From: Okeania sp. SIO2B3
GTDB taxonomy: Bacteria; Cyanobacteriota; Cyanobacteriia; Cyanobacteriales; Microcoleaceae
Assembly (NCBI RefSeq): GCF_010672525.1
Contig: NZ_JAAHGH010000008.1
Location: 441,739 to 505,738, forward strand
Direction: 5' to 3'
DNA length: 64,000 nt
Below the pieces are notes generated by a model. The model had not been told where the DNA came from and made no database searches. It was given only the letters and a program-made list of their open reading frames with translations. The translations under genes and the position numbers were made by a program. Shown here piece after piece: positions 1 through 64,000 of the stretch; position 1 is the first letter of the stretch, and each line of letters starts with the position of its first letter.

Positions 1-144
1 TTGATTTGAGGATAACAAAAGCTTCGATAACGTCCAATTCCATTAAACCTTGGTTTTCCTAATCTAGTTCCATTTTTGTCTGCCTTAAACCATCTATCAA
101 AGGCAAGTTTTACCCGTTTTATGCAGTATTGACAAAAAATCATT
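1..144 (-). pseudogene. tnpB fragment, cut by window edge
   Basis: Read on the minus strand, this segment is open to the window edge and encodes the middle-N part of an IS200/IS605-type TnpB (OrfB), recognisable from the stretch LAFDRWFKADKNGTRLGKPR followed by a GRYRSFCYPQ motif. The usual N-terminal 60 or so residues (YKYRIYP-type start) are not found upstream, so the copy is probably 5' truncated, although the ORF continues outside the window and cannot be judged fully. It is too short for the ORF track. Confidence 0.6.
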
Positions 145-182
145 TAAAGAAAAAGCGCAATTTAAAGTAGTGGACTGACACG

Positions 183-342
183 CCTAAAATGGTGCATCGG
201 GTAGGGGCGGGTTCTGCGGATAGGGGCGGGTTCCGCGTTAAGTTAATGGTGTCACCCACGACTGAGTAAACCCGCCCCTTATTAAAAATTATAAATCAGA
301 AATAAAAAATCTATTCATTACTATTGTGACATACGCAATAGT
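183..342. repeat. GC-rich inverted repeat plus AT-rich direct repeat copy 1
   Basis: Bases 190-235 carry two copies of a TAGGGGCGGGTT motif, with the complementary AACCCGCCCCTTA at about 269-281, so the segment can fold back on itself. It is followed at 291-342 by a roughly 52-bp AT-rich unit that recurs 146 bp downstream (437-488). The gap 145-937 otherwise holds no recognisable gene; the 63-aa and 70-aa track ORFs here lack any family motif. Confidence 0.6.
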
Positions 343-436
343 AAACTCAAACCTCTATGAATTCTGAACTTGGAGTTACTTGCGCTCCCATCAAACTACT
401 CTGAGCAGTCAGTCAACAAAAATCACTCTATTTATT

Positions 437-488
437 ATAAATCAGAAATAAAAAATCTATTCATTACTATTTTGATATACGCAACAGT
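437..488. repeat. AT-rich direct repeat copy 2
   Basis: Second copy of the unit at 291-342, starting ATAAATCAGAAATAAAAAAT, with only a few substitutions. Function unknown. The two copies bracket a segment with no recognised coding content. Confidence 0.6.
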
Positions 489-937
489 AGAACATTGCAC
501 TATCACAACAGCCACTCGACATCTTTCTGGCAAGAATATCCACTTTGCACTACATAAGTAATACAAAAAACATGGAGCGATCGCCCAGAGAAAAAGCTAT
601 TAAAAAAAGTTTTAGGAGTCTTCTTATATAACTTTTGACTTTTAAATTTTGATTTAATTAGAATGGATAGAAAAACAGTAGTGGACTGTTTCATCTTAAA
701 ATATTGCAATAGCAAATTTTTAAGAGATAACTTCCTCTAGTTACAATTAGTTACATAGAATATTCAGTCAAAAGTTACTATGAGTTATTTTATGATTAAT
801 ACTTTAACTACTAATAAATAAAATTCTTTCAAGTTGAGATAATTGATGAGTTAATTCCACCTTGAATATACACTCTCTCTAAATCTAATATTCTCCTCAA
901 CTCCATCAGACATGATCTTACCTAAAAGATATACAGT

Positions 938-1789
938 ATGATCAAACATGGTAAAAATAAAATTAATATGCTGCACTTAATTCCGAAACTTTTCATAACA
1001 ATTCTTTTATTATCTGTATTTTCCTTGAGTAACCCATCAAATTTAATGGCAGCCACTCAACCACAAAATATAACTCCTACTCAATTAGAAGAATTAAACA
1101 ATCTATTTGATCGAGCCTTAAGTGCCAGTAATAATGGTGATTTTGCCAACGCCGAACAATTATGGACTCAAATCTTAGAACAATATCCTGATAATCCAGC
1201 AATTTGGAGCAATAGGGGTAATATCAGACTTAGCCAAAATAAAATAGAAGAGGCAATATCTGATTATCAAAAAGCAATAGAAATTTTTCCTAATGCTCCC
1301 GACCCTTATCTAAATCGTGGTATTGCTTATGAAAGACTCAACAAATGGTCAGAAGCGATCGCTGATTATAATCAAGTTATAGAATTAGACCCCGAAGATC
1401 CAATAGCCTACAATAACCGCGGCAATGCTGAAGCGGGACTAGGAGAATGGGAAAAAGCGACTGAAGATTACAAAAAAGCCTCTGAATTAGCTCCTGAATA
1501 TGCCTTTGCTCGTGCCAATTATTCTCTAGCTCTTTACCAAATTGGACAAACTCAAGAAGCAGTAAAAACTATAAAAAGTCTGGTTCGTAAATATCCTAAC
1601 TTTGCTGATATGCGGGCAGCATTAACTGCTTGTCTTTGGGAACAAGGCAAAAAAGGAGAAGCAGAAAGTAACTGGGTAGCTGCTGTAGGATTAGATCCCC
1701 GTTATCAAGACCTTGATTGGGTAGCTAACGTTCGTCGTTGGCCTCCTACATTAGTTAATAGTTTGGAGAAATTTATCAAAATAGAATAA
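938..1789 (+). CDS. Secreted TPR-repeat protein
   Basis: 283 residues. The N-terminus has a basic start, a hydrophobic core (about residues 15-33) and a likely cleavage site near LMAA, so export to periplasm or thylakoid lumen is expected. An internal ATG (MLHLIPKLF) about 10 codons in could be the real start. From about residue 45 to 240 there are five to six 34-residue TPR units, the clearest being around WSNRGNIRLSQNKIEEAISD and the next two (YLNRGIAYERLNKWSEAIAD, AYNNRGNAEAGLGEWEKATE). TPR proteins scaffold other proteins; similar lumenal TPR proteins in cyanobacteria are often tied to photosystem assembly, but no partner can be named from this context. It stands alone, followed by IS-derived sequence. 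Confidence 0.75.
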   Translation: MIKHGKNKINMLHLIPKLFITILLLSVFSLSNPSNLMAATQPQNITPTQLEELNNLFDRALSASNNGDFANAEQLWTQILEQYPDNPAIWSNRGNIRLSQNKIEEAISDYQKAIEIFPNAPDPYLNRGIAYERLNKWSEAIADYNQVIELDPEDPIAYNNRGNAEAGLGEWEKATEDYKKASELAPEYAFARANYSLALYQIGQTQEAVKTIKSLVRKYPNFADMRAALTACLWEQGKKGEAESNWVAAVGLDPRYQDLDWVANVRRWPPTLVNSLEKFIKIE

Positions 1790-1889
1790 TTATAATTAGA
1801 TATCGTAGTAGGGCTTGAGCAATAAAGATAGATATTTCCTGTGCTAAAGTCCTACTACAAATAAAAACTTTTTGATCAGAACGTTAGCT

Positions 1890-2603
1890 TTTATACCCGC
1901 ACCATAATCTTTGATTTGGTGTCGGGATTAATGCTAACGCACTTTTGTGGTATAATAATAACATAAAAGACACTCCGCTGTTAAGCTTTAGTGTCAAAAA
2001 AAAGGTCAAAGTTCTTGAAAGCTAGATATAAATATCGCATCTACCCGGCAGCAGATCCAAATCACTAAATTAAATCAACTTTTTGGTTGTTGTCGGTATG
2101 TGTGGAATCAATCATTAGCACAATGTGAAAAATACGGCAGAGAATTTAGGGTCATTGATAGATGGGAGCCTACATCGCAAAAATGTAGTTGTTGTGGATT
2201 TAAAGGAGGTAAGAAAGAGTTAAATGTCCGTCAATGGACTTGCTTAAATTGTGGTGCCAAACATGATAGAGATATTAATGCTGCTATCAATATTCTCAAT
2301 ACTTCTGTAGAAACAGTTGTAGAAACAGCACCTCAACCCAAAAACAAGGTTGAAGAAACTGTTGAACTTGAGAATCCAATTCAGCTATCACTTTTTGTTA
2401 GCGTAGCTCCTCCGCAGGAGGCTATAGTCGCGGGGAGCACTCCGAGACATTAAACAAGACGAGGAGCCAACGTAAATCTACCCGTAAAAAGGTAGTTGAT
2501 GGTAATGAGTCGTCTACCCGCCCTGAGTTCTTTCAGCGAGTGTCTGTTTGAATAGATGGGAATCCCGCGCTGCAGGTACAGGTCAGCGTCGGGAGGATGT
2601 CAA
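1890..2603 (+). mobile_element. IS605-type deletion derivative (tnpB relic with both ends)
   Basis: A left hairpin of the form CCCG(C)ACCATAATCTTTGATTTGG-TGTCGGG lies at about 1892-1926, a tnpB relic follows, and the right end carries a CGTCGGGAGGATGTCAA motif ending at 2603. TCAA is the known right-end cleavage tetranucleotide of IS608-type elements, and closely related right ends occur elsewhere in this window (about 30588, 58685, 61093). The left boundary is approximate. Confidence 0.55.
2015..2453 (+). pseudogene. tnpB with internal deletion and frameshift
   Basis: A TTG start at 2015 opens an OrfB N-terminus (KARYKYRIYPAAD), which is frameshifted near 2060, continues in another frame (ITKLNQLFGCCRYVWN) and then joins directly to the C-terminal RuvC/zinc region: PTSQKCSCCGFKGG, WTCLNCGAKHDRDINAA. 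About 200 internal residues, including the first two RuvC acidic residues, are absent, so no active nuclease can be made. The zinc finger, last RuvC Asp (DRDINAA) and the 3' end that would template an omega RNA are preserved. The 117-aa track ORF is the C-terminal half only. Confidence 0.75.
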
Positions 2604-2750
2604 AACTTAATTATCTGGCAATATTATGTAGGCCATAGAAAATAGGCAATAGTGTAGGAGGATCACTAATTTCCCAGACAAATGTCTGGGAACGTATAGT
2701 AGTCGCCAGGGTAGTTAGGACATTCTCAAACCTTAAAATTTCGTTACATC

Positions 2751-2800
2751 CAGAATTTAACTTCAGAATTTAACTTCAGAATTTAACTTCAGAATTCTAA
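2751..2800. repeat. 13-bp tandem repeat
   Basis: Three perfect copies of CAGAATTTAACTT plus a degenerate fourth, immediately beyond the 3' end of secG. No function is evident. Confidence 0.85.
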
Positions 2801-2804
2801 ATTA

Positions 2805-3038
2805 TTACTGTGGTAACCACCCTGCACTAAGAAGTATGGTTAAACCCATAAAAAGCACAGAAAAAGTCCAAGTAATCCTATTCAAAGTTATCTCTGCACT
2901 TTTGGTGCTAGTAAACAATTGAGCTTGTCCACCAATACCACCAATTCCATCACCTTTGGGGCTGTGTAACAATACAAATACAACAATACCTATAGCCGAT
3001 ATAATCCAGATAATTTCCGCAAGTTGAACAACATTCAT
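2805..3038 (-). CDS. secG: SecG, preprotein translocase subunit
   Basis: 77 residues, the normal cyanobacterial SecG length. Two membrane segments (about 7-26 and 55-75) flank the conserved cytoplasmic loop with LLHSPKGDGIGGIGGQAQLF. SecG associates with SecYE and stimulates export of proteins through the inner and thylakoid membranes. It lies 109 bp downstream of gpmI on the same strand; gpmI-secG adjacency is common in cyanobacteria and suggests co-transcription. The spacer includes an AATTATT array (about 3094-3120). Confidence 0.93.
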   Translation of the reverse strand: MNVVQLAEIIWIISAIGIVVFVLLHSPKGDGIGGIGGQAQLFTSTKSAEITLNRITWTFSVLFMGLTILLSAGWLPQ

Positions 3039-3147
3039 AGTTTTTAATTCGTTAAAAAATCCAAGAATTTCACTGATATTGGGAAGGAGAGGTAATTATT
3101 AATTATTAATTATTAATTGTTGAACTGCCTCCTGCCTTACTGACTTA

Positions 3148-4746
3148 CTACAAACCTACTCGTACAGGAGTACGATTTTGTTGAATATCATATCCGGCAT
3201 TTTCAATAATTGACCTTCCAGTCATCTCAGGAGGTTGGGGCAACTGTAAAATTTCCAAAATAGTTGGTGCTACATCTGCTAAACACCCATCTTGTCGCAA
3301 AGGAACTTCAGTGCCATGACCGGGAATTTTTCGTCCTTCTCCTTCTATTAGTATAAATGGCACTGGGTTTGTCGTGTGAGCTGTCCAAGGACTTCCTTCT
3401 TCGTCCCACATATATTCAGCATTACCATGGTCAGCAATGATTATTGCTGTGCCGCCTGCCTTACTAATACTATCTAAAAGTTTTCCTAAACAATGGTCAA
3501 CTGTTTTAACTGCATTCACCGCTGCATCCATAACCCCAGTATGACCTACCATGTCAGGGTTAGCATAATTCATCACAATTAGAGAATAGATTTGTTTTTC
3601 CACAGCAGCGATCGCTACTTCTGTAACTTCTGCTGCTGACATTTCTGGCGCTTCATCATAATGAGCTACCATTGGACTTTGAATCAATTCTCGGTCTTCT
3701 CCCTCAAATGGTTGTTCTAAACCTCCATTGAAAAAGTAAGTTACATGAGCATATTTTTCAGTTTCAGCAGTGCGGAGTTGACGGAGACCATGCTGAGAAA
3801 TTACTTGTCCGAGAATATTATTTAAGTTTTGAGGCTTAAAAGCCACTAAGACGGGTAAACTAGGATCATATTGAGTAAAAGTTAAAAATGTCAATGGTTG
3901 AATTTGCTGGCGCTCAAACCCATTAAAATCTGGATCTACAAAAGCTTGAGTCAATTGACGAGCACGATCAGGACGAAAATTAAAGAATATTACTCCATCT
4001 CCAGGTTCTATCGCTCCAGGGGATACTCTAACTGGGATAACAAATTCATCTGTTATACCCTCAGTATAAGACTGTTGTAGTAAATCAGAAGCAGAGCAAC
4101 CAACTCCATAACCGTCTTTGGTCATCACTTCATAAGCTTTTTGAATTCTATCCCATCGTTTATCCCGGTCCATTGCATAGTAGCGACCGCTAATAGTTGC
4201 AATTCGTCCTACACCACTTTGATTAATGTGATATTCTATTTGTTTGAGTACCTGAACTCCTGATTTTGGGTTTGTATCACGTCCATCAGTAATAGCATGA
4301 ATACAAACATCTGAAATTCCTTTTGCTTTGGCCATATCCAGTAAACCTAACAAGTGGTTTACATGAGAATGAACTCCTCCTGGGGAACATAAACCCACTA
4401 AATGTAGTTTGGAATTACGCTCACTAACATCTTGACAACATTTTTCAATATCTTGATTTTGACCAATTGAGCCATCTTCTACGGCATCAGATATTCTTAC
4501 CAACTCCTGGGGTACAATTCTCCCCGCACCAATATTTAAGTGACCGACCTCCGAGTTACCCATTTGACCTTCTGGCAAACCTACTGCTTTGCCAGAAGCT
4601 TGCATCAAAGTTCTAGGATATGCTTGCCAAAGGCTATCAATTAGAGGTGTTTCACCAATAGCAATGGCATTTCCTTCTTTTTCTTCTCGATAACCCCAAC
4701 CATCTAGAATAATTAGTACAACCGGAGATATAGAAACTGTTCCCAT
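3148..4746 (-). CDS. gpmI: 2,3-bisphosphoglycerate-independent phosphoglycerate mutase
   Basis: 532 residues, typical of iPGM. It interconverts 3- and 2-phosphoglycerate in glycolysis using two Mn ions. The N-terminal alkaline-phosphatase-like motif VVLIILDGWGYRE supplies the first metal-binding Asp. The catalytic Ser lies in EGQMGNSEVGHLNIGAGR. DGRD, HVNH and the C-terminal metal motif DHGNAE followed by AHTTNPVP are all present, so it should be active. The ATG start is followed directly by the conserved region. secG follows downstream. Confidence 0.96.
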   Translation of the reverse strand: MGTVSISPVVLIILDGWGYREEKEGNAIAIGETPLIDSLWQAYPRTLMQASGKAVGLPEGQMGNSEVGHLNIGAGRIVPQELVRISDAVEDGSIGQNQDIEKCCQDVSERNSKLHLVGLCSPGGVHSHVNHLLGLLDMAKAKGISDVCIHAITDGRDTNPKSGVQVLKQIEYHINQSGVGRIATISGRYYAMDRDKRWDRIQKAYEVMTKDGYGVGCSASDLLQQSYTEGITDEFVIPVRVSPGAIEPGDGVIFFNFRPDRARQLTQAFVDPDFNGFERQQIQPLTFLTFTQYDPSLPVLVAFKPQNLNNILGQVISQHGLRQLRTAETEKYAHVTYFFNGGLEQPFEGEDRELIQSPMVAHYDEAPEMSAAEVTEVAIAAVEKQIYSLIVMNYANPDMVGHTGVMDAAVNAVKTVDHCLGKLLDSISKAGGTAIIIADHGNAEYMWDEEGSPWTAHTTNPVPFILIEGEGRKIPGHGTEVPLRQDGCLADVAPTILEILQLPQPPEMTGRSIIENAGYDIQQNRTPVRVGL

Positions 4747-5424
4747 GATTTTTTACCTTTTATACCTAATCTCGGTTCTATAATGACTAAATTCAACATA
4801 CTATAATTAAGTAGATTTTTATCTAAATTAATATCTACTTAAACTATGTGAGTAGACCAGTATTACCAGTTATCAAGTTAACAGTTAATATTTTTAACAG
4901 ATTCGTAATTGACCCCCACTATTGAGCGATCGCTCATCAGTTAACTATTTCCAACTCCAATTGATAGGAAAAATTGAACCGGATATCAAATAATGCCTAT
5001 TGAGATTTGAGATTTTAGAGTCTCTGTTTCTTGTTTCCCCAGATATTATTTTCTTTGTCTAAATTGGGAACCACAATTTAAACCTTGAATCATTTACGAA
5101 CCATTTACTAATAGCTTTTACCCGATAACTGATAAATTGTAAGGATTCAATGAAAGCTTTAGCTAAAGATACTACATCATTCAAATCATTTCTTAATTTA
5201 ACTTCATTAATGGTATAAATATACAAAATTTAATTAGCTTTATATCAGCATAAATTTGATAAGAAAGGCGGAATAAAAGGAAATAATACCAATTATCAAA
5301 AACTTGGCAATACTTGGATTTTCTATATACTATTTATTGACGTAATTTTATTGTTAACTAACCTCTGTAATTTTTCCAGTTATTTTTACCAAATAATTAA
5401 TAATTAATAATTAAATAATTCGCG

Positions 5425-5595
5425 CCTTGAAGCCTCCCCTTTTAAGGGAAAAAAGCGGTCGAGGGATGGCGATCTTCGGAACGGCTCTGATCAGAGCGGG
5501 TCTCCTCGCTGGCCGACCATGGACCAAGAGAAAAGAAATAATATTTCCTTATATTCAATTCCGTAACGGTTAAAACCCGAGGTAATTATCAATTA
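5425..5595 (-). repeat. Dispersed repeat family A, copy 1
   Basis: Opens GCCTCCCCTTTTAAGGGAAA, contains AAGCGGTC, GGGATGGCGA and GACCAAGAGAAAAGAAA modules, and closes GGTTAAAACCCGAGGTAATTA. The same module order recurs, on either strand, at about 16106, 31530, 31810, 48652, 58290 and 60175. Its ends are short inverted repeats. Confidence 0.7.
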
Positions 5596-6122
5596 ATAAA
5601 CTCCTTCCAAGGGTAGCATTACTTTTGAGAAATGGTATAACTTCAGAAGGCAATAGAGAAAAAAGAGAAAAATATAACTCACTACAAACCATTAGACATC
5701 TCCAAAAATATTCAAAGCCTATCATAACTATCTTTAGTGGAGCGATGTAGCTGCCACACTTGCTCCGCCAACGCCACTTATTAAGATAGTTAACTTGTAC
5801 GGTTTTATGAGTATCAGAGATACTTCGTGTTACTAATATAAATGTTTATTGTACTTTTCCTTCTTATTTTTTATCTCAATTTTTCAGAACTTATATCCAT
5901 ATAAATGGTAAGCATTTTCTGCGTAATGCTTACTATAAATGAGCCAATTATTAGTCTGACTAAACCACATATTCTTAGGATTACTTTGTGATAATTATTA
6001 TCTTTTAATCTGAATCTTTCTCTAGCAATTCAAAATATTTTAATTAATCTTCAGAATGAAAAATCTTATTAGCACGCTTATTAACTTATACCCAAGTTAA
6101 TTCCTAATGTTTGAAAAATTGG

Positions 6123-6233
6123 TATAGCAATCCTAAATCATTTGTGATAATTTTATTGTTTTGGTTTTTCTCTTTCCCTGTTCCCTTTTACCTAAAATCT
6201 ACAAGATCCCACAACTCAAATAAGATTGCTATA
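6123..6233. repeat. MITE family C (TATAGCAATC ends), copy 1
   Basis: Starts TATAGCAATCCTAA and ends AAATAAGATTGCTATA, an inverted terminal repeat of about 12-16 bp enclosing about 110 bp with no coding capacity. Further copies lie at 6904-7042 and 58725-58879. Confidence 0.65.
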
Positions 6234-6414
6234 TATGATGTACATAAAATCACGTTAAAATGATTTATTCTTCCTTGGTTAAAGTCTTTTTCCTTCCTCC
6301 ACCTCTTTGAATTAATCTTTATTTCTGTTTTCACATTCGCCTCTTTATTTTTTATGATTCTATTCTTTGGGGATTTTATATGAATTTTATGATCTGTTCG
6401 TAAGTAATACCAAT

Positions 6415-6515
6415 GTAAGCATTTCCTGCGGAATGCGCTCGCATTCAGCTCTTAGCAGTCAGCACTGAGTGCAAATAATGAATAATTCCTTCTCAGGTTG
6501 AAGGAGCGTACCTTG
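6415..6515. repeat. Repeat family B (GTAAGCATTTCC), copy 1
   Basis: Begins GTAAGCATTTCCTGCGGAAT and contains the CAGCTCTTAGCAGTCAGC tract and a segment ending AGGTTGAAGGAGCGTACC. The reverse complement of this order is found at 32018-32134. Confidence 0.65.
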
Positions 6516-6903
6516 GCAGTAACTTTTAATTCTCTCTCAATTTTTCAATTGCTTTGACCTCCTACTCTCATAAATAGCTGAAGTCCGCAGTTCCGACCAT
6601 AGGAGGCTAGCTGATGGCTAAATACTTAAATACCAATCATTCTTTTTGTTTCTTTTAGATGATTATAAATATATTCTAAAGTTGGATTCATTTTGGTGAT
6701 CCCAGACATAAATGGTTTTGATATTTCTAGCTTATTTTTTATTTTCTAGTTCACAATTAATATTAGCTTTATACCAGTTTTATATGAGGTTGCATAGAAT
6801 GATGAAATTCATTAAATCGATCTATCTTTATCTACGCTTACCTACGGTCAATTCTGCTTGAAATATTATTCTATGCAGCTTAATTTCAATTTAGTATTAC
6901 GTT

Positions 6904-7042
6904 ATATAGCAATCCTAAATTGGTTGTGAAAATTTTTATAATAGTTAATTTTAACTGAAAACCTTTAAAATTATGTACCTCGCCAATCCTATGGCTCTCC
7001 TAACTGCCACCAGAATATTACAATCTAAATAAGATTGCTATA
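6904..7042. repeat. MITE family C, copy 2
   Basis: TATAGCAATCCTAAATTGGT at the left end and TCTAAATAAGATTGCTATA at the right end match copy 1 while the interior differs. It ends about 110 bp upstream of the next gene, so it may form part of that gene's promoter region. Confidence 0.65.
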
Positions 7043-7151
7043 GTTATTGAAATTCTATCTAAAAACATAAAAATGTGGTATTTGGAGTACCAGTTATGGT
7101 ATTGTTAATCTTAAACTATTGTAAAATTTATCAACATAAACAAAATTTCAA

Positions 7152-7775
7152 ATGAACAAAAAATTCTTATATTTCGTCAGCATAGGAATATTAGCTACCT
7201 GGATACTTAGAGGTGAATCTGTAGCATTTAATGATGAAGATATGCAACTAATGGCATTATCAGATTCTGCCAGTTTTTCTAACCAAATTCTAGCTCAAGT
7301 TCCAGATTCTCCATCTCCTGATTCACAATCAGAATCGACTATTCCATCAGCAGAAATTCCAGAAAAGTCCAATACAGTTGCTAACTTGATCCAATCTACC
7401 GACCCAGAGGAAAGAGAAAAAGTTTTACAGCAAAACTTAGGAAATGAGCTAGATGATACTACAATTCAACCTTCTGAAACAATATCTGTTCCCAGAGGTA
7501 GAGACCCATTTTCTGTTGTTCCTGAAATACCAGTACCAGAATTAGCACCTGAAGAATCTTCCGTAGCCCAATTGCCAGAAATACAAGGCCAACAACTACC
7601 TGGTCTACCTACCCTTCCTGAAACTACAGCCCCCACTACTTGGCGACAAAACGCTAGAAGGATAGTGCCTAGTGATGATAATCTAATTGTTGCTCAACAA
7701 AGACGAAGAAGACCATTACCTAATACTTCACCATTTGAACAAAATACAAATTCATTTGTAGAACATGGTTGTTAA
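7152..7775 (+). CDS. Secreted proline/serine-rich protein, shorter paralogue of next gene
   Basis: 207 residues with an N-terminal hydrophobic segment (about 5-25) and a low-complexity body rich in Pro, Ser and Glu. It shares blocks in the same order with the downstream protein: SNTVANLIQSTDPEEREKVLQQ, RGRDPFSVVPEIPVPE, and QQLPGLPTLPETTAPTTWR. It stops before the part that in the neighbour becomes the polyproline linker and folded C-terminal domain, so it is either a truncated duplicate or a naturally short version. I do not recognise a named family. It lies 74 bp upstream of the paralogue start. Confidence 0.6.
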   Translation: MNKKFLYFVSIGILATWILRGESVAFNDEDMQLMALSDSASFSNQILAQVPDSPSPDSQSESTIPSAEIPEKSNTVANLIQSTDPEEREKVLQQNLGNELDDTTIQPSETISVPRGRDPFSVVPEIPVPELAPEESSVAQLPEIQGQQLPGLPTLPETTAPTTWRQNARRIVPSDDNLIVAQQRRRRPLPNTSPFEQNTNSFVEHGC

Positions 7776-7849
7776 CTTTATCCCAAACGTAGTATGATTT
7801 TGCTAAATTTTTGCTACCCTTGACAATATTAGGCTTTTCGGAACAAGCA

Positions 7850-9034
7850 ATGCGTAAATTTTTACTAATATTAGGAGCTGGGTTATTATCTTTGTGGATA
7901 AGTGGATGTGAATCTCTACCATTTTTGAATAGAGGAAACAGTTCTACTGCCAATACCCCAGAATCTTCTCCTACTCCCATAGACCCTCCTGAAGCTCCTT
8001 CTCCACTTGCTGTTGACGAACCTTTCCCATCTCCAGATGTTCCCCAAAAGTCAGATACGGCAAAAGACTTAATTAGGTCTACAGATCCGAATGAAAGAAC
8101 AAAATCCCTCCAACAAGAAGTTAAAACTCAAACACCTACTTCTATTTCCAGCATTCCAGAGACCAGAGACCCCTTCTCAAATTTACCAACTATTCCAGTA
8201 CCAACTCGCAGATCGAATCAAACAGGAGATTCTGTATCTACCCAACTTCCTGAATTAGATAGTCAACAAGTACCAAATATTCCTACTCTACCAGAAACTA
8301 AATCCCCTTCCTCTTGGAGGGAACCAGAGTTAACTGTAACCAGAACAAACCAAGGGACAGACTCAAAGCAAGTTGCTCAACAAAAAAATTCACAACAGCC
8401 ATCTGCTACAAACAGACAAAATTCAAGTTCAGCTCAATCTCCCTCTCCATCAAGAGAAACAATAACTCCATCAAGGCAAACGGCCAACAGTAGGCCACCA
8501 CAAAATACAAACAAACAAGCAGCATCAGGAAACAATACTCAGTCAGGGAAAAATAGTAACACCACAGTTGCCGCTCATCCTCCAGGTACTACACAACAAT
8601 CACAATCTCAAGAGCCACCACCTCCACCAAAACCCCCAGAGTTGCCCAGTTCATCTACTCAACAAGTACCAGGTTTACCAGAATTACCAATAGGCTCAAC
8701 CCCACCACCTCAGTGGCGAGGGCCAGGTTTTCCACCACCACCACCACCACCACCACCGCCACCGCCACCACCACCACCGCCACCAGACACTACTATCGCC
8801 GACGGTATAGAAGTTAGTGGAGTTGTACAAGTTGGCCATCAAAAGCAAATCATTGTCAAGGTTCCTACAGAACCTACAAGTAGATATGTAAAAATTGGAC
8901 AACGACTAGCTAATGGTAAGGTATTGGTAAAGCGAGTGGACTTTAAGACAGGAGCTGACCCAGTTGTTGTGTTTGAGCAAAGTGGTGTCGAAATTCAAAA
9001 AGAGGTAGGAAGTCAGCCAACAACTGAGGAGTAA
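7850..9034 (+). CDS. Lipoprotein with polyproline linker and GspC/PilP-like C-terminal domain
   Basis: The track ORF starts at 7811, but ATG 7850 gives MRKFLLILGAGLLSLWISGC, a lipoprotein signal peptide with lipobox I-S-G-C, so I prefer it (about 394 aa). After the lipidated Cys comes an acidic Pro/Ser/Thr/Gln-rich region shared in part with the upstream paralogue, then a run of about 18 prolines (encoded by CCA/CCG repeats near 8740-8785), then a compact C-terminal domain: VSGVVQVGHQKQIIVKVPTE, RYVKIGQRLANGKVLVKRV, VVFEQSGVEI. That pattern resembles the homology-region/PilP domain of GspC and PilP, which links inner-membrane pilus or secretion parts to the secretin. This assignment is structural inference only. 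It could be an envelope-spanning pilus or export accessory protein. Confidence 0.6.
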   Translation: MRKFLLILGAGLLSLWISGCESLPFLNRGNSSTANTPESSPTPIDPPEAPSPLAVDEPFPSPDVPQKSDTAKDLIRSTDPNERTKSLQQEVKTQTPTSISSIPETRDPFSNLPTIPVPTRRSNQTGDSVSTQLPELDSQQVPNIPTLPETKSPSSWREPELTVTRTNQGTDSKQVAQQKNSQQPSATNRQNSSSAQSPSPSRETITPSRQTANSRPPQNTNKQAASGNNTQSGKNSNTTVAAHPPGTTQQSQSQEPPPPPKPPELPSSSTQQVPGLPELPIGSTPPPQWRGPGFPPPPPPPPPPPPPPPPPPDTTIADGIEVSGVVQVGHQKQIIVKVPTEPTSRYVKIGQRLANGKVLVKRVDFKTGADPVVVFEQSGVEIQKEVGSQPTTEE

Positions 9035-9171
9035 GAAAAAATAAATTATCCTAATTTTTATACTCGATCTACTTATTTGGCTCTTTCCCTACCAACAGAC
9101 TTCATAATTTCCAATGCAGTTGTTGCTAGACAAGGATTTGGCCACGGATACACAGATGATTAATCTGCATT

Positions 9172-9312
9172 ATGTGAAGCTCCAAAAAAACGGCAAGGAA
9201 TTTCCCGTTGCATTGCCACAAAAATTATGATAGTATGTAATTATTGTTCGGTACTCGCCCCTAAGTATGACTTTTTATTCAACCAAAGAACAGCATTTCG
9301 CCACTGAATATA
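9172..9312. repeat. About 135-bp direct repeat, copy 1
   Basis: Contains GAAGCTCCAAAAAAACGGCA and ATTTCCCGTTGCATTGCCAC and ends near CAGCATTTCGCCACTGAATA. Nearly the same sequence recurs 312 bp downstream. It looks like a decayed duplicated transposon fragment but no transposase family could be named. Confidence 0.65.
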
Positions 9313-9484
9313 TAAAAGTAGAGAAAAGTTATCATGCTGTGTAGCACTCTGATAAAGAAGTGGCGACACCGAAAAATGTTTCACCCCATCAACACATCCA
9401 TATATACTCATGCAGAAGCGATGTAGCTATCGCACTTGCTCCGCCAACGCTATTATTCACAAACCAAAGAAAAATTATCATCTT

Positions 9485-9625
9485 GTAAAGCTCCAAAAAA
9501 CAGCAAGGGATTTCCCGTTGCATCGCCACAAAAATTATGATAGTATGTAATTAATGGGTGGTACTTGCCCATAGGAATGATTTTTTATTCAACTAAAAAA
9601 ACAGCATTTCGTGACTGAATATATG
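9485..9625. repeat. About 135-bp direct repeat, copy 2
   Basis: Second copy of 9172-9312 with about 10 percent substitutions by eye. The 9035-9738 gap contains only these copies and a shared tract with GCGATGTAGCTATCGCACTTG at about 9418. Confidence 0.65.
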
Positions 9626-9738
9626 GCGTTGCTGATTAGTAATGATCTATATTCCACAGTTCTGTGGAACTCTATATAATAATGGAATCAAGAAACAATA
9701 GAAACTCTTTAAATTAATAAATAGGCTTGATATCGGCC

Positions 9739-10473
9739 ATGATGCTATCAATAAAACAACTAAAAATAGCAATATTAACAGCTTCTTGCCTGGGATACAC
9801 AATTTTGATGTGGCATCCTCAGTCCTTAATGGCACAAGAACAAACAGAAGCACCTTTTTGTGAAGGAAATCCTCCTACTGGTAGAGTGAAATGCAATTAT
9901 CCCAATGGAGATAATTTTGCTGGAGATTTTGTCAATGGAAGACCAGAAGGAAGTGGTGTATATGTCTATGCTAATCGTAATCGCTACGAAGGACAGTTTC
10001 GGAATGGTCTGCCTAATGGACAGGGTACTTTTATATTCTCTGATGATTCTAGAGTTACAGGAGTATTCCAAAATGGACAGATTAGGTCAGGTACAATTAT
10101 TTTCGCCAATGGCGATCGCTTTGTGGGAGATTTTAACTTGGTGGAGAATCTCTCTAGTAGTGTGATTAGTAGTCAGCCTACTGGTCAAGGTCAATTTATT
10201 TACGCTAGTGGCGATCGCTATGAGGGAGATTTCTTTGCTGGTGTTCCTTTTGGCCCAGGAGTGTTTACTCGTGCTGATGGCATACGGTGTCAAGGAGATT
10301 TTTATAATTCAGAACTAGATGGCAAAGGAAGTTGTGCATATCCTAATGGAATTCGTTATGAAGGAGAGTTAAGAGGAGGAATACCTCATGGTGTTGGGAT
10401 TATTATAGATGCTGAAGGAAAACAATTTCCTGGAGTATTTCGTAATGGTCAAAGGCAAGAAGAAACACAGTAG
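9739..10473 (+). CDS. Secreted MORN-repeat protein
   Basis: The track start is a TTG at 9727; ATG 9739 or 9742 is more likely and leaves a signal peptide (MMLSIKQLKIAILTASCLG, cleavage near LMAQ). The mature part is a series of 23-residue MORN repeats: YPNGDNFAGDFVNGRPEGSG, YANRNRYEGQFRNGLPNGQG, FANGDRFVGDF, YASGDRYEGDFFAGVPFGPG, YPNGIRYEGELRGGIPHGVG. MORN repeats form beta-hairpin ladders used for lipid or protein binding. Four cysteines in the mature chain may form disulfides. Neighbours give no pathway clue. Confidence 0.8.
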   Translation: MMLSIKQLKIAILTASCLGYTILMWHPQSLMAQEQTEAPFCEGNPPTGRVKCNYPNGDNFAGDFVNGRPEGSGVYVYANRNRYEGQFRNGLPNGQGTFIFSDDSRVTGVFQNGQIRSGTIIFANGDRFVGDFNLVENLSSSVISSQPTGQGQFIYASGDRYEGDFFAGVPFGPGVFTRADGIRCQGDFYNSELDGKGSCAYPNGIRYEGELRGGIPHGVGIIIDAEGKQFPGVFRNGQRQEETQ

Positions 10474-10494
10474 TAGATATGACTACATAGATTA

Positions 10495-11034
10495 TATTGT
10501 ATTTGGTTGGAATAAAGGTCAGAAAAATGAAATCAAATTAGGAAAAAAAGTAATTCTGAGTTTGTACCAATTCCTACAGCTAGACTGAAAGAAAGAATAG
10601 CTCAATTATGTGAAGAGTATGGGATTATATTCATAGAAACTGAGGAAAGTTATACTTGTAGGGGCGAATGGCCATTCGCCCCTACGTTTTTAGATGGTGA
10701 CAATCTACCTAATTATGATGAGAAACTCGGTGCTGGTGCTCGGACCCAGGTTCCGAGCAAGGAAGCACCGACCCTACGGGCCGATGATTGGAAACCATTA
10801 GGAAAAAGAATCAAGCGTGGTTTGTATAGAACAGGTAATAATTGGTGTGTTAATGCAGACTGTAAGGTCGCTGCAAATATCATCACAAAAGTAAGCAGAA
10901 AGCTAAGTTTAGACTTAAGCCGACTGTGTAGGGGCACCGCGGAAATTGTCCCCAGAGAGTGTATTTCAGCTAAGAAAAAACGAAGCAACATGGATTTATC
11001 GGTGTTGCGTAGTATCAACTTAGAATCCCCGTGA
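10495..11034 (+). pseudogene. tnpB C-terminal relic carrying in-frame palindromic insertions
   Basis: A C-terminal TnpB segment: IVFGWNKGQKNEIKLGKK, a frameshift near 10545, then FVPIPTARLKERIAQLCEEY, ETEESYT, FLDGDNLPNYDEK, DWKPLGKRIKRGLYRT and NNWCVNADCKVAANI. The N-terminal half is missing. Two foreign inserts break the family pattern without breaking the frame. A 28-bp palindrome (10658-10685) follows ESYT inside the zinc-finger region, and a roughly 60-bp GC-rich insert encodes LGAGARTQVPSKEAPTLRAD. From about 10545 to 11034 the frame stays open. The track ORF starts only at 10822 because no earlier start codon exists in frame. Confidence 0.75.
10658..10685. repeat. 28-bp perfect palindrome (family G)
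   Basis: A perfect inverted repeat whose half-site is GTAGGGGCGAATGG. Related palindromes occur at 33598-33625 (half GTAGGGGCGAACGG), 22807-22834 and 39004-39029. This copy lies inside the tnpB relic and preserves its frame. Confidence 0.9.
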
Positions 11035-11130
11035 CTGACCTCCGGGGAGTAGTCAAAATTGGTATATAAATCTTAAAAAGAATAAAATCTCGAAATATTT
11101 AATTGCCCAAAGCAAACAAATTAAAAAAAC

Positions 11131-11751
11131 ATGACAGCAAGCACCTCTACTTCCTCTGGAAACCAACAGTTTCCCTTTAATTTTGCCCCCCAACCTACAC
11201 AAGATAGTGATGTTCTCCAACAACTAGAATTTATTCCTGGGCTAAAAGAAATCTTGACAATTAGACAAGTTCATGCTATGGAACACGCTACAGTTTGGGT
11301 GCTGAGTGAATTAGCAAACTCAGGAAATTCAACATCTTATGACGAATCAATTGGAGGAATGTCCACACCACAAGGATTTTACCTTTATGGTTCAGTAAAT
11401 CCATCTCAATTAGAGCAGGCAGTAGAAGTAGCATTACAGCGAATTACTTCTGGAGAATGGAACTTGGCAGTACATCCTAGATGTGGCACAAATTTATCAG
11501 TGGCAATGACCCTCACTCTAGGATTGACTCTAGGTATAAATGCACTTATGCCTAGAAAACCAATCGAGCAACTCTTAGGTTTTGGTATTGCAGCTACAGC
11601 AGCGTTCCAAGTAGCACCAGAGCTAGGTAATTTAGCCCAAAAATATTTAACAACCGCTATTCCTTTCAATTTAAGAGTGGTAAATATTTCTGTAACTCAA
11701 GATTTATGGGGTCGTCCAGCTCATTTTGTTCAAGTATCCTGGCTCAATTAA
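11131..11751 (+). CDS. DUF6391-family cyanobacterial protein
   Basis: 206 residues. The conserved block runs LEFIPGLKEILTIRQVHAMEHATVWVLSE, then GGMSTPQGFYLYGSV, then LAVHPRCGTNLSVAMTL, followed by a hydrophobic stretch of one or two membrane segments (about 128-170). This pattern matches a cyanobacterial family I remember as DUF6391; function is unknown. The invariant HAMEHAT and HPRCGTN motifs could bind metal, which is my inference. It lies 91 bp upstream of psaE in the same direction. Confidence 0.65.
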   Translation: MTASTSTSSGNQQFPFNFAPQPTQDSDVLQQLEFIPGLKEILTIRQVHAMEHATVWVLSELANSGNSTSYDESIGGMSTPQGFYLYGSVNPSQLEQAVEVALQRITSGEWNLAVHPRCGTNLSVAMTLTLGLTLGINALMPRKPIEQLLGFGIAATAAFQVAPELGNLAQKYLTTAIPFNLRVVNISVTQDLWGRPAHFVQVSWLN

Positions 11752-11842
11752 TTGCAACAAAACTTAAAAAAATCTCAGACTGAAAAGATATAGTATGAGA
11801 GGACGATTTTACCATTATTAAATTTTAAGGAAAAAAAAATTC

Positions 11843-12073
11843 ATGGTTCAACGTGGTTCTAAAGTTCGGATTTTACGCAAAGAATCCTACTGGTATAACG
11901 AAATTGGTACAGTTGCTTCCGTTGACAAAAGTGGCATCAAGTATCCTGTTATTGTTCGCTTTGACAAAGTAAATTATGCAGGTTTTAGTGGTAGTGCAGC
12001 TGGCGTTAACACTAATAACTTTGGTACCTCAGAAGTAGTAGAGGTAGAAGCTCCTAAAGGTAAAAAGAATTAG
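11843..12073 (+). CDS. psaE: Photosystem I reaction centre subunit IV
   Basis: 76 residues, a small SH3-like protein on the stromal side of PSI that helps dock ferredoxin and supports cyclic electron flow. The family is clear from [40 protein letters not shown] and the [18 protein letters not shown] loop. ATG 11843 is preceded by AAGGAAAAAA. It is followed by the long structured repeat region 12105-12590 rather than by another gene. Confidence 0.97.
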
Positions 12074-12104
12074 CCTCAAACTATTCTTTTCACCCAGAGC
12101 TATA

Positions 12105-12590
12105 GCAAAACCTAAAAAGCTTCGGGAGGAAGTACGCAGCGCCCGTTTTCAGGGCTGGTTGAATAACGACACGCGGGTAATAAAGCGGAGTGAAGTTCTG
12201 CTATAATAGAGGAATAAGGAACAAGGTTTGTCGCCATGATCTCTAGCTAGTGCGGTGAAATTCCGGTGGACAGGAGACGGGGAATTGATTTCCTACGACG
12301 GCTGTTAGCTCCGCATTCGGCACCGAAAAGCAAGCAGGCAGCTAGAGCAGCGAGAAGATTGCTCCAACATATTGAGTAAAACCACTCGTGAAAGCTATTA
12401 AAAAAAGTAAGCTAACAGCTAGACAATAGTCTATGCCGAGAAGCCTAGAAGTCTGCCCTTCAGGCTGGAAAGCAAATGTGGATTTATGAGGGGCTGCGTG
12501 CGGAATTTACTTCCGCACTTTAAACGCCCCGTCCCATTTGCGGTGGGTTAACCGCAGAATCCAGGGTGTTTCAACCCCTGGAGATGTCAA
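12105..12590 (+). ncRNA. Structured repeat / IS right end, omega-RNA-like (long copy)
   Basis: No coding potential. The 3' part (GCCGAGAAGCCTAGAAGTCTG, GGAAGCAAATGTGGATTTAT, CAGAATCCAGGGTGTTTCAA, CCTGGAGATGTCAA ending 12590) and a 5' tract (GGTTGAATAACGACACGCGG) recur on the minus strand at 23854-24080, with the 3' part also at 41394-41530. Only this copy keeps a GC-richer middle of about 190 nt containing GTGCGGTGAAATTCCGGTGG. It ends in TCAA, the IS608-type right-end cleavage motif. I infer an omega-RNA-bearing end of a TnpB or IscB/IsrB (HEARO-like) element without its protein. Which one needs a covariance search. A 48-bp hairpin is nested at 12486-12533. Confidence 0.5.
12486..12533. repeat. 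Nested 48-bp hairpin (family F)
   Basis: Arms GAGGGGCTGCGTGCGGAA and TTCCGCACTTTAAACGCCCC interrupt the repeat exactly between GTGGATTTAT and CCCATTTGCGG, which are contiguous in the other two copies. A related hairpin sits at about 55660-55708 in the opposite orientation. Confidence 0.75.
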
Positions 12591-12717
12591 CTCAGTTGAA
12601 CAATTCTAATTAAATAAACAAAAATAGGCCAAAACTGGCTCGGATCGATGGTTAACTAGAAAAAATTTCTACAGTTTCTATATAATAATTAATACTGTGA
12701 AAATTATAGTTAGCACT

Positions 12718-13629
12718 GTGCCAGAACTGCCAGAAGTAGAAATAGTAAAACGAGGTCTCAATCAACTGACTCTCAACAAAAAAATAGTGGGTGGGGAAGT
12801 GTTGTTAGAACGCACAGTTGCCCACCCAATTTCTGTAGGTGATTTTTTGGGTGGTTTGCAGGAAAAAGCGATCGCGGGGTGGCATAGACGAGGTAAATAT
12901 TTACTTGCCCAGCTCTACAAGTGGGATAGAAAAACTCCAAAGCTTACGCAAATCAAAGAAAACCAAGATGGTTGGCTAGGAGTGCATCTACGAATGACAG
13001 GCCAACTGTTATGGGTAAAACCAGAAGAAAGTCTACATAAACACACGCGAGTGAGAATATTTTTTGGCGCTCGCTCTTCAGGAAGTGAAGGTTATCCTAC
13101 CCATGAATTAAGATTTGTAGACCAACGCACTTTTGGCCAGATGTGGATAGTACCTCCCGCAACAGAAATATCTCAAATTATTACTGGTCTGAAAAAACTG
13201 GGTCCTGAACCATTTTCCCCTGAATTTTGCCTAGAATATCTTACCCACAAACTTGACAAAAGACATAGAGCAATTAAAACAGCTCTTTTAGACCAGACAA
13301 CTATTGCAGGGTTAGGTAATATTTATGCTGATGAAGCGCTATTTCTCAGTGGTATTAGACCAACAACTCTGTGCAAAGATTTGACGGAAACTCAAATAGA
13401 ACAACTTCATCTAGCTATACTCAAAGTATTACAAAACTCTATAGATGCAGGTGGTACAACATTCAGCAACTTTCTAAATGTTAAGGGAGTTAATGGGAAT
13501 TATGGTGGTGTAGCTTGGGTTTATAATCGTGCTGGTCAACCATGTAGAATTTGTGATACTTCCTTAGAGAAAATTAAACTAGCGGGTCGGTCTACTCATT
13601 TTTGTCCTCAATGCCAACAACTCTCATAG
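12718..13629 (+). CDS. mutM: Formamidopyrimidine-DNA glycosylase (Fpg)
   Basis: The track starts at GTG 12697, but the catalytic N-terminal proline must follow the initiator Met, so GTG 12718 (M-PELPEVEIVKRGL) is the real start, giving 303 aa. The enzyme removes 8-oxoguanine and formamidopyrimidines and nicks the abasic site by beta/delta elimination. Pro2, Glu3, the RRGKYLL lysine, the H2TH region (LLDQTTIAGLGNIYADEALF) and the C-terminal zinc finger (CRICDTS...STHFCPQCQ) are all visible. The structured repeat element ends 128 bp upstream, so its promoter may lie in the AT-rich 12591-12717 stretch (TATAATAATT near 12681). Confidence 0.95.
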   Translation: MPELPEVEIVKRGLNQLTLNKKIVGGEVLLERTVAHPISVGDFLGGLQEKAIAGWHRRGKYLLAQLYKWDRKTPKLTQIKENQDGWLGVHLRMTGQLLWVKPEESLHKHTRVRIFFGARSSGSEGYPTHELRFVDQRTFGQMWIVPPATEISQIITGLKKLGPEPFSPEFCLEYLTHKLDKRHRAIKTALLDQTTIAGLGNIYADEALFLSGIRPTTLCKDLTETQIEQLHLAILKVLQNSIDAGGTTFSNFLNVKGVNGNYGGVAWVYNRAGQPCRICDTSLEKIKLAGRSTHFCPQCQQLS

Positions 13630-13799
13630 AAGCTTAGATTTGTCTGCTCCTACTTAATCTTCTTGCGATAAAACCAAATTTTGGCAGTCCCCTATAAATT
13701 TAGGAGCTTGTATTCTACAGTGTTAGGCTCAAAGTCGAGTCATTCAATCTCATTCCGTATTAGAATTTCAACAGAAAATGCAAAAGATGGAAATCATAT

Positions 13800-14018
13800 A
13801 TGGCAAACATTAAAAAAGGTAGTGTAGTTCGTGTTGTGCGAGAAAAACTTGAAAATAGCTTAGAGGCCAAAGCTAGTGACACAAGGTTTCCTCCCTATAT
13901 ATTTGATAGTAAGGGAGAAGTTGTTGATACAAAAGGAGATTACGCTTTTGTCAAATTCGGCAAAGTACCGACTCCAAATATTTGGTTACGATTAGATCAG
14001 TTAGAAGAATTCAAGTAG
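13800..14018 (+). CDS. ndhO: NDH-1 subunit O
   Basis: 72 residues. NdhO is a small cytoplasmic-side subunit of the cyanobacterial/plastid NDH-1 complex (cyclic electron flow, respiration). The family signature [60 protein letters not shown] covers nearly the whole protein. It is monocistronic by position: 170 bp after mutM and followed by repeats. Confidence 0.95.
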
Positions 14019-14059
14019 GAATAATCCCAACAAGTCTATCAAAAATGCAGCTTTGAGGA

Positions 14060-14346
14060 CTCCCGGTATAATCTCCGATTTACCGGGAGATGAATCACGA
14101 GCAAAATAAAAATAGATACTTACCTTAAGAGTGCAAGAGTCTAACTTAACACCACTCTCAGATAGAATTATGTTATAATGAGGTTTCACTGCGGCCCTTG
14201 CAGACCGTGGTTCAACAAATTGACGCTCGTTGCCGTACTGTCGGGGATTGGAGACAACCTAGATATACCACTCAAGCAGTAAACCTAAATCGTGAGGTTT
14301 GGGAATCTCCCGTTATGATCTTTGATTTAACGGGAGAGGATGTCAA
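14060..14346 (+). mobile_element. Ends-only IS605-type element (MITE-like)
   Basis: A left hairpin (ACTCCCGGTATAATCTCCGA, TTTACCGGGAG) at about 14060-14090 and a right hairpin (TCTCCCGTTATGATCTTTGA, TTTAACGGGAG) at about 14305-14337 bracket about 220 bp. The interior right half (TTGCCGTACTGTCGGGGATT, AAACCTAAATCGTGAGGTTT) looks like the 3' end of a tnpB. The right boundary GAGGATGTCAA ends at 14346. No tnpB catalytic core is present, so it would depend on proteins made elsewhere. Confidence 0.6.
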
Positions 14347-14439
14347 ATAGCGAAAAAGTTTTGATGGTCTTTAATTTGAGTGGAATTTGAATACCTATAG
14401 TTCATAAAAATATAATAGTCAAATATGACATATCCTTAT

Positions 14440-14600
14440 TTTGCAGGTGTTACCCTGGCTGGGTGTTAGCGCAGATCCTCCGGAGGAGGCACTACAACAC
14501 CACGCCAGTTGCGTGACTGTCGGGGAACCCGCCCAACGCACTGGCTTATCTATCCCATGGTCAAAGACATTTGGGACTACTTTTTTGATTATATTCACAG
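14440..14600. repeat. GC-rich dispersed repeat with internal palindrome
   Basis: Contains AGATCCTCCGGAGGAGGCACT, a near-palindrome, next to CACCACGCCAGTTGCGTGAC and GGGGAACCCGCCCAACGCAC. I recall similar tracts as common intergenic repeats in cyanobacteria. The overlapping 66-aa and 87-aa track ORFs are shadows of it. The remainder of the 14019-15306 gap (14760-15300) is AT-rich with nothing recognised. Confidence 0.5.
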
Positions 14601-15306
14601 AGGTATTCACGCACCTCATTGATGAATCCTTTGCTAGCAGTACGATACAAACCTACGTAAGATTCTTTGATGGTGATTTAGCCTTAAATTTTCAGCCTAC
14701 TTGATTAGGCCATTAAACATAAGATCGAGAGTTATTAAATTTTGTCAAATATTTAGTAGCTGGTTAGTACAAGTTCACGAAGACATTTGACATTGTTTGA
14801 CTATATATGACTATATTTATGTATAACTTTTACTATACTTTTTCCACCAGCAGTTCCCTGTTTGTTAGGAAGTAATGTCATGTTTGTTTAATTAGTGATA
14901 AAAAACTTTCTTCTCCTCATTCATTTCTGACTCATGACTATTTGATTTTGACTTCTGACTACTTAGTCGCTATTTATAAGTATTCAACCGGACATAATAT
15001 CAGGTAGTAATAAAAGTATTAGAGGTAAACTTGACAGATGCAGAACATTCTGCATTGATTAATTGTGAACAGAAAATGCGTCAAAGTATAGAGATGACAA
15101 AAAAATGCTGAATATTTAGCTTTGTCTATCTAAAAGCATTTCTGATTGTTCATAAAAAAGAAGCTATTAGAGTATTTTCTGATAGCTCAATATTAACTTA
15201 AAATTGCTCAATCATTTAATTGGTCGTGGGTGGGTTTAAGAAACTAGAATAGGAGTCTACCCAATGGCGTTTATTGGTGATTTCATAAATATAAGGAAAT
15301 CTGGAA

Positions 15307-15798
15307 ATGTCAACAGAAAATCAGAATTTAGAAGCAGAAACAAATATTAATTTAGAGTCTGCTCAAGAAAGTTTTGGAAAAGAAAGTGTTGAGGATGTAA
15401 ATAAAACTCGTTTGCTACTTACTTTATGGGATTTAGGGGGAGAAGGAGAAACGGCAATAGGGGTAAAAAAAAGTGAATTAACTACCAGAGTTAAAAGGAA
15501 AAAATACGGTAAAAAAATAGGTAAATATCAAGGAGTATATGAGGAGTTAGAAAAATCAGGAGCAATTAGAATTGAGGTAAAAAATAGAGCAGTATTAGTT
15601 TTTATTACAGATATAGGTAAGGAAATGTTGGGAAAGGGTTTACAAAATCCTGATTTTAATTTTGAAGGAACTGTAGTAGCAGCGAGGTTAGCAAATACGC
15701 TTTTGAGATGGATACGAGAAATAGGTAATCATAGAAATTTGAAAATGGAGATAGAAACAACGGTAATTTCTGAAGGGAAGGTACATGAAGAAGAATAA
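15307..15798 (+). CDS. Hypothetical protein, possible winged-helix fold
   Basis: 163 residues, lysine/glutamate rich. I do not recognise a family. Residues 1-32 are acidic and probably disordered. The middle (TRLLLTLWDLGGEGETAIGV, KKSELTTRVKRKKYG, YQGVYEELEKSGAIRIEV, RAVLVFITDIGKEML) has the helix-helix-helix-hairpin rhythm of a winged-helix DNA-binding domain, by inspection only. A start-codon context GGAAATCTGGAAATG is present. It stands between two repeat-rich gaps. Confidence 0.5.
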   Translation: MSTENQNLEAETNINLESAQESFGKESVEDVNKTRLLLTLWDLGGEGETAIGVKKSELTTRVKRKKYGKKIGKYQGVYEELEKSGAIRIEVKNRAVLVFITDIGKEMLGKGLQNPDFNFEGTVVAARLANTLLRWIREIGNHRNLKMEIETTVISEGKVHEEE

Positions 15799-16060
15799 TA
15801 ATAAATTGATAGAAGTAATGTTATAGCGATGGGATGGAAAAATTTTACGCGCGCTGTATTTATGACCGAATAGGGAAAATTATAGATATCTTTATATGAA
15901 TCATATTTGGTATGAATTAGTAAGTATAAATATTTGAATGAGATTATTTATGATAATCAGTAAAGCCATAACTATTACTACTATTGATTACTAGGTTTTA
16001 GGTGGTAGGTATTGGGGGTTAGGTGACACTTAATGAAGTCAGAAGTCAGATGTTCAAGAA

Positions 16061-16102
16061 TTTAGAATTTAGAATTTAGAATTTAGAATTTAGAATTTAG
16101 AA
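16061..16102. repeat. 7-bp tandem repeat
   Basis: Six perfect copies of TTTAGAA in tandem, directly before a family A repeat. The rest of 15799-16060 is AT-rich with nothing recognised. Confidence 0.9.
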
Positions 16103-16105
16103 TTA

Positions 16106-16290
16106 CCTCTCCTTTAAAACGGATAGGATTGACTAATCATGAAATTTTTTCTTCTCTTGGTCGATTGGATATGGCGAGGAAACCCGCTCTTATCAGAGTC
16201 GCTCCGAATTGCGCCATCCCACCCTACGGGAAGCTCCGCTACGACTGCTTTTATCCCCTTAAAAGAGGAGGCTTTATACTACAATTTTTC
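16106..16290 (+). repeat. Dispersed repeat family A, copy 2
   Basis: Starts ACCTCTCCTTTAAAACGGAT, contains TTTCTTCTCTTGGTCGATTG, GATATGGCGAGG and GCCATCCCACCCTACGGGAA, and ends CCTTAAAAGAGGAGGCTTTA. The 63-aa track ORF here is a shadow of the repeat. 16290-16557 is the AT-rich upstream region of the next gene. Confidence 0.75.
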
Positions 16291-16557
16291 GGTAAAATGA
16301 TGATTCATAAACTACTATGAGAAAATGTAGACTGCCTTCTTGATATGTTTAGCTCAGATAAATTTTTTTGGTGAGTGGAAAACACGATCAAACTGTTAAA
16401 ATTTTGCAATTATAGCTTTTATCTCTTGAATTAGATATAAGATTTGCAGTTTTAACGAACAGAAAAGAAAATCAAGTCTACCTCACTTATATAAGTATAG
16501 GTATAACTCTGAATATCCTGTTATAAACCACTCAAATTTATTAAATTCTAAATTAAT

Positions 16558-19500
16558 ATGACTAACACATCTATGACTAACAACTCTTGGCAATTTTGGA
16601 TAGACCGTGGAGGTACATTTACTGACATAGTTGCTAAAGCTCCAGACGGTCAAATTATTATTCATAAATTATTATCAGAAAATCCCGATCGCTACCAAGA
16701 TGCTCCAGTACAAGGAATTCGTGAAATATTAGGAATTCCTCAACATCAACCTATTTCTTCTGAAGAAATAGAAGTGATTAAAATGGGTACTACTGTGGCT
16801 ACAAATGCTTTATTAGAAAGGAAGGGCGACCGCACAGTTTTAGTTATTACGAAGGGTTTTAAAGATGCTTTAAAAGTTGGTTATCAAAACCGACCAAATA
16901 TTTTTGCTAGAGAAATTATTTTGCCGGAAATGTTGTATGAGAAAGTTATTGAAGTTAAGGAACGTTATACAGCGAAGGGTGAAGAAATTATTCCACTTCA
17001 AACAACGGAGTTAAGTATTCAACTTCAAGAAGTTTATGCAGCAGGAATTAGAAGTTGTGCCATTGTTTTAATGCACGGTTATCGCTACCCGAAGCACGAA
17101 CAAAAAATTAAAGAAATTGCTCAAGAAATAGGATTTACTCAAATATCTGTATCTCACGAAGTTAGCCCTTTAATGAAATTAGTTAGTCGGGGAGATACTA
17201 CTGTAGTTGATGCTTATTTATCACCAATTTTACTAAGATATGTCAATCAAGTCAGTAATTCTTTGAACTGCTTTGAAAATTTAGAAACAGAGAATATATC
17301 TTCTCTCCAAAATTCCTCAGAACCTAGTTTTGAAAGAAAGGAAATAGGTGGTGAAGCAGGAGGAGGAGAAGAGAAGAAAAAAGATTTAACTTTAACTTTT
17401 GGAAAAGGTGTTTTAAATAGTCGCAATATTTCAGAAAGACAGCCAGTTAAATTAATGTTTATGCAGTCAAATGGCGGTTTAACAGATGCTCAAAAATTTC
17501 AAGGTAAAGATAGTATTTTATCTGGACCTGCTGGTGGAATTGTTGGAGCAGTTAAAACAAGTAAAATGGCTGGTTTTCATAAGATAATTAGTTTCGATAT
17601 GGGCGGTACTTCTACTGATGTTGCTCATTACGCTGGAGCAGAAAATAAAACAATAGAATACGAGCGAGAATTTGAAACAGAAATTGCTGGGGTACGGCTA
17701 CAAACTCCGATGATGTCGATACATACTGTGGCTGCTGGTGGAGGATCAATTTTATTTTTTGATGGTTCTCGTTATCGTGTCGGACCTGAATCTGCTGGAG
17801 CAAATCCTGGTCCGGCTGCTTATGGAAAAGGCGGACCTTTAACAGTCACAGATTGTAATGTTATGGTCGGAAAAATACAGCCGGAATTTTTTCCGAAAGT
17901 CTTTGGGAAAGATGGAAATTTACCTTTAAATTTGGAGATTGTTAGAGAAAAGTTTACTCAGTTAACAGCAGAAATAGGTAATAGTAAAAAACCAGAAGAA
18001 GTAGCTAGTGGATATTTAGCTATAGCTGTGGAAAAAATGGCAAATGCGATTAAAAAAATCTCTTTGGAAAAAGGTTATGATGTTTCAGAATATACTCTTT
18101 GTTGTTTTGGCGGAGCTGGCGGTCAACACGCTTGTTTAATTGCTGATGCTTTGGGGATGAAACAAATATTTATTCATCCTTATGCTGGAGTTTTATCAGC
18201 TTATGGCATGGGATTGGCAGATATTCGAGTTATGAAAAAAAAGGCAGTTGAAAAAATACTAATTCCAGAATTATTGCCAGAAATTAAACAAATTTTATCC
18301 ACACTAGAAACTGAAGCTAAACAAGAAATAAACTCCAATCAAAATCAAATATCCTTATCGAAAATTCACATTAAATATCAAGGCAGCGACTCAACATTAA
18401 TCGTAGACTTTGCCGAAAATATCTCCATAATGAAATCCGAATTTGAAACAGCTCATCAACAAAGATATGGATTTATCATGGCAGAAAAATCCCTAATAGT
18501 TGAAGCAGTTTCCCTAGAACTTATTCAACAAATGGAAACCCCAGAAGAAATAGAAAAATCTCCCACTCAAAAAACTGCCATAACTCCAATTACAACAACA
18601 AAAATTTACACTGCAGGAAAATGGCAAAATACACCTATTTATCTACGAGAAAACTTACAACCAGGAACAAAAATTAATAGCCCCGCCTTAATCATAGAAA
18701 AAACCGGAACAAATATTATTGAACCTGGATGGCAAGCAGAATTAACCCTCAAAAATAACCTCGTATTAACCAAAATCAAAACCAAAGAAAATCAAATAGA
18801 TCCAACCACAAAATCTCAAACAAAAATCCCAACATCAGCAGACCCAGTAATGCTAGAAATATTTAATAACCTATTCCGAGCGATCGCCGAACAAATGGGA
18901 ATTACATTACAAAAAACTGGCTCCTCAGTAAACATCAAAGAAAGACTAGATTTTTCCTGTGCCATCTTCGACAAAGACGGTCAATTAGTTGCTAATGCAC
19001 CTCACATTCCCATACATTTAGGCTCCATGAGCGAAAGTGTTAATGCCGTAATTTCTGACAAAAAAGATATCCTTAAACCAGGAGACGTTTATGTTTTAAA
19101 TAATCCCTATAACGGCGGTACTCATTTACCAGACATAACAGTTATTACCCCCGTATTTCCACCTCCCCAAAAAAACAAAGAAGTTCCACATTCCCAAATA
19201 AAAAACTCCCCTGTCATGGCAAAACAGGAAGAGAATAAATCTATTACTCAAAAATTAAAATCCGTAAGCCTTTCTCCCAATGAAAATATTATTTCTGAAA
19301 ATGAAACAACTATTTCCGTAACCCCCCCTGAAAAGACAGAAAAAATAGAAACTCCCATATTTTATGTAGCCTCCCGCGGTCATCATGCAGATATTGGAGG
19401 AATTACCCCCGGTTCCATGCCACCCCATAGTAAAACAGTAGAAGAAGAAGGAATATTAATCGATAACTTCCAACTCGTCAAAAACGGAAAATTGCAAGAA

Positions 19501-20553
19501 ACAGAAATATTAAACATCCTCACCTCCGGCAAATATCCTGCCAGAAACACCAGTCAAAATATTGCCGACCTCCAAGCACAAATAGCAGCAAATGAAAAAG
19601 GTACACAAGAACTTCAGAAAATGACAGAAAAATATGGCTTAGAAACCGTACAAGCATACATGAAATTCGTTCAAAATAACGCCGAAGCATCAGTACGTCG
19701 AGCCATCAAAAAACTCTCTTCATCACTCAACAAACAAAATTCCACATCCACCTTCGATGACGGCAATAAAATTCAAGTCTCTGTCAGTCTCAACCAAAAA
19801 AATCTCAGTGCAAAAATAGACTTTACAGGAACATCTCCCCAACTTCCCACAAACTTCAACGCACCAACCGCAGTATGTAAAGCAGCAGTTTTATATGTAT
19901 TTCGTACCCTAGTTGATGATGATATTCCCCTCAATGCAGGTTGCCTCAAACCATTAGAAATTATTATCCCCAAAGGTAGTATGTTAGACCCCAAATATCC
20001 AGCAGCTATTGTCGCTGGAAATGTCGAAACTTCTCAAACCATCGCCGATACTTTATACAATGCTCTAGGAATAATGGCATCCTCCCAAGGAACAATGAAT
20101 AACTTCACCTTTGGCAATAGTAAATATCAATATTATGAAACTATTTGTGGAGGTTCCGGTGCAGGTATTAACTTTCATGGCACCGACGCAGTACATACTC
20201 ACATGACCAACTCCCGGTTAACCGACCCCGAAGTTTTGGAATGGCGGTTTCCAGTATTATTAGAAAATTTTGCCATTCGTTCCGGGAGTGGAGGGGAAGG
20301 TTTATATAAAGGTGGCAATGGAGTAATTCGGAAGATACGTTTTTTGGAACAGATGACTGCCGGGATATTATCAGGTCATCGGGTTATTTCTCCCCCTGGT
20401 TTGAATGGTGGAAGTGATGGTTTAGTGGGAAGAAATTATGTCCAACGCAGTGATGGGAAAATTGAAGAATTGGGGAGTACCGCCACTGTGGAGATGAATG
20501 TGGGTGATGTGTTTGTGATTGAAACTCCTGGTGGTGGGGGAGTGGGAAAGTAG
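16558..20553 (+). CDS. 5-oxoprolinase / hydantoinase, fused A and B domains
   Basis: 1331 residues, matching single-chain ATP-dependent 5-oxoprolinases (OplAH; 5-oxoproline + ATP to glutamate) and related hydantoinases. The N-terminal HyuA half has the nucleotide-binding motifs WIDRGGTFTDIV, GTTVATNALLERKG and SFDMGGTSTDVA. The HyuB half begins about residue 760 (DPVMLEIFNNLFRAIAEQMG) and contains LDFSCAIFDKDG, APHIPIHLGSM, PYNGGTHLPDIT, RGHHADIGG and FGNSKYQYYETICGGSGAG. Two hydrophilic inserts stand out: about 60 aa after YVNQVSNSLNCF and about 75 aa between ITPVFPPP and IFYVASRG. ATG 16558 or 16573 could be the start. Exact substrate is not certain. Confidence 0.88.
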   Translation: MTNTSMTNNSWQFWIDRGGTFTDIVAKAPDGQIIIHKLLSENPDRYQDAPVQGIREILGIPQHQPISSEEIEVIKMGTTVATNALLERKGDRTVLVITKGFKDALKVGYQNRPNIFAREIILPEMLYEKVIEVKERYTAKGEEIIPLQTTELSIQLQEVYAAGIRSCAIVLMHGYRYPKHEQKIKEIAQEIGFTQISVSHEVSPLMKLVSRGDTTVVDAYLSPILLRYVNQVSNSLNCFENLETENISSLQNSSEPSFERKEIGGEAGGGEEKKKDLTLTFGKGVLNSRNISERQPVKLMFMQSNGGLTDAQKFQGKDSILSGPAGGIVGAVKTSKMAGFHKIISFDMGGTSTDVAHYAGAENKTIEYEREFETEIAGVRLQTPMMSIHTVAAGGGSILFFDGSRYRVGPESAGANPGPAAYGKGGPLTVTDCNVMVGKIQPEFFPKVFGKDGNLPLNLEIVREKFTQLTAEIGNSKKPEEVASGYLAIAVEKMANAIKKISLEKGYDVSEYTLCCFGGAGGQHACLIADALGMKQIFIHPYAGVLSAYGMGLADIRVMKKKAVEKILIPELLPEIKQILSTLETEAKQEINSNQNQISLSKIHIKYQGSDSTLIVDFAENISIMKSEFETAHQQRYGFIMAEKSLIVEAVSLELIQQMETPEEIEKSPTQKTAITPITTTKIYTAGKWQNTPIYLRENLQPGTKINSPALIIEKTGTNIIEPGWQAELTLKNNLVLTKIKTKENQIDPTTKSQTKIPTSADPVMLEIFNNLFRAIAEQMGITLQKTGSSVNIKERLDFSCAIFDKDGQLVANAPHIPIHLGSMSESVNAVISDKKDILKPGDVYVLNNPYNGGTHLPDITVITPVFPPPQKNKEVPHSQIKNSPVMAKQEENKSITQKLKSVSLSPNENIISENETTISVTPPEKTEKIETPIFYVASRGHHADIGGITPGSMPPHSKTVEEEGILIDNFQLVKNGKLQETEILNILTSGKYPARNTSQNIADLQAQIAANEKGTQELQKMTEKYGLETVQAYMKFVQNNAEASVRRAIKKLSSSLNKQNSTSTFDDGNKIQVSVSLNQKNLSAKIDFTGTSPQLPTNFNAPTAVCKAAVLYVFRTLVDDDIPLNAGCLKPLEIIIPKGSMLDPKYPAAIVAGNVETSQTIADTLYNALGIMASSQGTMNNFTFGNSKYQYYETICGGSGAGINFHGTDAVHTHMTNSRLTDPEVLEWRFPVLLENFAIRSGSGGEGLYKGGNGVIRKIRFLEQMTAGILSGHRVISPPGLNGGSDGLVGRNYVQRSDGKIEELGSTATVEMNVGDVFVIETPGGGGVGK

Positions 20554-20599
20554 AAAGTAAGTGAGTTTTTGCTGTGCGACATTAAACGCACCTTACCCG

Positions 20600-22015
20600 T
20601 TATAATCTGTAATTTAAAGGGAGGAGAATTGCCAAGAGTAAATTAAAAGGGTATCGATTGCTGTTCAAATGCAGCACTAAAGAGTAGCATAAAATTATGA
20701 TAATTACTCATTGCTACAAAATTAAGCCCACTCCTGAACAGTCAGTCAAAATTGATAATTGGCTAGAACTGTTGCGAAGACATTGGAATTATGCGTGATA
20801 GTCAAAGACTAGACTGGTTAAATAGAACTAGATGTCAAGTTGACCGTTGTTCATTAATTTCATGTTCTATTGGTGAAATTTCTAGTAGACCAGATTATTA
20901 TTTTCAGCAATCAGCACTTAAACAGACAAAACAGTTATTTCCTGACTACAAAGAAATCTATTCGGAAGTTCAACAAATTAACTTACAAAGACTAGATAAA
21001 GCTTGGAAACGTTTCGGCTAAGAGCCGACATGAAAGGCTAATACCCGATAAAACTGGTAAACGTGGAGGAAGACCAAGATTTAAAAAATCAGGGAAGTTA
21101 AGGTCATTGTGTTTTAGTAGAGTTAATCATTCCAAAGGAGTAATTAAATTTGATGGAAAACAAATAATTACTACAAGGTTTGGTGCTATTCCAGTCATAG
21201 TTCATAGACCAATACCAGATGGTATGACAATCAAAACTGCAACTATAACCAAAAAAGCTGACGGTTATTATGTGAGTTTTAGTTTAGAAGATAAGTCAGT
21301 ACCTAGTTTAATTTCTACAGAAAATATCAAAACTGCTGTAGGTATTGATGTAGGCTTAAAAGAGTTTTTAACTACTAATACTGGTGAAACTGTTTCTGTT
21401 CCTAAATTTTATAGAAAATCCCAATCTAATTTAGCAAGAAAGCAAAAAAAAGCATCTAGAAAAGAAATTGGATCAAACAACTGGAGGGCAGCACAAAATA
21501 GAATAGCTAGATTACATCAACATATAGCTAGACAAAGAGAAGATTTTCACTATAAAACTGCTCATAAATTAGTGAAAGAATATGACATGATTGCAGTGGA
21601 AAACTTAAATATTAGAGGTTTAGCAAAAAATACTAAACTATCAAAATCAATTTATGATGTAGCTTGGGGTGCTTTTATTGAAAAGTTGAATGCAGTGGCG
21701 GCAGTTCGCGGTGTTCATCTAATCAAAATTAATCCTCACAATACGTCACAAAATTGTAGTAATTGTGGTCAAAAAGTGCCTAAGACTTTATCAGTTAGAA
21801 TTCATTCTTGTCCTAAATGTCAAGTAGTTTTAGACAGGGACGAAAATGTAGCAATTAACATTTTAAATAAAGCGTTAAACGAGGTGGGTATCATCTTGTC
21901 TGCTTGTGGAGGCTTAGACGGTGGTCAGCCTGTGAAACAAGAAACTTCAGCAAACGAGGATTGAATTATCTCTTTTTTAGAAGCTCCCGTTATAATCTTT
22001 GATGTAACGGGAGAG
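20600..22015 (+). mobile_element. IS605-type tnpB-only element with frameshifts
   Basis: A left hairpin-like CCCGTTATAATCTGTAATTT-AAAGGGAG at about 20599-20626 and a right hairpin CTCCCGTTATAATCTTTGAT-GTAACGGGAG at about 21985-22013 bracket a tnpB pseudogene. No tnpA is present. Confidence 0.6.
20699..21964 (+). pseudogene. tnpB, two frameshifts
   Basis: ATG 20699 opens IITHCYKIKPTPEQSVKIDN but hits TGA at about 20798. The continuation is in another frame (DSQRLDWLNRTRCQVDRCSL...LDKAWKRF). A second break near 21018-21045 separates it from GKRGGRPRFKKSGKL and the catalytic part. That part keeps all RuvC residues: GIDVGLKEF, VENLNIRGLA, DRDENVAINIL, and the zinc finger CSNCGQK...CPKCQ. The track shows two ORFs (20791-21021 and 21107-21964); neither alone is a full TnpB. 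Confidence 0.85.
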
Positions 22016-22222
22016 ACTTCACAAACCTAGAATTTTTTAACTCACGCTTTTTGGAAATTGCTATATCAGCGATCGCCTTTTTGAGAAATAGGCCATTACA
22101 TTAGAGATAACTGCTTAGTTATTTTTGCTTATTGACTTTTTTCTTAAAAAAAAGCTAATTTTTTGAAAATTATTTAGATAATAAATTTGATTTTAAAGTA
22201 TAAAAACTAAGACGTTATAGTT

Positions 22223-22810
22223 ATGAGTGTACAGTATGCAACTACAACAGAAGCAGCATTTCTATTGAATATTTCCACAGGTAGATTAAGAACTCTACTG
22301 AATCAAAACCGTGTTAGAGGTGCTCAAAAAATCAAAAGACTTTGGATGATTCCATTAAATAAACGGGGAATGCCAGAAATTGCACCAGGTCGCCGTGGTC
22401 CTGAAGGTACTTGGAACAAAAATCAACGTACAGGCAATACCTTTATTCATGTTCTGCGAAAGACCATTGACTATAACCGAGACCATGGAACTACTCATCC
22501 AGCAGTTGCCGTAAAAGTAGGAGATAAAAAAAATTATTGCCACGCTCTGAAAATTAACGGACCTTGCCAAATCGTTTATCAACCTCATCAACCCAATAGA
22601 AGTCAAGCCGGGGGAGCACGTCTGTGGATAGAAGTAGAACCACAACATATAGTAGAGCGAGTATACTTCAGTAATGGAGATTATGGTCCGCCACCGGAAG
22701 TAGTTGAGCAGCGGGCAAAAAGTAAGAAGTCAAAAAATACAAGGAAACAACAGAAGCACTCAGATAAATACAGGACTTACGCAAAAGAAGAAGTTATACA
22801 ACATTTGTAG
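22223..22810 (+). CDS. HTH DNA-binding protein, paralogue of 52985-53530
   Basis: 195 residues. Residues about 6-50 form an excisionase/MerR-like helix-turn-helix: TTEAAFLLNISTGRLRTLLN, GAQKIKRLWMIPLN. A Trp/Gly/Pro-rich middle follows (MPEIAPGRRGPEGTW), then a domain with INGPCQIVYQPHQPN and ARLWIEVE, and a basic tail. The paralogue at 53 kb has the same order (TTEAASLLSIS, GMPRVSGRKRGPKPNW, IHGPCRIVYRPDKPH, ATVWIET). I do not know the family's function. Its position 420 bp from cpeA makes pigment regulation conceivable but untested. The last 13 codons and the stop lie in a CAGGACTTACGCA repeat. Confidence 0.65.
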   Translation: MSVQYATTTEAAFLLNISTGRLRTLLNQNRVRGAQKIKRLWMIPLNKRGMPEIAPGRRGPEGTWNKNQRTGNTFIHVLRKTIDYNRDHGTTHPAVAVKVGDKKNYCHALKINGPCQIVYQPHQPNRSQAGGARLWIEVEPQHIVERVYFSNGDYGPPPEVVEQRAKSKKSKNTRKQQKHSDKYRTYAKEEVIQHL

Positions 22811-22862
22811 GGGTTAACGGCCGTTAACCCATACCATAAGTAGTAGTTATGCGTAAATCCTG
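22771..22862. repeat. MITE family D (CAGGACTTACGCA ends) with nested palindrome
   Basis: Inverted ends CAGGACTTACGCA and TGCGTAAATCCTG enclose about 66 bp, including a GGGTTAACGG/CCGTTAACCC palindrome of family G. The gene at 22223 reads into it and stops at the TAG of the nested palindrome. Other copies: 35850-35951, 40463-40555, and a half copy at about 24952. Confidence 0.75.
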
Positions 22863-23106
22863 ACATAATTTGCTTCAAAGGGAGCATTTATGCAGCATCA
22901 GAATTATTCCTTTAGTATCTCCAAGAATTCAAATTTTGGGCGATACAGGTTTGTGGTTATCTGAAAATACTGAGCAACCTACTAATATTTATAGTACTTT
23001 TTATTTATCGGACAAATTGAGGTGAAAAATCTGAGTTAAAACTCAGACAAAGCCAGATTTTTCGCTTCCTCAGTGCTTCCTTATGCTATACCACCTAAGT
23101 AAAAAA

Positions 23107-23168
23107 AACTAAGGGACTCTTAGTTAATTGCTCACCCAATATTAGGTAAGTAACAAACTGAGAGTCCC
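23107..23168 (-). terminator. Rho-independent terminator of cpeBA
   Basis: On the minus strand GGGACTCTCAGTTTGTTACTT and AACTAAGAGTCCC form a stem with a roughly 30-nt loop, followed by TTAGTTTTTTTT. It lies about 65 bp beyond the cpeA stop codon. Confidence 0.7.
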
Positions 23169-23232
23169 ACAGTTCTAAAATTCAATAAGTTTTAAAGCAA
23201 GAGTTCTATAATCTTGCCTAAATCCCTATTTA

Positions 23233-23757
<525 letters not shown>

Positions 23758-23853
23758 TTAGATTTTGGTATTGAAACTTACTTGACCTTGGCTAATCGTA
23801 ACAACTGAAAAGCCAATAACTAGATACCTTTAGAGGTATGCTGTAGCAAGACT

Positions 23854-24080
23854 TTGACATCTCCAGGGGTTGAAACACCCTGGATTCTGTGTAAAAAAAC
23901 ACCGCAAAAGGGATATATCCACTTTTACTTCCAGTCTGTCAACAGACTTCTAGACTCCTCGGGGTAAACAACAATCTACCTGTGAGCTTACTTTCAGAGC
24001 AGATTTTTACTTCGGGTTAAAATCCGCGTATCGTTATTCAACTAGGAGATAAATCCGCCTGGCTAACTCTCTCCCGTCAT
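23854..24080 (-). mobile_element. Solo IS right end / omega-RNA-like repeat in cpeB-cpeA spacer
   Basis: Read on the minus strand it runs GTTGAATAACGATACGCGGA, GTAAGCTCACAGGTAGA, GAGTCTAGAAGTCTG, CAGAATCCAGGGTGTTTCAA and ends GGAGATGTCAA at 23854. It matches the 12105-12590 element without its middle and the 41394-41530 copy. There is no protein gene in it. Any transcript of the cpeBA operon would contain this RNA. Confidence 0.65.
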
Positions 24081-24099
24081 TTTTTATGTTTGAGAGTAA

Positions 24100-24819
<720 letters not shown>

Positions 24820-25060
24820 CTACGATCAAAACCAAATATTTATATATAGGCAGAAGGAAGAAAGAAGAAGGAAGAAGGAAAAATATTGCGTTGTCTGAGT
24901 TTTAAGCTTTTGATCTGTCCGCACCCTTTCCTTCGACTGCTATAAATCAGGACTTACGCAAATTGACTGTTAAACCATCATCTGTAGGGGCTATCAACAG
25001 TATTAAAATAATTAGACAAAGTTAGACATAATTAGACACTTATTGTGATATACTAGATTT

Positions 25061-25669
25061 ATGTCTAACTTATTAACCATATCTGAAGCAGCAGAACTGC
25101 TAGGAGTGTCAACAAAAACAATCAGACGATGGGAGGCTCAAGGACGGTTAAACTCAATCCGTACCGCAGGAGGTCACCGGAGGTTTACAGTATCTGATTT
25201 AATAGGTAACAAACAAGATAATTCTTTAACCGTGGCCTATGCTAGAGTTAGTAGCCATGACCAAAAAGATGATTTGGATCGCCAAAAAATAGTCTTAGAG
25301 GCATACTGCGCTCAACAAGGTTGGTCATTTGAAGTGATATCAGACTTGGGCAGTGGTTTGAACTATCGTAAAAAAGGTTTAATTAAACTGATAAAACTGA
25401 TTTGTTCAGACCAAGTAGAGCGATTAGTTTTAACTCATAAAGACAGATTGCTGAGATTTGGTAGTGACTTGATATTTACTTTGTGTGAAATATTTGGCAC
25501 AGAAGTAGTTATGATTAATCGTTCTGAAGACTCTACTTTTGAGGAAGTCTTAGCTCAAGATGTAATAGAAATAATTACAGTTTTTTCTGCCAGACTTTAT
25601 GGTTCAAGAAGTCATAAAAACAAACAAATTGTCAAACAATTAAAAGAGGTGGCCGATCAATTGAAATGA
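25061..25669 (+). CDS. tnpA: IS607 transposase TnpA (serine recombinase)
   Basis: 202 residues. Residues 4-45 are a MerR-type HTH (TISEAAELLGVSTKTIRRWE, GGHRRFTVSDL). Residues about 58-200 are the small serine-recombinase catalytic domain with the nucleophile in VAYARVSSHDQKDDLDRQ and the downstream LVLTHKDRLLRFG motif. It would cut and move the element without a long target duplication. Its TGA overlaps the tnpB ATG (ATGA), so the two are translationally coupled. It is the only transposase tnpA in the window. Confidence 0.93.
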   Translation: MSNLLTISEAAELLGVSTKTIRRWEAQGRLNSIRTAGGHRRFTVSDLIGNKQDNSLTVAYARVSSHDQKDDLDRQKIVLEAYCAQQGWSFEVISDLGSGLNYRKKGLIKLIKLICSDQVERLVLTHKDRLLRFGSDLIFTLCEIFGTEVVMINRSEDSTFEEVLAQDVIEIITVFSARLYGSRSHKNKQIVKQLKEVADQLK

Positions 25670-26739
25670 AATCTTTTAAAACTAAGCTAAAACTTAAACT
25701 ACAACAAAAAACAATACTTGCCAAGCACGCAGGAGTAGCTCGTCATGCTTATAATTGGGGGTTAGCAACTTGCATAAAAGAGTACGAAGAAACTAAAAAA
25801 CGCCCTAGTGCAATTACCTTGCATAAACGTTTAGTCGCTGAAGTCAAATCAATTAATCCCTGGTATTATGAGGTGTCTAAATGTGCCCCACAACAAGCAT
25901 TGAGAGATTTAGAGAGAGCATTTAAGAACTTTTTAACCATTCCAAAACGTGGATTCCCGGTCTTTAAGAAAAAAGGGAAAAAAGACAGTTTCTATCTAGA
26001 AGGAAGCATTAAAATCTTAAAAGGGAACTATATAAAACTACCCAGAATAGGAATAGTAAAAACTTATGAAATCTTGCCATCTGTGCTCATCAAAAATGTT
26101 ACCATCTCAAAACGTGCAGATAGTTGGTATATCAGCTTTAAATATGATTTAGAACCAGCACCTAATTCACCTGTAAAAAAACGAGCTGTTATTGGTGTAG
26201 ATGTAGGTATAAACACCCTAGCTACCTGTAGTGATGGAACAACCTACGCTAACGTCAAAGCCTACAAGCAAGCTAAAAAACGATTAGTTCGTCATCAACG
26301 TGCAGTCAGTAAAAAAGTTATTGGTTCCAAAAACAGAATTAAAGCAGTAAAAAGATTAGCCAAGGCTCACAAAAAAGTAGCTGATATCAGAGCCGATACG
26401 CTCCATAAAATCACAACATGGTTAGCTAAAAACCACAGCACCATAGTGATAGAAGACTTGAATGTAAGTGGAATGCTCAAAAATCATAAACTAGCAAGTG
26501 CCATAGCAGACTGTGGCTTTTATGAGTTTAAGCGTCAACTTACATACAAATGTGAATGGTATGGTAGTGAATTAGTCATAGCTGATAGATTTTATCCAAG
26601 TTCTCAAATATGTTCTCACTGTGGGCATCAACAGAAAATGTCTTTAAGTATGAGAACTTACAAATGCGGACACTGTGGTTTCACTGCTGACAGAGATTTT
26701 AATGCAGCTGTCAACTTAGAAAATTATGCACGTCAGTAG
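25666..26739 (+). CDS. tnpB: TnpB RNA-guided nuclease (IS607-associated)
   Basis: 357 residues, full length. TnpB proteins are omega-RNA-guided DNA nucleases. All catalytic parts are visible: RuvC-I GVDVGINTLATC, RuvC-II VIEDLNVSGML, zinc finger CSHCGHQQ...YKCGHCGF and RuvC-III TADRDFNAAVNL. The N-terminal KTKLKLKLQQKTILAKHAGV region and RHAYNWGL helix are normal. The reading frame stops a little earlier than many relatives, but the sequence after it still resembles a TnpB C-terminal tail, which is also where the omega RNA is expected. Confidence 0.93.
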   Translation: MKSFKTKLKLKLQQKTILAKHAGVARHAYNWGLATCIKEYEETKKRPSAITLHKRLVAEVKSINPWYYEVSKCAPQQALRDLERAFKNFLTIPKRGFPVFKKKGKKDSFYLEGSIKILKGNYIKLPRIGIVKTYEILPSVLIKNVTISKRADSWYISFKYDLEPAPNSPVKKRAVIGVDVGINTLATCSDGTTYANVKAYKQAKKRLVRHQRAVSKKVIGSKNRIKAVKRLAKAHKKVADIRADTLHKITTWLAKNHSTIVIEDLNVSGMLKNHKLASAIADCGFYEFKRQLTYKCEWYGSELVIADRFYPSSQICSHCGHQQKMSLSMRTYKCGHCGFTADRDFNAAVNLENYARQ

Positions 26740-27085
26740 CTTGAGTTTCAAGCGAATTTAAGCCTGTGGAGAAGATAAGTTACAGACTGCGGTCAGTGGT
26801 CTTCTGTGAAACAGGAAGCTAGCTCCAAAGCTCATGCAATTCCGGCATGGGTAAGTTTGGGTAAGTTTAGTATAACGGAACTGATAAATTTGGTGATGTA
26901 TTGAGCGACTGCAAGACCAGAAAGAGGGAAGAATTTTGGAAGTATTTGCTATGTTTCACTTCGTGACATGAAAAGTCAACTCTGATTAGAATATTATTCT
27001 ATGCAACTTCTAATAGACATAGGCGTGATAATCAAAAATCAAATCAATTATCGCGCAAGAATTATCAATTCTTTCCCCCTACTCT

Positions 27086-27121
27086 GTAGGTAGGGACTTT
27101 GCATGCAAAGTCCCTACCTAC
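27086..27121. repeat. 36-bp perfect palindrome
   Basis: Perfect inverted repeat with half-site GTAGGTAGGGACTTTGCA, just beyond the 3' end of the ankyrin gene (minus strand). It could act as a transcript-end hairpin or be a mobile palindrome. Confidence 0.9.
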
Positions 27122-27156
27122 TCCCTCTTTTCGGGAGAGGTCTAATGAATTTAGTA

Positions 27157-28647
27157 TTACGACCCAGCGTTATTAAGTAACCTGATAATATCTTGATAAC
27201 CATTAAATTCTGCGAGCATTAAAGCCGTACAACCGCCTTGATTTTTATCATTTAAATTAGCACCATAATCAATTAATAGTTTTACAGCTTCAGCATGACC
27301 TTGGTATGCTGCCCACATTAAAGCTGTCGCTTCATTATCATCTCTAAGATTAATATCAGCTCCTTTTTCTAAGAGTATTTTTAATGTTTCAATATCGCCT
27401 TGATATGCTGCCTTCATCATTGGAGTAGAGCCACCTTGAGCAGGAATATTAACATCTGCCCCTACATCTAACAAAACATTAATAATTTCTTGATTTTTTT
27501 GCCATATTGCTAAAGTTAAAGCTGTTTCTCCAAGATGTTTACTATTCAATAAAGATGTCAAATTTTGCTTTTCTATTTTGTTCAATAAAATTGACACAAT
27601 ATCTGTATAACCATGAAAAATTGCCCCAAATAAAGGTGTATCACCTGCTTGATTCTTAGTAACAATTTCAGCCCCATAATTTAACAGTAGTTTTACCATT
27701 TCCGTATGATTTTCTACTACAGCAAAACTTAAAGCTGTTTCTCCTTCTAAATCTTGAGAATTAACATCAGCATGAGCATCCAATAAAGTAGAAGCGATCG
27801 CTACATTTCCTTCCGCAGCAGCAGCCATCAAAGCTGTACCACCATTTCTACTTTTAATATTTACATCTGCCCCTGCTTCTAACAAAACTTTGACTACTTC
27901 TAAATGACCTAGATCGGCAGCTAAAATGAGTGGAGTCTCTCCATCTTTGTCTTTAAAATTAATATCAGCACCAGCTTTTAATAGAGTATTTACAGCAGGT
28001 AAATCACCTGTTTCTGCTGCTTGCATTAACCATGTTTTACCTTGTAAATTTCTAGTATTTATATTCACACCATGATTAATCAAAATTTCTCTTATTTCTG
28101 CATAATTACTATCAGTAACTACGGATAAAGTAGACTCATCTACCCTCGCTCCAGCATCTAGCAAGACCTTAACTACATCTTGATAACCTTGACTCGTTGC
28201 TAAACCCAAGGCTGTATCATGGTCTTTATCCACTACATTAACATCAGCTCCAGCAGCAATTAATTGATTGGCCACTGCGATATAACCATTCATGGCAGCA
28301 ACCATTAGTGGGGAACTAGCATCATCATTTTTAGCATCGACATCAGCACCCCTACTTAGCAAAAGTTCTACTATTTCCGTCCGTCCATGAGCTGCAGCTA
28401 ACATTAAAGCTGTTGCCCCAAACTTTTTTCTTATATAGTTGACATCAGCGCCTTTATCTAGTAAAGCAGAGGCTATTTGAGTGTACCCCTTTTCTGCAGC
28501 AATCATTAAAGCCGTTGTACCATCTAGAGCTTGAGCATTAGCATCAATATTTTGAGCCAGCAAAGTACATACTTGGGCAAAATTAGCATTTTTAACAGCC
28601 TGGACTAAGAAAATTTCTTCTTTTTGCGAAGCCATACCGAAAACCAT
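27157..28647 (-). CDS. Ankyrin-repeat protein
   Basis: 496 residues made of about 14 ankyrin units from residue 10 to the end, with the consensus pattern repeating, for example GTTALMIAAEKGYTQIASAL, GADVDAKNDDASSPLMVAAM, GETPLILAADLGHLEVVKVL, GGTALMAAAAEGNVAIASTL, EATALMWAAYQGHAEAVKLL. No signal peptide or membrane span. Cytoplasmic protein-binding scaffold; partner unknown. An alternative start is MASQKEEIF four codons in. It is divergent from DUF4079 gene at 28738. A second ankyrin gene lies next to a bilin lyase at 37.5 kb, so a link with phycobiliproteins is possible but only by proximity. Confidence 0.88.
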   Translation of the reverse strand: MVFGMASQKEEIFLVQAVKNANFAQVCTLLAQNIDANAQALDGTTALMIAAEKGYTQIASALLDKGADVNYIRKKFGATALMLAAAHGRTEIVELLLSRGADVDAKNDDASSPLMVAAMNGYIAVANQLIAAGADVNVVDKDHDTALGLATSQGYQDVVKVLLDAGARVDESTLSVVTDSNYAEIREILINHGVNINTRNLQGKTWLMQAAETGDLPAVNTLLKAGADINFKDKDGETPLILAADLGHLEVVKVLLEAGADVNIKSRNGGTALMAAAAEGNVAIASTLLDAHADVNSQDLEGETALSFAVVENHTEMVKLLLNYGAEIVTKNQAGDTPLFGAIFHGYTDIVSILLNKIEKQNLTSLLNSKHLGETALTLAIWQKNQEIINVLLDVGADVNIPAQGGSTPMMKAAYQGDIETLKILLEKGADINLRDDNEATALMWAAYQGHAEAVKLLIDYGANLNDKNQGGCTALMLAEFNGYQDIIRLLNNAGS

Positions 28648-28737
28648 AATCTACGTCTTTAAGATCACATAAGATTAACTTGCTGTTATGCTAACTTTTA
28701 TGAAGTTTTTTTACTAATCCTAGAGAGAAGATAAATT

Positions 28738-29205
28738 ATGGATCTGCCAATTCCAGAATCTATTAAACCATGGCTCAATTTTTTTCATCCCGCCATTATG
28801 TGGATACTATTGGCCTTGACAATTTACGCCTTATATCTCGGCATCAAAGTTCGTAATAGTAGAACTGCTACAGATACAGAAAAGAAAAAAGAATTTGCTA
28901 AATTTAAAATCAAACATCACCAAGTTGGCTCCTTTCTCTTAGCTTTTTTGGTTTTAGGGTCTCTTGGTGGAATGGCAGTCACTTATATCAATAATGGAAA
29001 ATTATTTTTTGGCCCTCATCTCTTAGCCGGGTTAGGCATGACAGGAGCGATCGCTATCTCTGCGTCTTTAACTCCTTTTATGCAGAAAGGCCAAGATTGG
29101 GCTCGCTATAGTCATATTGTTCTTAATGTGTCAATTCTTGGTCTTTTTAGCTGGCAAGCGGTAACGGGAGTGGAAATTCTGTTAAGGATTATTAGCAAGA
29201 TGTAA
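28738..29205 (+). CDS. DUF4079 membrane protein
   Basis: 155 residues with four predicted membrane segments (about 16-36, 61-81, 92-112, 125-147). The pattern WLNFFHPAIMWILLALTIYA, KIKHHQVGSFLLAFLVLGSL, GPHLLAGLGM fits the cyanobacterial/plastid DUF4079 family, which resembles b-type cytochrome-like membrane proteins with conserved histidines. Function is not known. It converges with the DUF1997 gene across a shared terminator. Confidence 0.75.
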   Translation: MDLPIPESIKPWLNFFHPAIMWILLALTIYALYLGIKVRNSRTATDTEKKKEFAKFKIKHHQVGSFLLAFLVLGSLGGMAVTYINNGKLFFGPHLLAGLGMTGAIAISASLTPFMQKGQDWARYSHIVLNVSILGLFSWQAVTGVEILLRIISKM

Positions 29206-29217
29206 AAGATGGGAATT

Positions 29218-29247
29218 AATCAGGGGATTAAATTTTTCCCTGATTTT
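29218..29247. terminator. Bidirectional hairpin between convergent genes
   Basis: AATCAGGG and CCCTGATT form an 8-bp stem with T-rich sequence on the plus side and A-rich sequence on the minus side, between the stops at 29205 and 29262. Confidence 0.55.
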
Positions 29248-29261
29248 CAGGTTCCATATCT

Positions 29262-29960
29262 TTACTTGCGTTTTCTTGGTTTGGGAAATGGCAAGTTATG
29301 AGTGGTATGAAAATCTATTTGAGTTTTGTGACTCAAGCATTTAGATACTTGTTGTACTACTTTAAGTAATAAACTATCGCCAGTTTTTTGAATCAAACTA
29401 GGGGACATTTTCCGAATAAACTGGGGAAATTTTACACCTACGGTCAAATCTAAATCCCATTTTGCACCAGTCATAACAGGAGGCAGTCCTAACTTTTGAA
29501 TTTCCTTGTGACTAAAAAACTTCTCTGTGGGTAACTCTAGCAACTTCATTTCTGATTGAAAGTTTATTTGATATCCGGGAGGTGTATAATTAGGCACTGG
29601 GATAGATATAATTTTATATATTCCTGCGGAGTCTGGTGGTACTAATTCCAAACCTACTCTAGCTTCAACCTGGTATCCAAAAGAACCAAATTTTCCGAGC
29701 GACAAATCATAGCCATTTTCTCCAAGAGGCTCAACTTTCATCGGATGAGCACATTGACAAAACCAACTACGATGAGATGCAAAGTGCCTTGCTACAGTAT
29801 CTACATCTGCATATAATTTCATGCAGTCATTGTATTTTGTCTTAAACCAGGTAGTTGGGTTAGTTTCCGATACTTCTATTTTTGTTGTACTTACATAGAA
29901 ATCACTAACCAAGTTTTTGTCCATCTCTAAAGTTTGATGTCCTGCAAAGTTGTGATCCAT
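29262..29960 (-). CDS. DUF1997 family protein
   Basis: 232 residues. The block MKVEPLGENGYDLSLGKFGS, FGYQVEARVGLELVPPDSAG, YKIISIPVPNYTPPGYQINF matches what I recall of DUF1997, a cyanobacterial and plant family of unknown function with a lipid-carrier-like beta fold. The C-terminus is basic (FPKPRKRK). No signal peptide. The upstream neighbour is a tnpB relic. Confidence 0.65.
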   Translation of the reverse strand: MDHNFAGHQTLEMDKNLVSDFYVSTTKIEVSETNPTTWFKTKYNDCMKLYADVDTVARHFASHRSWFCQCAHPMKVEPLGENGYDLSLGKFGSFGYQVEARVGLELVPPDSAGIYKIISIPVPNYTPPGYQINFQSEMKLLELPTEKFFSHKEIQKLGLPPVMTGAKWDLDLTVGVKFPQFIRKMSPSLIQKTGDSLLLKVVQQVSKCLSHKTQIDFHTTHNLPFPKPRKRK

Positions 29961-30134
29961 GATTCATTCTCCTATGTATACATATATACACTATATCCAA
30001 TATTTTGAGGATTCCCAAATTGCTATCTAGTTTATACAAAGAATTTATATTTATAGCAGGCAACAGGGAACAAGGAACAGAAGGAACAGTGGGAAAAACA
30101 TTTCCCCTGATTCGGATCATCATCAGCATAAGTC

Positions 30135-30588
30135 CATTAGCAAATTTACTCCGGCGTTGCAAAGCTAAATTAGGTGGTAACGGTCAGTTTTGGCCCAATG
30201 GTCAATCAGCAAAATCAGGATTAAATAAGTCTTTGCAAGATGCTGCTAGTATCAATTTCTTGATGTTTTAGAGTATATAGCTTGGAAACTGGGTAAGCGA
30301 GTTGTAAAAGTAGACCCAAAAGGTACGTCTCAACATTGTTGGGAATGCTTGAATCAAGTCTCTAAAAGCTGATCAGAGCGCTGGTATTCATGTCCTAAAT
30401 GTGGACAAGAACTAGACAGAGACTATAACTCACCCACCCCTCTAGCTCCCCTCCCGGGAGGGGATGGGGGTGGGTTGGATTGTTATCAACACAGGAGGAG
30501 GACATCACTTCTGTTAAAACTGCGGTCAGGGCGTCTCTGACTGAAGAATCCTGCGCTCTCCCGTAGGGGAGCGTCGGGAGTATGTCAA
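30135..30588 (+). pseudogene. tnpB C-terminal relic with palindrome insertion
   Basis: Pieces of TnpB in changing frames: WPNGQSAKSGLNKSLQDAA, LEYIAWKLGKRVVKVDPKGT, QHCWECLNQVSKS then an in-frame stop, ERWYSCPKCGQELDRDYN. Directly after the RuvC-III DRDYN codons a 48-bp palindromic repeat (about 30430-30477; CACCCACCCCTCTAGCTCCC left arm) replaces the expected AA-N sequence. The right end CGTCGGGAGTATGTCAA closes at 30588. Confidence 0.75.
30430..30477. repeat. 48-bp palindromic repeat (family H), copy 1
   Basis: Left arm CACCCACCCCTCTAGCTCCC, centre CTCCCGGGAG, right arm GGATGGGGGTGGGT. A second copy is in the tnpB at 56997-57042, inserted at the same place after the DRDxxA motif. Confidence 0.85.
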
Positions 30589-30838
30589 AGCAGAGAATTA
30601 GTAATTGAAGAAGGAGTCAGGAGACAAAGTTAAGTTTGTTGGAGATACTCTTGCGCGTCTGTAATTTTAGACACTATTAAAATTAAATCAAGATGATCGG
30701 GATTTGAAAACCCAAATTTCCTCTTAACTAGAGACACAGAGATATCCCAATACCCTATATATAATTCTCTTCTGACCACTGACTACTGACTTGCAGTCAA
30801 AAACTGTTAAAATTTATAACTTTAATATAGATTGAAAA

Positions 30839-31492
30839 ATGAAAGTATTTGTTGCTGGAGCAACTGGCCAAACAGGTCGTCGGATTGTACAAGAGTTAGT
30901 AAGACGAGATATTCCTGTAAAAGCTCTGGTTCGTGACTTAGAAATAGCTAAAGAAATTTTGCCTCCAGAAGCAGAGTTGGTAATAGGGGATGTCCTGAAT
31001 TCTCAAAGTCTCCATGCTGCTATTGAAGATAGCACAGTACTTTTATGTGCTACGGGTGCTAAACCTAGTTTTGACTTTACTGGCCCATATAAAGTGGATT
31101 ATGTGGGAACTAAAAATTTAGTGGATATTGCTAAACAGAAGGGTATTGAACGTTTTATTTTAGTTTCATCCCTATGTGTGTCTCGATTTTTTCATCCCCT
31201 AAATTTATTCTGGCTAATTTTATTCTGGAAGAAGCAAGCTGAAGGATATATTCAGAAAAGTGGTCTTAATTATACTATTGTTCGCCCTGGCGGTCTGAAA
31301 AATGATGATAATCAATTTCCTATTGTTATGGAATCTGCCGATCGCTTATTTGAAGGTAGTATTCCTCGAACTAAAGTAGCACAAGTTTCTGTTGAGGCGA
31401 TATTTCAATCAGCAGCTTGTAATAAAATTGTGGAAATTGTTACTGAGGCAGAAGCACCAGAAAAATCTTGGGAAGAGCTATTCAACAATTAA
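30839..31492 (+). CDS. Atypical SDR, NAD(P)-binding protein
   Basis: 217 residues. The N-terminus VFVAGATGQTGRRIVQELVR is a Rossmann GxxGxxG motif of the atypical short-chain dehydrogenase type (NmrA/Tic62-like). D at IGDV and LCATGAKP follow. The usual YxxxK is replaced by a KKQAEGYIQKSGLNYTIVRP segment, typical of this subgroup, with the hallmark TIVRPGGL. It may be a redox sensor or reductase; substrate unknown. Preceded by AT-rich promoter-like sequence. Family A repeats follow 3'. Confidence 0.8.
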   Translation: MKVFVAGATGQTGRRIVQELVRRDIPVKALVRDLEIAKEILPPEAELVIGDVLNSQSLHAAIEDSTVLLCATGAKPSFDFTGPYKVDYVGTKNLVDIAKQKGIERFILVSSLCVSRFFHPLNLFWLILFWKKQAEGYIQKSGLNYTIVRPGGLKNDDNQFPIVMESADRLFEGSIPRTKVAQVSVEAIFQSAACNKIVEIVTEAEAPEKSWEELFNN

Positions 31493-31529
31493 TAATTAAT
31501 TATTAATAATTAATTATTAATTATTATTA

Positions 31530-31735
31530 CCTCTTCTTGAAAACGGACAGGATTGACTGAAAGGAAATTTTTTCTTCTCTTGGTCTCATGGATATGGCGC
31601 AGGTTTCCTCGCCATCCCACCCTACGGGAAGCTGCGAAGAGAGAACTCCGTTCCGCTGACGCGAAACGCGACAGCGTTGCGAAGCAAACGACCGCTTTTT
31701 TCTCCTTTAAATGAGAGGCTTTAAACCTCAATTAT
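31530..31735 (+). repeat. Dispersed repeat family A, copy 3
   Basis: ACCTCTTCTTGAAAACGGAC start, TTTTCTTCTCTTGGTCTCAT, GCCATCCCACCCTACGGGAA, GCTGACGCGAAACGCGACAG, end AAATGAGAGGCTTTAAACC. Preceded by an AATTAATTATT array (31492-31528). The track ORF on the minus strand is a shadow. Confidence 0.8.
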
Positions 31736-31809
31736 TTGCTAAAAGCAATTGAAAAATTGAGAGAGAATTCAAAGTTACTAGCAAGTTCATTAATGGATAA
31801 TGGATAGTT

Positions 31810-31995
31810 ACCTCTGGTTAAAACCGTTCTTGATTGGATATAAGGAAATATTATTTCTTCTCTTGGTCTCATGGATATGGCTCCGAGACCTCGCCATCCC
31901 ACCCTACGGGAAGCTTTCCTTACGGAATGCTATCGCAAACGCTAACGACCGCTTTTTTCCCCTTAAAAGGGGGAGGCTTTAAACCAGAATTATTT
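31810..31995 (+). repeat. Dispersed repeat family A, copy 4
   Basis: ACCTCTGGTTAAAACCGTTC start, the TTCTTCTCTTGGTCTCATGG and CATCCCACCCTACGGGAAGC modules, end TTAAAAGGGGGAGGCTTTAA. It is a direct-orientation neighbour of copy 3, separated by about 75 bp. Confidence 0.8.
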
Positions 31996-32017
31996 AATTA
32001 TTAATTATTAATTATTC

Positions 32018-32134
32018 GGTACACTCCTTCAACCTTAGAAGGAATTATTCATTATTTTCTGTTTGCGTAGCATCCCGCAGGGAAGTGCTGACTGCTAAGA
32101 GCTGTTTGTGCATCATTCCGCAGGAAATGCTTAC
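32018..32134. repeat. Repeat family B, copy 2 (inverted relative to 6415)
   Basis: GGTACACTCCTTCAACCTTA at one end and TTCCGCAGGAAATGCTTAC at the other, with ACTGCTAAGAGCTG inside, is the reverse complement of the module order at 6415-6515. The rest of 32135-32356 is AT-rich leader of the next gene. Confidence 0.65.
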
Positions 32135-32356
32135 GGTAATAAGTCAAGATAATTTTAAAGTTATGGCATAGCACATTTGAGAATTATTTCAATATAGTAA
32201 TTGTTGTAAAAAAATCAGCTATTGTAATTAAAAAAAAGGGGGTAACGCGACTTTTTAATAATTAGGTTAAACTATACATTTATTAGGAAACTTTACTAAA
32301 TTTATTGTAGAAAGCTGCCAAAAAAATGTTTAGAAAATTCCTCCTTGATTATTTAG

Positions 32357-33457
32357 ATGCATACGGTTAAACCTCAGATTATCAGAACAAAGAAGTCAAG
32401 ACATTTTTATGCTCGTTTTATGTTGTTCAAACGCTTAATTTTTATATTTATAGTTATCATCTCTTTTGTTTCTTTTTTTCGAATTTTTAAGGGAGGTTTA
32501 AACATAACTAAACAGGAAATAACTAAATTAATTTCCCCTAATAAATATAATTACAATAATGGCAAAAAATGGCCTCAGCTAGCAATGAAAGGTGGAGATC
32601 CTTATATTCGTGCATTAATGCGAACTATTTCAGCTAGCGAATCTAATTATCCTCGACCTTATCATGTTGTTTATACAGGTAAAAATGTATCTAATCTGAG
32701 TAAACATCCAGACTGGTGTATTACTATAGTTTCTGGTCCGAATAAAGGAAATTGTACCACTGCAGCTGGACGATATCAAATGTTAACAAATACTTGGTAT
32801 CTCATGGCAAAACGTTATCATCCACAACGTGGCAGGTTTATGTTTTGGGAATCTTACAGTTTTGAGCCAAAATATCAAGATGCTGTTGTACATGGTTGGT
32901 TAAGCGATCGCAAATATTGGAAAGCAGATATTCCTGGGTTATTAAGAAAGGGAAAATTAGACCGAGTTTTGCGGTTATTATCTGGAACATGGACGAGTTT
33001 AGGATATGGAATTGAAACTAATTCTATGAGTAAGAATTTACCAAGAGTATATCGGGAAGTTTTGGAGAATGAATTAAGTCTTTCAAGGGATAATTTTTAT
33101 CAAAAAAATGAACAATCTTTGATAGTTGAATATTTTCCTAAAGATGTTGACAATGGAGTGGTTGAAAAAGCTTTAAGAACATTAGATTATCAGTTAATAC
33201 TTCGACCAACTGTAGTAGCGGATATGCCTAGTAATTCAATTTGGTTTGGTTCAGCAGTCAGTATAAAAGAAGTTAAGTTAGTAGCAGAAAAATTAATTAG
33301 TTCAGGTGTGAATATTAAAGCTATTCGGCCTTTTAATAAAAAAGTAGAATTCTCTGATTTATTGATTCGAGTAGGAGCTGACCCAGAGGTAAAAAATAGA
33401 CCGTCTTTAACCTTAGAGGATGTTCGGGAAAAATATAGTTTTACTAGAGATTATTAA
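32357..33457 (+). CDS. Membrane-anchored lysozyme-like protein
   Basis: 366 residues. One N-terminal membrane segment (about 21-44, MLFKRLIFIFIVIISFVSFF) with a basic flank suggests a type-II anchor. Residues about 70-240 resemble lambda-type endolysin/GH104 muramidases: ALMRTISASESNYPRPYHVV (with a candidate catalytic Glu), HPDWCITIVSGPNKGNCTTA, AAGRYQMLTNTWYLMAKRYH, FEPKYQDAVVHGWL, GTWTSLGYGIET. The C-terminal about 100 residues are unique. Likely cuts peptidoglycan during growth or envelope remodelling. It stands alone between repeat-rich gaps. Confidence 0.75.
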   Translation: MHTVKPQIIRTKKSRHFYARFMLFKRLIFIFIVIISFVSFFRIFKGGLNITKQEITKLISPNKYNYNNGKKWPQLAMKGGDPYIRALMRTISASESNYPRPYHVVYTGKNVSNLSKHPDWCITIVSGPNKGNCTTAAGRYQMLTNTWYLMAKRYHPQRGRFMFWESYSFEPKYQDAVVHGWLSDRKYWKADIPGLLRKGKLDRVLRLLSGTWTSLGYGIETNSMSKNLPRVYREVLENELSLSRDNFYQKNEQSLIVEYFPKDVDNGVVEKALRTLDYQLILRPTVVADMPSNSIWFGSAVSIKEVKLVAEKLISSGVNIKAIRPFNKKVEFSDLLIRVGADPEVKNRPSLTLEDVREKYSFTRDY

Positions 33458-33597
33458 TTCAAGAATTAATAATTAATCATTACCTCTGTTGAAAGTTAAT
33501 AGGGTTTGTGAAAAGGTTTTTTTGATTTATATCATGTCCGGTAGCATCGGTATTGTATAGAGAAGGTAAGGAAGACCGAAGTTGGAAGAAGGAAGAA

Positions 33598-33625
33598 GTA
33601 GGGGCGAACGGCCGTTCGCCCCTAC
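33598..33625. repeat. 28-bp perfect palindrome (family G)
   Basis: Half-site GTAGGGGCGAACGG, perfect inverted repeat. It follows a purine-rich AGAAGGAAGAA tract. The 33458-34445 gap also holds the repeat at 34047-34276; nothing else is recognised. Confidence 0.9.
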
Positions 33626-34046
33626 AATGCAAGGAAAAACCTTATATTGTGCTAGATATTTCCCCAACTTTATACACAAACGCGCCCCAACGGACATGAT
33701 ATTATTTATTCTTTAAGAAGCCAGGCTTTTATAGTTTCAAAAAAATAAAAATGGTATGATGAAATTCGCTGTTTAAAAATTTCATCAACGTAAAAAGTGT
33801 AAAAAAAGAGTAGTTTTAGATGAAAACGAATACAAAGAGTACCGCAAAGTATATGAACAAATAGATAAAAAACAACAGCAATATCCTTAACTATGGTCAC
33901 TAAAAAAAATATTCAAAGTAATATAAAAGTAATATAGTCGATCAAACTTTCACAATAATAATTATGATTATTCTATTGTTTTCTTTATTAAGAATGCCTT
34001 TAATGGAAAATATTTTATCAGTAATTATTCGTGATGAACCTAAAAC

Positions 34047-34276
34047 GTAAGCATTTCCTACGGAATGCTGCGCAAACAGCTATTAGCTGTCAGCTATCAG
34101 CAACAATACTCTCTCCTTAAAGACAGTGTTTAAATTAATATAGACTTTAAGGGCAAAGAAGCAAACTTTTCTAGTAAGACAATTAAATATTGCTTTGATC
34201 GTAAACTAAAAGCAATAGCTGTTAACGTAGTTCCTCCGATAGGAGGCTAGCTGATAGCTGACGGCTGAATGCTTAC
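34047..34276. repeat. Repeat family B, long form with GTAAGCATT ends
   Basis: About 230 bp bounded by GTAAGCATTTCCTACGGAAT and CTGAATGCTTAC in inverted orientation. Each end carries the CAGCTATTAGCTGTCAGC / AGCTGATAGCTGACGG tract. The interior is AT-rich. A second long form is at 61938-62151. Confidence 0.7.
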
Positions 34277-34445
34277 CCTAAAACTCCTAACAGGATTGAA
34301 AATCGAAGTAAATAAAAACATAAATTAGTTCCTTCAACCAAAATAATTTTAGCATCAAAAATGTTTCCTATAGTAATAATTTAAAGTGGGAAAAGTAGAT
34401 ATAAATTAATATATCTACTCCTCATCCCTACTAAAATATTACAAC

Positions 34446-35723
34446 TTAAATCATATTTTTTGCTTTAGCTTGAATCAATAAATCTGAATCATTAACAAAC
34501 AACTCAGCCACTTTATTATCTCCTAACTGTTTTAAAGCCAATAAACAAGCATATTTCAAGTCAAAAATCCTTGTATTACTGATAGTTTCTCTAACTAAAG
34601 GTATCCCCTGCTCATCTCCTAAATTTGCCAAAGCAAGTGCAGCAGCACCACGAGATTTCTGAAACTGAGGCGCTGTGTTGTGCAATGCTTCTACCAACAA
34701 ATCATAAGCATCAACATATTTCAGCCAACCTAAAAGTTTAACTACATGATAGTGAGCACCATAATCATTATGAGCGCTTTCGGCAAAGGTTGCCATTAAT
34801 GCTGCACCTGCAACTTCTGGATCGACTTGTTGCAAAAGAGTTTTGCCAGCTAAATAACACCTACCAAAATCTGTACTATATAACTCTTTAATCACAAACT
34901 CTAAAGCTGGAGCTTGGTCATATTCATGGACTAATTCTAAATCATTGGGATGGTCACGAATGACTGAATCTAAAAAGGGTTCGATTTGAGCAAAGTTAAT
35001 ATCACCTGTAGGAATACCTGCTTGTGCTAGGAGTCTAATTCCCCGGAGACGAAAAACAATAGAAACTGGGCATTTAGCAATATTAGGAATAGATGGATAA
35101 TATTTAGTATCGATTAGGTCTTGAATACAACCCCTTCTAGCATTAACATTTGAGTGTTCTAAAAATTCTACCACTTTTGTCATCTGGGAATAATCCCCTG
35201 TTAAACGAGAAACAGTAGCGATCGCCGCACTAGCAATAGGTTCGTCATCAGATGCTGTAAATTTCTGGATCTTAGTTATTGCAGGTTTATAGTCAAATTT
35301 TCCTAACACCTGAATAATCAAACGATAACTTTGACCTGGTTTTTCCAACAACTGAGCAATTTCTACAAGAATTTCTCGATCTTCAGTTCCTATTTCACCA
35401 ATTGCCCAGACAGCATTTTCTACAGTGTAACAATCTTCGTCACTTAAGCAAGCTCTAATTGCAGGTAGTGCTGATACAGCATTTAAACGTCCCAATGTTT
35501 CGATCGCTTTACGTCTAGCAATTTTATGTTCTAGAATTGGATTTGTATCTTGTAGAGTTTTGATTAGGACATTGATTGAACGAACGCTTGGAAAGTTAAC
35601 TAAATGACTTGCTGCAATATAGCGATCGGATTTATCTTCTAATTCTTCAAGTGGTGCTTCTAATAAAGCAATTGCTTTTTCTTCACTTAATCCAGGAAAT
35701 AAATTGAAAAAACGCTTATCCAT
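34446..35723 (-). CDS. cpeY: Phycoerythrobilin lyase CpeY
   Basis: 425 residues, an E/F-type HEAT-repeat bilin lyase. CpeY is known to attach phycoerythrobilin to Cys82 of CpeA, helped by CpeZ. Family hallmarks are the start MDKRFFNLFPGLSEEKAIAL, SDRYIAASHLVNFPSVRSIN, KIARRKAIETLGRLNAVSAL, DEDCYTVENAVWAIGEIGTE and the RGAAALALANLGDEQGIPLV end repeats. It lies 556 bp downstream of the orphan cpeA-like gene in the same direction, while cpeZ is 9 kb away; cpeYZ are usually adjacent, so the cluster has been rearranged. Confidence 0.92.
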   Translation of the reverse strand: MDKRFFNLFPGLSEEKAIALLEAPLEELEDKSDRYIAASHLVNFPSVRSINVLIKTLQDTNPILEHKIARRKAIETLGRLNAVSALPAIRACLSDEDCYTVENAVWAIGEIGTEDREILVEIAQLLEKPGQSYRLIIQVLGKFDYKPAITKIQKFTASDDEPIASAAIATVSRLTGDYSQMTKVVEFLEHSNVNARRGCIQDLIDTKYYPSIPNIAKCPVSIVFRLRGIRLLAQAGIPTGDINFAQIEPFLDSVIRDHPNDLELVHEYDQAPALEFVIKELYSTDFGRCYLAGKTLLQQVDPEVAGAALMATFAESAHNDYGAHYHVVKLLGWLKYVDAYDLLVEALHNTAPQFQKSRGAAALALANLGDEQGIPLVRETISNTRIFDLKYACLLALKQLGDNKVAELFVNDSDLLIQAKAKNMI

Positions 35724-35849
35724 TTTCTCTAGTGTTAATTACAATCAACAATTAGTTTCTTGAATAGATCGTACAGCAGTTTACGACAGAAGCATAGACT
35801 GAAAGCTTTAAACTTCAGTCCATTATGTGGAACGATCGCCTAAAATCAT

Positions 35850-35951
35850 TCAGGACTTACGCAACAGCACTAATTTATAGTGGTTATATCAGTAATAATG
35901 ACCAAATTATATACTATATATAGATATATAGTTTCCTTGTGTAAGTCCTGA
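35850..35951. repeat. MITE family D, copy 2
   Basis: Inverted ends CAGGACTTACGCA and TGTAAGTCCTG, with about 78 bp between. It lies in the cpeY upstream spacer (35724-36279), which otherwise shows only a purine-rich GGAGACAGGAGACAGG tandem tract near 36190-36220. Confidence 0.75.
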
Positions 35952-36279
35952 GGGGGATGAAAAAAATCAACTTCAGTATTTCAAGCCTCCTACTTCAGAT
36001 TTGAGGTACTGATATAAGCGTTTCTCAGCCTAATAAGGTACACTTATCTTTAATTTGTTTTCTGTTCCCTGTTCCCTAAAACCAACGAATGTGCGTACCT
36101 CACGCTTCTTGGGAATTGCTATAACTGATAACTGAAATGACTTTATAATATCATGTCTGTTTGAACAGTTATAAATAAACGACGAAGGAGTCAGGAGACA
36201 GGAGACAGGAGACAGGAGGGTAGAAAGAAGAACAAGGAGAAAGTTTTTTTGATCACTAATTATCCGGACATGATATAAC

Positions 36280-36810
<531 letters not shown>

Positions 36811-37436
36811 TCAAGGACATTGACTGAAGTCGAGTCTATCTTGCAAAGCAGGGGTAGTAAACAAGAGGCAATTAATTTTGATTTGAGAAATAGCAATTTT
36901 GGCACTGCTTCATAAATATTGATATTGATAGATTGCATTCTGAGCCATTCTAATTCTGTATAGGAGCATATCCCGAATGTACTTCTACCTCCAATTATAA
37001 AAAATATTTGACGAGGAATAGAATTTATCCACTACAACTACTTAGGTTAAAAAGAACTTGTCTAATACCAATTTCATAAAATATTGCTACAGTCACGATA
37101 CAGGGAATAGGGAACACCGGAGCTGGGAACAGGGAAAGAAAAACATCATAAAAAAGGTTGAATTTTTAGATTTTATGGAATATAGATTTTTTTATTGTAG
37201 GAATAAATCACAAATTAAGATGTAACTACCTTTTTTGAATTTTGTATAAAAAGACCTATTTATCACTGAATAATTAAGGTAAAATACCTCTCCTTTAGAG
37301 GAGAAACAAGAAAATATTTTCCTTTTATTCAATCCTCTTCCTTTTAGGGAGAGGTAATTATCAATTATAAACTATCAATTATTGAATTTATCGCTATCGC
37401 GAATGCCAATTCTCCAAAGGTTTGATTAATTTAACC

Positions 37437-37508
37437 GTGTAGAAAAAAAATAAAGGATAAAGTACCACCTTGTCTTTGATTATGATAAACTAATTAATGT
37501 TTTGTAAT
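37437..37508. promoter_or_regulatory. Conserved about 70-bp block shared with the second PE promoter
   Basis: Reverse complement reads TTACAAAACATTAATTAGTT, TATCATAATCAAAGACAA, ACTTTATCCTTTATT. This matches 42011-42080 (upstream of the class-II-like PE operon) over about 70 bp with few changes. Here it lies 52 bp before the ankyrin start (plus strand) and 660 bp before the orphan alpha gene (minus strand). It may be a regulatory module or a repeat. The rest of the 36775-37559 gap contains a short family-A-like fragment (37285-37360) and AT-rich sequence. Confidence 0.5.
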
Positions 37509-37559
37509 AAAATGCACAAGGGATTAGCTACAAATACTGCCAACTTATACAGGGGAAAG

Positions 37560-38081
37560 ATGAATACCAATATACTTTTCACGGCGACTAAAGTCAGCGG
37601 CTTCCTACTCACTTCTGGTGATAAATTGATAGAAGCAGCTAAAAACGGTCAAGTTGATCTAGTACAAACTTTGCTTGTCCAAGTTGATGATATCAATACC
37701 AGAGACAACCTCTTTGGTAGGACAGCTTTGATGTGGGTCGCTCGACAAGGGGAAACTGCAACCGTTAAAATTCTGCTTGAGCAAGGAGCAGATATTAATG
37801 CTGCCGATAAATATGGTGTTACAGCTTTACAAGCATCTGCCTCTTGTGGTCATACTGCAACAGTTAAAACTATTCTTGAATATGGAGTAAATATTAATGC
37901 CCAAGATGGTCAAGGATGGACTGCTTTAATGATGGCTGTAGCTCATAATCATCCTGACACAGTGCAAGTGTTGCTAGAAAATAAAGCTCGAAAAGATATT
38001 CAGGAAAAAAATGGTTTGACGGCATTGATCATGGCTCAAAAACACAATTACTCTGATATGGTAAAATTATTAGATTCTTGA
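37560..38081 (+). CDS. Ankyrin-repeat protein, in operon with CpeF-like lyase
   Basis: The track starts at 37497, but ATG 37560 follows AGGGGAAAG and fits better (173 aa). About four ankyrin units: GDKLIEAAKNGQVDLVQTLL, GRTALMWVARQGETATVKIL, GVTALQASASCGHTATVKTI, GWTALMMAVAHNHPDTVQVL, then NGLTALIMAQKHNYSDMVKL. No signal peptide. It ends 21 bp before the bilin-lyase paralogue start, so the two are co-transcribed and possibly work together, for example as a scaffold for the lyase. That role is inference. Confidence 0.82.
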   Translation: MNTNILFTATKVSGFLLTSGDKLIEAAKNGQVDLVQTLLVQVDDINTRDNLFGRTALMWVARQGETATVKILLEQGADINAADKYGVTALQASASCGHTATVKTILEYGVNINAQDGQGWTALMMAVAHNHPDTVQVLLENKARKDIQEKNGLTALIMAQKHNYSDMVKLLDS

Positions 38082-38102
38082 TTTATTTATTATTAATTTT
38101 CC

Positions 38103-38960
38103 ATGGTCAATATTTTTGAAAAATTACCAGACCCTATAGAAATTGAACAATTATTAGAACAAATTAACGAACAACTCGCTCAAAAAACATTTGACTCACA
38201 AGACTCTGAACTATTGCAAAAAATGGTAGAAGCATTGGCAGATAAGCGAGGTATGATTCGATTAGGTTTTGTGGAGGCTTTTGGTCAAATTGGCAAACCA
38301 ATAACTCCTTTTTTGTTAGAAGCACTAGCTAACCATCCCAACCCCGTTGTGAGGCGCTCGGCAGGAAAAGGATTAGCTAAAATCCAAGAACCAGATTCTA
38401 TTCCCACTTTAATTAATGCACTATTAAATGATGAGGATACAGTAGTCAAAAGTTCATCCGCCGGAGCATTAGCCAAAATGGGTGCTCTGGCCGTTAAACC
38501 TTTATTAGAAATCATAGAAGGAGATTATCCCGGTACATCTAAGGGGCAAGCTAGTTGGGCATTAGGGTTTATTGGGGTAGAAGGGATTGAAGAATTATTG
38601 TTAGCATACCAATCAGATAACAGAGATGTTCGCATTTGTGTAGTAGGAGCTTTAGGGAGGATAGCAGAAAGTAGATGGGATAACAGTTTAGAGCAAGTTA
38701 TCTTTTCTGCTCTTGAGGATCGAGATGTTGAAGTCCGTCTGGAAGCGATCGCGGCTTTAAGTAGAATACCACCAGCGTTGGCATTAGCCAAACTTATTCC
38801 TCTGTTAGATGAGTCTAATTTAGAATTATCAAAAGCAGCCTTTCTAGCATTAGGAAAATTAGGAGAAAAAGAGGCTTTACCTTATTTAGAAGTTAAATTA
38901 GAGGATAATCGACCTGGAATTTCACAAGTTGCTAAAATTGCTATTTCTCAAATTAAATAA
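38103..38960 (+). CDS. CpeF/MpeU/MpeV-like bilin lyase paralogue
   Basis: 285 residues of HEAT repeats. It aligns with the cpeF at 44024: MVEALADKRGMIRLGFVEAF, GQIGKPITPFLLEALANHPN, LLNDEDTVVKSSSAGALAKM, TSKGQASWALGFIGVEG. CpeF attaches the doubly linked bilin at Cys48/59 (here 50/61) of CpeB, and its marine Synechococcus relatives MpeU and MpeV are lyase-isomerases making phycourobilin. Having two paralogues next to two kinds of PE suggests that each serves a different beta subunit or product. Which does what cannot be told from sequence alone. Confidence 0.82.
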   Translation: MVNIFEKLPDPIEIEQLLEQINEQLAQKTFDSQDSELLQKMVEALADKRGMIRLGFVEAFGQIGKPITPFLLEALANHPNPVVRRSAGKGLAKIQEPDSIPTLINALLNDEDTVVKSSSAGALAKMGALAVKPLLEIIEGDYPGTSKGQASWALGFIGVEGIEELLLAYQSDNRDVRICVVGALGRIAESRWDNSLEQVIFSALEDRDVEVRLEAIAALSRIPPALALAKLIPLLDESNLELSKAAFLALGKLGEKEALPYLEVKLEDNRPGISQVAKIAISQIK

Positions 38961-39003
38961 TGTTAAGGACTTTTCTAAAAAACTCTCCTCTACTCCCCAA
39001 GCT

Positions 39004-39029
39004 AGGGGGCGCAAGCCTTGCGCCCCTAC
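39004..39029. repeat. Family G palindrome
   Basis: TAGGGGGCGCAAG / CTTGCGCCCCTA inverted repeat, in the gap between the lyase paralogue and the linker operon (convergent ends). Confidence 0.8.
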
Positions 39030-39142
39030 TGCCGTGCTTGTGTCAAAGATAGCTGAAACTTAAGTAAATTTAAGGATAAACACACAAATAATTGACGAAT
39101 TATTTAAGGCTATTTTTTAGCCTTTTTTTCTTCCGTCTTGCT

Positions 39143-39388
39143 TCAAGCGTCAGTCTCAACTGGTTGGTTATTTGCTTGTGATTCCCCTAACAATCTAACG
39201 CCTACAACTTTTCCTCCTAAAGAATAAATCTCTCGCATGGCTTCATTCATACGGCTATGAGCAACTTTCTTTTTGTAAGAACTCACTCGTTTAACATCTT
39301 GACGACAGACTCCTGTAACTTCAATTTCAACAATACGATCGTCATACTCACTCATTTGGGGAGTTCCAATGGTTGTCATTTGTGTCAT
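39143..39388 (-). CDS. Small CpcD-like rod linker
   Basis: The track starts at TTG 39394; ATG 39388 preceded by AGGAATTTGATA gives 81 aa (MTQMTTIGTPQM). The body DRIVEIEVTGVCRQDVKRVS, SYKKKVAHSRMNEAMREIYS, LGGKVVGVRLL is a CpcD/ApcC linker domain, which caps rods or stabilises hexamers by inserting in the central cavity. Last gene of the three-gene minus-strand linker operon. The spacer above it contains a tnpB 3' relic. Confidence 0.8.
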   Translation of the reverse strand: MTQMTTIGTPQMSEYDDRIVEIEVTGVCRQDVKRVSSYKKKVAHSRMNEAMREIYSLGGKVVGVRLLGESQANNQPVETDA

Positions 39389-39464
39389 TATCAAATTCCT
39401 GCGATATAAAACTGATACAAAGCATCACATAACGTGACAATCTGATAGCGTAGCTCCGACCTAG

Positions 39465-39570
39465 GAGGCTGTTTACTTCCTGCTTCCACTGAGACCGTCG
39501 GCGGCTACTCATCCACAGGCATTGACGATCAAACCGACCGCATTTTTCGCTCTTTATACTTGCGTTAAAT
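39465..39570 (-). pseudogene. tnpB 3' end relic (IS607-type) in linker operon
   Basis: On the minus strand: AATGCGGTCGGTTTGATCGT, CAATGCCTGTGGATGAGTAG, CCGCCGACGGTCTCAGTGGA, AGCAGGAAGTAAACA. Nearly the same sequence occurs at 41636-41795, where the preceding zinc finger and DRDLNA motif show it is the end of tnpB. Only the 3' about 100 bp, the expected omega-RNA region, is left here. Confidence 0.65.
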
Positions 39571-39634
39571 ATCAAATAACTATAATAGTCAGAACAGCAA
39601 TTATTTTGCTTGTTACTGACTACTATCTTTGATT

Positions 39635-40429
39635 TTAAACTAACTCAGTGATCTTAGTAATTTGGCCACCACTTTTGTGAATATTGCGAACTTGTTGGTT
39701 CATTTGAGAATAGGTAACAATTGTTTGTCTTCTCCCACGACGATTTAGTCTTGCATCATTAGTACGGGAGGAAAACTCAATTAGGAAAGATTTAGATGTA
39801 TTATCATAAGCTGCACCATTACCCATACTAGGTGCTTTAATGGGAGTTGCTAAATTCCCAGCTACAGAACTAATTAACTTAGCACTGTTATCGCTATCGC
39901 TTGTAGCAGAGCCTCGTAATAAAGAAAACATCCTATTAAAGCCTTCTATTTTTATTCCGGGTTGAGAGGCAATGCTACGAGGATAAGGAACCATATTTTC
40001 CCCAAAACTATCCAGATATTCATTACTATCAAGGTAACTATCAATCTCTGCTTCGTATCCCTCTTCGTTATAAATTCTGACGTGTTCATCAATTTCCGAT
40101 TGATCTTGAGGAGCACGACCTAATAAGTGTTTGAAATTCAGTTCGATAAACCGATACTGGGAAGAGCTATGAAAGAATAAAGACTGATATAGTTCAGATT
40201 GTGCCACCATCCTGACAAAGCGACGAACAGTAATTGAGCCATTTCTCAACATTGATTCTGCACTATCAAGACGTTGGCTGTCCATTATATATTGGTTTCC
40301 TAGTACCTGCTTGTATACTGCACGAATGACCGTTTGTAAATCTTCCTCAGTATAATTGGGACGTAATTCTAGGGGACTAACTTCAAAGTAATCCAATCCT
40401 AGAGTTGCTGACATATCTAAATTGCCCAT
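39635..40429 (-). CDS. Phycoerythrin rod linker (CpeC/CpeD type), copy 2
   Basis: 264 residues. Residues about 20-150 are the pfam00427-type linker domain: [80 protein letters not shown]. Residues about 205-264 are a CpcD-like domain ending [19 protein letters not shown]. The linker joins PE hexamers in rods. It is a tandem paralogue of the next gene with the same length and clearly related sequence. ATG follows AGGAGGAATTT, a strong ribosome site. Confidence 0.9.
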
Positions 40430-40462
40430 AAATTCCTCCTGATATGATTGGTTTAATAATGG

Positions 40463-40555
40463 TAGGACTTACACATTACAAAGTATTTTCGTCATTGCGA
40501 CCGATAGGGAAGCAATCTCAAATCCTAATTTTTAGCATCTCATGGGTAAGTCCTG
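40463..40555. repeat. MITE family D, copy 3, between linker genes
   Basis: TAGGACTTACACATTAC at one end and GGGTAAGTCCTGA at the other, occupying most of the 144-bp spacer between the two linker genes. Confidence 0.7.
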
Positions 40556-40573
40556 AATAGTAAAGAAAAAACG

Positions 40574-41368
40574 CTACACTAATTCGGTAATACTGAGAAT
40601 CTTACCACCTTGTTCGTGAATTCGCTTAAATGTTGCAGACAACTGACTAAAATCAACAATCCATTCCCGCTTACTTAAATGATTTAACTGAGCATTAGTT
40701 GTTGCCGTAGAAAATTGAACCCGATAACGCTTGCTTGTACTATCAGAAGCTGCTCCGTTACCAACTGCTGGTGCTTTAATTGGAGTTGCTAAATTAGCTG
40801 CTAAAGAGGAAATTAATTTAGCAGTGTTATCGCGATCGCTTGTAGCAGGTCCTCGTAATAAAGAAAACATCCGATTGAAGCTTTCTGTCTTCATCCCAGT
40901 TTGAGAGGCAATGCTACGAGGATAAGGAACAATATCTTCCCCAAAACTTTCAATATACTCATTACTATCAAGGTAAGAATCTATCTCTGCATCGTATCCC
41001 TGCTCAGAATATATTAAAACGTGTTCATCAATTTCCGACTGATCTAGAGGTGGACGACCTAAAAGGTGTTTAAAGTTGAGTTCGATAAACCGATACTGGG
41101 AAGAACTATGAAAGAATAGAGACTGGTATAAAGGTGATTTGGCCACAATTCTGACAAACTCACGTACATTAATAGATCCATCTCTCAATAGAGCTTCTGG
41201 GCTATCGAGACGTTGGCTTTCCATTATATATTCGTTCCCTAATACCTGTTTATAAACTGCCCGAATGACAGTTTGCAAATCGTCTTCTGTATAATTAGAA
41301 CGCAACTCTAATGGATCAACTTCAAAAGCATCTAATCCTAGAGTTGCTGATAAGGCTAAATTGCCCAT
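40574..41368 (-). CDS. Phycoerythrin rod linker (CpeC/CpeD type), copy 1
   Basis: The track start at 41461 reads through an IS right end. The true start is ATG 41368 ([20 protein letters not shown]), preceded by AAGGAGAAAAAT, giving 264 aa, equal to its paralogue. Linker domain: [59 protein letters not shown]. The C-terminal CpcD-like domain ends [16 protein letters not shown]. First gene of the linker operon, divergent from the class-II-like PE operon. I cannot assign CpeC, CpeD or CpeE individually. Confidence 0.9.
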
Positions 41369-41393
41369 ATTTTTCTCCTTAATTATGATTATG

Positions 41394-41530
41394 TTGACAT
41401 CTCCAGGGGTTGAAACACCCTGGATTCTGTGGTTAGTCCACCGCAAATGGGATAAATCCACATTTGCTTCAAGCCTATCAACAGACTCCTACACTCCTCG
41501 GCATAGACCGAAATCTAGCTGTGAGCTTAC
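41394..41530 (-). mobile_element. Solo IS right end / omega-RNA-like repeat before linker gene
   Basis: On the minus strand: GTAAGCTCACAGCTAGATTT, GTCTATGCCGAGGAGTGTAG, CAAATGTGGATTTATCCCAT, CAGAATCCAGGGTGTTTCAA, ending GGAGATGTCAA at 41394, only 25 bp before the linker ATG. The bases immediately after it, where an omega RNA would have its guide, are the linker ribosome site and start. It resembles the elements at 12105 and 23854. Confidence 0.65.
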
Positions 41531-41635
41531 CTTTTTTTGAATAGCTTTATATTTTGGTAGAAAATCATTATCTAAAAAACTAGCTTGAGAAGTGTAACTG
41601 CTCTATAAAACCGATATAAAACGTCATAAAAAGTG

Positions 41636-41795
41636 ACATTTTAATGTTTACTTCCTGCTTCCACTGAGGCCGTCGGCGGTTACTCATCCACAGGCATTCA
41701 CGGTCGAGCCGACCGCATCTCTCAAATTAATACTGGCGTTTAAATCTCTATCTATTGACAAGCCACATTCAGGGCAGTCATAAGTTCTTAACAAT
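41636..41795 (-). pseudogene. tnpB 3' end relic (IS607-type)
   Basis: On the minus strand it encodes LRTYDCPECGLSIDRDLNAS, INLRDAVGSTVNACG and then stops, the zinc finger/RuvC-III end of TnpB. It is followed by CCGCCGACGGCCTCAGTGGA and AGCAGGAAGTAAACA. It lies in the divergent region between linkers and the second PE operon. Confidence 0.75.
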
Positions 41796-42010
41796 TTGCA
41801 TCACCTCACTTTTTCAATTTTAGATTAACATAAAATTGGACTTTTCTTGTCAAGAATAATGACGGCTTAAAACCCGTCGCCCTTGACAACCATTGATTAA
41901 AACCAATGGCTAACTCTACGCTTTCTAGCTAGTTTTAGGTTTGCATCGCATCATACTATGATGGATGGTTTATGAGAAACAAATTGTCACAATAGTTAAT
42001 TTTGTTACAA

Positions 42011-42080
42011 AATATTAATTAGTTTATCATAATCAAAGACAAAATGGAACTTTATCCTTTATTATTGCTTCGGAACGGTT
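42011..42080 (+). promoter_or_regulatory. Candidate regulatory block upstream of class-II-like PE operon
   Basis: GTTACAAAATATTAATTAGT, TTATCATAATCAAAGACAAA, ACTTTATCCTTTATTATTGC: shared with 37437-37508. It ends about 77 bp before the operon start, a plausible promoter position. No factor is identified. Confidence 0.5.
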
Positions 42081-42123
42081 AAATTAATCCAACCTAATTA
42101 ATTCCTTAAAAATAAGGGACTAA

Positions 42124-42699
<576 letters not shown>

Positions 42700-42709
42700 A
42701 ACCAAATAA

Positions 42710-43261
<552 letters not shown>

Positions 43262-43298
43262 TAATAGGTTGGTCTCAAATGACAATAAAATAACGAGT

Positions 43299-43880
43299 CT
43301 TTATGGGTGAAGGATTCTGTAGCCTGTTACTTGTTACTTGGTTAGAACAGTTAAGTAATCGACTCAGATTCCTTCATTATCTTAAATTGAAGAACACACC
43401 AAAAACTACTGATGTTGTAGGTGTTGATTTAGGCGTTAAAATGCTAGCAACACTAAGTACTGGTCAAGTTTTCCCAAGCATTAAACCTTACCGTACAGCT
43501 CAAGATCAACTAGCAAAATTGCAACGCCAACTAAGCAGGAAAGTAAAACATTCAAATAATTGGTACAAAGCTGTAATTAAGCTAGCGATCGCAGCACAGA
43601 CGAGTAGCTAATATCCGCAAAGATGCACTTCATAAATTGACAACATACGCAAGCCTTGAACCACGGCACTGTCGTCGTTGAAGATTTGAACGTTAGCGTA
43701 TGGGTAGCCAACCACAAGCTAGCTAAATCAATTAGCCTATAGTAATTTTATGAGTTTCGTAGACAGCTAGAATATAAAACTCAGTGGTACGGTTCTGATC
43801 TGGTAGTAGTTGACAGATTTTTCCCATCTTCTAAGACTTGCAGTAGGTGCGGTCATGTTCAAGATATGCCATTGCAGTAG
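43299..43880 (+). pseudogene. tnpB relic with frameshifts and stops
   Basis: TTDVVGVDLGVKMLATLSTG (RuvC-I), PYRTAQDQLAKLQRQLSRKV, then a frameshift near 43600, VVEDLNVSVWVANHKLA (RuvC-II) after another shift, [35 protein letters not shown] then stop. N-terminal and RuvC-III parts are missing. It has inserted directly after the second PE operon. The 102-aa track ORF is part of it. Confidence 0.82.
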
Positions 43881-43935
43881 AAAAAGTACCAGTATTACTA
43901 AGGTAGCATAGTATTTTTCTTGATCTTATAATATA

Positions 43936-43980
43936 CTCCCGATGCTGTATTGCCCAAGCAGTACAGCGGGGGTTTTTTAG
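43936..43980 (+). terminator. Rho-independent terminator
   Basis: CCCGATGCTGTA and TACAGCGGGGG form a stem with a small bulge and a loop of about 13 nt, followed by TTTTTT. It could end transcription from the second PE operon and the relic, isolating cpeF. Confidence 0.7.
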
Positions 43981-44023
43981 CGTATTTTTATTATTAGTTG
44001 TCATAATTATTTATAGTTTTTCC

Positions 44024-44950
44024 ATGTCTCCAGAACAAACAGATACTTTTTTAGCAGAATCTAGACAAGAAGCAGTCCAAAATACTTTGTCTCCAGAAGA
44101 AATAGATGCTTTTCTAGCAGAAACTAGACAAGAAGCAATCCAAAAAACTTTTGACATCAACGACCGCCAAAGGTTACAACTCATGGTAGAATGCTTGGGC
44201 GATAAGCGGGGAATGGTGCGCTTAGGTTTTGCCGAGACTCTTGGACAAATTGGCAAACCAGCTACTCCTTTCTTGATAGAGGCTCTCCTCAATCACTCCG
44301 ATCCTGTTGTGCGACGAGCTAGCGCCAAAACCCTCACCCTGATTGCCGACCCAGAAACAGTTTCTCCCTTAGTCCATGCTCTCCTCAATGATGAAGATAC
44401 AGTAGTTAAAGGATCGTCAGTTGGCGCTCTGGCTCGGATAGGAGAAGCTGCTGCCCCTGTTTTATTAGAAATTTTAGGGTCTACAGAATATCCAGAAAGC
44501 ACCAAAGGTCATGCTGCTTGGGCATTGGCATTTATTGGGCCTGAAGCCAAAGAGCATTTGTATCGGGAGATTAATTCTGAAAAGGTGGCAGTTAGGTCCG
44601 CTGTGGTAGGAGCGATCGCCAAAATTGCCCAAGATTCGGGAGAAGAGGAGGCCATCAATATTTTGATAACTGCCCTGGGAGATGCGTCTGAAGAGGTACG
44701 CACTGAAGCAGCAGCAGTTTTGGGAAATTTAGCTTACAAACCAGCAGTTCCCAGTCTAATTGAATTACTGAATCATCCTACTAGCGGTGAGACTCGCAAG
44801 GCAGCAGCTTTGTCCTTAATGAAAATCCGTTCCCATAATGCTTTAGAACCCTTGCGAGCAGCATGGGAACAAGAGTCAGACGAAGATATTAAGAAAATTA
44901 TCAAATTGGCAATTACTCAATTAGAGAGACAACCTCCAGAAAACGATTAG
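44024..44950 (+). CDS. cpeF: Bilin lyase/chaperone CpeF
   Basis: 308 residues, HEAT repeats. Family signature: LMVECLGDKRGMVRLGFAET, HSDPVVRRASAKTLTLIADP, LLNDEDTVVKGSSVGALARI, STKGHAAWALAFIGPEAKEH, SEEVRTEAAAVLGNLAYKPA. CpeF attaches the doubly linked phycoerythrobilin to the Cys48/59 pair of CpeB in Fremyella, and MpeU/MpeV are related. The N-terminus has two tandem copies of a 21-residue unit (SPEQTDTFLAESRQEAVQNT and SPEEIDAFLAETRQEAIQKT), a 63-bp in-frame duplication. Convergent with cpeZ. Confidence 0.87.
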   Translation: MSPEQTDTFLAESRQEAVQNTLSPEEIDAFLAETRQEAIQKTFDINDRQRLQLMVECLGDKRGMVRLGFAETLGQIGKPATPFLIEALLNHSDPVVRRASAKTLTLIADPETVSPLVHALLNDEDTVVKGSSVGALARIGEAAAPVLLEILGSTEYPESTKGHAAWALAFIGPEAKEHLYREINSEKVAVRSAVVGAIAKIAQDSGEEEAINILITALGDASEEVRTEAAAVLGNLAYKPAVPSLIELLNHPTSGETRKAAALSLMKIRSHNALEPLRAAWEQESDEDIKKIIKLAITQLERQPPEND

Positions 44951-45018
44951 GAATAAATAAGCTATTAGATAACCTTAATCTGGCTGAAGCAGAGAGCTTT
45001 AGCCATAAGAAAGTTAAC

Positions 45019-45630
45019 TTAACTAGGATTAGATTTAAACTTCAACATATCCACCCGAGATTCAGCACTGTTAGCAGTTTCCTGTACATAGGTATCAGCA
45101 GATTTATCATTTTTGAATTTGCTTAATATTTCTCTAGAGCGGTCGTCATCAATAGAACTAACAGCATTAAGAATCGCTACTGCCAAAGCTGGATTATCAG
45201 TCCCATCAAGAACCTCTAGCAAGCTATCTAAAGCAGGCTTACCAATAACCCCTAACGCCATTGCAGAAGCAATGTAAACAACAGGATTTGCGTCATTGAG
45301 TCCTTTTTTTAAACCCTCAATTCCATCAGAGGGGAAGGGAACATTCTTGTGGTTGGTAGCTACCTGAGCTAAAGCCTTAGCACAACTGCCTCTAATAGTT
45401 GAATTATCACTGTTGAGCAATGAATCTACTAGAGATGGTACTGTATCTATCCCGATAGCTCCTAGTACCTTAACTGCTGCCCGTCGATAGACGGTATCTT
45501 CTTCTGCCAAAACTTCCATCAAGTTAGGAATGGTAGTTTCATCACGAGTTTCGGCTATTTCCCACATTGCTCGGTCGCGCAAGTGAGGATTAGGGTGTTT
45601 TAGTTTCTCAAATAAAGAGGATTGTGTCAT
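45019..45630 (-). CDS. cpeZ: CpeZ, bilin lyase chaperone
   Basis: The track start at 45660 is upstream of ATG 45630, which gives MTQSSLFEKLKHPNPHLRDR, the usual CpeZ start (203 aa). Signature: RAMWEIAETRDETTIPNLME, EEDTVYRRAAVKVLGAIGID, NSDNSTIRGSCAKALAQVAT, ALGVIGKPALDSLLEVLDG. CpeZ stabilises CpeB and assists CpeY in bilin attachment. It is separated from cpeY and converges on cpeF with 68 bp between stops. Confidence 0.93.
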   Translation of the reverse strand: MTQSSLFEKLKHPNPHLRDRAMWEIAETRDETTIPNLMEVLAEEDTVYRRAAVKVLGAIGIDTVPSLVDSLLNSDNSTIRGSCAKALAQVATNHKNVPFPSDGIEGLKKGLNDANPVVYIASAMALGVIGKPALDSLLEVLDGTDNPALAVAILNAVSSIDDDRSREILSKFKNDKSADTYVQETANSAESRVDMLKFKSNPS

Positions 45631-45660
45631 CGCTTTATGAGTAGTTTCACAAATTATCAC

Positions 45661-46029
45661 TATACCTTTCGGTGTTTTTGTCCAGCTGTTGGATAAATTC
45701 GATATTTGTACCTAGCTTTCATTATTATCGTTTTCAACTAACATTGAGATAGCATATTTATGGGTATCAAATCAAATAAAAAGTCGCCCTAAAAGGACGA
45801 GGCTTCAGACCCTGTTTTTCAGTGAACTCCTAACTAGCGCTTCAGCGCTTCAGCGCTTCAGCCTACAAAGGTAGTGCATAGATAATGGTATCTTAAAGCT
45901 TGGGTTTAATTCCCCAAAACGCGAGCAAGTCATTTAATTTTAGAAGGGGTTGCTCATCCTCTTTCCGTTCCCGAATGCTACGCTTTCCGCGCAAAGCTGA
46001 CCGCTCTTTAAATATAACAAAGACTTGAT
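45661..46029. other. Gap with short repeats between cpeZ and thioredoxin gene
   Basis: Contains three tandem GCGCTTCA units (45837-45860), a CCCTAAAAGGACGAGGCTTCA tract and a TACGCTTTCCGCGCAAAGC stretch. No gene recognised. Confidence 0.6.
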
Positions 46030-46359
46030 TCAGATAAAATAAGGTTCTAACTTATCGATTAACTGTTGTTTTGTCATAGCTCCTTCATCGGAGAGTAATA
46101 ATTTTTGATTCTGAAATAGTCTAAAAGCAGGGACTCCTTCAACTTGATATTGCTTCACAATTTCAGACTTAGGATCGACCTCCATTTTCACTACTTTGAG
46201 GCGATCGCTATATTCAGTGGCCACTTTTTCCACTAAAGGGGACATCAACCTGCATGGGCCACACCAAGTAGCCCAAAAATAAGCTAATACAAGTTTTTCT
46301 GACTTGAGGATTTCAGTTTCAAACTGAGAATCATTAATGACAATAACGTTACTACTCAC
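46030..46359 (-). CDS. Thioredoxin
   Basis: 109 residues, single thioredoxin domain with the active site ATWCGPCRLM, the conserved cis-Pro in VEGVPAFRLFQ and a C-terminal helix MTKQQLIDKLEPYF. It reduces protein disulfides in the cytosol. The type (m, x, y or other) cannot be fixed by eye. It is 672 bp from glpX, whose product family is often thioredoxin regulated, but that is coincidence as far as can be seen. Confidence 0.92.
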   Translation of the reverse strand: MSSNVIVINDSQFETEILKSEKLVLAYFWATWCGPCRLMSPLVEKVATEYSDRLKVVKMEVDPKSEIVKQYQVEGVPAFRLFQNQKLLLSDEGAMTKQQLIDKLEPYFI

Positions 46360-46453
46360 GTTTTTTCCGTTCCATAATTTGCTGACATTTTTTCACAAAT
46401 ATTGTGGGTATTCATTTTATCAGAATTTAAGTAGCTCAAACTAAATATCTAAA

Positions 46454-46730
46454 TAGGGTTTGCTGATTAAATATAAAAGCATTGACATATAAAGGTTTTA
46501 GCATTTTTTAGTGAAAAAAGTCCAAGCTTAATGGTCGTAATGGTTCAAAAAAGAGCGCATTTTAGGCTCATAGTTGCGCAGAATAATCCCTTGATTACTC
46601 TTCCTCCTACCTCCTCTATAATTCCCCGTTCCTCCTATCTTCCCCTCCACGGTCGGAACCCGCGGGTGGGTTGTCTCCAGTATAGCTGTCTCCTACCCTT
46701 ACCCATAAGACTAGTGAAGCGCAAACCCTA
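46454..46730. repeat. MITE family E (TAGGGTTTGC ends), copy 1
   Basis: Starts TAGGGTTTGCTGATTAAATA and ends AGTGAAGCGCAAACCCTA. Contains AGAGCGCATTTTAGGCTCAT and CCTCCTATCTTCCCC. Related copies: 58912-59160, 59856-60101, and a decayed one at about 53640-53855. The 66-aa track ORF inside is a shadow. Confidence 0.75.
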
Positions 46731-46967
46731 AATACATAAGATAACTGAAGCAAGTAAATTTCCCAAACCGTCGTTTTCCTTATATTAATCTTTTTATTAA
46801 ACTTATGGCTTTATATTTTAGACTTATGACAATTAAATGTCTGTAATAAAACTTTACACCCTACATTCCGCACAAAGTCCTAAGCTGATCCCTGGCTCTG
46901 ATAGACTTTAACACTGGGAGAACTAAATAAAAAAGTTTTCCTCAGCAGTTGGGAGGATAAAAAAATC

Positions 46968-48005
46968 GTGGATAACGTAATTGGTTTAGAAATTATCGAA
47001 GTAGTAGAGCAAGCAGCGATCGCCTCTGCTCGTTGGATGGGAAAAGGTGAGAAAAATACCGCAGACGAAGTAGCTGTAGAAGCTATGCGGGAGCGGATGA
47101 ACAAAATTCATATGCGGGGTCGCATCGTTATTGGAGAAGGAGAGCGAGATGAAGCTCCTATGCTCTACATTGGCGAAGAAGTAGGAATTTGTACTCAGCC
47201 CAATGCTAAAGATGTCTGTGACATAGAACAGCTAGTCGAGATTGATATAGCAGTTGACCCTTGCGAAGGTACAAATCTAGTGGCCTATGGTCAAAATGGT
47301 TCCATGGCAGTATTAGCCATTTCTGAGAAAGGAGGTCTATTGGCAGCACCAGATGTCTATATGAAAAAACTAGCTGCACCAGCAGTAGCGAAAAATCATG
47401 TAGATATTAATAAATCTGCCACTGACAATCTCAAGATTATTTCAGACTGCATGGAACGTAGTGTTGAAGAGTTAGTAGTGGTAGTGATGGATCGCCCCCG
47501 TCACAAAGAGCTAATCAATGAAATTCGTCAAGCTGGTGCCAGAGTCCGTCTGATTAGCGATGGTGATGTCTCAGCAGCTATTTCTTGTGCATTTGCAGGT
47601 ACAAATATCCATGCTTTGATGGGTATTGGTGCAGCGCCAGAAGGAGTAATTTCAGCAGCAGCTATGCGTGCTTTAGGAGGCCATTTCCAAGGACAACTGA
47701 TTTATGACCCAGCTATTGTCAAAACTGGTTTAATTGGAGAAAGCAAAGAAGATAACATGGCTCGACTCAAAGATATGGGTGTCGAAGATCCAGACAAAGT
47801 TTATAATGCTGAAGAGTTAGCTTCTGGGGAAACAGTGCTATTTGCAGCTTGTGGTATTACTCCTGGTACTCTAATGGAGGGAGTCCGCTTCTTCCCTCAT
47901 GGTGCTCGTACCCAAAGTTTAGTTATTTCTTCTCAGTCAAAAACTGCTCGGTTCGTAGATACTGTGCATATGTTCGGAGAATCTAAATCACTACAACTTA
48001 AATAG
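46968..48005 (+). CDS. glpX: Fructose-1,6-/sedoheptulose-1,7-bisphosphatase (class II)
   Basis: 345 residues starting at GTG 46968 (preceded by GGGAGGATAAAAAAATC). The dual-function F/SBPase of the cyanobacterial Calvin cycle removes the 1-phosphate from FBP and SBP. GlpX motifs: [60 protein letters not shown] (metal site), [20 protein letters not shown]. hemA follows on the same strand, a conserved neighbourhood in cyanobacteria, but here 1 kb away because of repeat insertions. Confidence 0.96.
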
Positions 48006-49049
48006 AAATAGTATTGGGTAAATGGGAAATTTAGGAAATATTCAAGTTAAAAAATGACCTGCAAAAAATTAATATCCAGTGGTCATAATTAATTTCCTGC
48101 TCTCAATAGGAATGGCTTGGGAATGATTAACTAGCTATTATTATGAGCTATTAGCATTTCCTAGGTCATACTCTGAAAACGTTTATCGGCTAAAAGGGTC
48201 AAACTACTCCACCCTGATCAAAAAAGATTTGTAGTGTGGGAGTTTAGAATTAACTAGGTTTGAGTTTTCGGCTATCAACATTAGTTAGTTGCTATCTAAA
48301 TACTATACGCCTTGAGAATTGCTTCCTGACTACTAATGTGCTATTTCAATTTTTTGGGGTAGGTTTTTAATTAAATATTTTTAGATGGAAAAATTTTAGT
48401 CATTTATTAAACCTGCCTCCTTTTTTTGAATAATTTTTGATTAGATGTGGAAATAAGATAAATTTCTCCTCTCTACCTCATCTTTTTAATTTACAGCGTA
48501 TTCGGTGGTTTATGAAGTACAGCAGGGAGTAAGAAAAAATATAGTTTTTTCAATCCTTAGTATTTTGAGGCTTTCGTTATTTGGAATCTAAACTAGAGTG
48601 GCACATTTACATGGAATCTGCTTTTATCAATGGATAATGAATAATGGATAATTACCTCTGGTTAAAACCGCTCTTGATTAAATATAAGGAAATCAGATTT
48701 CTTCTCTTGGTCAATTGGATATGGCGAGGAGACCCGTTCCGCTAACACCATTCCTTGACCGCTTTTTCTCCTTAAAAGGAGAGGGTTTAAACCGAATGGA
48801 TTAATTATCAATTGTCAATTATCCATTGTCATTAACCAGCTATCATCTCTGAGCTTAAAAGTATTACTTTTCTGAGTATTTAACCATTAGATAAAAAATC
48901 CCTATATTATGTCAAAATGTATAATTTTGGAGGGATTAAAGTCTCTTTTCAAATCATCAATTATTGATAGTTATTTTCCTATAATTATGGAAAAATTATC
49001 AATACTAAATTCTGTTTACAAATAACGACAAAATAACAAAAAAAATTAT
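48006..49049. other. 1-kb glpX-hemA spacer
   Basis: Besides the family A copy at about 48652-48795, the spacer is AT-rich with no recognised gene. The hemA promoter is expected in the last 200 bp (TATTATG near 48906, TATAATTATG near 48979), not proven. Confidence 0.5.
48652..48795 (+). repeat. Dispersed repeat family A, copy 5 (short)
   Basis: ACCTCTGGTTAAAACCGCTC start, TTCTTCTCTTGGTCAATTGG, GATATGGCGAGGAGACCCGT, end CCTTAAAAGGAGAGGGTTTA. Flanked by AATGGATAATTA and the near complement AATTATCCATT. Confidence 0.75.
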
Positions 49050-50345
49050 ATGAATATCGCAGTTGTAGGACTTAGTCACAAAACAGCACCGGTTGAAGTT
49101 CGAGAAAAATTAAGTATTCCAGAAACACAAATAGAAAATGCCATTACTCAATTATGTGGTGGAACTTATACCCAAGAAGTTGGCATTCTTAGTACCTGTA
49201 ATCGTTTAGAAATTTATGTAGTTACTAATGAAATGCAGCCTGGTATTCGGGAAGTAATTCAGTTTCTTTCTGACTCTAGTAAAATACCTTTAAATTTACT
49301 CCGTCCTCACCTATTTATGTTGCTCCATGAAGATTCTATTATGCACTTAATGCGAGTTGCTGCTGGATTAGATAGTCTGGTATTAGGTGAAGGACAGATT
49401 TTAGCTCAGGTTAAACAAACTCATAAACTCGGACAACAATATAAAGGTATTGGGCGTATTCTTAATCGTTTATTTAAGCAAGCTGTAACTGCTGGAAAAA
49501 GGGTTCGGACAGAAACAAGTATTGGTACTGGTGCTGTTTCTATTAGTTCTGCAGCAGTAGAGTTAGCTCAGATGAAATTAGAGGATTTATCTAATTACCG
49601 AGTGGCTATTGTTGGTGCTGGTAAAATGTCAAAATTATTGGTGCAACATTTATTAGCTAAAGGTGCAACTAATATATCAATTATTAATCGTTCTATCGGA
49701 CGCGCTCAGGATTTAGCAAATAGTTTTAAAGATGCAGATATAAATGTTGATTCTATGTCAGAAATGGATCGGATTATTGCTAATTCTGACTTAGTATTTA
49801 CTAGCACTGGCGCAACTCAACCAATTTTAGATAAAGCTAAATTAGAAGCAATTTTAGACCTTAATCAACCTTTGATGTTGGTGGATATTTCTGTACCTCG
49901 TAATATTGCTACTGATGTGAATGAATTGCCAAATGTTCGTTGCTTTAATGTGGATGATTTAAAGGCGGTTGTTGCTCAAAATCAAGAAAGTCGTCGGCAG
50001 ATGGCGATGGAGGCTGAGGTTTTATTGGAGGAAGAGGTAGAAGCTTTTGATGTTTGGTGGAGAAGTTTAGAGACGGTTCCGACTATTAATTCTTTACGAC
50101 AAAAAATAGAGACTATTCGGGAGCAGGAATTAGAAAAGGCTTTATCTCGTTTAGGCTCAGAATTTGCGGAAAAACATCAAGAGGTAATTGAGGCTTTGAC
50201 TAGGGGTATTGTGAATAAGATTTTGCATGACCCAATGGTTCAGTTACGGGCACAACAGGATATTGAGGCGAGGCGTCATGCGATGCAGACTTTACAACTT
50301 TTGTTTAATTTAGAACAAGAAATTAGTTCTGGGAAAGTTGTTTAA
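49050..50345 (+). CDS. hemA: Glutamyl-tRNA reductase
   Basis: 431 residues, full length. It reduces glutamyl-tRNA(Glu) to glutamate-1-semialdehyde, the first committed step towards haem, chlorophyll and the bilins used by the phycoerythrins in this window. Visible: [20 protein letters not shown], the catalytic Cys in [34 protein letters not shown], the NADPH-binding [32 protein letters not shown], and the dimerisation helix at the C-terminus. No haem-binding oddity is seen. Confidence 0.96.
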
Positions 50346-50486
50346 TTGGAATTTTTGGGTGTTGGTGAATTGGTAATTCTGTGATTTGAAATGTCTATAA
50401 TATCTAAGAAAAAACTATAGTTATAAGTTTCATAATAATCAAGATTAATTACCTTATCACCAGTACCCACAAATAAATAAAAGAAA

Positions 50487-51161
50487 TTAACACCCCCGCA
50501 ACTGGCGAACAATGCTGAAAATTTCACCTCTACCAAAGAATGCGCCAAAATATGCCAAAACAATTGAGTTGTAGCTTGATTCAAAATTTTTAGCTTTTTC
50601 AACAGTAGTAATATATAAATGTTGACCTCCTAAAGGATGACTTAGGTGGTAGGTGTAATAACCATCGTCTAATTGACTAACAAAAACTGCATTCTCGAAA
50701 TCTCCTCTGGATAGACCCACAGGACCACAGTGTTTACTTCTGAGTAATGCCTCACGCAGTTGGTCAAAATTATTAATCATAGGTTGGATATTAAATGGAT
50801 CGTGATCTGTAAACATATGCCAAATACTTTGGTCAGAACGTGGCATATTTCCTGTAACAAAATATGCAAAATGTTCACAATTACGATGACCTAAATGGTA
50901 ATCAATTCCAGTTGTAACTAGCTTAATTCGTTTTTCTATTAATTCCTTAGTTACTCCAGTACGCTTTTCTAAAGTTATCTCTTTCAACTCACCACTATTC
51001 CCTAGCCACTTATACTCGGAACCTACTTGAAAAAGTTTTTTTCTGAAAATATGCCCTTTCCCACCCATCCAAGATGTTCCATCCCAAGGCCTCCATTCAA
51101 TAGTTTCTTTATTACCAAAGTAAACGAAAAAATGGCGAGTATGCGCAAAAAGCTGAACTGA
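50487..51161 (-). CDS. LRAT/NC-domain protein, probably 5' truncated
   Basis: The track ORF (193 aa from ATG 51068) has TTGIDYHLGHRNCEHFAYFV, the catalytic Cys motif of lecithin-retinol-acyltransferase-like (NlpC/P60-related) proteins, with VTKELIEKRI before it. The frame stays open upstream to a TAG at 51162-51164, adding SVQLFAHTRHFFVYFGNKET and IEWRPWDGTS, which looks like the beta-strand region carrying the catalytic His, but no start codon lies in that extension. The gene therefore seems to have lost its 5' end, perhaps through the tnpB insertion next to it. Substrate unknown. Confidence 0.6.
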   Translation of the reverse strand, partial: SVQLFAHTRHFFVYFGNKETIEWRPWDGTSWMGGKGHIFRKKLFQVGSEYKWLGNSGELKEITLEKRTGVTKELIEKRIKLVTTGIDYHLGHRNCEHFAYFVTGNMPRSDQSIWHMFTDHDPFNIQPMINNFDQLREALLRSKHCGPVGLSRGDFENAVFVSQLDDGYYTYHLSHPLGGQHLYITTVEKAKNFESSYNSIVLAYFGAFFGRGEIFSIVRQLRGC

Positions 51162-51224
51162 CTAAATATCACCAATTTGGAATTGCATTTTAATTTTAGG
51201 AATTAATAATAAAGTGGACATTAT

Positions 51225-52690
51225 AAAATATTTTGCTATAATTCAGCATATTTTAAATATTTATCGCAAATGAAATATACCTACCAATATCGTATATATC
51301 CAGAAGCTAGCCAGAAGTTGATACTAAACAACTGGCTTAGGATGTGTCGGTATTGGTACAACAGAATGCTAGGTGAACGTTTTAACTGGTGGGAGCAAAA
51401 CAGATGTCCTGTAAATGCTTGTCCTCTGGTTTGTTATTTGCCTGAATTAAAAGACAGGCCAAATTACTATAACCAGAAAAAGCAATTACCAGAGCTGAAA
51501 AGGGATTTAGTAGAAGTCAAACATTCAGGTGAATATCTTGATTTTTCTCAGGTTTACTCAACAGTATTACAGGATGTTTGTCGAAGAGTAGAAACAACAT
51601 TTTCTAGGTTTGTCACAGGTGATAGTAAAGGCAATCGTAGCGGTAAACCGAGATTTAAAAGTCAATCTAGATATCGTTCATTAAATTTTCAAGAGTGCTG
51701 ATGATTCCTGGTTAAAATTTTCATCAATTAATAGCAAATGGTTGTATATTTCAATTCCTAAAATAGGATTACTTCAAATCAGAACCCATAGACCAATACC
51801 TAATGGAGGCAAAATAAAACAAGTTTCAATCATAAAAAAAGCCGATGGTTGGTCGATAAATTTAAGCTTAGACGATACGTCAATTCCTGAGTTTAAAGTG
51901 GATAATATTCAACCTACTTGGGAAAACTCCATAGGTTTAGATGCTGTCCTAGACAAAGATGTTTATCTAGCTACATCAGAAGGAAATAAATTACCTTCTA
52001 TCAAACCTTTAAGAACAAACCAAGACAAGCTAGCGAAAGTCTCCCAACGCAAGAACAAACGTAGACACGGTAGTAAAGCTAGGCGTAAAGCACGCAAAAC
52101 GCGAAGGTAAAATTCATCAAAAAATAGCTAGAAGCCGTAAAGATTTTCATTATAAAACAGCTTATAAGCTAACTCGGACAGGCAAAAAAGTATTTTTCCA
52201 TGAAAAATTAAATCTCACAGGTTTAACTCGCAGAATAAAAGCTAAACAAGATGAAGATGGGAAATATTTACCTAATGGTCAATCCTCAAAGTCTGGGTTA
52301 AATAAATCTTGGTGCTTATGCTGCATTTAGTCAATTCTTTAATATACTAGGTCAGGTAGCCGAAAAAGCAAACGCTAGAGTTATAGAGTGTAAACCAAAT
52401 TATACATCTCAATTACTTTCTTATAGAGATGAAATTGTGTTTACAAATTGCAGTCTCAGGGAATATTTTGATGAGGAATTACAGTTGAAAATTGATAGAG
52501 ATATTAACGCTGCTATCAATTTGAAACGAGTCGGGCTGGACTTGTTCCCGACGATAAACCGCCGTAAAAACAAAGTAGTTATTGCGCTTGTCAAAAACTG
52601 CTTCTGTTTCGCTCGGAAGTTCTGACCGTCTTTAAAAGACATCAGAAGCCAACACAGAAAGCGGATGTGTCTGTGTAGGTAAGTCACGTT
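51225..52690 (+). pseudogene. tnpB, multiple frameshifts
   Basis: ATG 51270 starts KYTYQYRIYPEASQKLILNN and runs 143 codons to GKPRFKSQSRYRSLNFQEC, then shifts. 51742-52110 encodes KIGLLQIRTHRPIPNGGKIK, NSIGLDAVLDKDVYLATSEG (RuvC-I with altered spacing), KINGLK-like pieces and stops. Further pieces read KIHQKIARSRKDFHYKTAYK, LPNGQSSKSGLNKS and KIDRDINAAINLKRVGLDLF. The central zinc finger is lost. The left end (TTTTGCTATAATTCAGC) and a right end near 52685 are still visible. It is dead as a nuclease. Confidence 0.82.
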
Positions 52691-52836
52691 GGTATATTGA
52701 TTTGGCTATCAAAACTTGGAATTACAGGATTAAATAAAAGCAATTTAACTGAGTATCGTATTATTCAGCTAATCAAAGAAATACTGTATTGCTCTAAATT
52801 TACAAAATAAAAAATTGCTATAGGAAAGTCATTATT

Positions 52837-52968
52837 ATGAGTCAAGCAAAGTCTATTCCTGAACAACTAAAACCTACTTTGGAAAATGGCGATCGCGACA
52901 GCGGAACGGAGTTCTATCGCCTAAGTCGGCCAGAATTTGAGGAACTGAATTTGAGCATTTATCTGTAA
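52837..52968 (+). pseudogene. Uma2-type endonuclease remnant
   Basis: 44 codons: MSQAKSIPEQLKPTLENGDR, then DSGTEFYR, then LSRPEFEELNLSIYL and stop. The LENGDR-LSRPEFE junction is typical of the N-terminus of Uma2 (DUF820) proteins, which are common in cyanobacteria. The eight residues between come from a 24-bp insert (GACAGCGGAACGGAGTTCTA...) that is also part of family A repeats. The catalytic core is absent. Absent from the ORF track because of size. Confidence 0.6.
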
Positions 52969-52984
52969 ATAGTTTGAGTGTTAA

Positions 52985-53530
52985 TCAGCAAGCCCTAATT
53001 AATTCCTCAATATTTTTCTTGTTAATTTTCCACATTTCCTCTTCTTCCCAAATCCATCTACTATCTACCCGCTCCACTGTACCATCAAGATTAAACACTG
53101 TCGCCGTTGCCAAAGTCTCAATCCAAACAGTAGCTCCACAAGTATGAGGCTTATCTGGTCGATAAACAATCCGACAAGGACCGTGAATCTCAACTTCGTG
53201 ACCCTTGCTTAAAATCTCAGAGCCACGTTGAGCAGAAAGTACATATTCACATTTTGCTTGAGGATCGACCTTTTTGAGCTTTCGATTTTTCTCTATATTA
53301 GGTCGATTGAAATGAATTGTATTTTTACCGCAGTGGCGATGAGGAGACCAATTGGGTTTGGGGCCACGTTTTCTCCCAGAGACTCTGGGCATACCTTTAT
53401 ACAGAGGTATCACCCAAATTCGACCATTAATTTTCCGAGCCCCTTGAATCCGACCTTCCTTGATTAAAACTCTGACTCGTTGAGCAGAAATACTTAATAG
53501 AGAAGCTGCTTCAGTAGTTCCAACAAACAT
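52985..53530 (-). CDS. HTH DNA-binding protein, paralogue of 22223-22810
   Basis: 181 residues. N-terminal HTH VGTTEAASLLSISAQRVRVL, IKEGRIQGARKINGRIWVIP, then YKGMPRVSGRKRGPKPNW, and IHGPCRIVYRPDKPHTCGAT. It shares this arrangement with the gene near cpeBA. The C-terminal codons for LIRAC and the stop fall in TTAGGGCTTGCTGATTAA, the end of a family E repeat. Function unknown; transcriptional regulator is the simplest reading. Divergent from nothing obvious; radA lies upstream on the same strand. Confidence 0.65.
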   Translation of the reverse strand: MFVGTTEAASLLSISAQRVRVLIKEGRIQGARKINGRIWVIPLYKGMPRVSGRKRGPKPNWSPHRHCGKNTIHFNRPNIEKNRKLKKVDPQAKCEYVLSAQRGSEILSKGHEVEIHGPCRIVYRPDKPHTCGATVWIETLATATVFNLDGTVERVDSRWIWEEEEMWKINKKNIEELIRAC

Positions 53531-53639
53531 AATATTTAACTATTGCGTATAGCGGAATAATACTAAATAATACAAAAGTTACAAAATCATACATCTCAGG
53601 TGCTTCGGATAAAAAATTTTCCTAGTCTATCTTTTTATG

Positions 53640-53855
53640 TCTGGAAAAAGTACCTGGTTTTCAGCTCTTCATCATCAAAAAGGAGCGCATTTTGGGCTCA
53701 TAGTTGGGCAGAAAATCAAGGGACGATTATTCTGACTAACTCCTCTATAATTCCCATTCCTTCTGAATTGCAGGATTGCAGGATTCTGACTCCTATCCTT
53801 ACCACTCATACTTTTTCAGCAAATCTAGTTAATCAGCAAGTTCTAAATACTCATT
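53640..53855. repeat. MITE family E, decayed copy
   Basis: Shares GGAGCGCATTTTGGGCTCAT, ACTCCTCTATAATTCCC and an end TTAATCAGCAAG with the 46454 copy. It occupies most of the 53531-53915 gap. The 97-aa track ORF is a shadow. Confidence 0.6.
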
Positions 53856-53915
53856 TTTTTCAGATTTGCAGTGGAATTTACAAACTTTCTTGATTGGAAG
53901 TTTAAGAAAAAAATA

Positions 53916-55475
53916 TCAACTCTCCATAGTTGGAGGTTGCGCTGGAATCGCAGCAATAATCGCATCAATCACCTTAGCAATAGGCAAAATATGCATACCT
54001 AAATCCGGCGTTTGTTGACCTTTCGGAATAATTGCCCTCTTAAAACCTAACTTCGCAGCCTCTCTCAACCTTAATTCCAACTGAGATACAGGTCGCACCT
54101 GGCCTCCTAAACCAACCTCTCCCAGCAAAATAATTCTGGGGTCAACTACCCGGTCGCGAAAACTAGCCACTACTGCAATAGCAACTCCCAAGTCTGCTGC
54201 GGGTTCTTCTACAGTCAACCCACCCACTGTCGCCACATAAGTATCTAATTTAGATAAAGGAATGCCGACCCGTTTTTCCAACACTGCCAAAATCTGTTGC
54301 AACCTACCACTATCAATTCCAGTAGTAGAACGTCGAGGTGCACCATGACTCGCTGGGCTAACCAATGCCTGAATCTCTACAACTATTGGGCGAGTACCCT
54401 CCATAGAAACAACTGTAGAAGTTCCCGACGAATACTCATCCCTACTTCCTAAAAATAACTCTGAGGGATTTAATATCTCTTTTAAACCATTCGCCACCAT
54501 TTCAAAGACTCCAATTTCGTGAGTAGCGCCGAAACGATTTTTCATAGAGCGCAACAGACGATGGGAGGCAAAGCGATCGCCCTCAAAATACAAAACTGTA
54601 TCTACCAAATGTTCCAAAACACGGGGACCTGCCAAAGCACCATCTTTAGTTACATGACCGACTATTAATAAAGTAATATTTTCCCGCTTTGCTACCTGCA
54701 TCAAGGCCGAAGTACATTCCCTCACCTGAGCAACCGAACCAGGAGCAGAAGTCAGGGAAGCAAAATAAATTGTTTGAATACTGTCAATCACAGCAAGATA
54801 TGGTTTGAGAGATTCCAACTCTCTTAAAATTACTTCTAAATCTGTTTCTGGCAATAAAAATAAATTTTCCTGAGAATCTGTAGTGGAATCTTTTATATTT
54901 TCAGCATTGTCATTGTTTTCTTGACTTTCGTTGGAGGATAAATCTTCATCCATCTCAACATTTGAAACATTATCCTTATCCTCTTTCTCTACTTCTACTT
55001 CATTGAGATTAACAATTAAACGTTGCGAACGTAATTTAACCTGTTGTCCAGACTCTTCTGCCGATACATATAAAACCCGACATCTACTAGACAACTGATT
55101 AGCCACCTGTAATAAAAGAGTAGATTTACCAATACCAGGTTCTCCACCAATCAAAACCAAGGAACCAGGAACAATTCCACCACCAAGCACTCGGTCTAAC
55201 TCTTCAAACCCAGAAGGCATTCTGGACAAACTTTGGTCAGAAATCTGGGATAATAGAAAAGATGCCCTTGGTTGACCAGAAGACTGATCCGATTCAGATG
55301 CTTGAGTGCCAATGCCAATATCAGTCAGTCCCAATCTTTGTAGAGGGTTTGTCGTTGGTTCTTCTATTACTTCCTGTATTGAATCCCAACTGTTACAGTT
55401 TGTACATTTGCCTTGGAATTTAGGGTACTCCTTGGCACATACTCCACAAACATACTTTATTTTCTGTTTTGGCAT
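53916..55475 (-). CDS. radA: DNA repair protein RadA/Sms
   Basis: 519 residues. RadA is a RecA-like hexameric helicase that extends D-loops in recombination. N-terminal zinc finger YVCGVCAKEYPKFQGKCTNC, Walker A GGEPGIGKSTLLLQVA, Walker B LAVIDSIQT, RadA motif MKNRFGATHEIGVFEM, and a C-terminal Lon-like domain (HGAPRRSTTGIDSGRLQQIL, PAADLGVAIAVVASFRD). An acidic insert of about 50 aa rich in Asn, Asp, Glu and Ser (around EKEDKDNVSNVEMDEDLSSN) sits between RSQRLIVNLNE and FLLPETDLE and is unusual. Divergent from rpaB with a tnpB element between. Confidence 0.95.
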   Translation of the reverse strand: MPKQKIKYVCGVCAKEYPKFQGKCTNCNSWDSIQEVIEEPTTNPLQRLGLTDIGIGTQASESDQSSGQPRASFLLSQISDQSLSRMPSGFEELDRVLGGGIVPGSLVLIGGEPGIGKSTLLLQVANQLSSRCRVLYVSAEESGQQVKLRSQRLIVNLNEVEVEKEDKDNVSNVEMDEDLSSNESQENNDNAENIKDSTTDSQENLFLLPETDLEVILRELESLKPYLAVIDSIQTIYFASLTSAPGSVAQVRECTSALMQVAKRENITLLIVGHVTKDGALAGPRVLEHLVDTVLYFEGDRFASHRLLRSMKNRFGATHEIGVFEMVANGLKEILNPSELFLGSRDEYSSGTSTVVSMEGTRPIVVEIQALVSPASHGAPRRSTTGIDSGRLQQILAVLEKRVGIPLSKLDTYVATVGGLTVEEPAADLGVAIAVVASFRDRVVDPRIILLGEVGLGGQVRPVSQLELRLREAAKLGFKRAIIPKGQQTPDLGMHILPIAKVIDAIIAAIPAQPPTMES

Positions 55476-55782
55476 TTCTTAAAATAATTTAATATTCACT
55501 CGTAAATATAAAAAAGCCTCAAGTTTGACTCATCCTAAGCTAAGGAGTAATCCATAATGGTAATTTCTTTTGTCCTGTTTGATGATAGAGTTAAGAAAAT
55601 TAATATCAAAGAATCTTGAAAGAGCTCGAGCCACTATAATTTCTAATTTAGCAGTGAGATGGGGCGTATAAACTGCGCGGGAAACCCACGCAGACAGCCC
55701 CTAATGAATTTCAACATATCTATATAATAATTGAGCGGAGCGCGAATCAATCCAGTATCAGTTATAATATAGTTATTAACAT

Positions 55783-57042
55783 TTGATTTTTCAACCTTTG
55801 ATTACTTTAGCTTACCAGTACAAGCTCAACCCAACTCAGCAACAAGAAATAGAGATTAATCATATTCTTGATGTTTGTAAGAGCGTGTACAATTATGCTT
55901 TGAGAGAGCGAAAAGACTGGTCAAGTGCGAGACAATCACCAATTAATAGCTGTTCAATTGTTTCTGAATATATTATTCCTACTGAGACACCTTATCCTAG
56001 TTACAATCATCAAGCCAAAAACCTCACAATAGCTAAAAAAACTCATCCTAGATTAAAGTCAGTTAATGCTCAAGTTTTACAACAAACTTTAAAGACTCTA
56101 GATAGAGCTTTTTGTGGTCTGAAATCTCAGGGTAAAGGTTTTCCAAGATTTAAGAAAAAGCTGAGAAGTTTTGTTTTTCCTGCCATGCTGAAAAATTCCT
56201 TAGGCAATAATAGAGTTAAACTGCCTCAGCTAGGTTGGATTAAGATTAAACAAAGTAGGCCATATCCAGATGGTTTTCAAGCTAAACAAGCTAGGATAGT
56301 CAAAAAAGCAACTGGTTATTATTTGATGATTACTTTTACTTCATCTGAGTTAGTGCCAGATAATCCAGTAGGTAAAAAGTCATTAGGAATAGATGCAGGT
56401 ATAGAAAGTTTTGTAGCGACTTCAACTGGAAAGTTAATCAAATCTCCTAAGTTTTTATTCAGCCAACTACGCGAGCTTAAATTGGCGAGCTACCCCGCGC
56501 CGCCTCCAGGCGCAAGCGGTCAGACCCCGCGTCGCCTCCAGGCCCAAGGGAATGCTGACCAAGAGAGGGAACGTGCGAGCTTACTGCAAAGAAGACTTAA
56601 GAAAAAAAAGAAGGGGTCAAATAATTGGTTAAAACTTCAGAACAAGATAGCTAAACTACATGAGAAAATAACCAATACTAGACGGGACTGGAATTTCAAA
56701 TTAGCTCATGAACTTTGTGATAATACAGACAATATTTTCGTTGAAGATATTAACTTTAAGTCTTGGTCTAGAGGTATTGTTAGAAAACAATCTAATGACA
56801 GTGGCATCGGTCAATTGATCAATGAAATACTTCCTTATATATGCTGGAAAAGAGGCAAGTATTATGGAAAAGTTGACAAGGATTATTCTTCTCAAGAATG
56901 CCCTAAATGTGGGCAGATTGAAAAGAAAAAACTCTCTGATAGAAAGCATAATTGTAGCAACTGCGGTTATGAAATAAATCGTGATATAGCTGCTGCACCC
57001 ACCCCCATCCCCTCCCGGGAGGGGAGCAAGAGGGGTGGGTGA
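55783..57042 (+). CDS. tnpB: TnpB with two in-frame foreign inserts
   Basis: 419 residues from TTG 55783 (TTG 55798 also possible). RuvC-I KKSLGIDAGIESFVATSTG, RuvC-II IFVEDINFKSWSRG, zinc finger CPKCGQIEKKK...HNCSNCGYE and RuvC-III EINRDIAAA are all intact, so it may still be active. A GC-rich insert of about 30 residues (SYPAPPPGASGQTPRRLQAQ...) interrupts LRELKLA-SLLQRRLKKKKK. At the end a 46-bp palindrome replaces the normal tail with PTPIPSREGSKRGG. The original tail (SGIHTVKEKACGDGLTGVQL) is still encoded downstream in another frame. Confidence 0.85.
   Translation: MIFQPLITLAYQYKLNPTQQQEIEINHILDVCKSVYNYALRERKDWSSARQSPINSCSIVSEYIIPTETPYPSYNHQAKNLTIAKKTHPRLKSVNAQVLQQTLKTLDRAFCGLKSQGKGFPRFKKKLRSFVFPAMLKNSLGNNRVKLPQLGWIKIKQSRPYPDGFQAKQARIVKKATGYYLMITFTSSELVPDNPVGKKSLGIDAGIESFVATSTGKLIKSPKFLFSQLRELKLASYPAPPPGASGQTPRRLQAQGNADQERERASLLQRRLKKKKKGSNNWLKLQNKIAKLHEKITNTRRDWNFKLAHELCDNTDNIFVEDINFKSWSRGIVRKQSNDSGIGQLINEILPYICWKRGKYYGKVDKDYSSQECPKCGQIEKKKLSDRKHNCSNCGYEINRDIAAAPTPIPSREGSKRGG
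56490..56575. repeat. GC-rich insert in tnpB frame
   Basis: About 87 bp with two CGCCTCCAGGC motifs and flanking GCGAGCT on both sides, possibly a target duplication. It is far more GC-rich than its surroundings and adds about 29 residues to TnpB without shifting frame. Confidence 0.7.
56997..57042. repeat. Palindromic repeat (family H), copy 2
   Basis: ACCCACCCCCATCCCCTCCC, centre CTCCCGGGAG, then GGGGAGCAAGAGGGGTGGGT: the inverted counterpart of 30430-30477. It provides the tnpB stop codon. Confidence 0.85.
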
Positions 57043-57225
57043 GGATTAATAGCGGTATACATACCGTTAAAGAGAAAGCTTGTGGAGATGGTCTGACAGG
57101 GGTGCAACTCAGTTTATTTGATTTGTTGCCAAGCTTACGAATCTGCCAGACAAGAATCTCCCTTTATAATCACCAGATTTAACGGTGAGAGTGTCAAAAA
57201 TCTAAATGAAGGAGTGTTAGGAAAA

Positions 57226-57957
57226 GTGGAAAATCATAAAGAAAAAATATTGGTTGTTGATGATGAGGCAAGTATCCGTCGTATTTTAGAAACTCGACTG
57301 TCAATGATTGGCTATGATGTTGTTACTGCTGCTGACGGGGAAGAAGCTTTGGATACTTTTCGCAATGCAGACCCAGATTTGGTGGTATTAGATGTGATGA
57401 TGCCAAAATTAGATGGTTATGGTGTATGTCAAGAGTTACGGAAAGAGTCAGATATTCCTATAATTATGTTAACTGCTTTGGGAGATGTTGCAGATAGAAT
57501 TACAGGTTTAGAGTTAGGTGCTGATGATTATGTAGTGAAGCCTTTTTCTCCAAAAGAATTAGAAGCAAGAATTCGTTCTGTATTACGTCGAGTAGAGAAA
57601 AATGAGGCTAATGGTATTCCTAGTTCTGGTGTTATCCAAGTTAGCACTATTAGAATTGATACTAATAAACGTCAGGTTTACAAGGGTGATGAAAGAATTA
57701 GACTAACTGGTATGGAGTTTAGTTTGTTGGAGTTGTTGGTAAGTCGTTCTGGAGAACCTTTTTCTCGGTCTGAGATTTTGCAGGAAGTTTGGGGTTATAC
57801 TCCAGAGCGCCATGTAGATACGCGGGTAGTGGATGTTCATATTTCTAGGCTGAGGGCTAAGTTAGAAGAAGATCCAAGTAATCCAGAATTGATTTTAACT
57901 GCGCGGGGTACTGGTTATTTATTTCAACGTATTATTGAGCCTGGTGAAGTTGGTTGA
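57226..57957 (+). CDS. rpaB: Response regulator RpaB
   Basis: The track ORF starts at 57118 inside the preceding IS element. GTG 57226 (VENHKEKILVVDDEASIRRI) matches the usual RpaB N-terminus, with GTG 57214 as alternative; 243 aa. OmpR-type regulator: receiver with phospho-Asp in DLVVLDVMMPKLDGYG and TALGDVADRITGLELGADDY; winged helix with LTGMEFSLLELLVSRSGEPF, SRSEILQEVWGYTPERHVDT, RVVDVHISRLRAKLE. RpaB (Ycf27) with kinase NblS binds HLR1 sites and controls high-light, photosystem and phycobilisome genes. The IS right end lies 29 bp upstream, so its native leader is displaced. Confidence 0.95.
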   Translation: MENHKEKILVVDDEASIRRILETRLSMIGYDVVTAADGEEALDTFRNADPDLVVLDVMMPKLDGYGVCQELRKESDIPIIMLTALGDVADRITGLELGADDYVVKPFSPKELEARIRSVLRRVEKNEANGIPSSGVIQVSTIRIDTNKRQVYKGDERIRLTGMEFSLLELLVSRSGEPFSRSEILQEVWGYTPERHVDTRVVDVHISRLRAKLEEDPSNPELILTARGTGYLFQRIIEPGEVG

Positions 57958-58289
57958 AATATAGTTACAGTCAAATCAAAGGCTAAAAAATTGGTAGTCC
58001 TAAAGATTTAAGGGTATTATTTGCTACATCCCTATTAATTATAAGAAGGTAGACAATAAAAATTATTACTTGTTTAGCACTACTAAAAAATCCTAGTTAT
58101 TCAGTAATTTTAAAAATTGGCTGATTGGTATCTAAATTTATCTTTTTCTTTACGGGTTTAATACCAATTCCTAAAAATAATGCTATTTTTATTGAACACT
58201 TCAGTTATTAAGTAATGAACAATGATCATTAATTTTTTTAGCAATTATTTGTATGAAGTCAAGAGATCTTATTCCTCATTTACCGAATA

Positions 58290-58500
58290 ATTAAGGTTGA
58301 AAGCCTCTCCTTTAAAGGAGAAAAAAGCGGTCGTTTGCTTCGCAACGCTGACGCGAAACGCGACAGCGGAACGGAGTTCTATCTTCGCAGCTTCCCGCAG
58401 GGTGGGATGGCGAGGTCTCGGAGCTGTCCGACCATCGACCAAGAGAAGAAAAAATTTTCACGCTCCGCGTCAATCCTCTTCTTTTCAAGGAGAGGTAATA
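58290..58500 (-). repeat. Dispersed repeat family A, copy 6
   Basis: AAAGCCTCTCCTTTAAAGGA, AAAGCGGTCGTTTGCTTCGC, GCTGACGCGAAACGCGACAG, GCTTCCCGCAGGGTGGGATG, GACCAAGAGAAG, end AGGAGAGGTAATAATTA. The 71-aa track ORF is a shadow. 57958-58289 is AT-rich with nothing recognised. Confidence 0.8.
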
Positions 58501-58629
58501 ATTAATTATTAATTATTAATTATTAATTGTTGAACTACTTCCTACTCTCTGCTTTCAAGAAGATGTAGCAAAAATGCGCGATATTTGGTATAAGATTCCA
58601 CCTCCTTCTTCCTTCTTAAAGAAATTTAA

Positions 58630-58685
58630 TTTCCCCGGCGGGAAGTCCCGCGCTCTCCCGTAGGGGAGCGTCGGGAGTATGTCAA
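58630..58685 (+). mobile_element. Solo IS605-type right end
   Basis: GAAGTCCCGCGCTCTCCCGT, AGGGGAGCGTCGGGAGTATG, TCAA ending 58685. It matches the end of the tnpB relic at 30588, without any tnpB. Confidence 0.65.
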
Positions 58686-58724
58686 TGAGTTAAATTATAG
58701 CTTTCAAAATTTATGTAGAGACGA

Positions 58725-58879
58725 TATAGCAATTAGGAATCAGTTATGAGAATTGAGGTGTTCCTTAAAAGTATAGAATATAGCAGTTATTATATTCAGA
58801 TGATAGATTTTTTTCTTTTTCTCTGTTTCCTGTGCTCTAAAATTTGCCAATATCTCACAACTTAAATCATATTGCTATA
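58725..58879. repeat. MITE family C, copy 3
   Basis: TATAGCAATTAGGAATCAGT at the left and CTTAAATCATATTGCTATA at the right. Interior unrelated to coding sequence. Confidence 0.6.
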
Positions 58880-58911
58880 TATTCATATTTCTCAAATATA
58901 AACACTATATT

Positions 58912-59160
58912 TAGGGTTTGCGTATGGAAAGTCTTTTTGCTCTTTGTAGGAGACAGCTATACTGGAGACAGGAGACAGGAGAAATGGGGAATGAGCAAGG
59001 AGGTAGGAGCGGGCGTTTTGTCCCTCAGTTTTTATGTTCTTGTCTGCCTTTTATGCTAACTTTTTGAGCATGAACAGCTCAAACAAGGGGACTTTTGGGG
59101 ACTCTAAAAAGGCTCAAGCCAATATCAGTCAATGCTTTTAGATTTAATCAGCAAGCCCTA
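58912..59160. repeat. MITE family E, copy 2 (left flank of ccb gene)
   Basis: TAGGGTTTGCGTATGGAAAG, GGAGACAGCTATACTGGAGA, CCAATATCAGTCAATGCTTT, end TTTAATCAGCAAGCCCTA. Same orientation as the copy at 59856. Confidence 0.8.
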
Positions 59161-59198
59161 TTTAAACCCTCTTTATTTGGTAATTTATTCTTTAAAAT

Positions 59199-59858
59199 AT
59201 GACTCAATCAGAACAAAACAAAGTCTTACGAATGCTACCTATAATAGTAGGAGGATTAGGCGGAACTTTACTCATGGTTAATCGATTTTTCACCCCTAAT
59301 CTTTTAGCTTCCCAAGCTCGTTCTGATGTAGTGGGGGTAATTTTAAGTGCTTTTTTGATTTTAACTGGTTTACTTTGGCAACAGATACAACCACGTTCTC
59401 CTGATACTGTTGAATTAATTGGTGAATCAGGGTTTGAACTATTGCCAGAATTATCTGACATAGCAAAAAATGAACTTGCCTGGGCTTCTAGTTTATTATT
59501 AACTAATACAGTTACTAAAACTATTATTATTTGGTATCAAAACAAAGTCTTATTAAAAAGAGGAATTTTACCATCTCATTCACAAGTAGAACCAGGAGCT
59601 ATTTTCAAGCAAGTTTTGAATAAACAAAAACCTATTTATTTAGTAGATTTAAAAGTTTATCCAGGTCGTATTGAATTTAATTATTTACCAGAAAATACTC
59701 AAGGTGTCATTTGTCAACCTATTGGTAAGAATGGTGTAATGATTTTAGGCGCAAATGCACCTCGCAGTTATACTAAACAAGATGAAAATTGGATTTCGGG
59801 AATAGCAGATAAATTGACAGATACTTTGTCGAAAGAAGAGTTAATTAGAATTAATTAG
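59199..59858 (+). CDS. Cofactor assembly of complex C, subunit B (Ccb2/Ccb4-like)
   Basis: 219 residues. Two N-terminal membrane segments (about 11-30 and 44-62), then PDTVELIGESGFELLPELSD, ELAWASSLLLTNTVTKTIII, QGVICQPIGKNGVMILGANA, PRSYTKQDENWISGIADKLT. This is the cyanobacterial CCB family needed to attach haem c(i) to cytochrome b6. It is bracketed by two direct copies of family E repeats. Its TAG stop is the first three bases of the downstream repeat. Confidence 0.82.
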   Translation: MTQSEQNKVLRMLPIIVGGLGGTLLMVNRFFTPNLLASQARSDVVGVILSAFLILTGLLWQQIQPRSPDTVELIGESGFELLPELSDIAKNELAWASSLLLTNTVTKTIIIWYQNKVLLKRGILPSHSQVEPGAIFKQVLNKQKPIYLVDLKVYPGRIEFNYLPENTQGVICQPIGKNGVMILGANAPRSYTKQDENWISGIADKLTDTLSKEELIRIN

Positions 59859-60101
59859 GGTTTGCGCTTCACTAGTCTTTTAGTAGAGGTAGGAGACAGC
59901 TATACTGGAGACAGGAGACAGGAGGAACGGGGGATGAGCGAGGAGGTAGTCGGAAAAATTATCCCTCAATTTTTCTGCCATAATAATTCCAAAATACTAG
60001 TATGCATGAGCTTTTTTCACCGAAAAGCTGGTACTTTTTTTAACTCAAAAACGTTAAAGCCAATATCAGTCAATACTTTGAGAATTAATCAGTAAGCCCT
60101 A
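59856..60101. repeat. MITE family E, copy 3 (right flank of ccb gene)
   Basis: TAGGGTTTGCGCTTCACTAG, GGAGACAGCTATACTGGAGA, CCAATATCAGTCAATACTTT, end AATTAATCAGTAAGCCCTA. Shares most of its first 100 and last 50 bp with 58912-59160. Confidence 0.8.
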
Positions 60102-60174
60102 ATTAAGACAAGTCATTTCAGTTATCAGTTATCAGTACCTCGGCCTGAAGTCAGAGGCTTGAAATATTAAACTT

Positions 60175-60360
60175 TATTTTCTCTTGGTCTCATGGATATG
60201 GCGCAGGTTTCGGAGCCATCCCACCCAACGGGGAAGCTGCGAAGATAGAACTCCGTTCCGCTGTCGCGTTTCGCGTCAGCGTTGCGTTACGCCAGTTTTG
60301 CGAAGCAAAAGCAAACGACCGCTTTTTCATCCCCTTGAAAGGGGGAAGCTTGAAACCTTA
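60175..60360 (+). repeat. Dispersed repeat family A, copy 7
   Basis: TTTTCTCTTGGTCTCATGGA, GCCATCCCACCCAACGGGGA, GCTGTCGCGTTTCGCGTCAG, CCCCTTGAAAGGGGGAAGCT. It ends about 30 bp before the DUF456 gene; the 62-aa track ORF is a shadow. Confidence 0.8.
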
Positions 60361-60388
60361 TTTTTTGGTTAATTTTTTTGATTTTAAT

Positions 60389-60925
60389 ATGTTAATGATA
60401 ATTATTTACTGGCTTCTTCTAATAGTTATGTTGGTCGGTGTTGCTGGTGCTGTAATTCCAGGTTTGCCCGGTTCTAGTTTGATTTTAGCAGCGATTTTAG
60501 TTTGGAGCTTTATTCAAAATTTTACTGGGGTGGGTTGGGCATTAGGAATGGCGATCACTGTTCTGGTTTTGAGTACTTTGATAGATTTTCTAGCTACTTA
60601 TTGGGGAGCAAAACACTCAGGTGCTAGTAAATGGGGACAAATAGGTTGCTTCGTTGGTCTGGCATTAGGTTTTTTTGGTCTATTACCAGCTTTGCCATTT
60701 GGCGGACCTTTATTAGGGATGTTGATTGGACCTTTTTTCGGAGCAGTTGTTGGAGAATTTTTGTATCGGCAAGATTTAGAGTTTGCTCAGAGGGCTAAAT
60801 TATCTGTAAAAGCTGGAATAGGTATAGTGGTCGGCACAGTTGTGGGAAATATAATTCAAGGAATTTTAGCGATCGCTACTGTGATAGTTTTTCTTGTTTC
60901 AACTTGGCCGACCATTAACAGTTAG
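60389..60925 (+). CDS. DUF456 membrane protein
   Basis: The track start at 60335 lies in the repeat; ATG 60389 (MLMIIIYWLLLIVMLVGVAG) is better, giving 178 aa. Five or so membrane segments and the family pattern VAGAVIPGLPGSSLILAAIL, DFLATYWGAKHSGASKWGQI, GLLPALPFGGPLLGMLIGPF, GAVVGEFLYRQD identify DUF456. The glycine-rich repeats suggest a small transporter-like fold. Function unknown. Confidence 0.8.
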   Translation: MLMIIIYWLLLIVMLVGVAGAVIPGLPGSSLILAAILVWSFIQNFTGVGWALGMAITVLVLSTLIDFLATYWGAKHSGASKWGQIGCFVGLALGFFGLLPALPFGGPLLGMLIGPFFGAVVGEFLYRQDLEFAQRAKLSVKAGIGIVVGTVVGNIIQGILAIATVIVFLVSTWPTINS

Positions 60926-60944
60926 TTTTTAAGAGATTAGGGGT

Positions 60945-61093
60945 TCGGGGAGCTATAAGTCCCGCGCTCTAAGCAACAGGGTGAGCGTCGGGATACATGG
61001 ACTTCCCGCACTTGTTGAAGGGGTTCTATGCTCCATCGTGAGGTTGGCAGAGCCATCGCTGTACCCGTAGGGTGAGCGTCGAGAGGATGTCAA
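60945..61093 (+). mobile_element. Solo IS605-type right end / omega-RNA-like
   Basis: GAGCTATAAGTCCCGCGCTC, GGGTGAGCGTCGGG, CATCGTGAGGTTGGCAGAGC, GGGTGAGCGTCGAGAGGATG, TCAA ending 61093. No tnpB. Its last bases overlap the stop codon of the convergent secreted-protein gene. Confidence 0.6.
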
Positions 61094-61515
61094 AAAGAAT
61101 AAACTCTGCCAGTGGGAGAAATATAAACTGATTTATGGTCAGTTGCTTCTGAACCTGGTTTAACTCTAACTGTAACTGTATTACCCTCTGCACTATATTC
61201 ATAAGTAAGTAAACTGTCATTATATATGTTTACTGTGCCATAACCGTCAGGTATACTTTGCAAGTCAACTCTGATATTTTTACTTCTTCCTGCGGGTAAA
61301 ATTCTTTCTACTTCTGGAATTAAGTTATAGTTGAGAGCTTTTCCGGTCTGATTTAAAATCTTTAGTATAATTGGTTGTTTTGAATCTGCTGCTTGAGCTT
61401 CTGGTTGCCAATATCCAGGTACATAAGTAGGAGCATTTTGAGATAAAACTTCTTTGGGATAAATTATGAAGCTTGAAGTTATTAATAATGTTGTGATTAG
61501 AGCAAATTTTTTCAT
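61090..61515 (-). CDS. Secreted hypothetical protein
   Basis: The track start 61539 is replaced by ATG 61515 (MKKFALITTLLITSSFIIYP), preceded by GAGGAAAA, giving 141 aa with a clear signal peptide cleaved near VLSQ. The mature part (ILKILNQTGKALNYNLIPEV, LPAGRSKNIRVDLQSIPDGY, NTVTVRVKPG) looks like an all-beta domain of unknown family. The TGA stop is the complement of the TCA in the TCAA end of the neighbouring IS right end, so the C-terminus may have been altered by that insertion. Confidence 0.6.
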   Translation of the reverse strand: MKKFALITTLLITSSFIIYPKEVLSQNAPTYVPGYWQPEAQAADSKQPIILKILNQTGKALNYNLIPEVERILPAGRSKNIRVDLQSIPDGYGTVNIYNDSLLTYEYSAEGNTVTVRVKPGSEATDHKSVYISPTGRVYSF

Positions 61516-61600
61516 TTTTCCTCTTGTTGTACGGTACAAAAAATCTAATACTTAATAGTCGAAAATTTTTGCTTCGGTTATTTTTGACGTAGTCTTAACA

Positions 61601-61829
61601 GCAATTTTTAGGATGTTAAGGTAGGGCTTAAATAATATTTCTGTTACCAGAGCGAGTATTCCCTAAATTCTTGAAATTTTGTACTTCCAAGACTCTAAAA
61701 CTGCTCTTTATGAGATAACTTTAATAGCAATTTTTGAGATGCTAAGGTACTGTTTAAAATCTCTCTGTTACCAGAGCAAGTATTCCTTAAATTCTGAAAA
61801 CTTTGTACCTCCAAGACTCTAAAACTAAT
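61601..61829. repeat. Two about 100-bp direct repeats, 126 bp apart
   Basis: GCAATTTTTAGGATGTTAAG ... CCAAGACTCTAAAACTGC at 61601-61702 recurs as GCAATTTTTGAGATGCTAAG ... CCAAGACTCTAAAACTAA at 61727-61829, both with CTGTTACCAGAGCRAGTATT. Upstream of the secreted-protein gene. Function unknown. Confidence 0.8.
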
Positions 61830-61937
61830 GGATATAATGAATAATAGTTATGCAAAATAAATTTTATTGTTGAAATTAGCAAAAGGGAGACGGCAGAATA
61901 TGTAATTAATTTTGTCTCAGTACTTGGCAATCTTAAA

Positions 61938-62151
61938 GTAAGCATTCAGCGGTCAGCTATCAGCTATCAGCTATGAGTTATTAGCTCATTATCGCACCGA
62001 AGTCTCCAAGGGGAATTAAAAGTTGTGTTTACTTCCGCATTCCGCGCAAAAGAAAAAGGTTATCAGATAACCTTAGTAAGTTATTACATTCATGGATATG
62101 ATCGCTGACTGCTAATAGCTGTTTGTGCAGCATTCCGCAGGAAATGCTTAC
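61938..62151. repeat. Repeat family B, long form copy 2
   Basis: Bounded by GTAAGCATTCAGCGGTCAGC and CCGCAGGAAATGCTTAC, with tandem AGCTATC units (61955-61975). The rest of 62152-62718 contains no recognised gene; the 85-aa track ORF at 62613 runs antisense into rfbB. Confidence 0.7.
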
Positions 62152-62718
62152 ATCTTAAATGCTTTATCAAACATCTACCTAGACAATTTTTCAGCATTGC
62201 CAGAAAGACAAAGCTTCTCAACTTTTTATTGCAGCGAGGAAAAACTTTACCAAGAGATTTAATCTCAGAAAAAGCTCTATCTAAAGTATTTAAAATTTGT
62301 GGTAAGAATTGAGCATTAACTGACTTGAATCTGGGATTAGTTTTCCCAGGCTATTATTAAGTTTTTTGCTTGATAATTGTAATTACAATCAGCTGCATCA
62401 GTAGAGACTTTGAAAGTCTTATTTCTGTTCCTGGTTTTCTAGTCCCTAATTCTCAGAAATTTTACCTACAATTCAAATAAAATTTCTATATAGCACTCGA
62501 AGTAAAGATGAGGATATATCAAAAGCTGAAAATTCAGACAACGCCAGATTTTTCCTTCTACCTTCTCCTATAAAAGTAGTAACCTTGAAAACTCTACAAC
62601 TAGACTAACTAATTGAGAATATTGAGAATTAGGATAGTGGCTAGAAAAGACTACTTACAGAAAATAGAAGAGCTAGTAGCTAATCATCAAGAAATATTAC
62701 TAATTACCAATAACCAAT

Positions 62719-63792
62719 TTAAGAATTTGCATAAACTTTCTGATAATAAGCCTGATATTCTTCAGATAATAATGGCTCCCACCAATTTCGGTTATTCAAA
62801 AACCATTCTACGGTCTGACGTAACCCCTCTTCAACAGTTACTGAAGGTTGCCAACCTAACTCAGTTTTAATCTTTGTGGCATCAATAGCATAACGTCGGT
62901 CATGTCCTGGTCTATCCTTAACAAAAGTAATTAACTTTTCACAAGGTTGCACTGGTAAATTAGTTGCTAACTCATCCATAATTTGACACAACATTCGCAC
63001 CAAATCAATATTTTTCACCTCATTATTTCCACCAATATTATAAGTTTCTCCAGGTTTACCTTTGTGAATTACCGTATCTAATGCTCGACAATGATCTATC
63101 ACATACAACCAATCTCTAATATTTTGCCCATCACCATAAACTGGCAATTGTTTTCCTAATAACATATTGATGCACATCAGAGGAATTAACTTCTCAGGAA
63201 AATGATACGGTCCGTAGTTATTAGAACAATTAGTAATAACTGTCGGGATACCATAAGTATGATAATAAGCTCTAGCCAGATGGTCACTTCCTGCTTTCGA
63301 TGCAGAATAGGGACTATTTGGCGCATAAGGTGTGGTTTCTGTAAAGGCAGAATCTTCTGAGCTTAAGCTACCGTAGACTTCATCAGTCGAAACATGGAGA
63401 AATATACACCTACGATCTGGATTTTGAGCAACAGTGGGATAATGACTTCTGAACGCCTCTAACAAAGTAAAAGTACCCACAACATTAGTTTGAACAAAAG
63501 CTGCCGGGCCAAGAATAGACCGATCCACATGAGATTCTGCTGCAAAGTGGGCTACTGTATCTATATCCTCTTCCTGGAGTAACCTATCTACTAATGAGCG
63601 ATCGCAAATATCTCCCTGGACAAAACGGAAATTTGGCAACTCTAGTAAATCAGCTAAAGTTTTCTTGTTACCAGCGTAAGTCAGAGCATCCAATACAACT
63701 ACTCGATGATTAGGATAGGTTTCACACCAATAATGGACAAAATTAGAACCTATAAATCCAGCACCTCCGGTTACCAATAATCTACTTTCCAT
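62719..63792 (-). CDS. rfbB: dTDP-glucose 4,6-dehydratase
   Basis: ATG 63801 touches the AGGAG directly, while ATG 63792 ([20 protein letters not shown]) lies 9 bp after it and is preferred; 357 aa. The enzyme makes dTDP-4-keto-6-deoxyglucose for rhamnose and other surface sugars. Rossmann [41 protein letters not shown], catalytic [20 protein letters not shown] (YxxxK), [18 protein letters not shown] and the C-terminal [20 protein letters not shown] are present. The other rml genes are not in the window. Confidence 0.95.
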
Positions 63793-63865
63793 AATTTTCA
63801 TCTCCTGAGAGTTTGCTATTGAGCACTTAATGCAAAATTAATTTAACATTTAGCTGAATCTGGCA

Positions 63866-63904
63866 GAAGCCCGACACCATAAACTTGTTTTGGTGTTCGG
63901 ATGA
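63866..63904. repeat. IS605-type hairpin (left-end type)
   Basis: GCCCGACACCATAAACTTGT and TTTTGGTGTTCGG form a hairpin similar to the one at 1892-1926 before the deleted tnpB. The element probably continues beyond the window. Confidence 0.5.
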
Positions 63905-64000
63905 ATGCCAGTGTTTTGATGATATAATTTAGAGAATAGCAGAAAATAAATTATCCCAATTTTTGTACTTAGATCGTTAACTAGCTACTCTCTACTCCCT

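Follow-up and report, generated by a model that had tools for sequence, protein, structure and literature searches.

Homing elements such as mobile introns and inteins have a fixed residence at a conserved position and invade homologous sites that lack them. In filamentous cyanobacteria, small dispersed repeats (SDRs) of 21-27 nt, said to have been described by Elhai in 2008, reportedly form hairpins and are apparently mobile. REP and REPIN sequences, with their RAYT transposases, are short, high-copy bacterial palindromes that are mainly extragenic (PMC3116915, PMC3733652). Rickettsia palindromic elements (RPEs; Ogata 2000, 2002) are palindromic selfish DNA of about 150 bp that lies within many unrelated protein-coding genes, often in frame (PMC10969869). 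Short palindromic repeats fill many bacterial genomes.

The 44-bp palindrome described here shares features with each of these systems and is set apart from each. Like the RPEs it lies within ORFs, in frame at most sites tested, but it is far shorter, resides almost only in tnpB, takes the place of target bases and turns up repeatedly at one and the same site of paralogous genes. Like the SDRs it is a very small hairpin repeat, and its shorter relative occurs in heptamer arrays, as SDRs reportedly do; its length and its intragenic position would distinguish it from them. It is short and present in high copy number, as are REP and REPIN sequences, yet lies inside tnpB genes. As with homing elements, the same site in homologous genes is occupied recurrently, as judged by trees and AU tests; unlike them, the palindrome has neither coding capacity nor an endonuclease, shows no sign of splicing, deletes 14-21 bp of its target and displays no co-conversion tract. 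Finally, one copy is carried by a 452-bp mini-IS of the MITE-like kind derived from IS200/IS605, whereas the palindrome itself lacks recognisable IS605 ends, moves independently of the flanks of its carrier and, unlike MITEs and DNA transposons, leaves its sites without a target-site duplication. No earlier description of a tnpB-confined palindrome was found in the part of the literature that was searched, which included work on intrastrand triplexes.

A 44-bp palindrome in Okeania genomes

The core of the palindrome, ACCCACCCC..GGGGTGGGT, occurs in at least 52 exact copies in the 10.0-Mb Okeania genome (249 contigs) from which the window, a stretch of 64,000 nucleotides, is taken. It is predicted to fold into a 10-bp outer stem, a small asymmetric internal loop, a 7-bp inner stem and a CCGG loop, with minimum free energies of -33 and -35 kcal/mol and z-scores of -2.5 and -3.3 for 61-nt stretches around the two window copies.

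Two types can be told apart. The core CCCTCCCGGGAGGGG, allowing at most one mismatch, has about 680 matching sites, the majority of which are of the A type (AACCCACCCCTAACCCCTCCCAGGAGGGGAA), a shorter form without the second outer arm that frequently adjoins arrays of 7-bp repeats and is also carried by other cyanobacteria. The B type is the full palindrome. Exact matches to a B-specific 31-mer number 52 in the window genome, 53, 4, 16 and 28 in four genomes of the same genus, 3, 5 and 1 in a second genus of the family and 1 in another family, with none in the remaining relatives among the 391 genomes searched. The Okeania records with the palindrome are SIO3B5, SIO1I7, SIO2C9, O. hirsuta and SIO2F4. 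In the single locus from another family of the order (L198), the B palindrome lies in tnpB-like sequence, a few codons downstream of the position called S2 below.

Table 1. Window features and tnpB target sites of the 44-bp palindrome.
Feature	Window position	Strand	Replaced	Remarks
Palindrome, 44 bp, variant AGCTAGA	30432..30475	- (CATCCCC..GAGC orientation)	21 bp of empty site	Site S4, after DRDYN
Palindrome, 44 bp, variant AGCAAGA	56997..57040	+	17 bp	Site S5, after NRDIAA
Mini-IS, 452 bp	30137..30588	+		3' part of tnpB with palindrome inside, no long ORF
RuvC-III codons D-R-D-Y-N plus 2 bases	30415..30431	+		Left border of S4; by translation
tnpB ORF, 419 aa	55783..57042	+		PF01385, PF07282, PF12323
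Empty S1 and S2r sites in another tnpB	26437..26505	+		KNHSxIVIEDLN .. KNHKLASAIADCG
Site S1			14 bp	Before EDLN of RuvC-II
Site S2			17 bp	After KNH/KNR
Site S3			16 bp	After KNH/KNR
Site S4			21 bp	After DRDYN of RuvC-III
Site S5			17 bp	After NRDIAA of RuvC-III
Site S6			17-18 bp	Near C-terminus
Site S7				Near C-terminus
Site S8			20 bp	RuvC-I region (DGK..WYNK)
Site S10				In another TnpB (L329)

Two copies in the window

As the first-pass annotation had recognised, the window holds two copies of the palindrome in opposite orientations (Table 1), a pairing that is not expected by chance (0 in 100 shuffles). In each case the RuvC-III codons of a tnpB immediately precede the palindrome, and the two hosts do belong to different subfamilies: one is the 419-aa ORF, which matches OrfB_IS605 and Cas12f1-like_TNB, and the other is the degenerate remnant within the mini-IS. 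The annotation had placed both copies at the same codon, which is not quite so. With the codon of the first D/N-R-D residue numbered one, the copy at 30432 starts at the third base of the sixth codon (DRDYN-tcA) and that at 56997 at the third base of the seventh (NRDIAA-gcA), in the same phase and one codon apart. Nor are these the plain insertions they had been taken for, as in both cases the palindrome stands in place of bases of the empty gene. The last residues of the 419-aa ORF (..AAAPTPIPSREGSKRGG) are encoded by the palindrome, and the junction creates a TGA that removes only the C-terminal tail of TnpB after RuvC-III.

The mini-IS around the 30432 copy has many relatives with the same ends in Okeania genomes (e.g., L289, L221, L210 and L288). 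It is missing from the orthologous locus in six genomes (G001-G004, G016 and G021), and so reached its place recently, with the palindrome aboard. Some copies thus travel with their IS. In the tree of S4 flanks, the nearest relative of the 30432 copy is an empty one (L450). Orthologues of the 56997 copy are uninformative, since this part of the gene has been lost in the closest genome.

The palindrome is nearly confined to tnpB

The site preference suspected from these two copies proved stronger than had been claimed. In a contiguous sample of 1.064 Mb, in which tnpB-derived DNA accounts for 2.7% of the bases, such DNA contains all 11 B copies and none of the 98 shorter related palindromes (Fisher, 3e-15, with copies partly non-independent; about 4e-10 when only the six distinct sites are counted). 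A tblastn comparison shows overlap with tnpB for at least six of these 11; the others lie at S8, S4 and S6, and translation and Pfam assign the S8 carriers to another TnpB subfamily. Across this 1.06 Mb, the copies are neither scattered nor derived from one duplicated locus. One copy elsewhere (L026) lies immediately ahead of TPQGG in a group II intron reverse transcriptase of 586 aa, whose reading frame it preserves. The palindrome has its home in the tnpB of IS200/IS605-type elements in Okeania.

TnpB proteins are relatives of Cas12 ancestors, and their genes are here themselves a habitat for smaller selfish DNA. The window genome (G000) contains at least 150 tnpB-like loci in its 10 Mb, many of them degenerate.

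Target sites and exact replacement

About ten fixed positions of tnpB are occupied, from RuvC-I to the C-terminus (Table 1). Comparison of empty with filled copies shows that the 44 bp stand in for 14-21 bp, a length fixed per site, and that this loss takes the place of a target-site duplication, of which there is none. No sequence common to all target sites was seen; S1, S2 and S3 have the left border motif AAAAAYCRYA in common.

At the protein level, KNH[KLAKAI]SDAN becomes KNH-NPPPSPPGRGARGVG-SDAN, and KNH[SQIVI]EDLN becomes KNH-NPPPSPPGRGARGVG-EDLN. The net change in length is divisible by three at S1, S2, S5, S6 (in its 17-bp form), S8 and S7, the last judged from one distant empty copy, and is not so at S3 and S4. 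In-frame stops occur as a TAG within the S2r palindrome and as a TGA after that of S5, while some filled tnpB ORFs read straight through the palindrome (432 and 452 aa). In L146 (883-2181), an ORF for a palindrome-containing TnpB continues in frame into a DUF4291 domain.

These positions and frames bear on a proposal made with the first two copies, namely that the palindrome spreads through breaks made by TnpB and its omega RNA, or parasitises or silences TnpB, which we consider very improbable. TnpB guides derive from the flank of the IS, not from tnpB itself, and one copy lies in the group II intron reverse transcriptase, both of which speak against the proposal. A link to the omega RNA would suit the near-3' sites S4, S5, S6 and S7, but S1, S2, S3, S8 and S10 lie in the RuvC-I/II part, and with the majority of sites far from the omega-RNA region the hypothesis covers the 3' sites at most. 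The stops at S2r and S5 are consistent with silencing; many filled ORFs remain open, however, so silencing is not a common property of the palindrome. In favour of the proposal are the confinement to tnpB and the fact that TnpB is an RNA-guided nuclease (PMC8612924).

Repeated entry or loss at the same sites

Loci fetched by means of the palindrome are biased in its identity, and the comparisons were therefore re-tested on some 190 tnpB regions collected through Pfam hits, independently of the palindrome, and on S4 copies collected by flank only. Many of the genomes compared are metagenome assemblies. In the Pfam-collected set, the palindrome is 96-100% identical where its flanks are about 69-88% identical, with the exception of S8, which has both orientations; pairwise mismatch is 2.4% in the palindrome versus roughly 11-18% in the flanks.

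On trees built from the flanks, filled and empty copies are intermixed. The two states change eight times at S1, five at S2f, four at S3, two at S8 and eleven at S4 (39 copies), and a single filled clade is rejected at each (AU test: 7e-64, 2e-7, 3e-5, 2e-5 and 3e-64, respectively); for S6 the single-clade value is 0.05. Trees from one side agree (left-only and right-only for S1-S3, left-only for S4), which makes chimaeric assembly across the 44-bp repeat unlikely. Since filled sites lack the target bases, merely losing the palindrome would not restore an empty site, and each change between states needs a template or a new event. Gains or losses of the palindrome at a given site have thus recurred many times across different tnpB lineages, the direction of single cases being unpolarised. 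An exchange of this kind is seen at one S5 locus, where the filled L235 (SIO3B5) and the empty L415 (window genome) differ by a clean 17-for-44 swap in surroundings that are about 99% identical.

One could suppose that few palindromes ever entered tnpB and that all copies descend from these by IS transposition. The S4 mini-IS is indeed mobile as a unit, and some filled copies are almost identical to one another (L021/L347, 0.7% apart). The rejection of single clades at S1, S2f, S3, S4 and S8, together with a palindrome far less diverged than its flanks, leaves this account scarcely credible.

Further regularities concern how the palindrome is placed. Its orientation is fixed per site, S8 alone having both, and its internal variant is mostly fixed per site, S1 being mixed. 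At S2f and S2r, which are homologous, the palindrome points in opposite directions and differs in its variant, both features being fixed at either site. Co-conversion of neighbouring bases was not detected: at matched divergence, mismatch in the first 6 bp is 0.125 between filled and empty copies and 0.118 between empty copies. At S4, three copies have hybrid left edges. When compared with their sisters, L451 (sister L465), L453 (L458/L473) and L459 (L460) retain 3-9 bases of the target of their own lineage, followed by the palindrome. In L453, both arms of the inner stem also carry a paired change from C-G to T-A, which fits hairpin-templated correction or selection for pairing.

A proposed route of spread

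We lean towards the view that this is a selfish palindrome that spreads by site-to-site copying among tnpB paralogues in very short patches, in addition to travelling with ISs. Rare founder events would place it at new positions of a multicopy mobile gene, with the loss of 14-21 bp. From each founder the palindrome would then reach the matching position of further tnpB copies through templated copying of short patches, be it repair of a break or gap or template switching, with a filled paralogue as the template and a return at the borders of the element, and IS transposition would multiply the filled copies. The fixed orientation, the mostly fixed variant and the entry into diverged copies argue for copying from a filled copy of the same site, the missing co-transferred flank implies that the copied patches are very short, and the hybrid borders at S4 suggest where some of them began. 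In this respect the palindrome would resemble a homing element that encodes nothing itself.

Several points count against copying. Ordinary gene conversion should carry neighbouring bases along, yet even the first 6 bp show no sign of this; neither a nuclease or recombinase nor a common recognition sequence was identified; and the concentration of founders in tnpB, plus the one group II intron reverse transcriptase, exceeds what copying alone explains. The unpolarised direction of single cases and the many metagenome assemblies weigh on the same side.

An alternative is site-specific transposition in trans, in which a recombinase or transposase recognises tnpB sequences and swaps the palindrome in, excising 14-21 bp each time. 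The razor-sharp borders, the flanks that are not co-transferred and the left motif of S1, S2 and S3 are as this would predict. We nonetheless regard it as unlikely, given that the replaced length varies among sites, that there is neither a target duplication nor a motif common to all sites, that S2f and S2r have the same left motif yet opposite fixed orientations and different variants, and that the S4 borders are hybrid.

It is also quite unlikely, in our judgement, that each site received a single old insertion, kept since by selection on the hairpin, with later tnpB recombination shuffling filled and empty alleles. Several Okeania species do have filled copies at the same sites, and the stem can be maintained by paired changes, as in L453. 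On the other hand, a hairpin has no apparent function at ten coding positions, in both orientations and with stops at some; the long-branch copy L133 has changes within its palindrome; and the L235/L415 swap is recent.

Returning to short-patch copying, it may be, although we hold this with less than even confidence, that a coding-free homing palindrome of 44 bp converts empty alleles at fixed tnpB sites both in paralogues and between species, its borders being precise to about 1-10 bp. If so, few DNA elements known to spread in a super-Mendelian way would be as small. The roughly ten replicated sites, the many filled/empty pairs and the orthologous swap provide exact before-and-after sequences, so that the mechanism is directly testable as templated short-patch copying versus enzymatic insertion.

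Other small repeats and insertions

Additional small elements were observed. At S2/S3, tnpB is interrupted and frameshifted in five loci (L012, L036, L206, L246 and L256) by a second element, unrelated to the palindrome, that is about 53 bp long, has the inverted ends GGTGCG..CGCACC and lies one codon upstream of the site. Following SPKFL, the tnpB linker contains small GC-rich repeats that keep the frame, at 56480-56595 of the window and at 1229-1358 of L415; at this point the orthologous copy of SIO3B5 carries another insert. Lastly, perfect or near-perfect 28-bp palindromes of one family (GTAGGGGCGAAYGG/CCRTTCGCCCCTAC) occur in the window at 10658-10685, 22807-22834 and 33598-33625, and a palindrome of this type is also found once inside the tnpB of L415.
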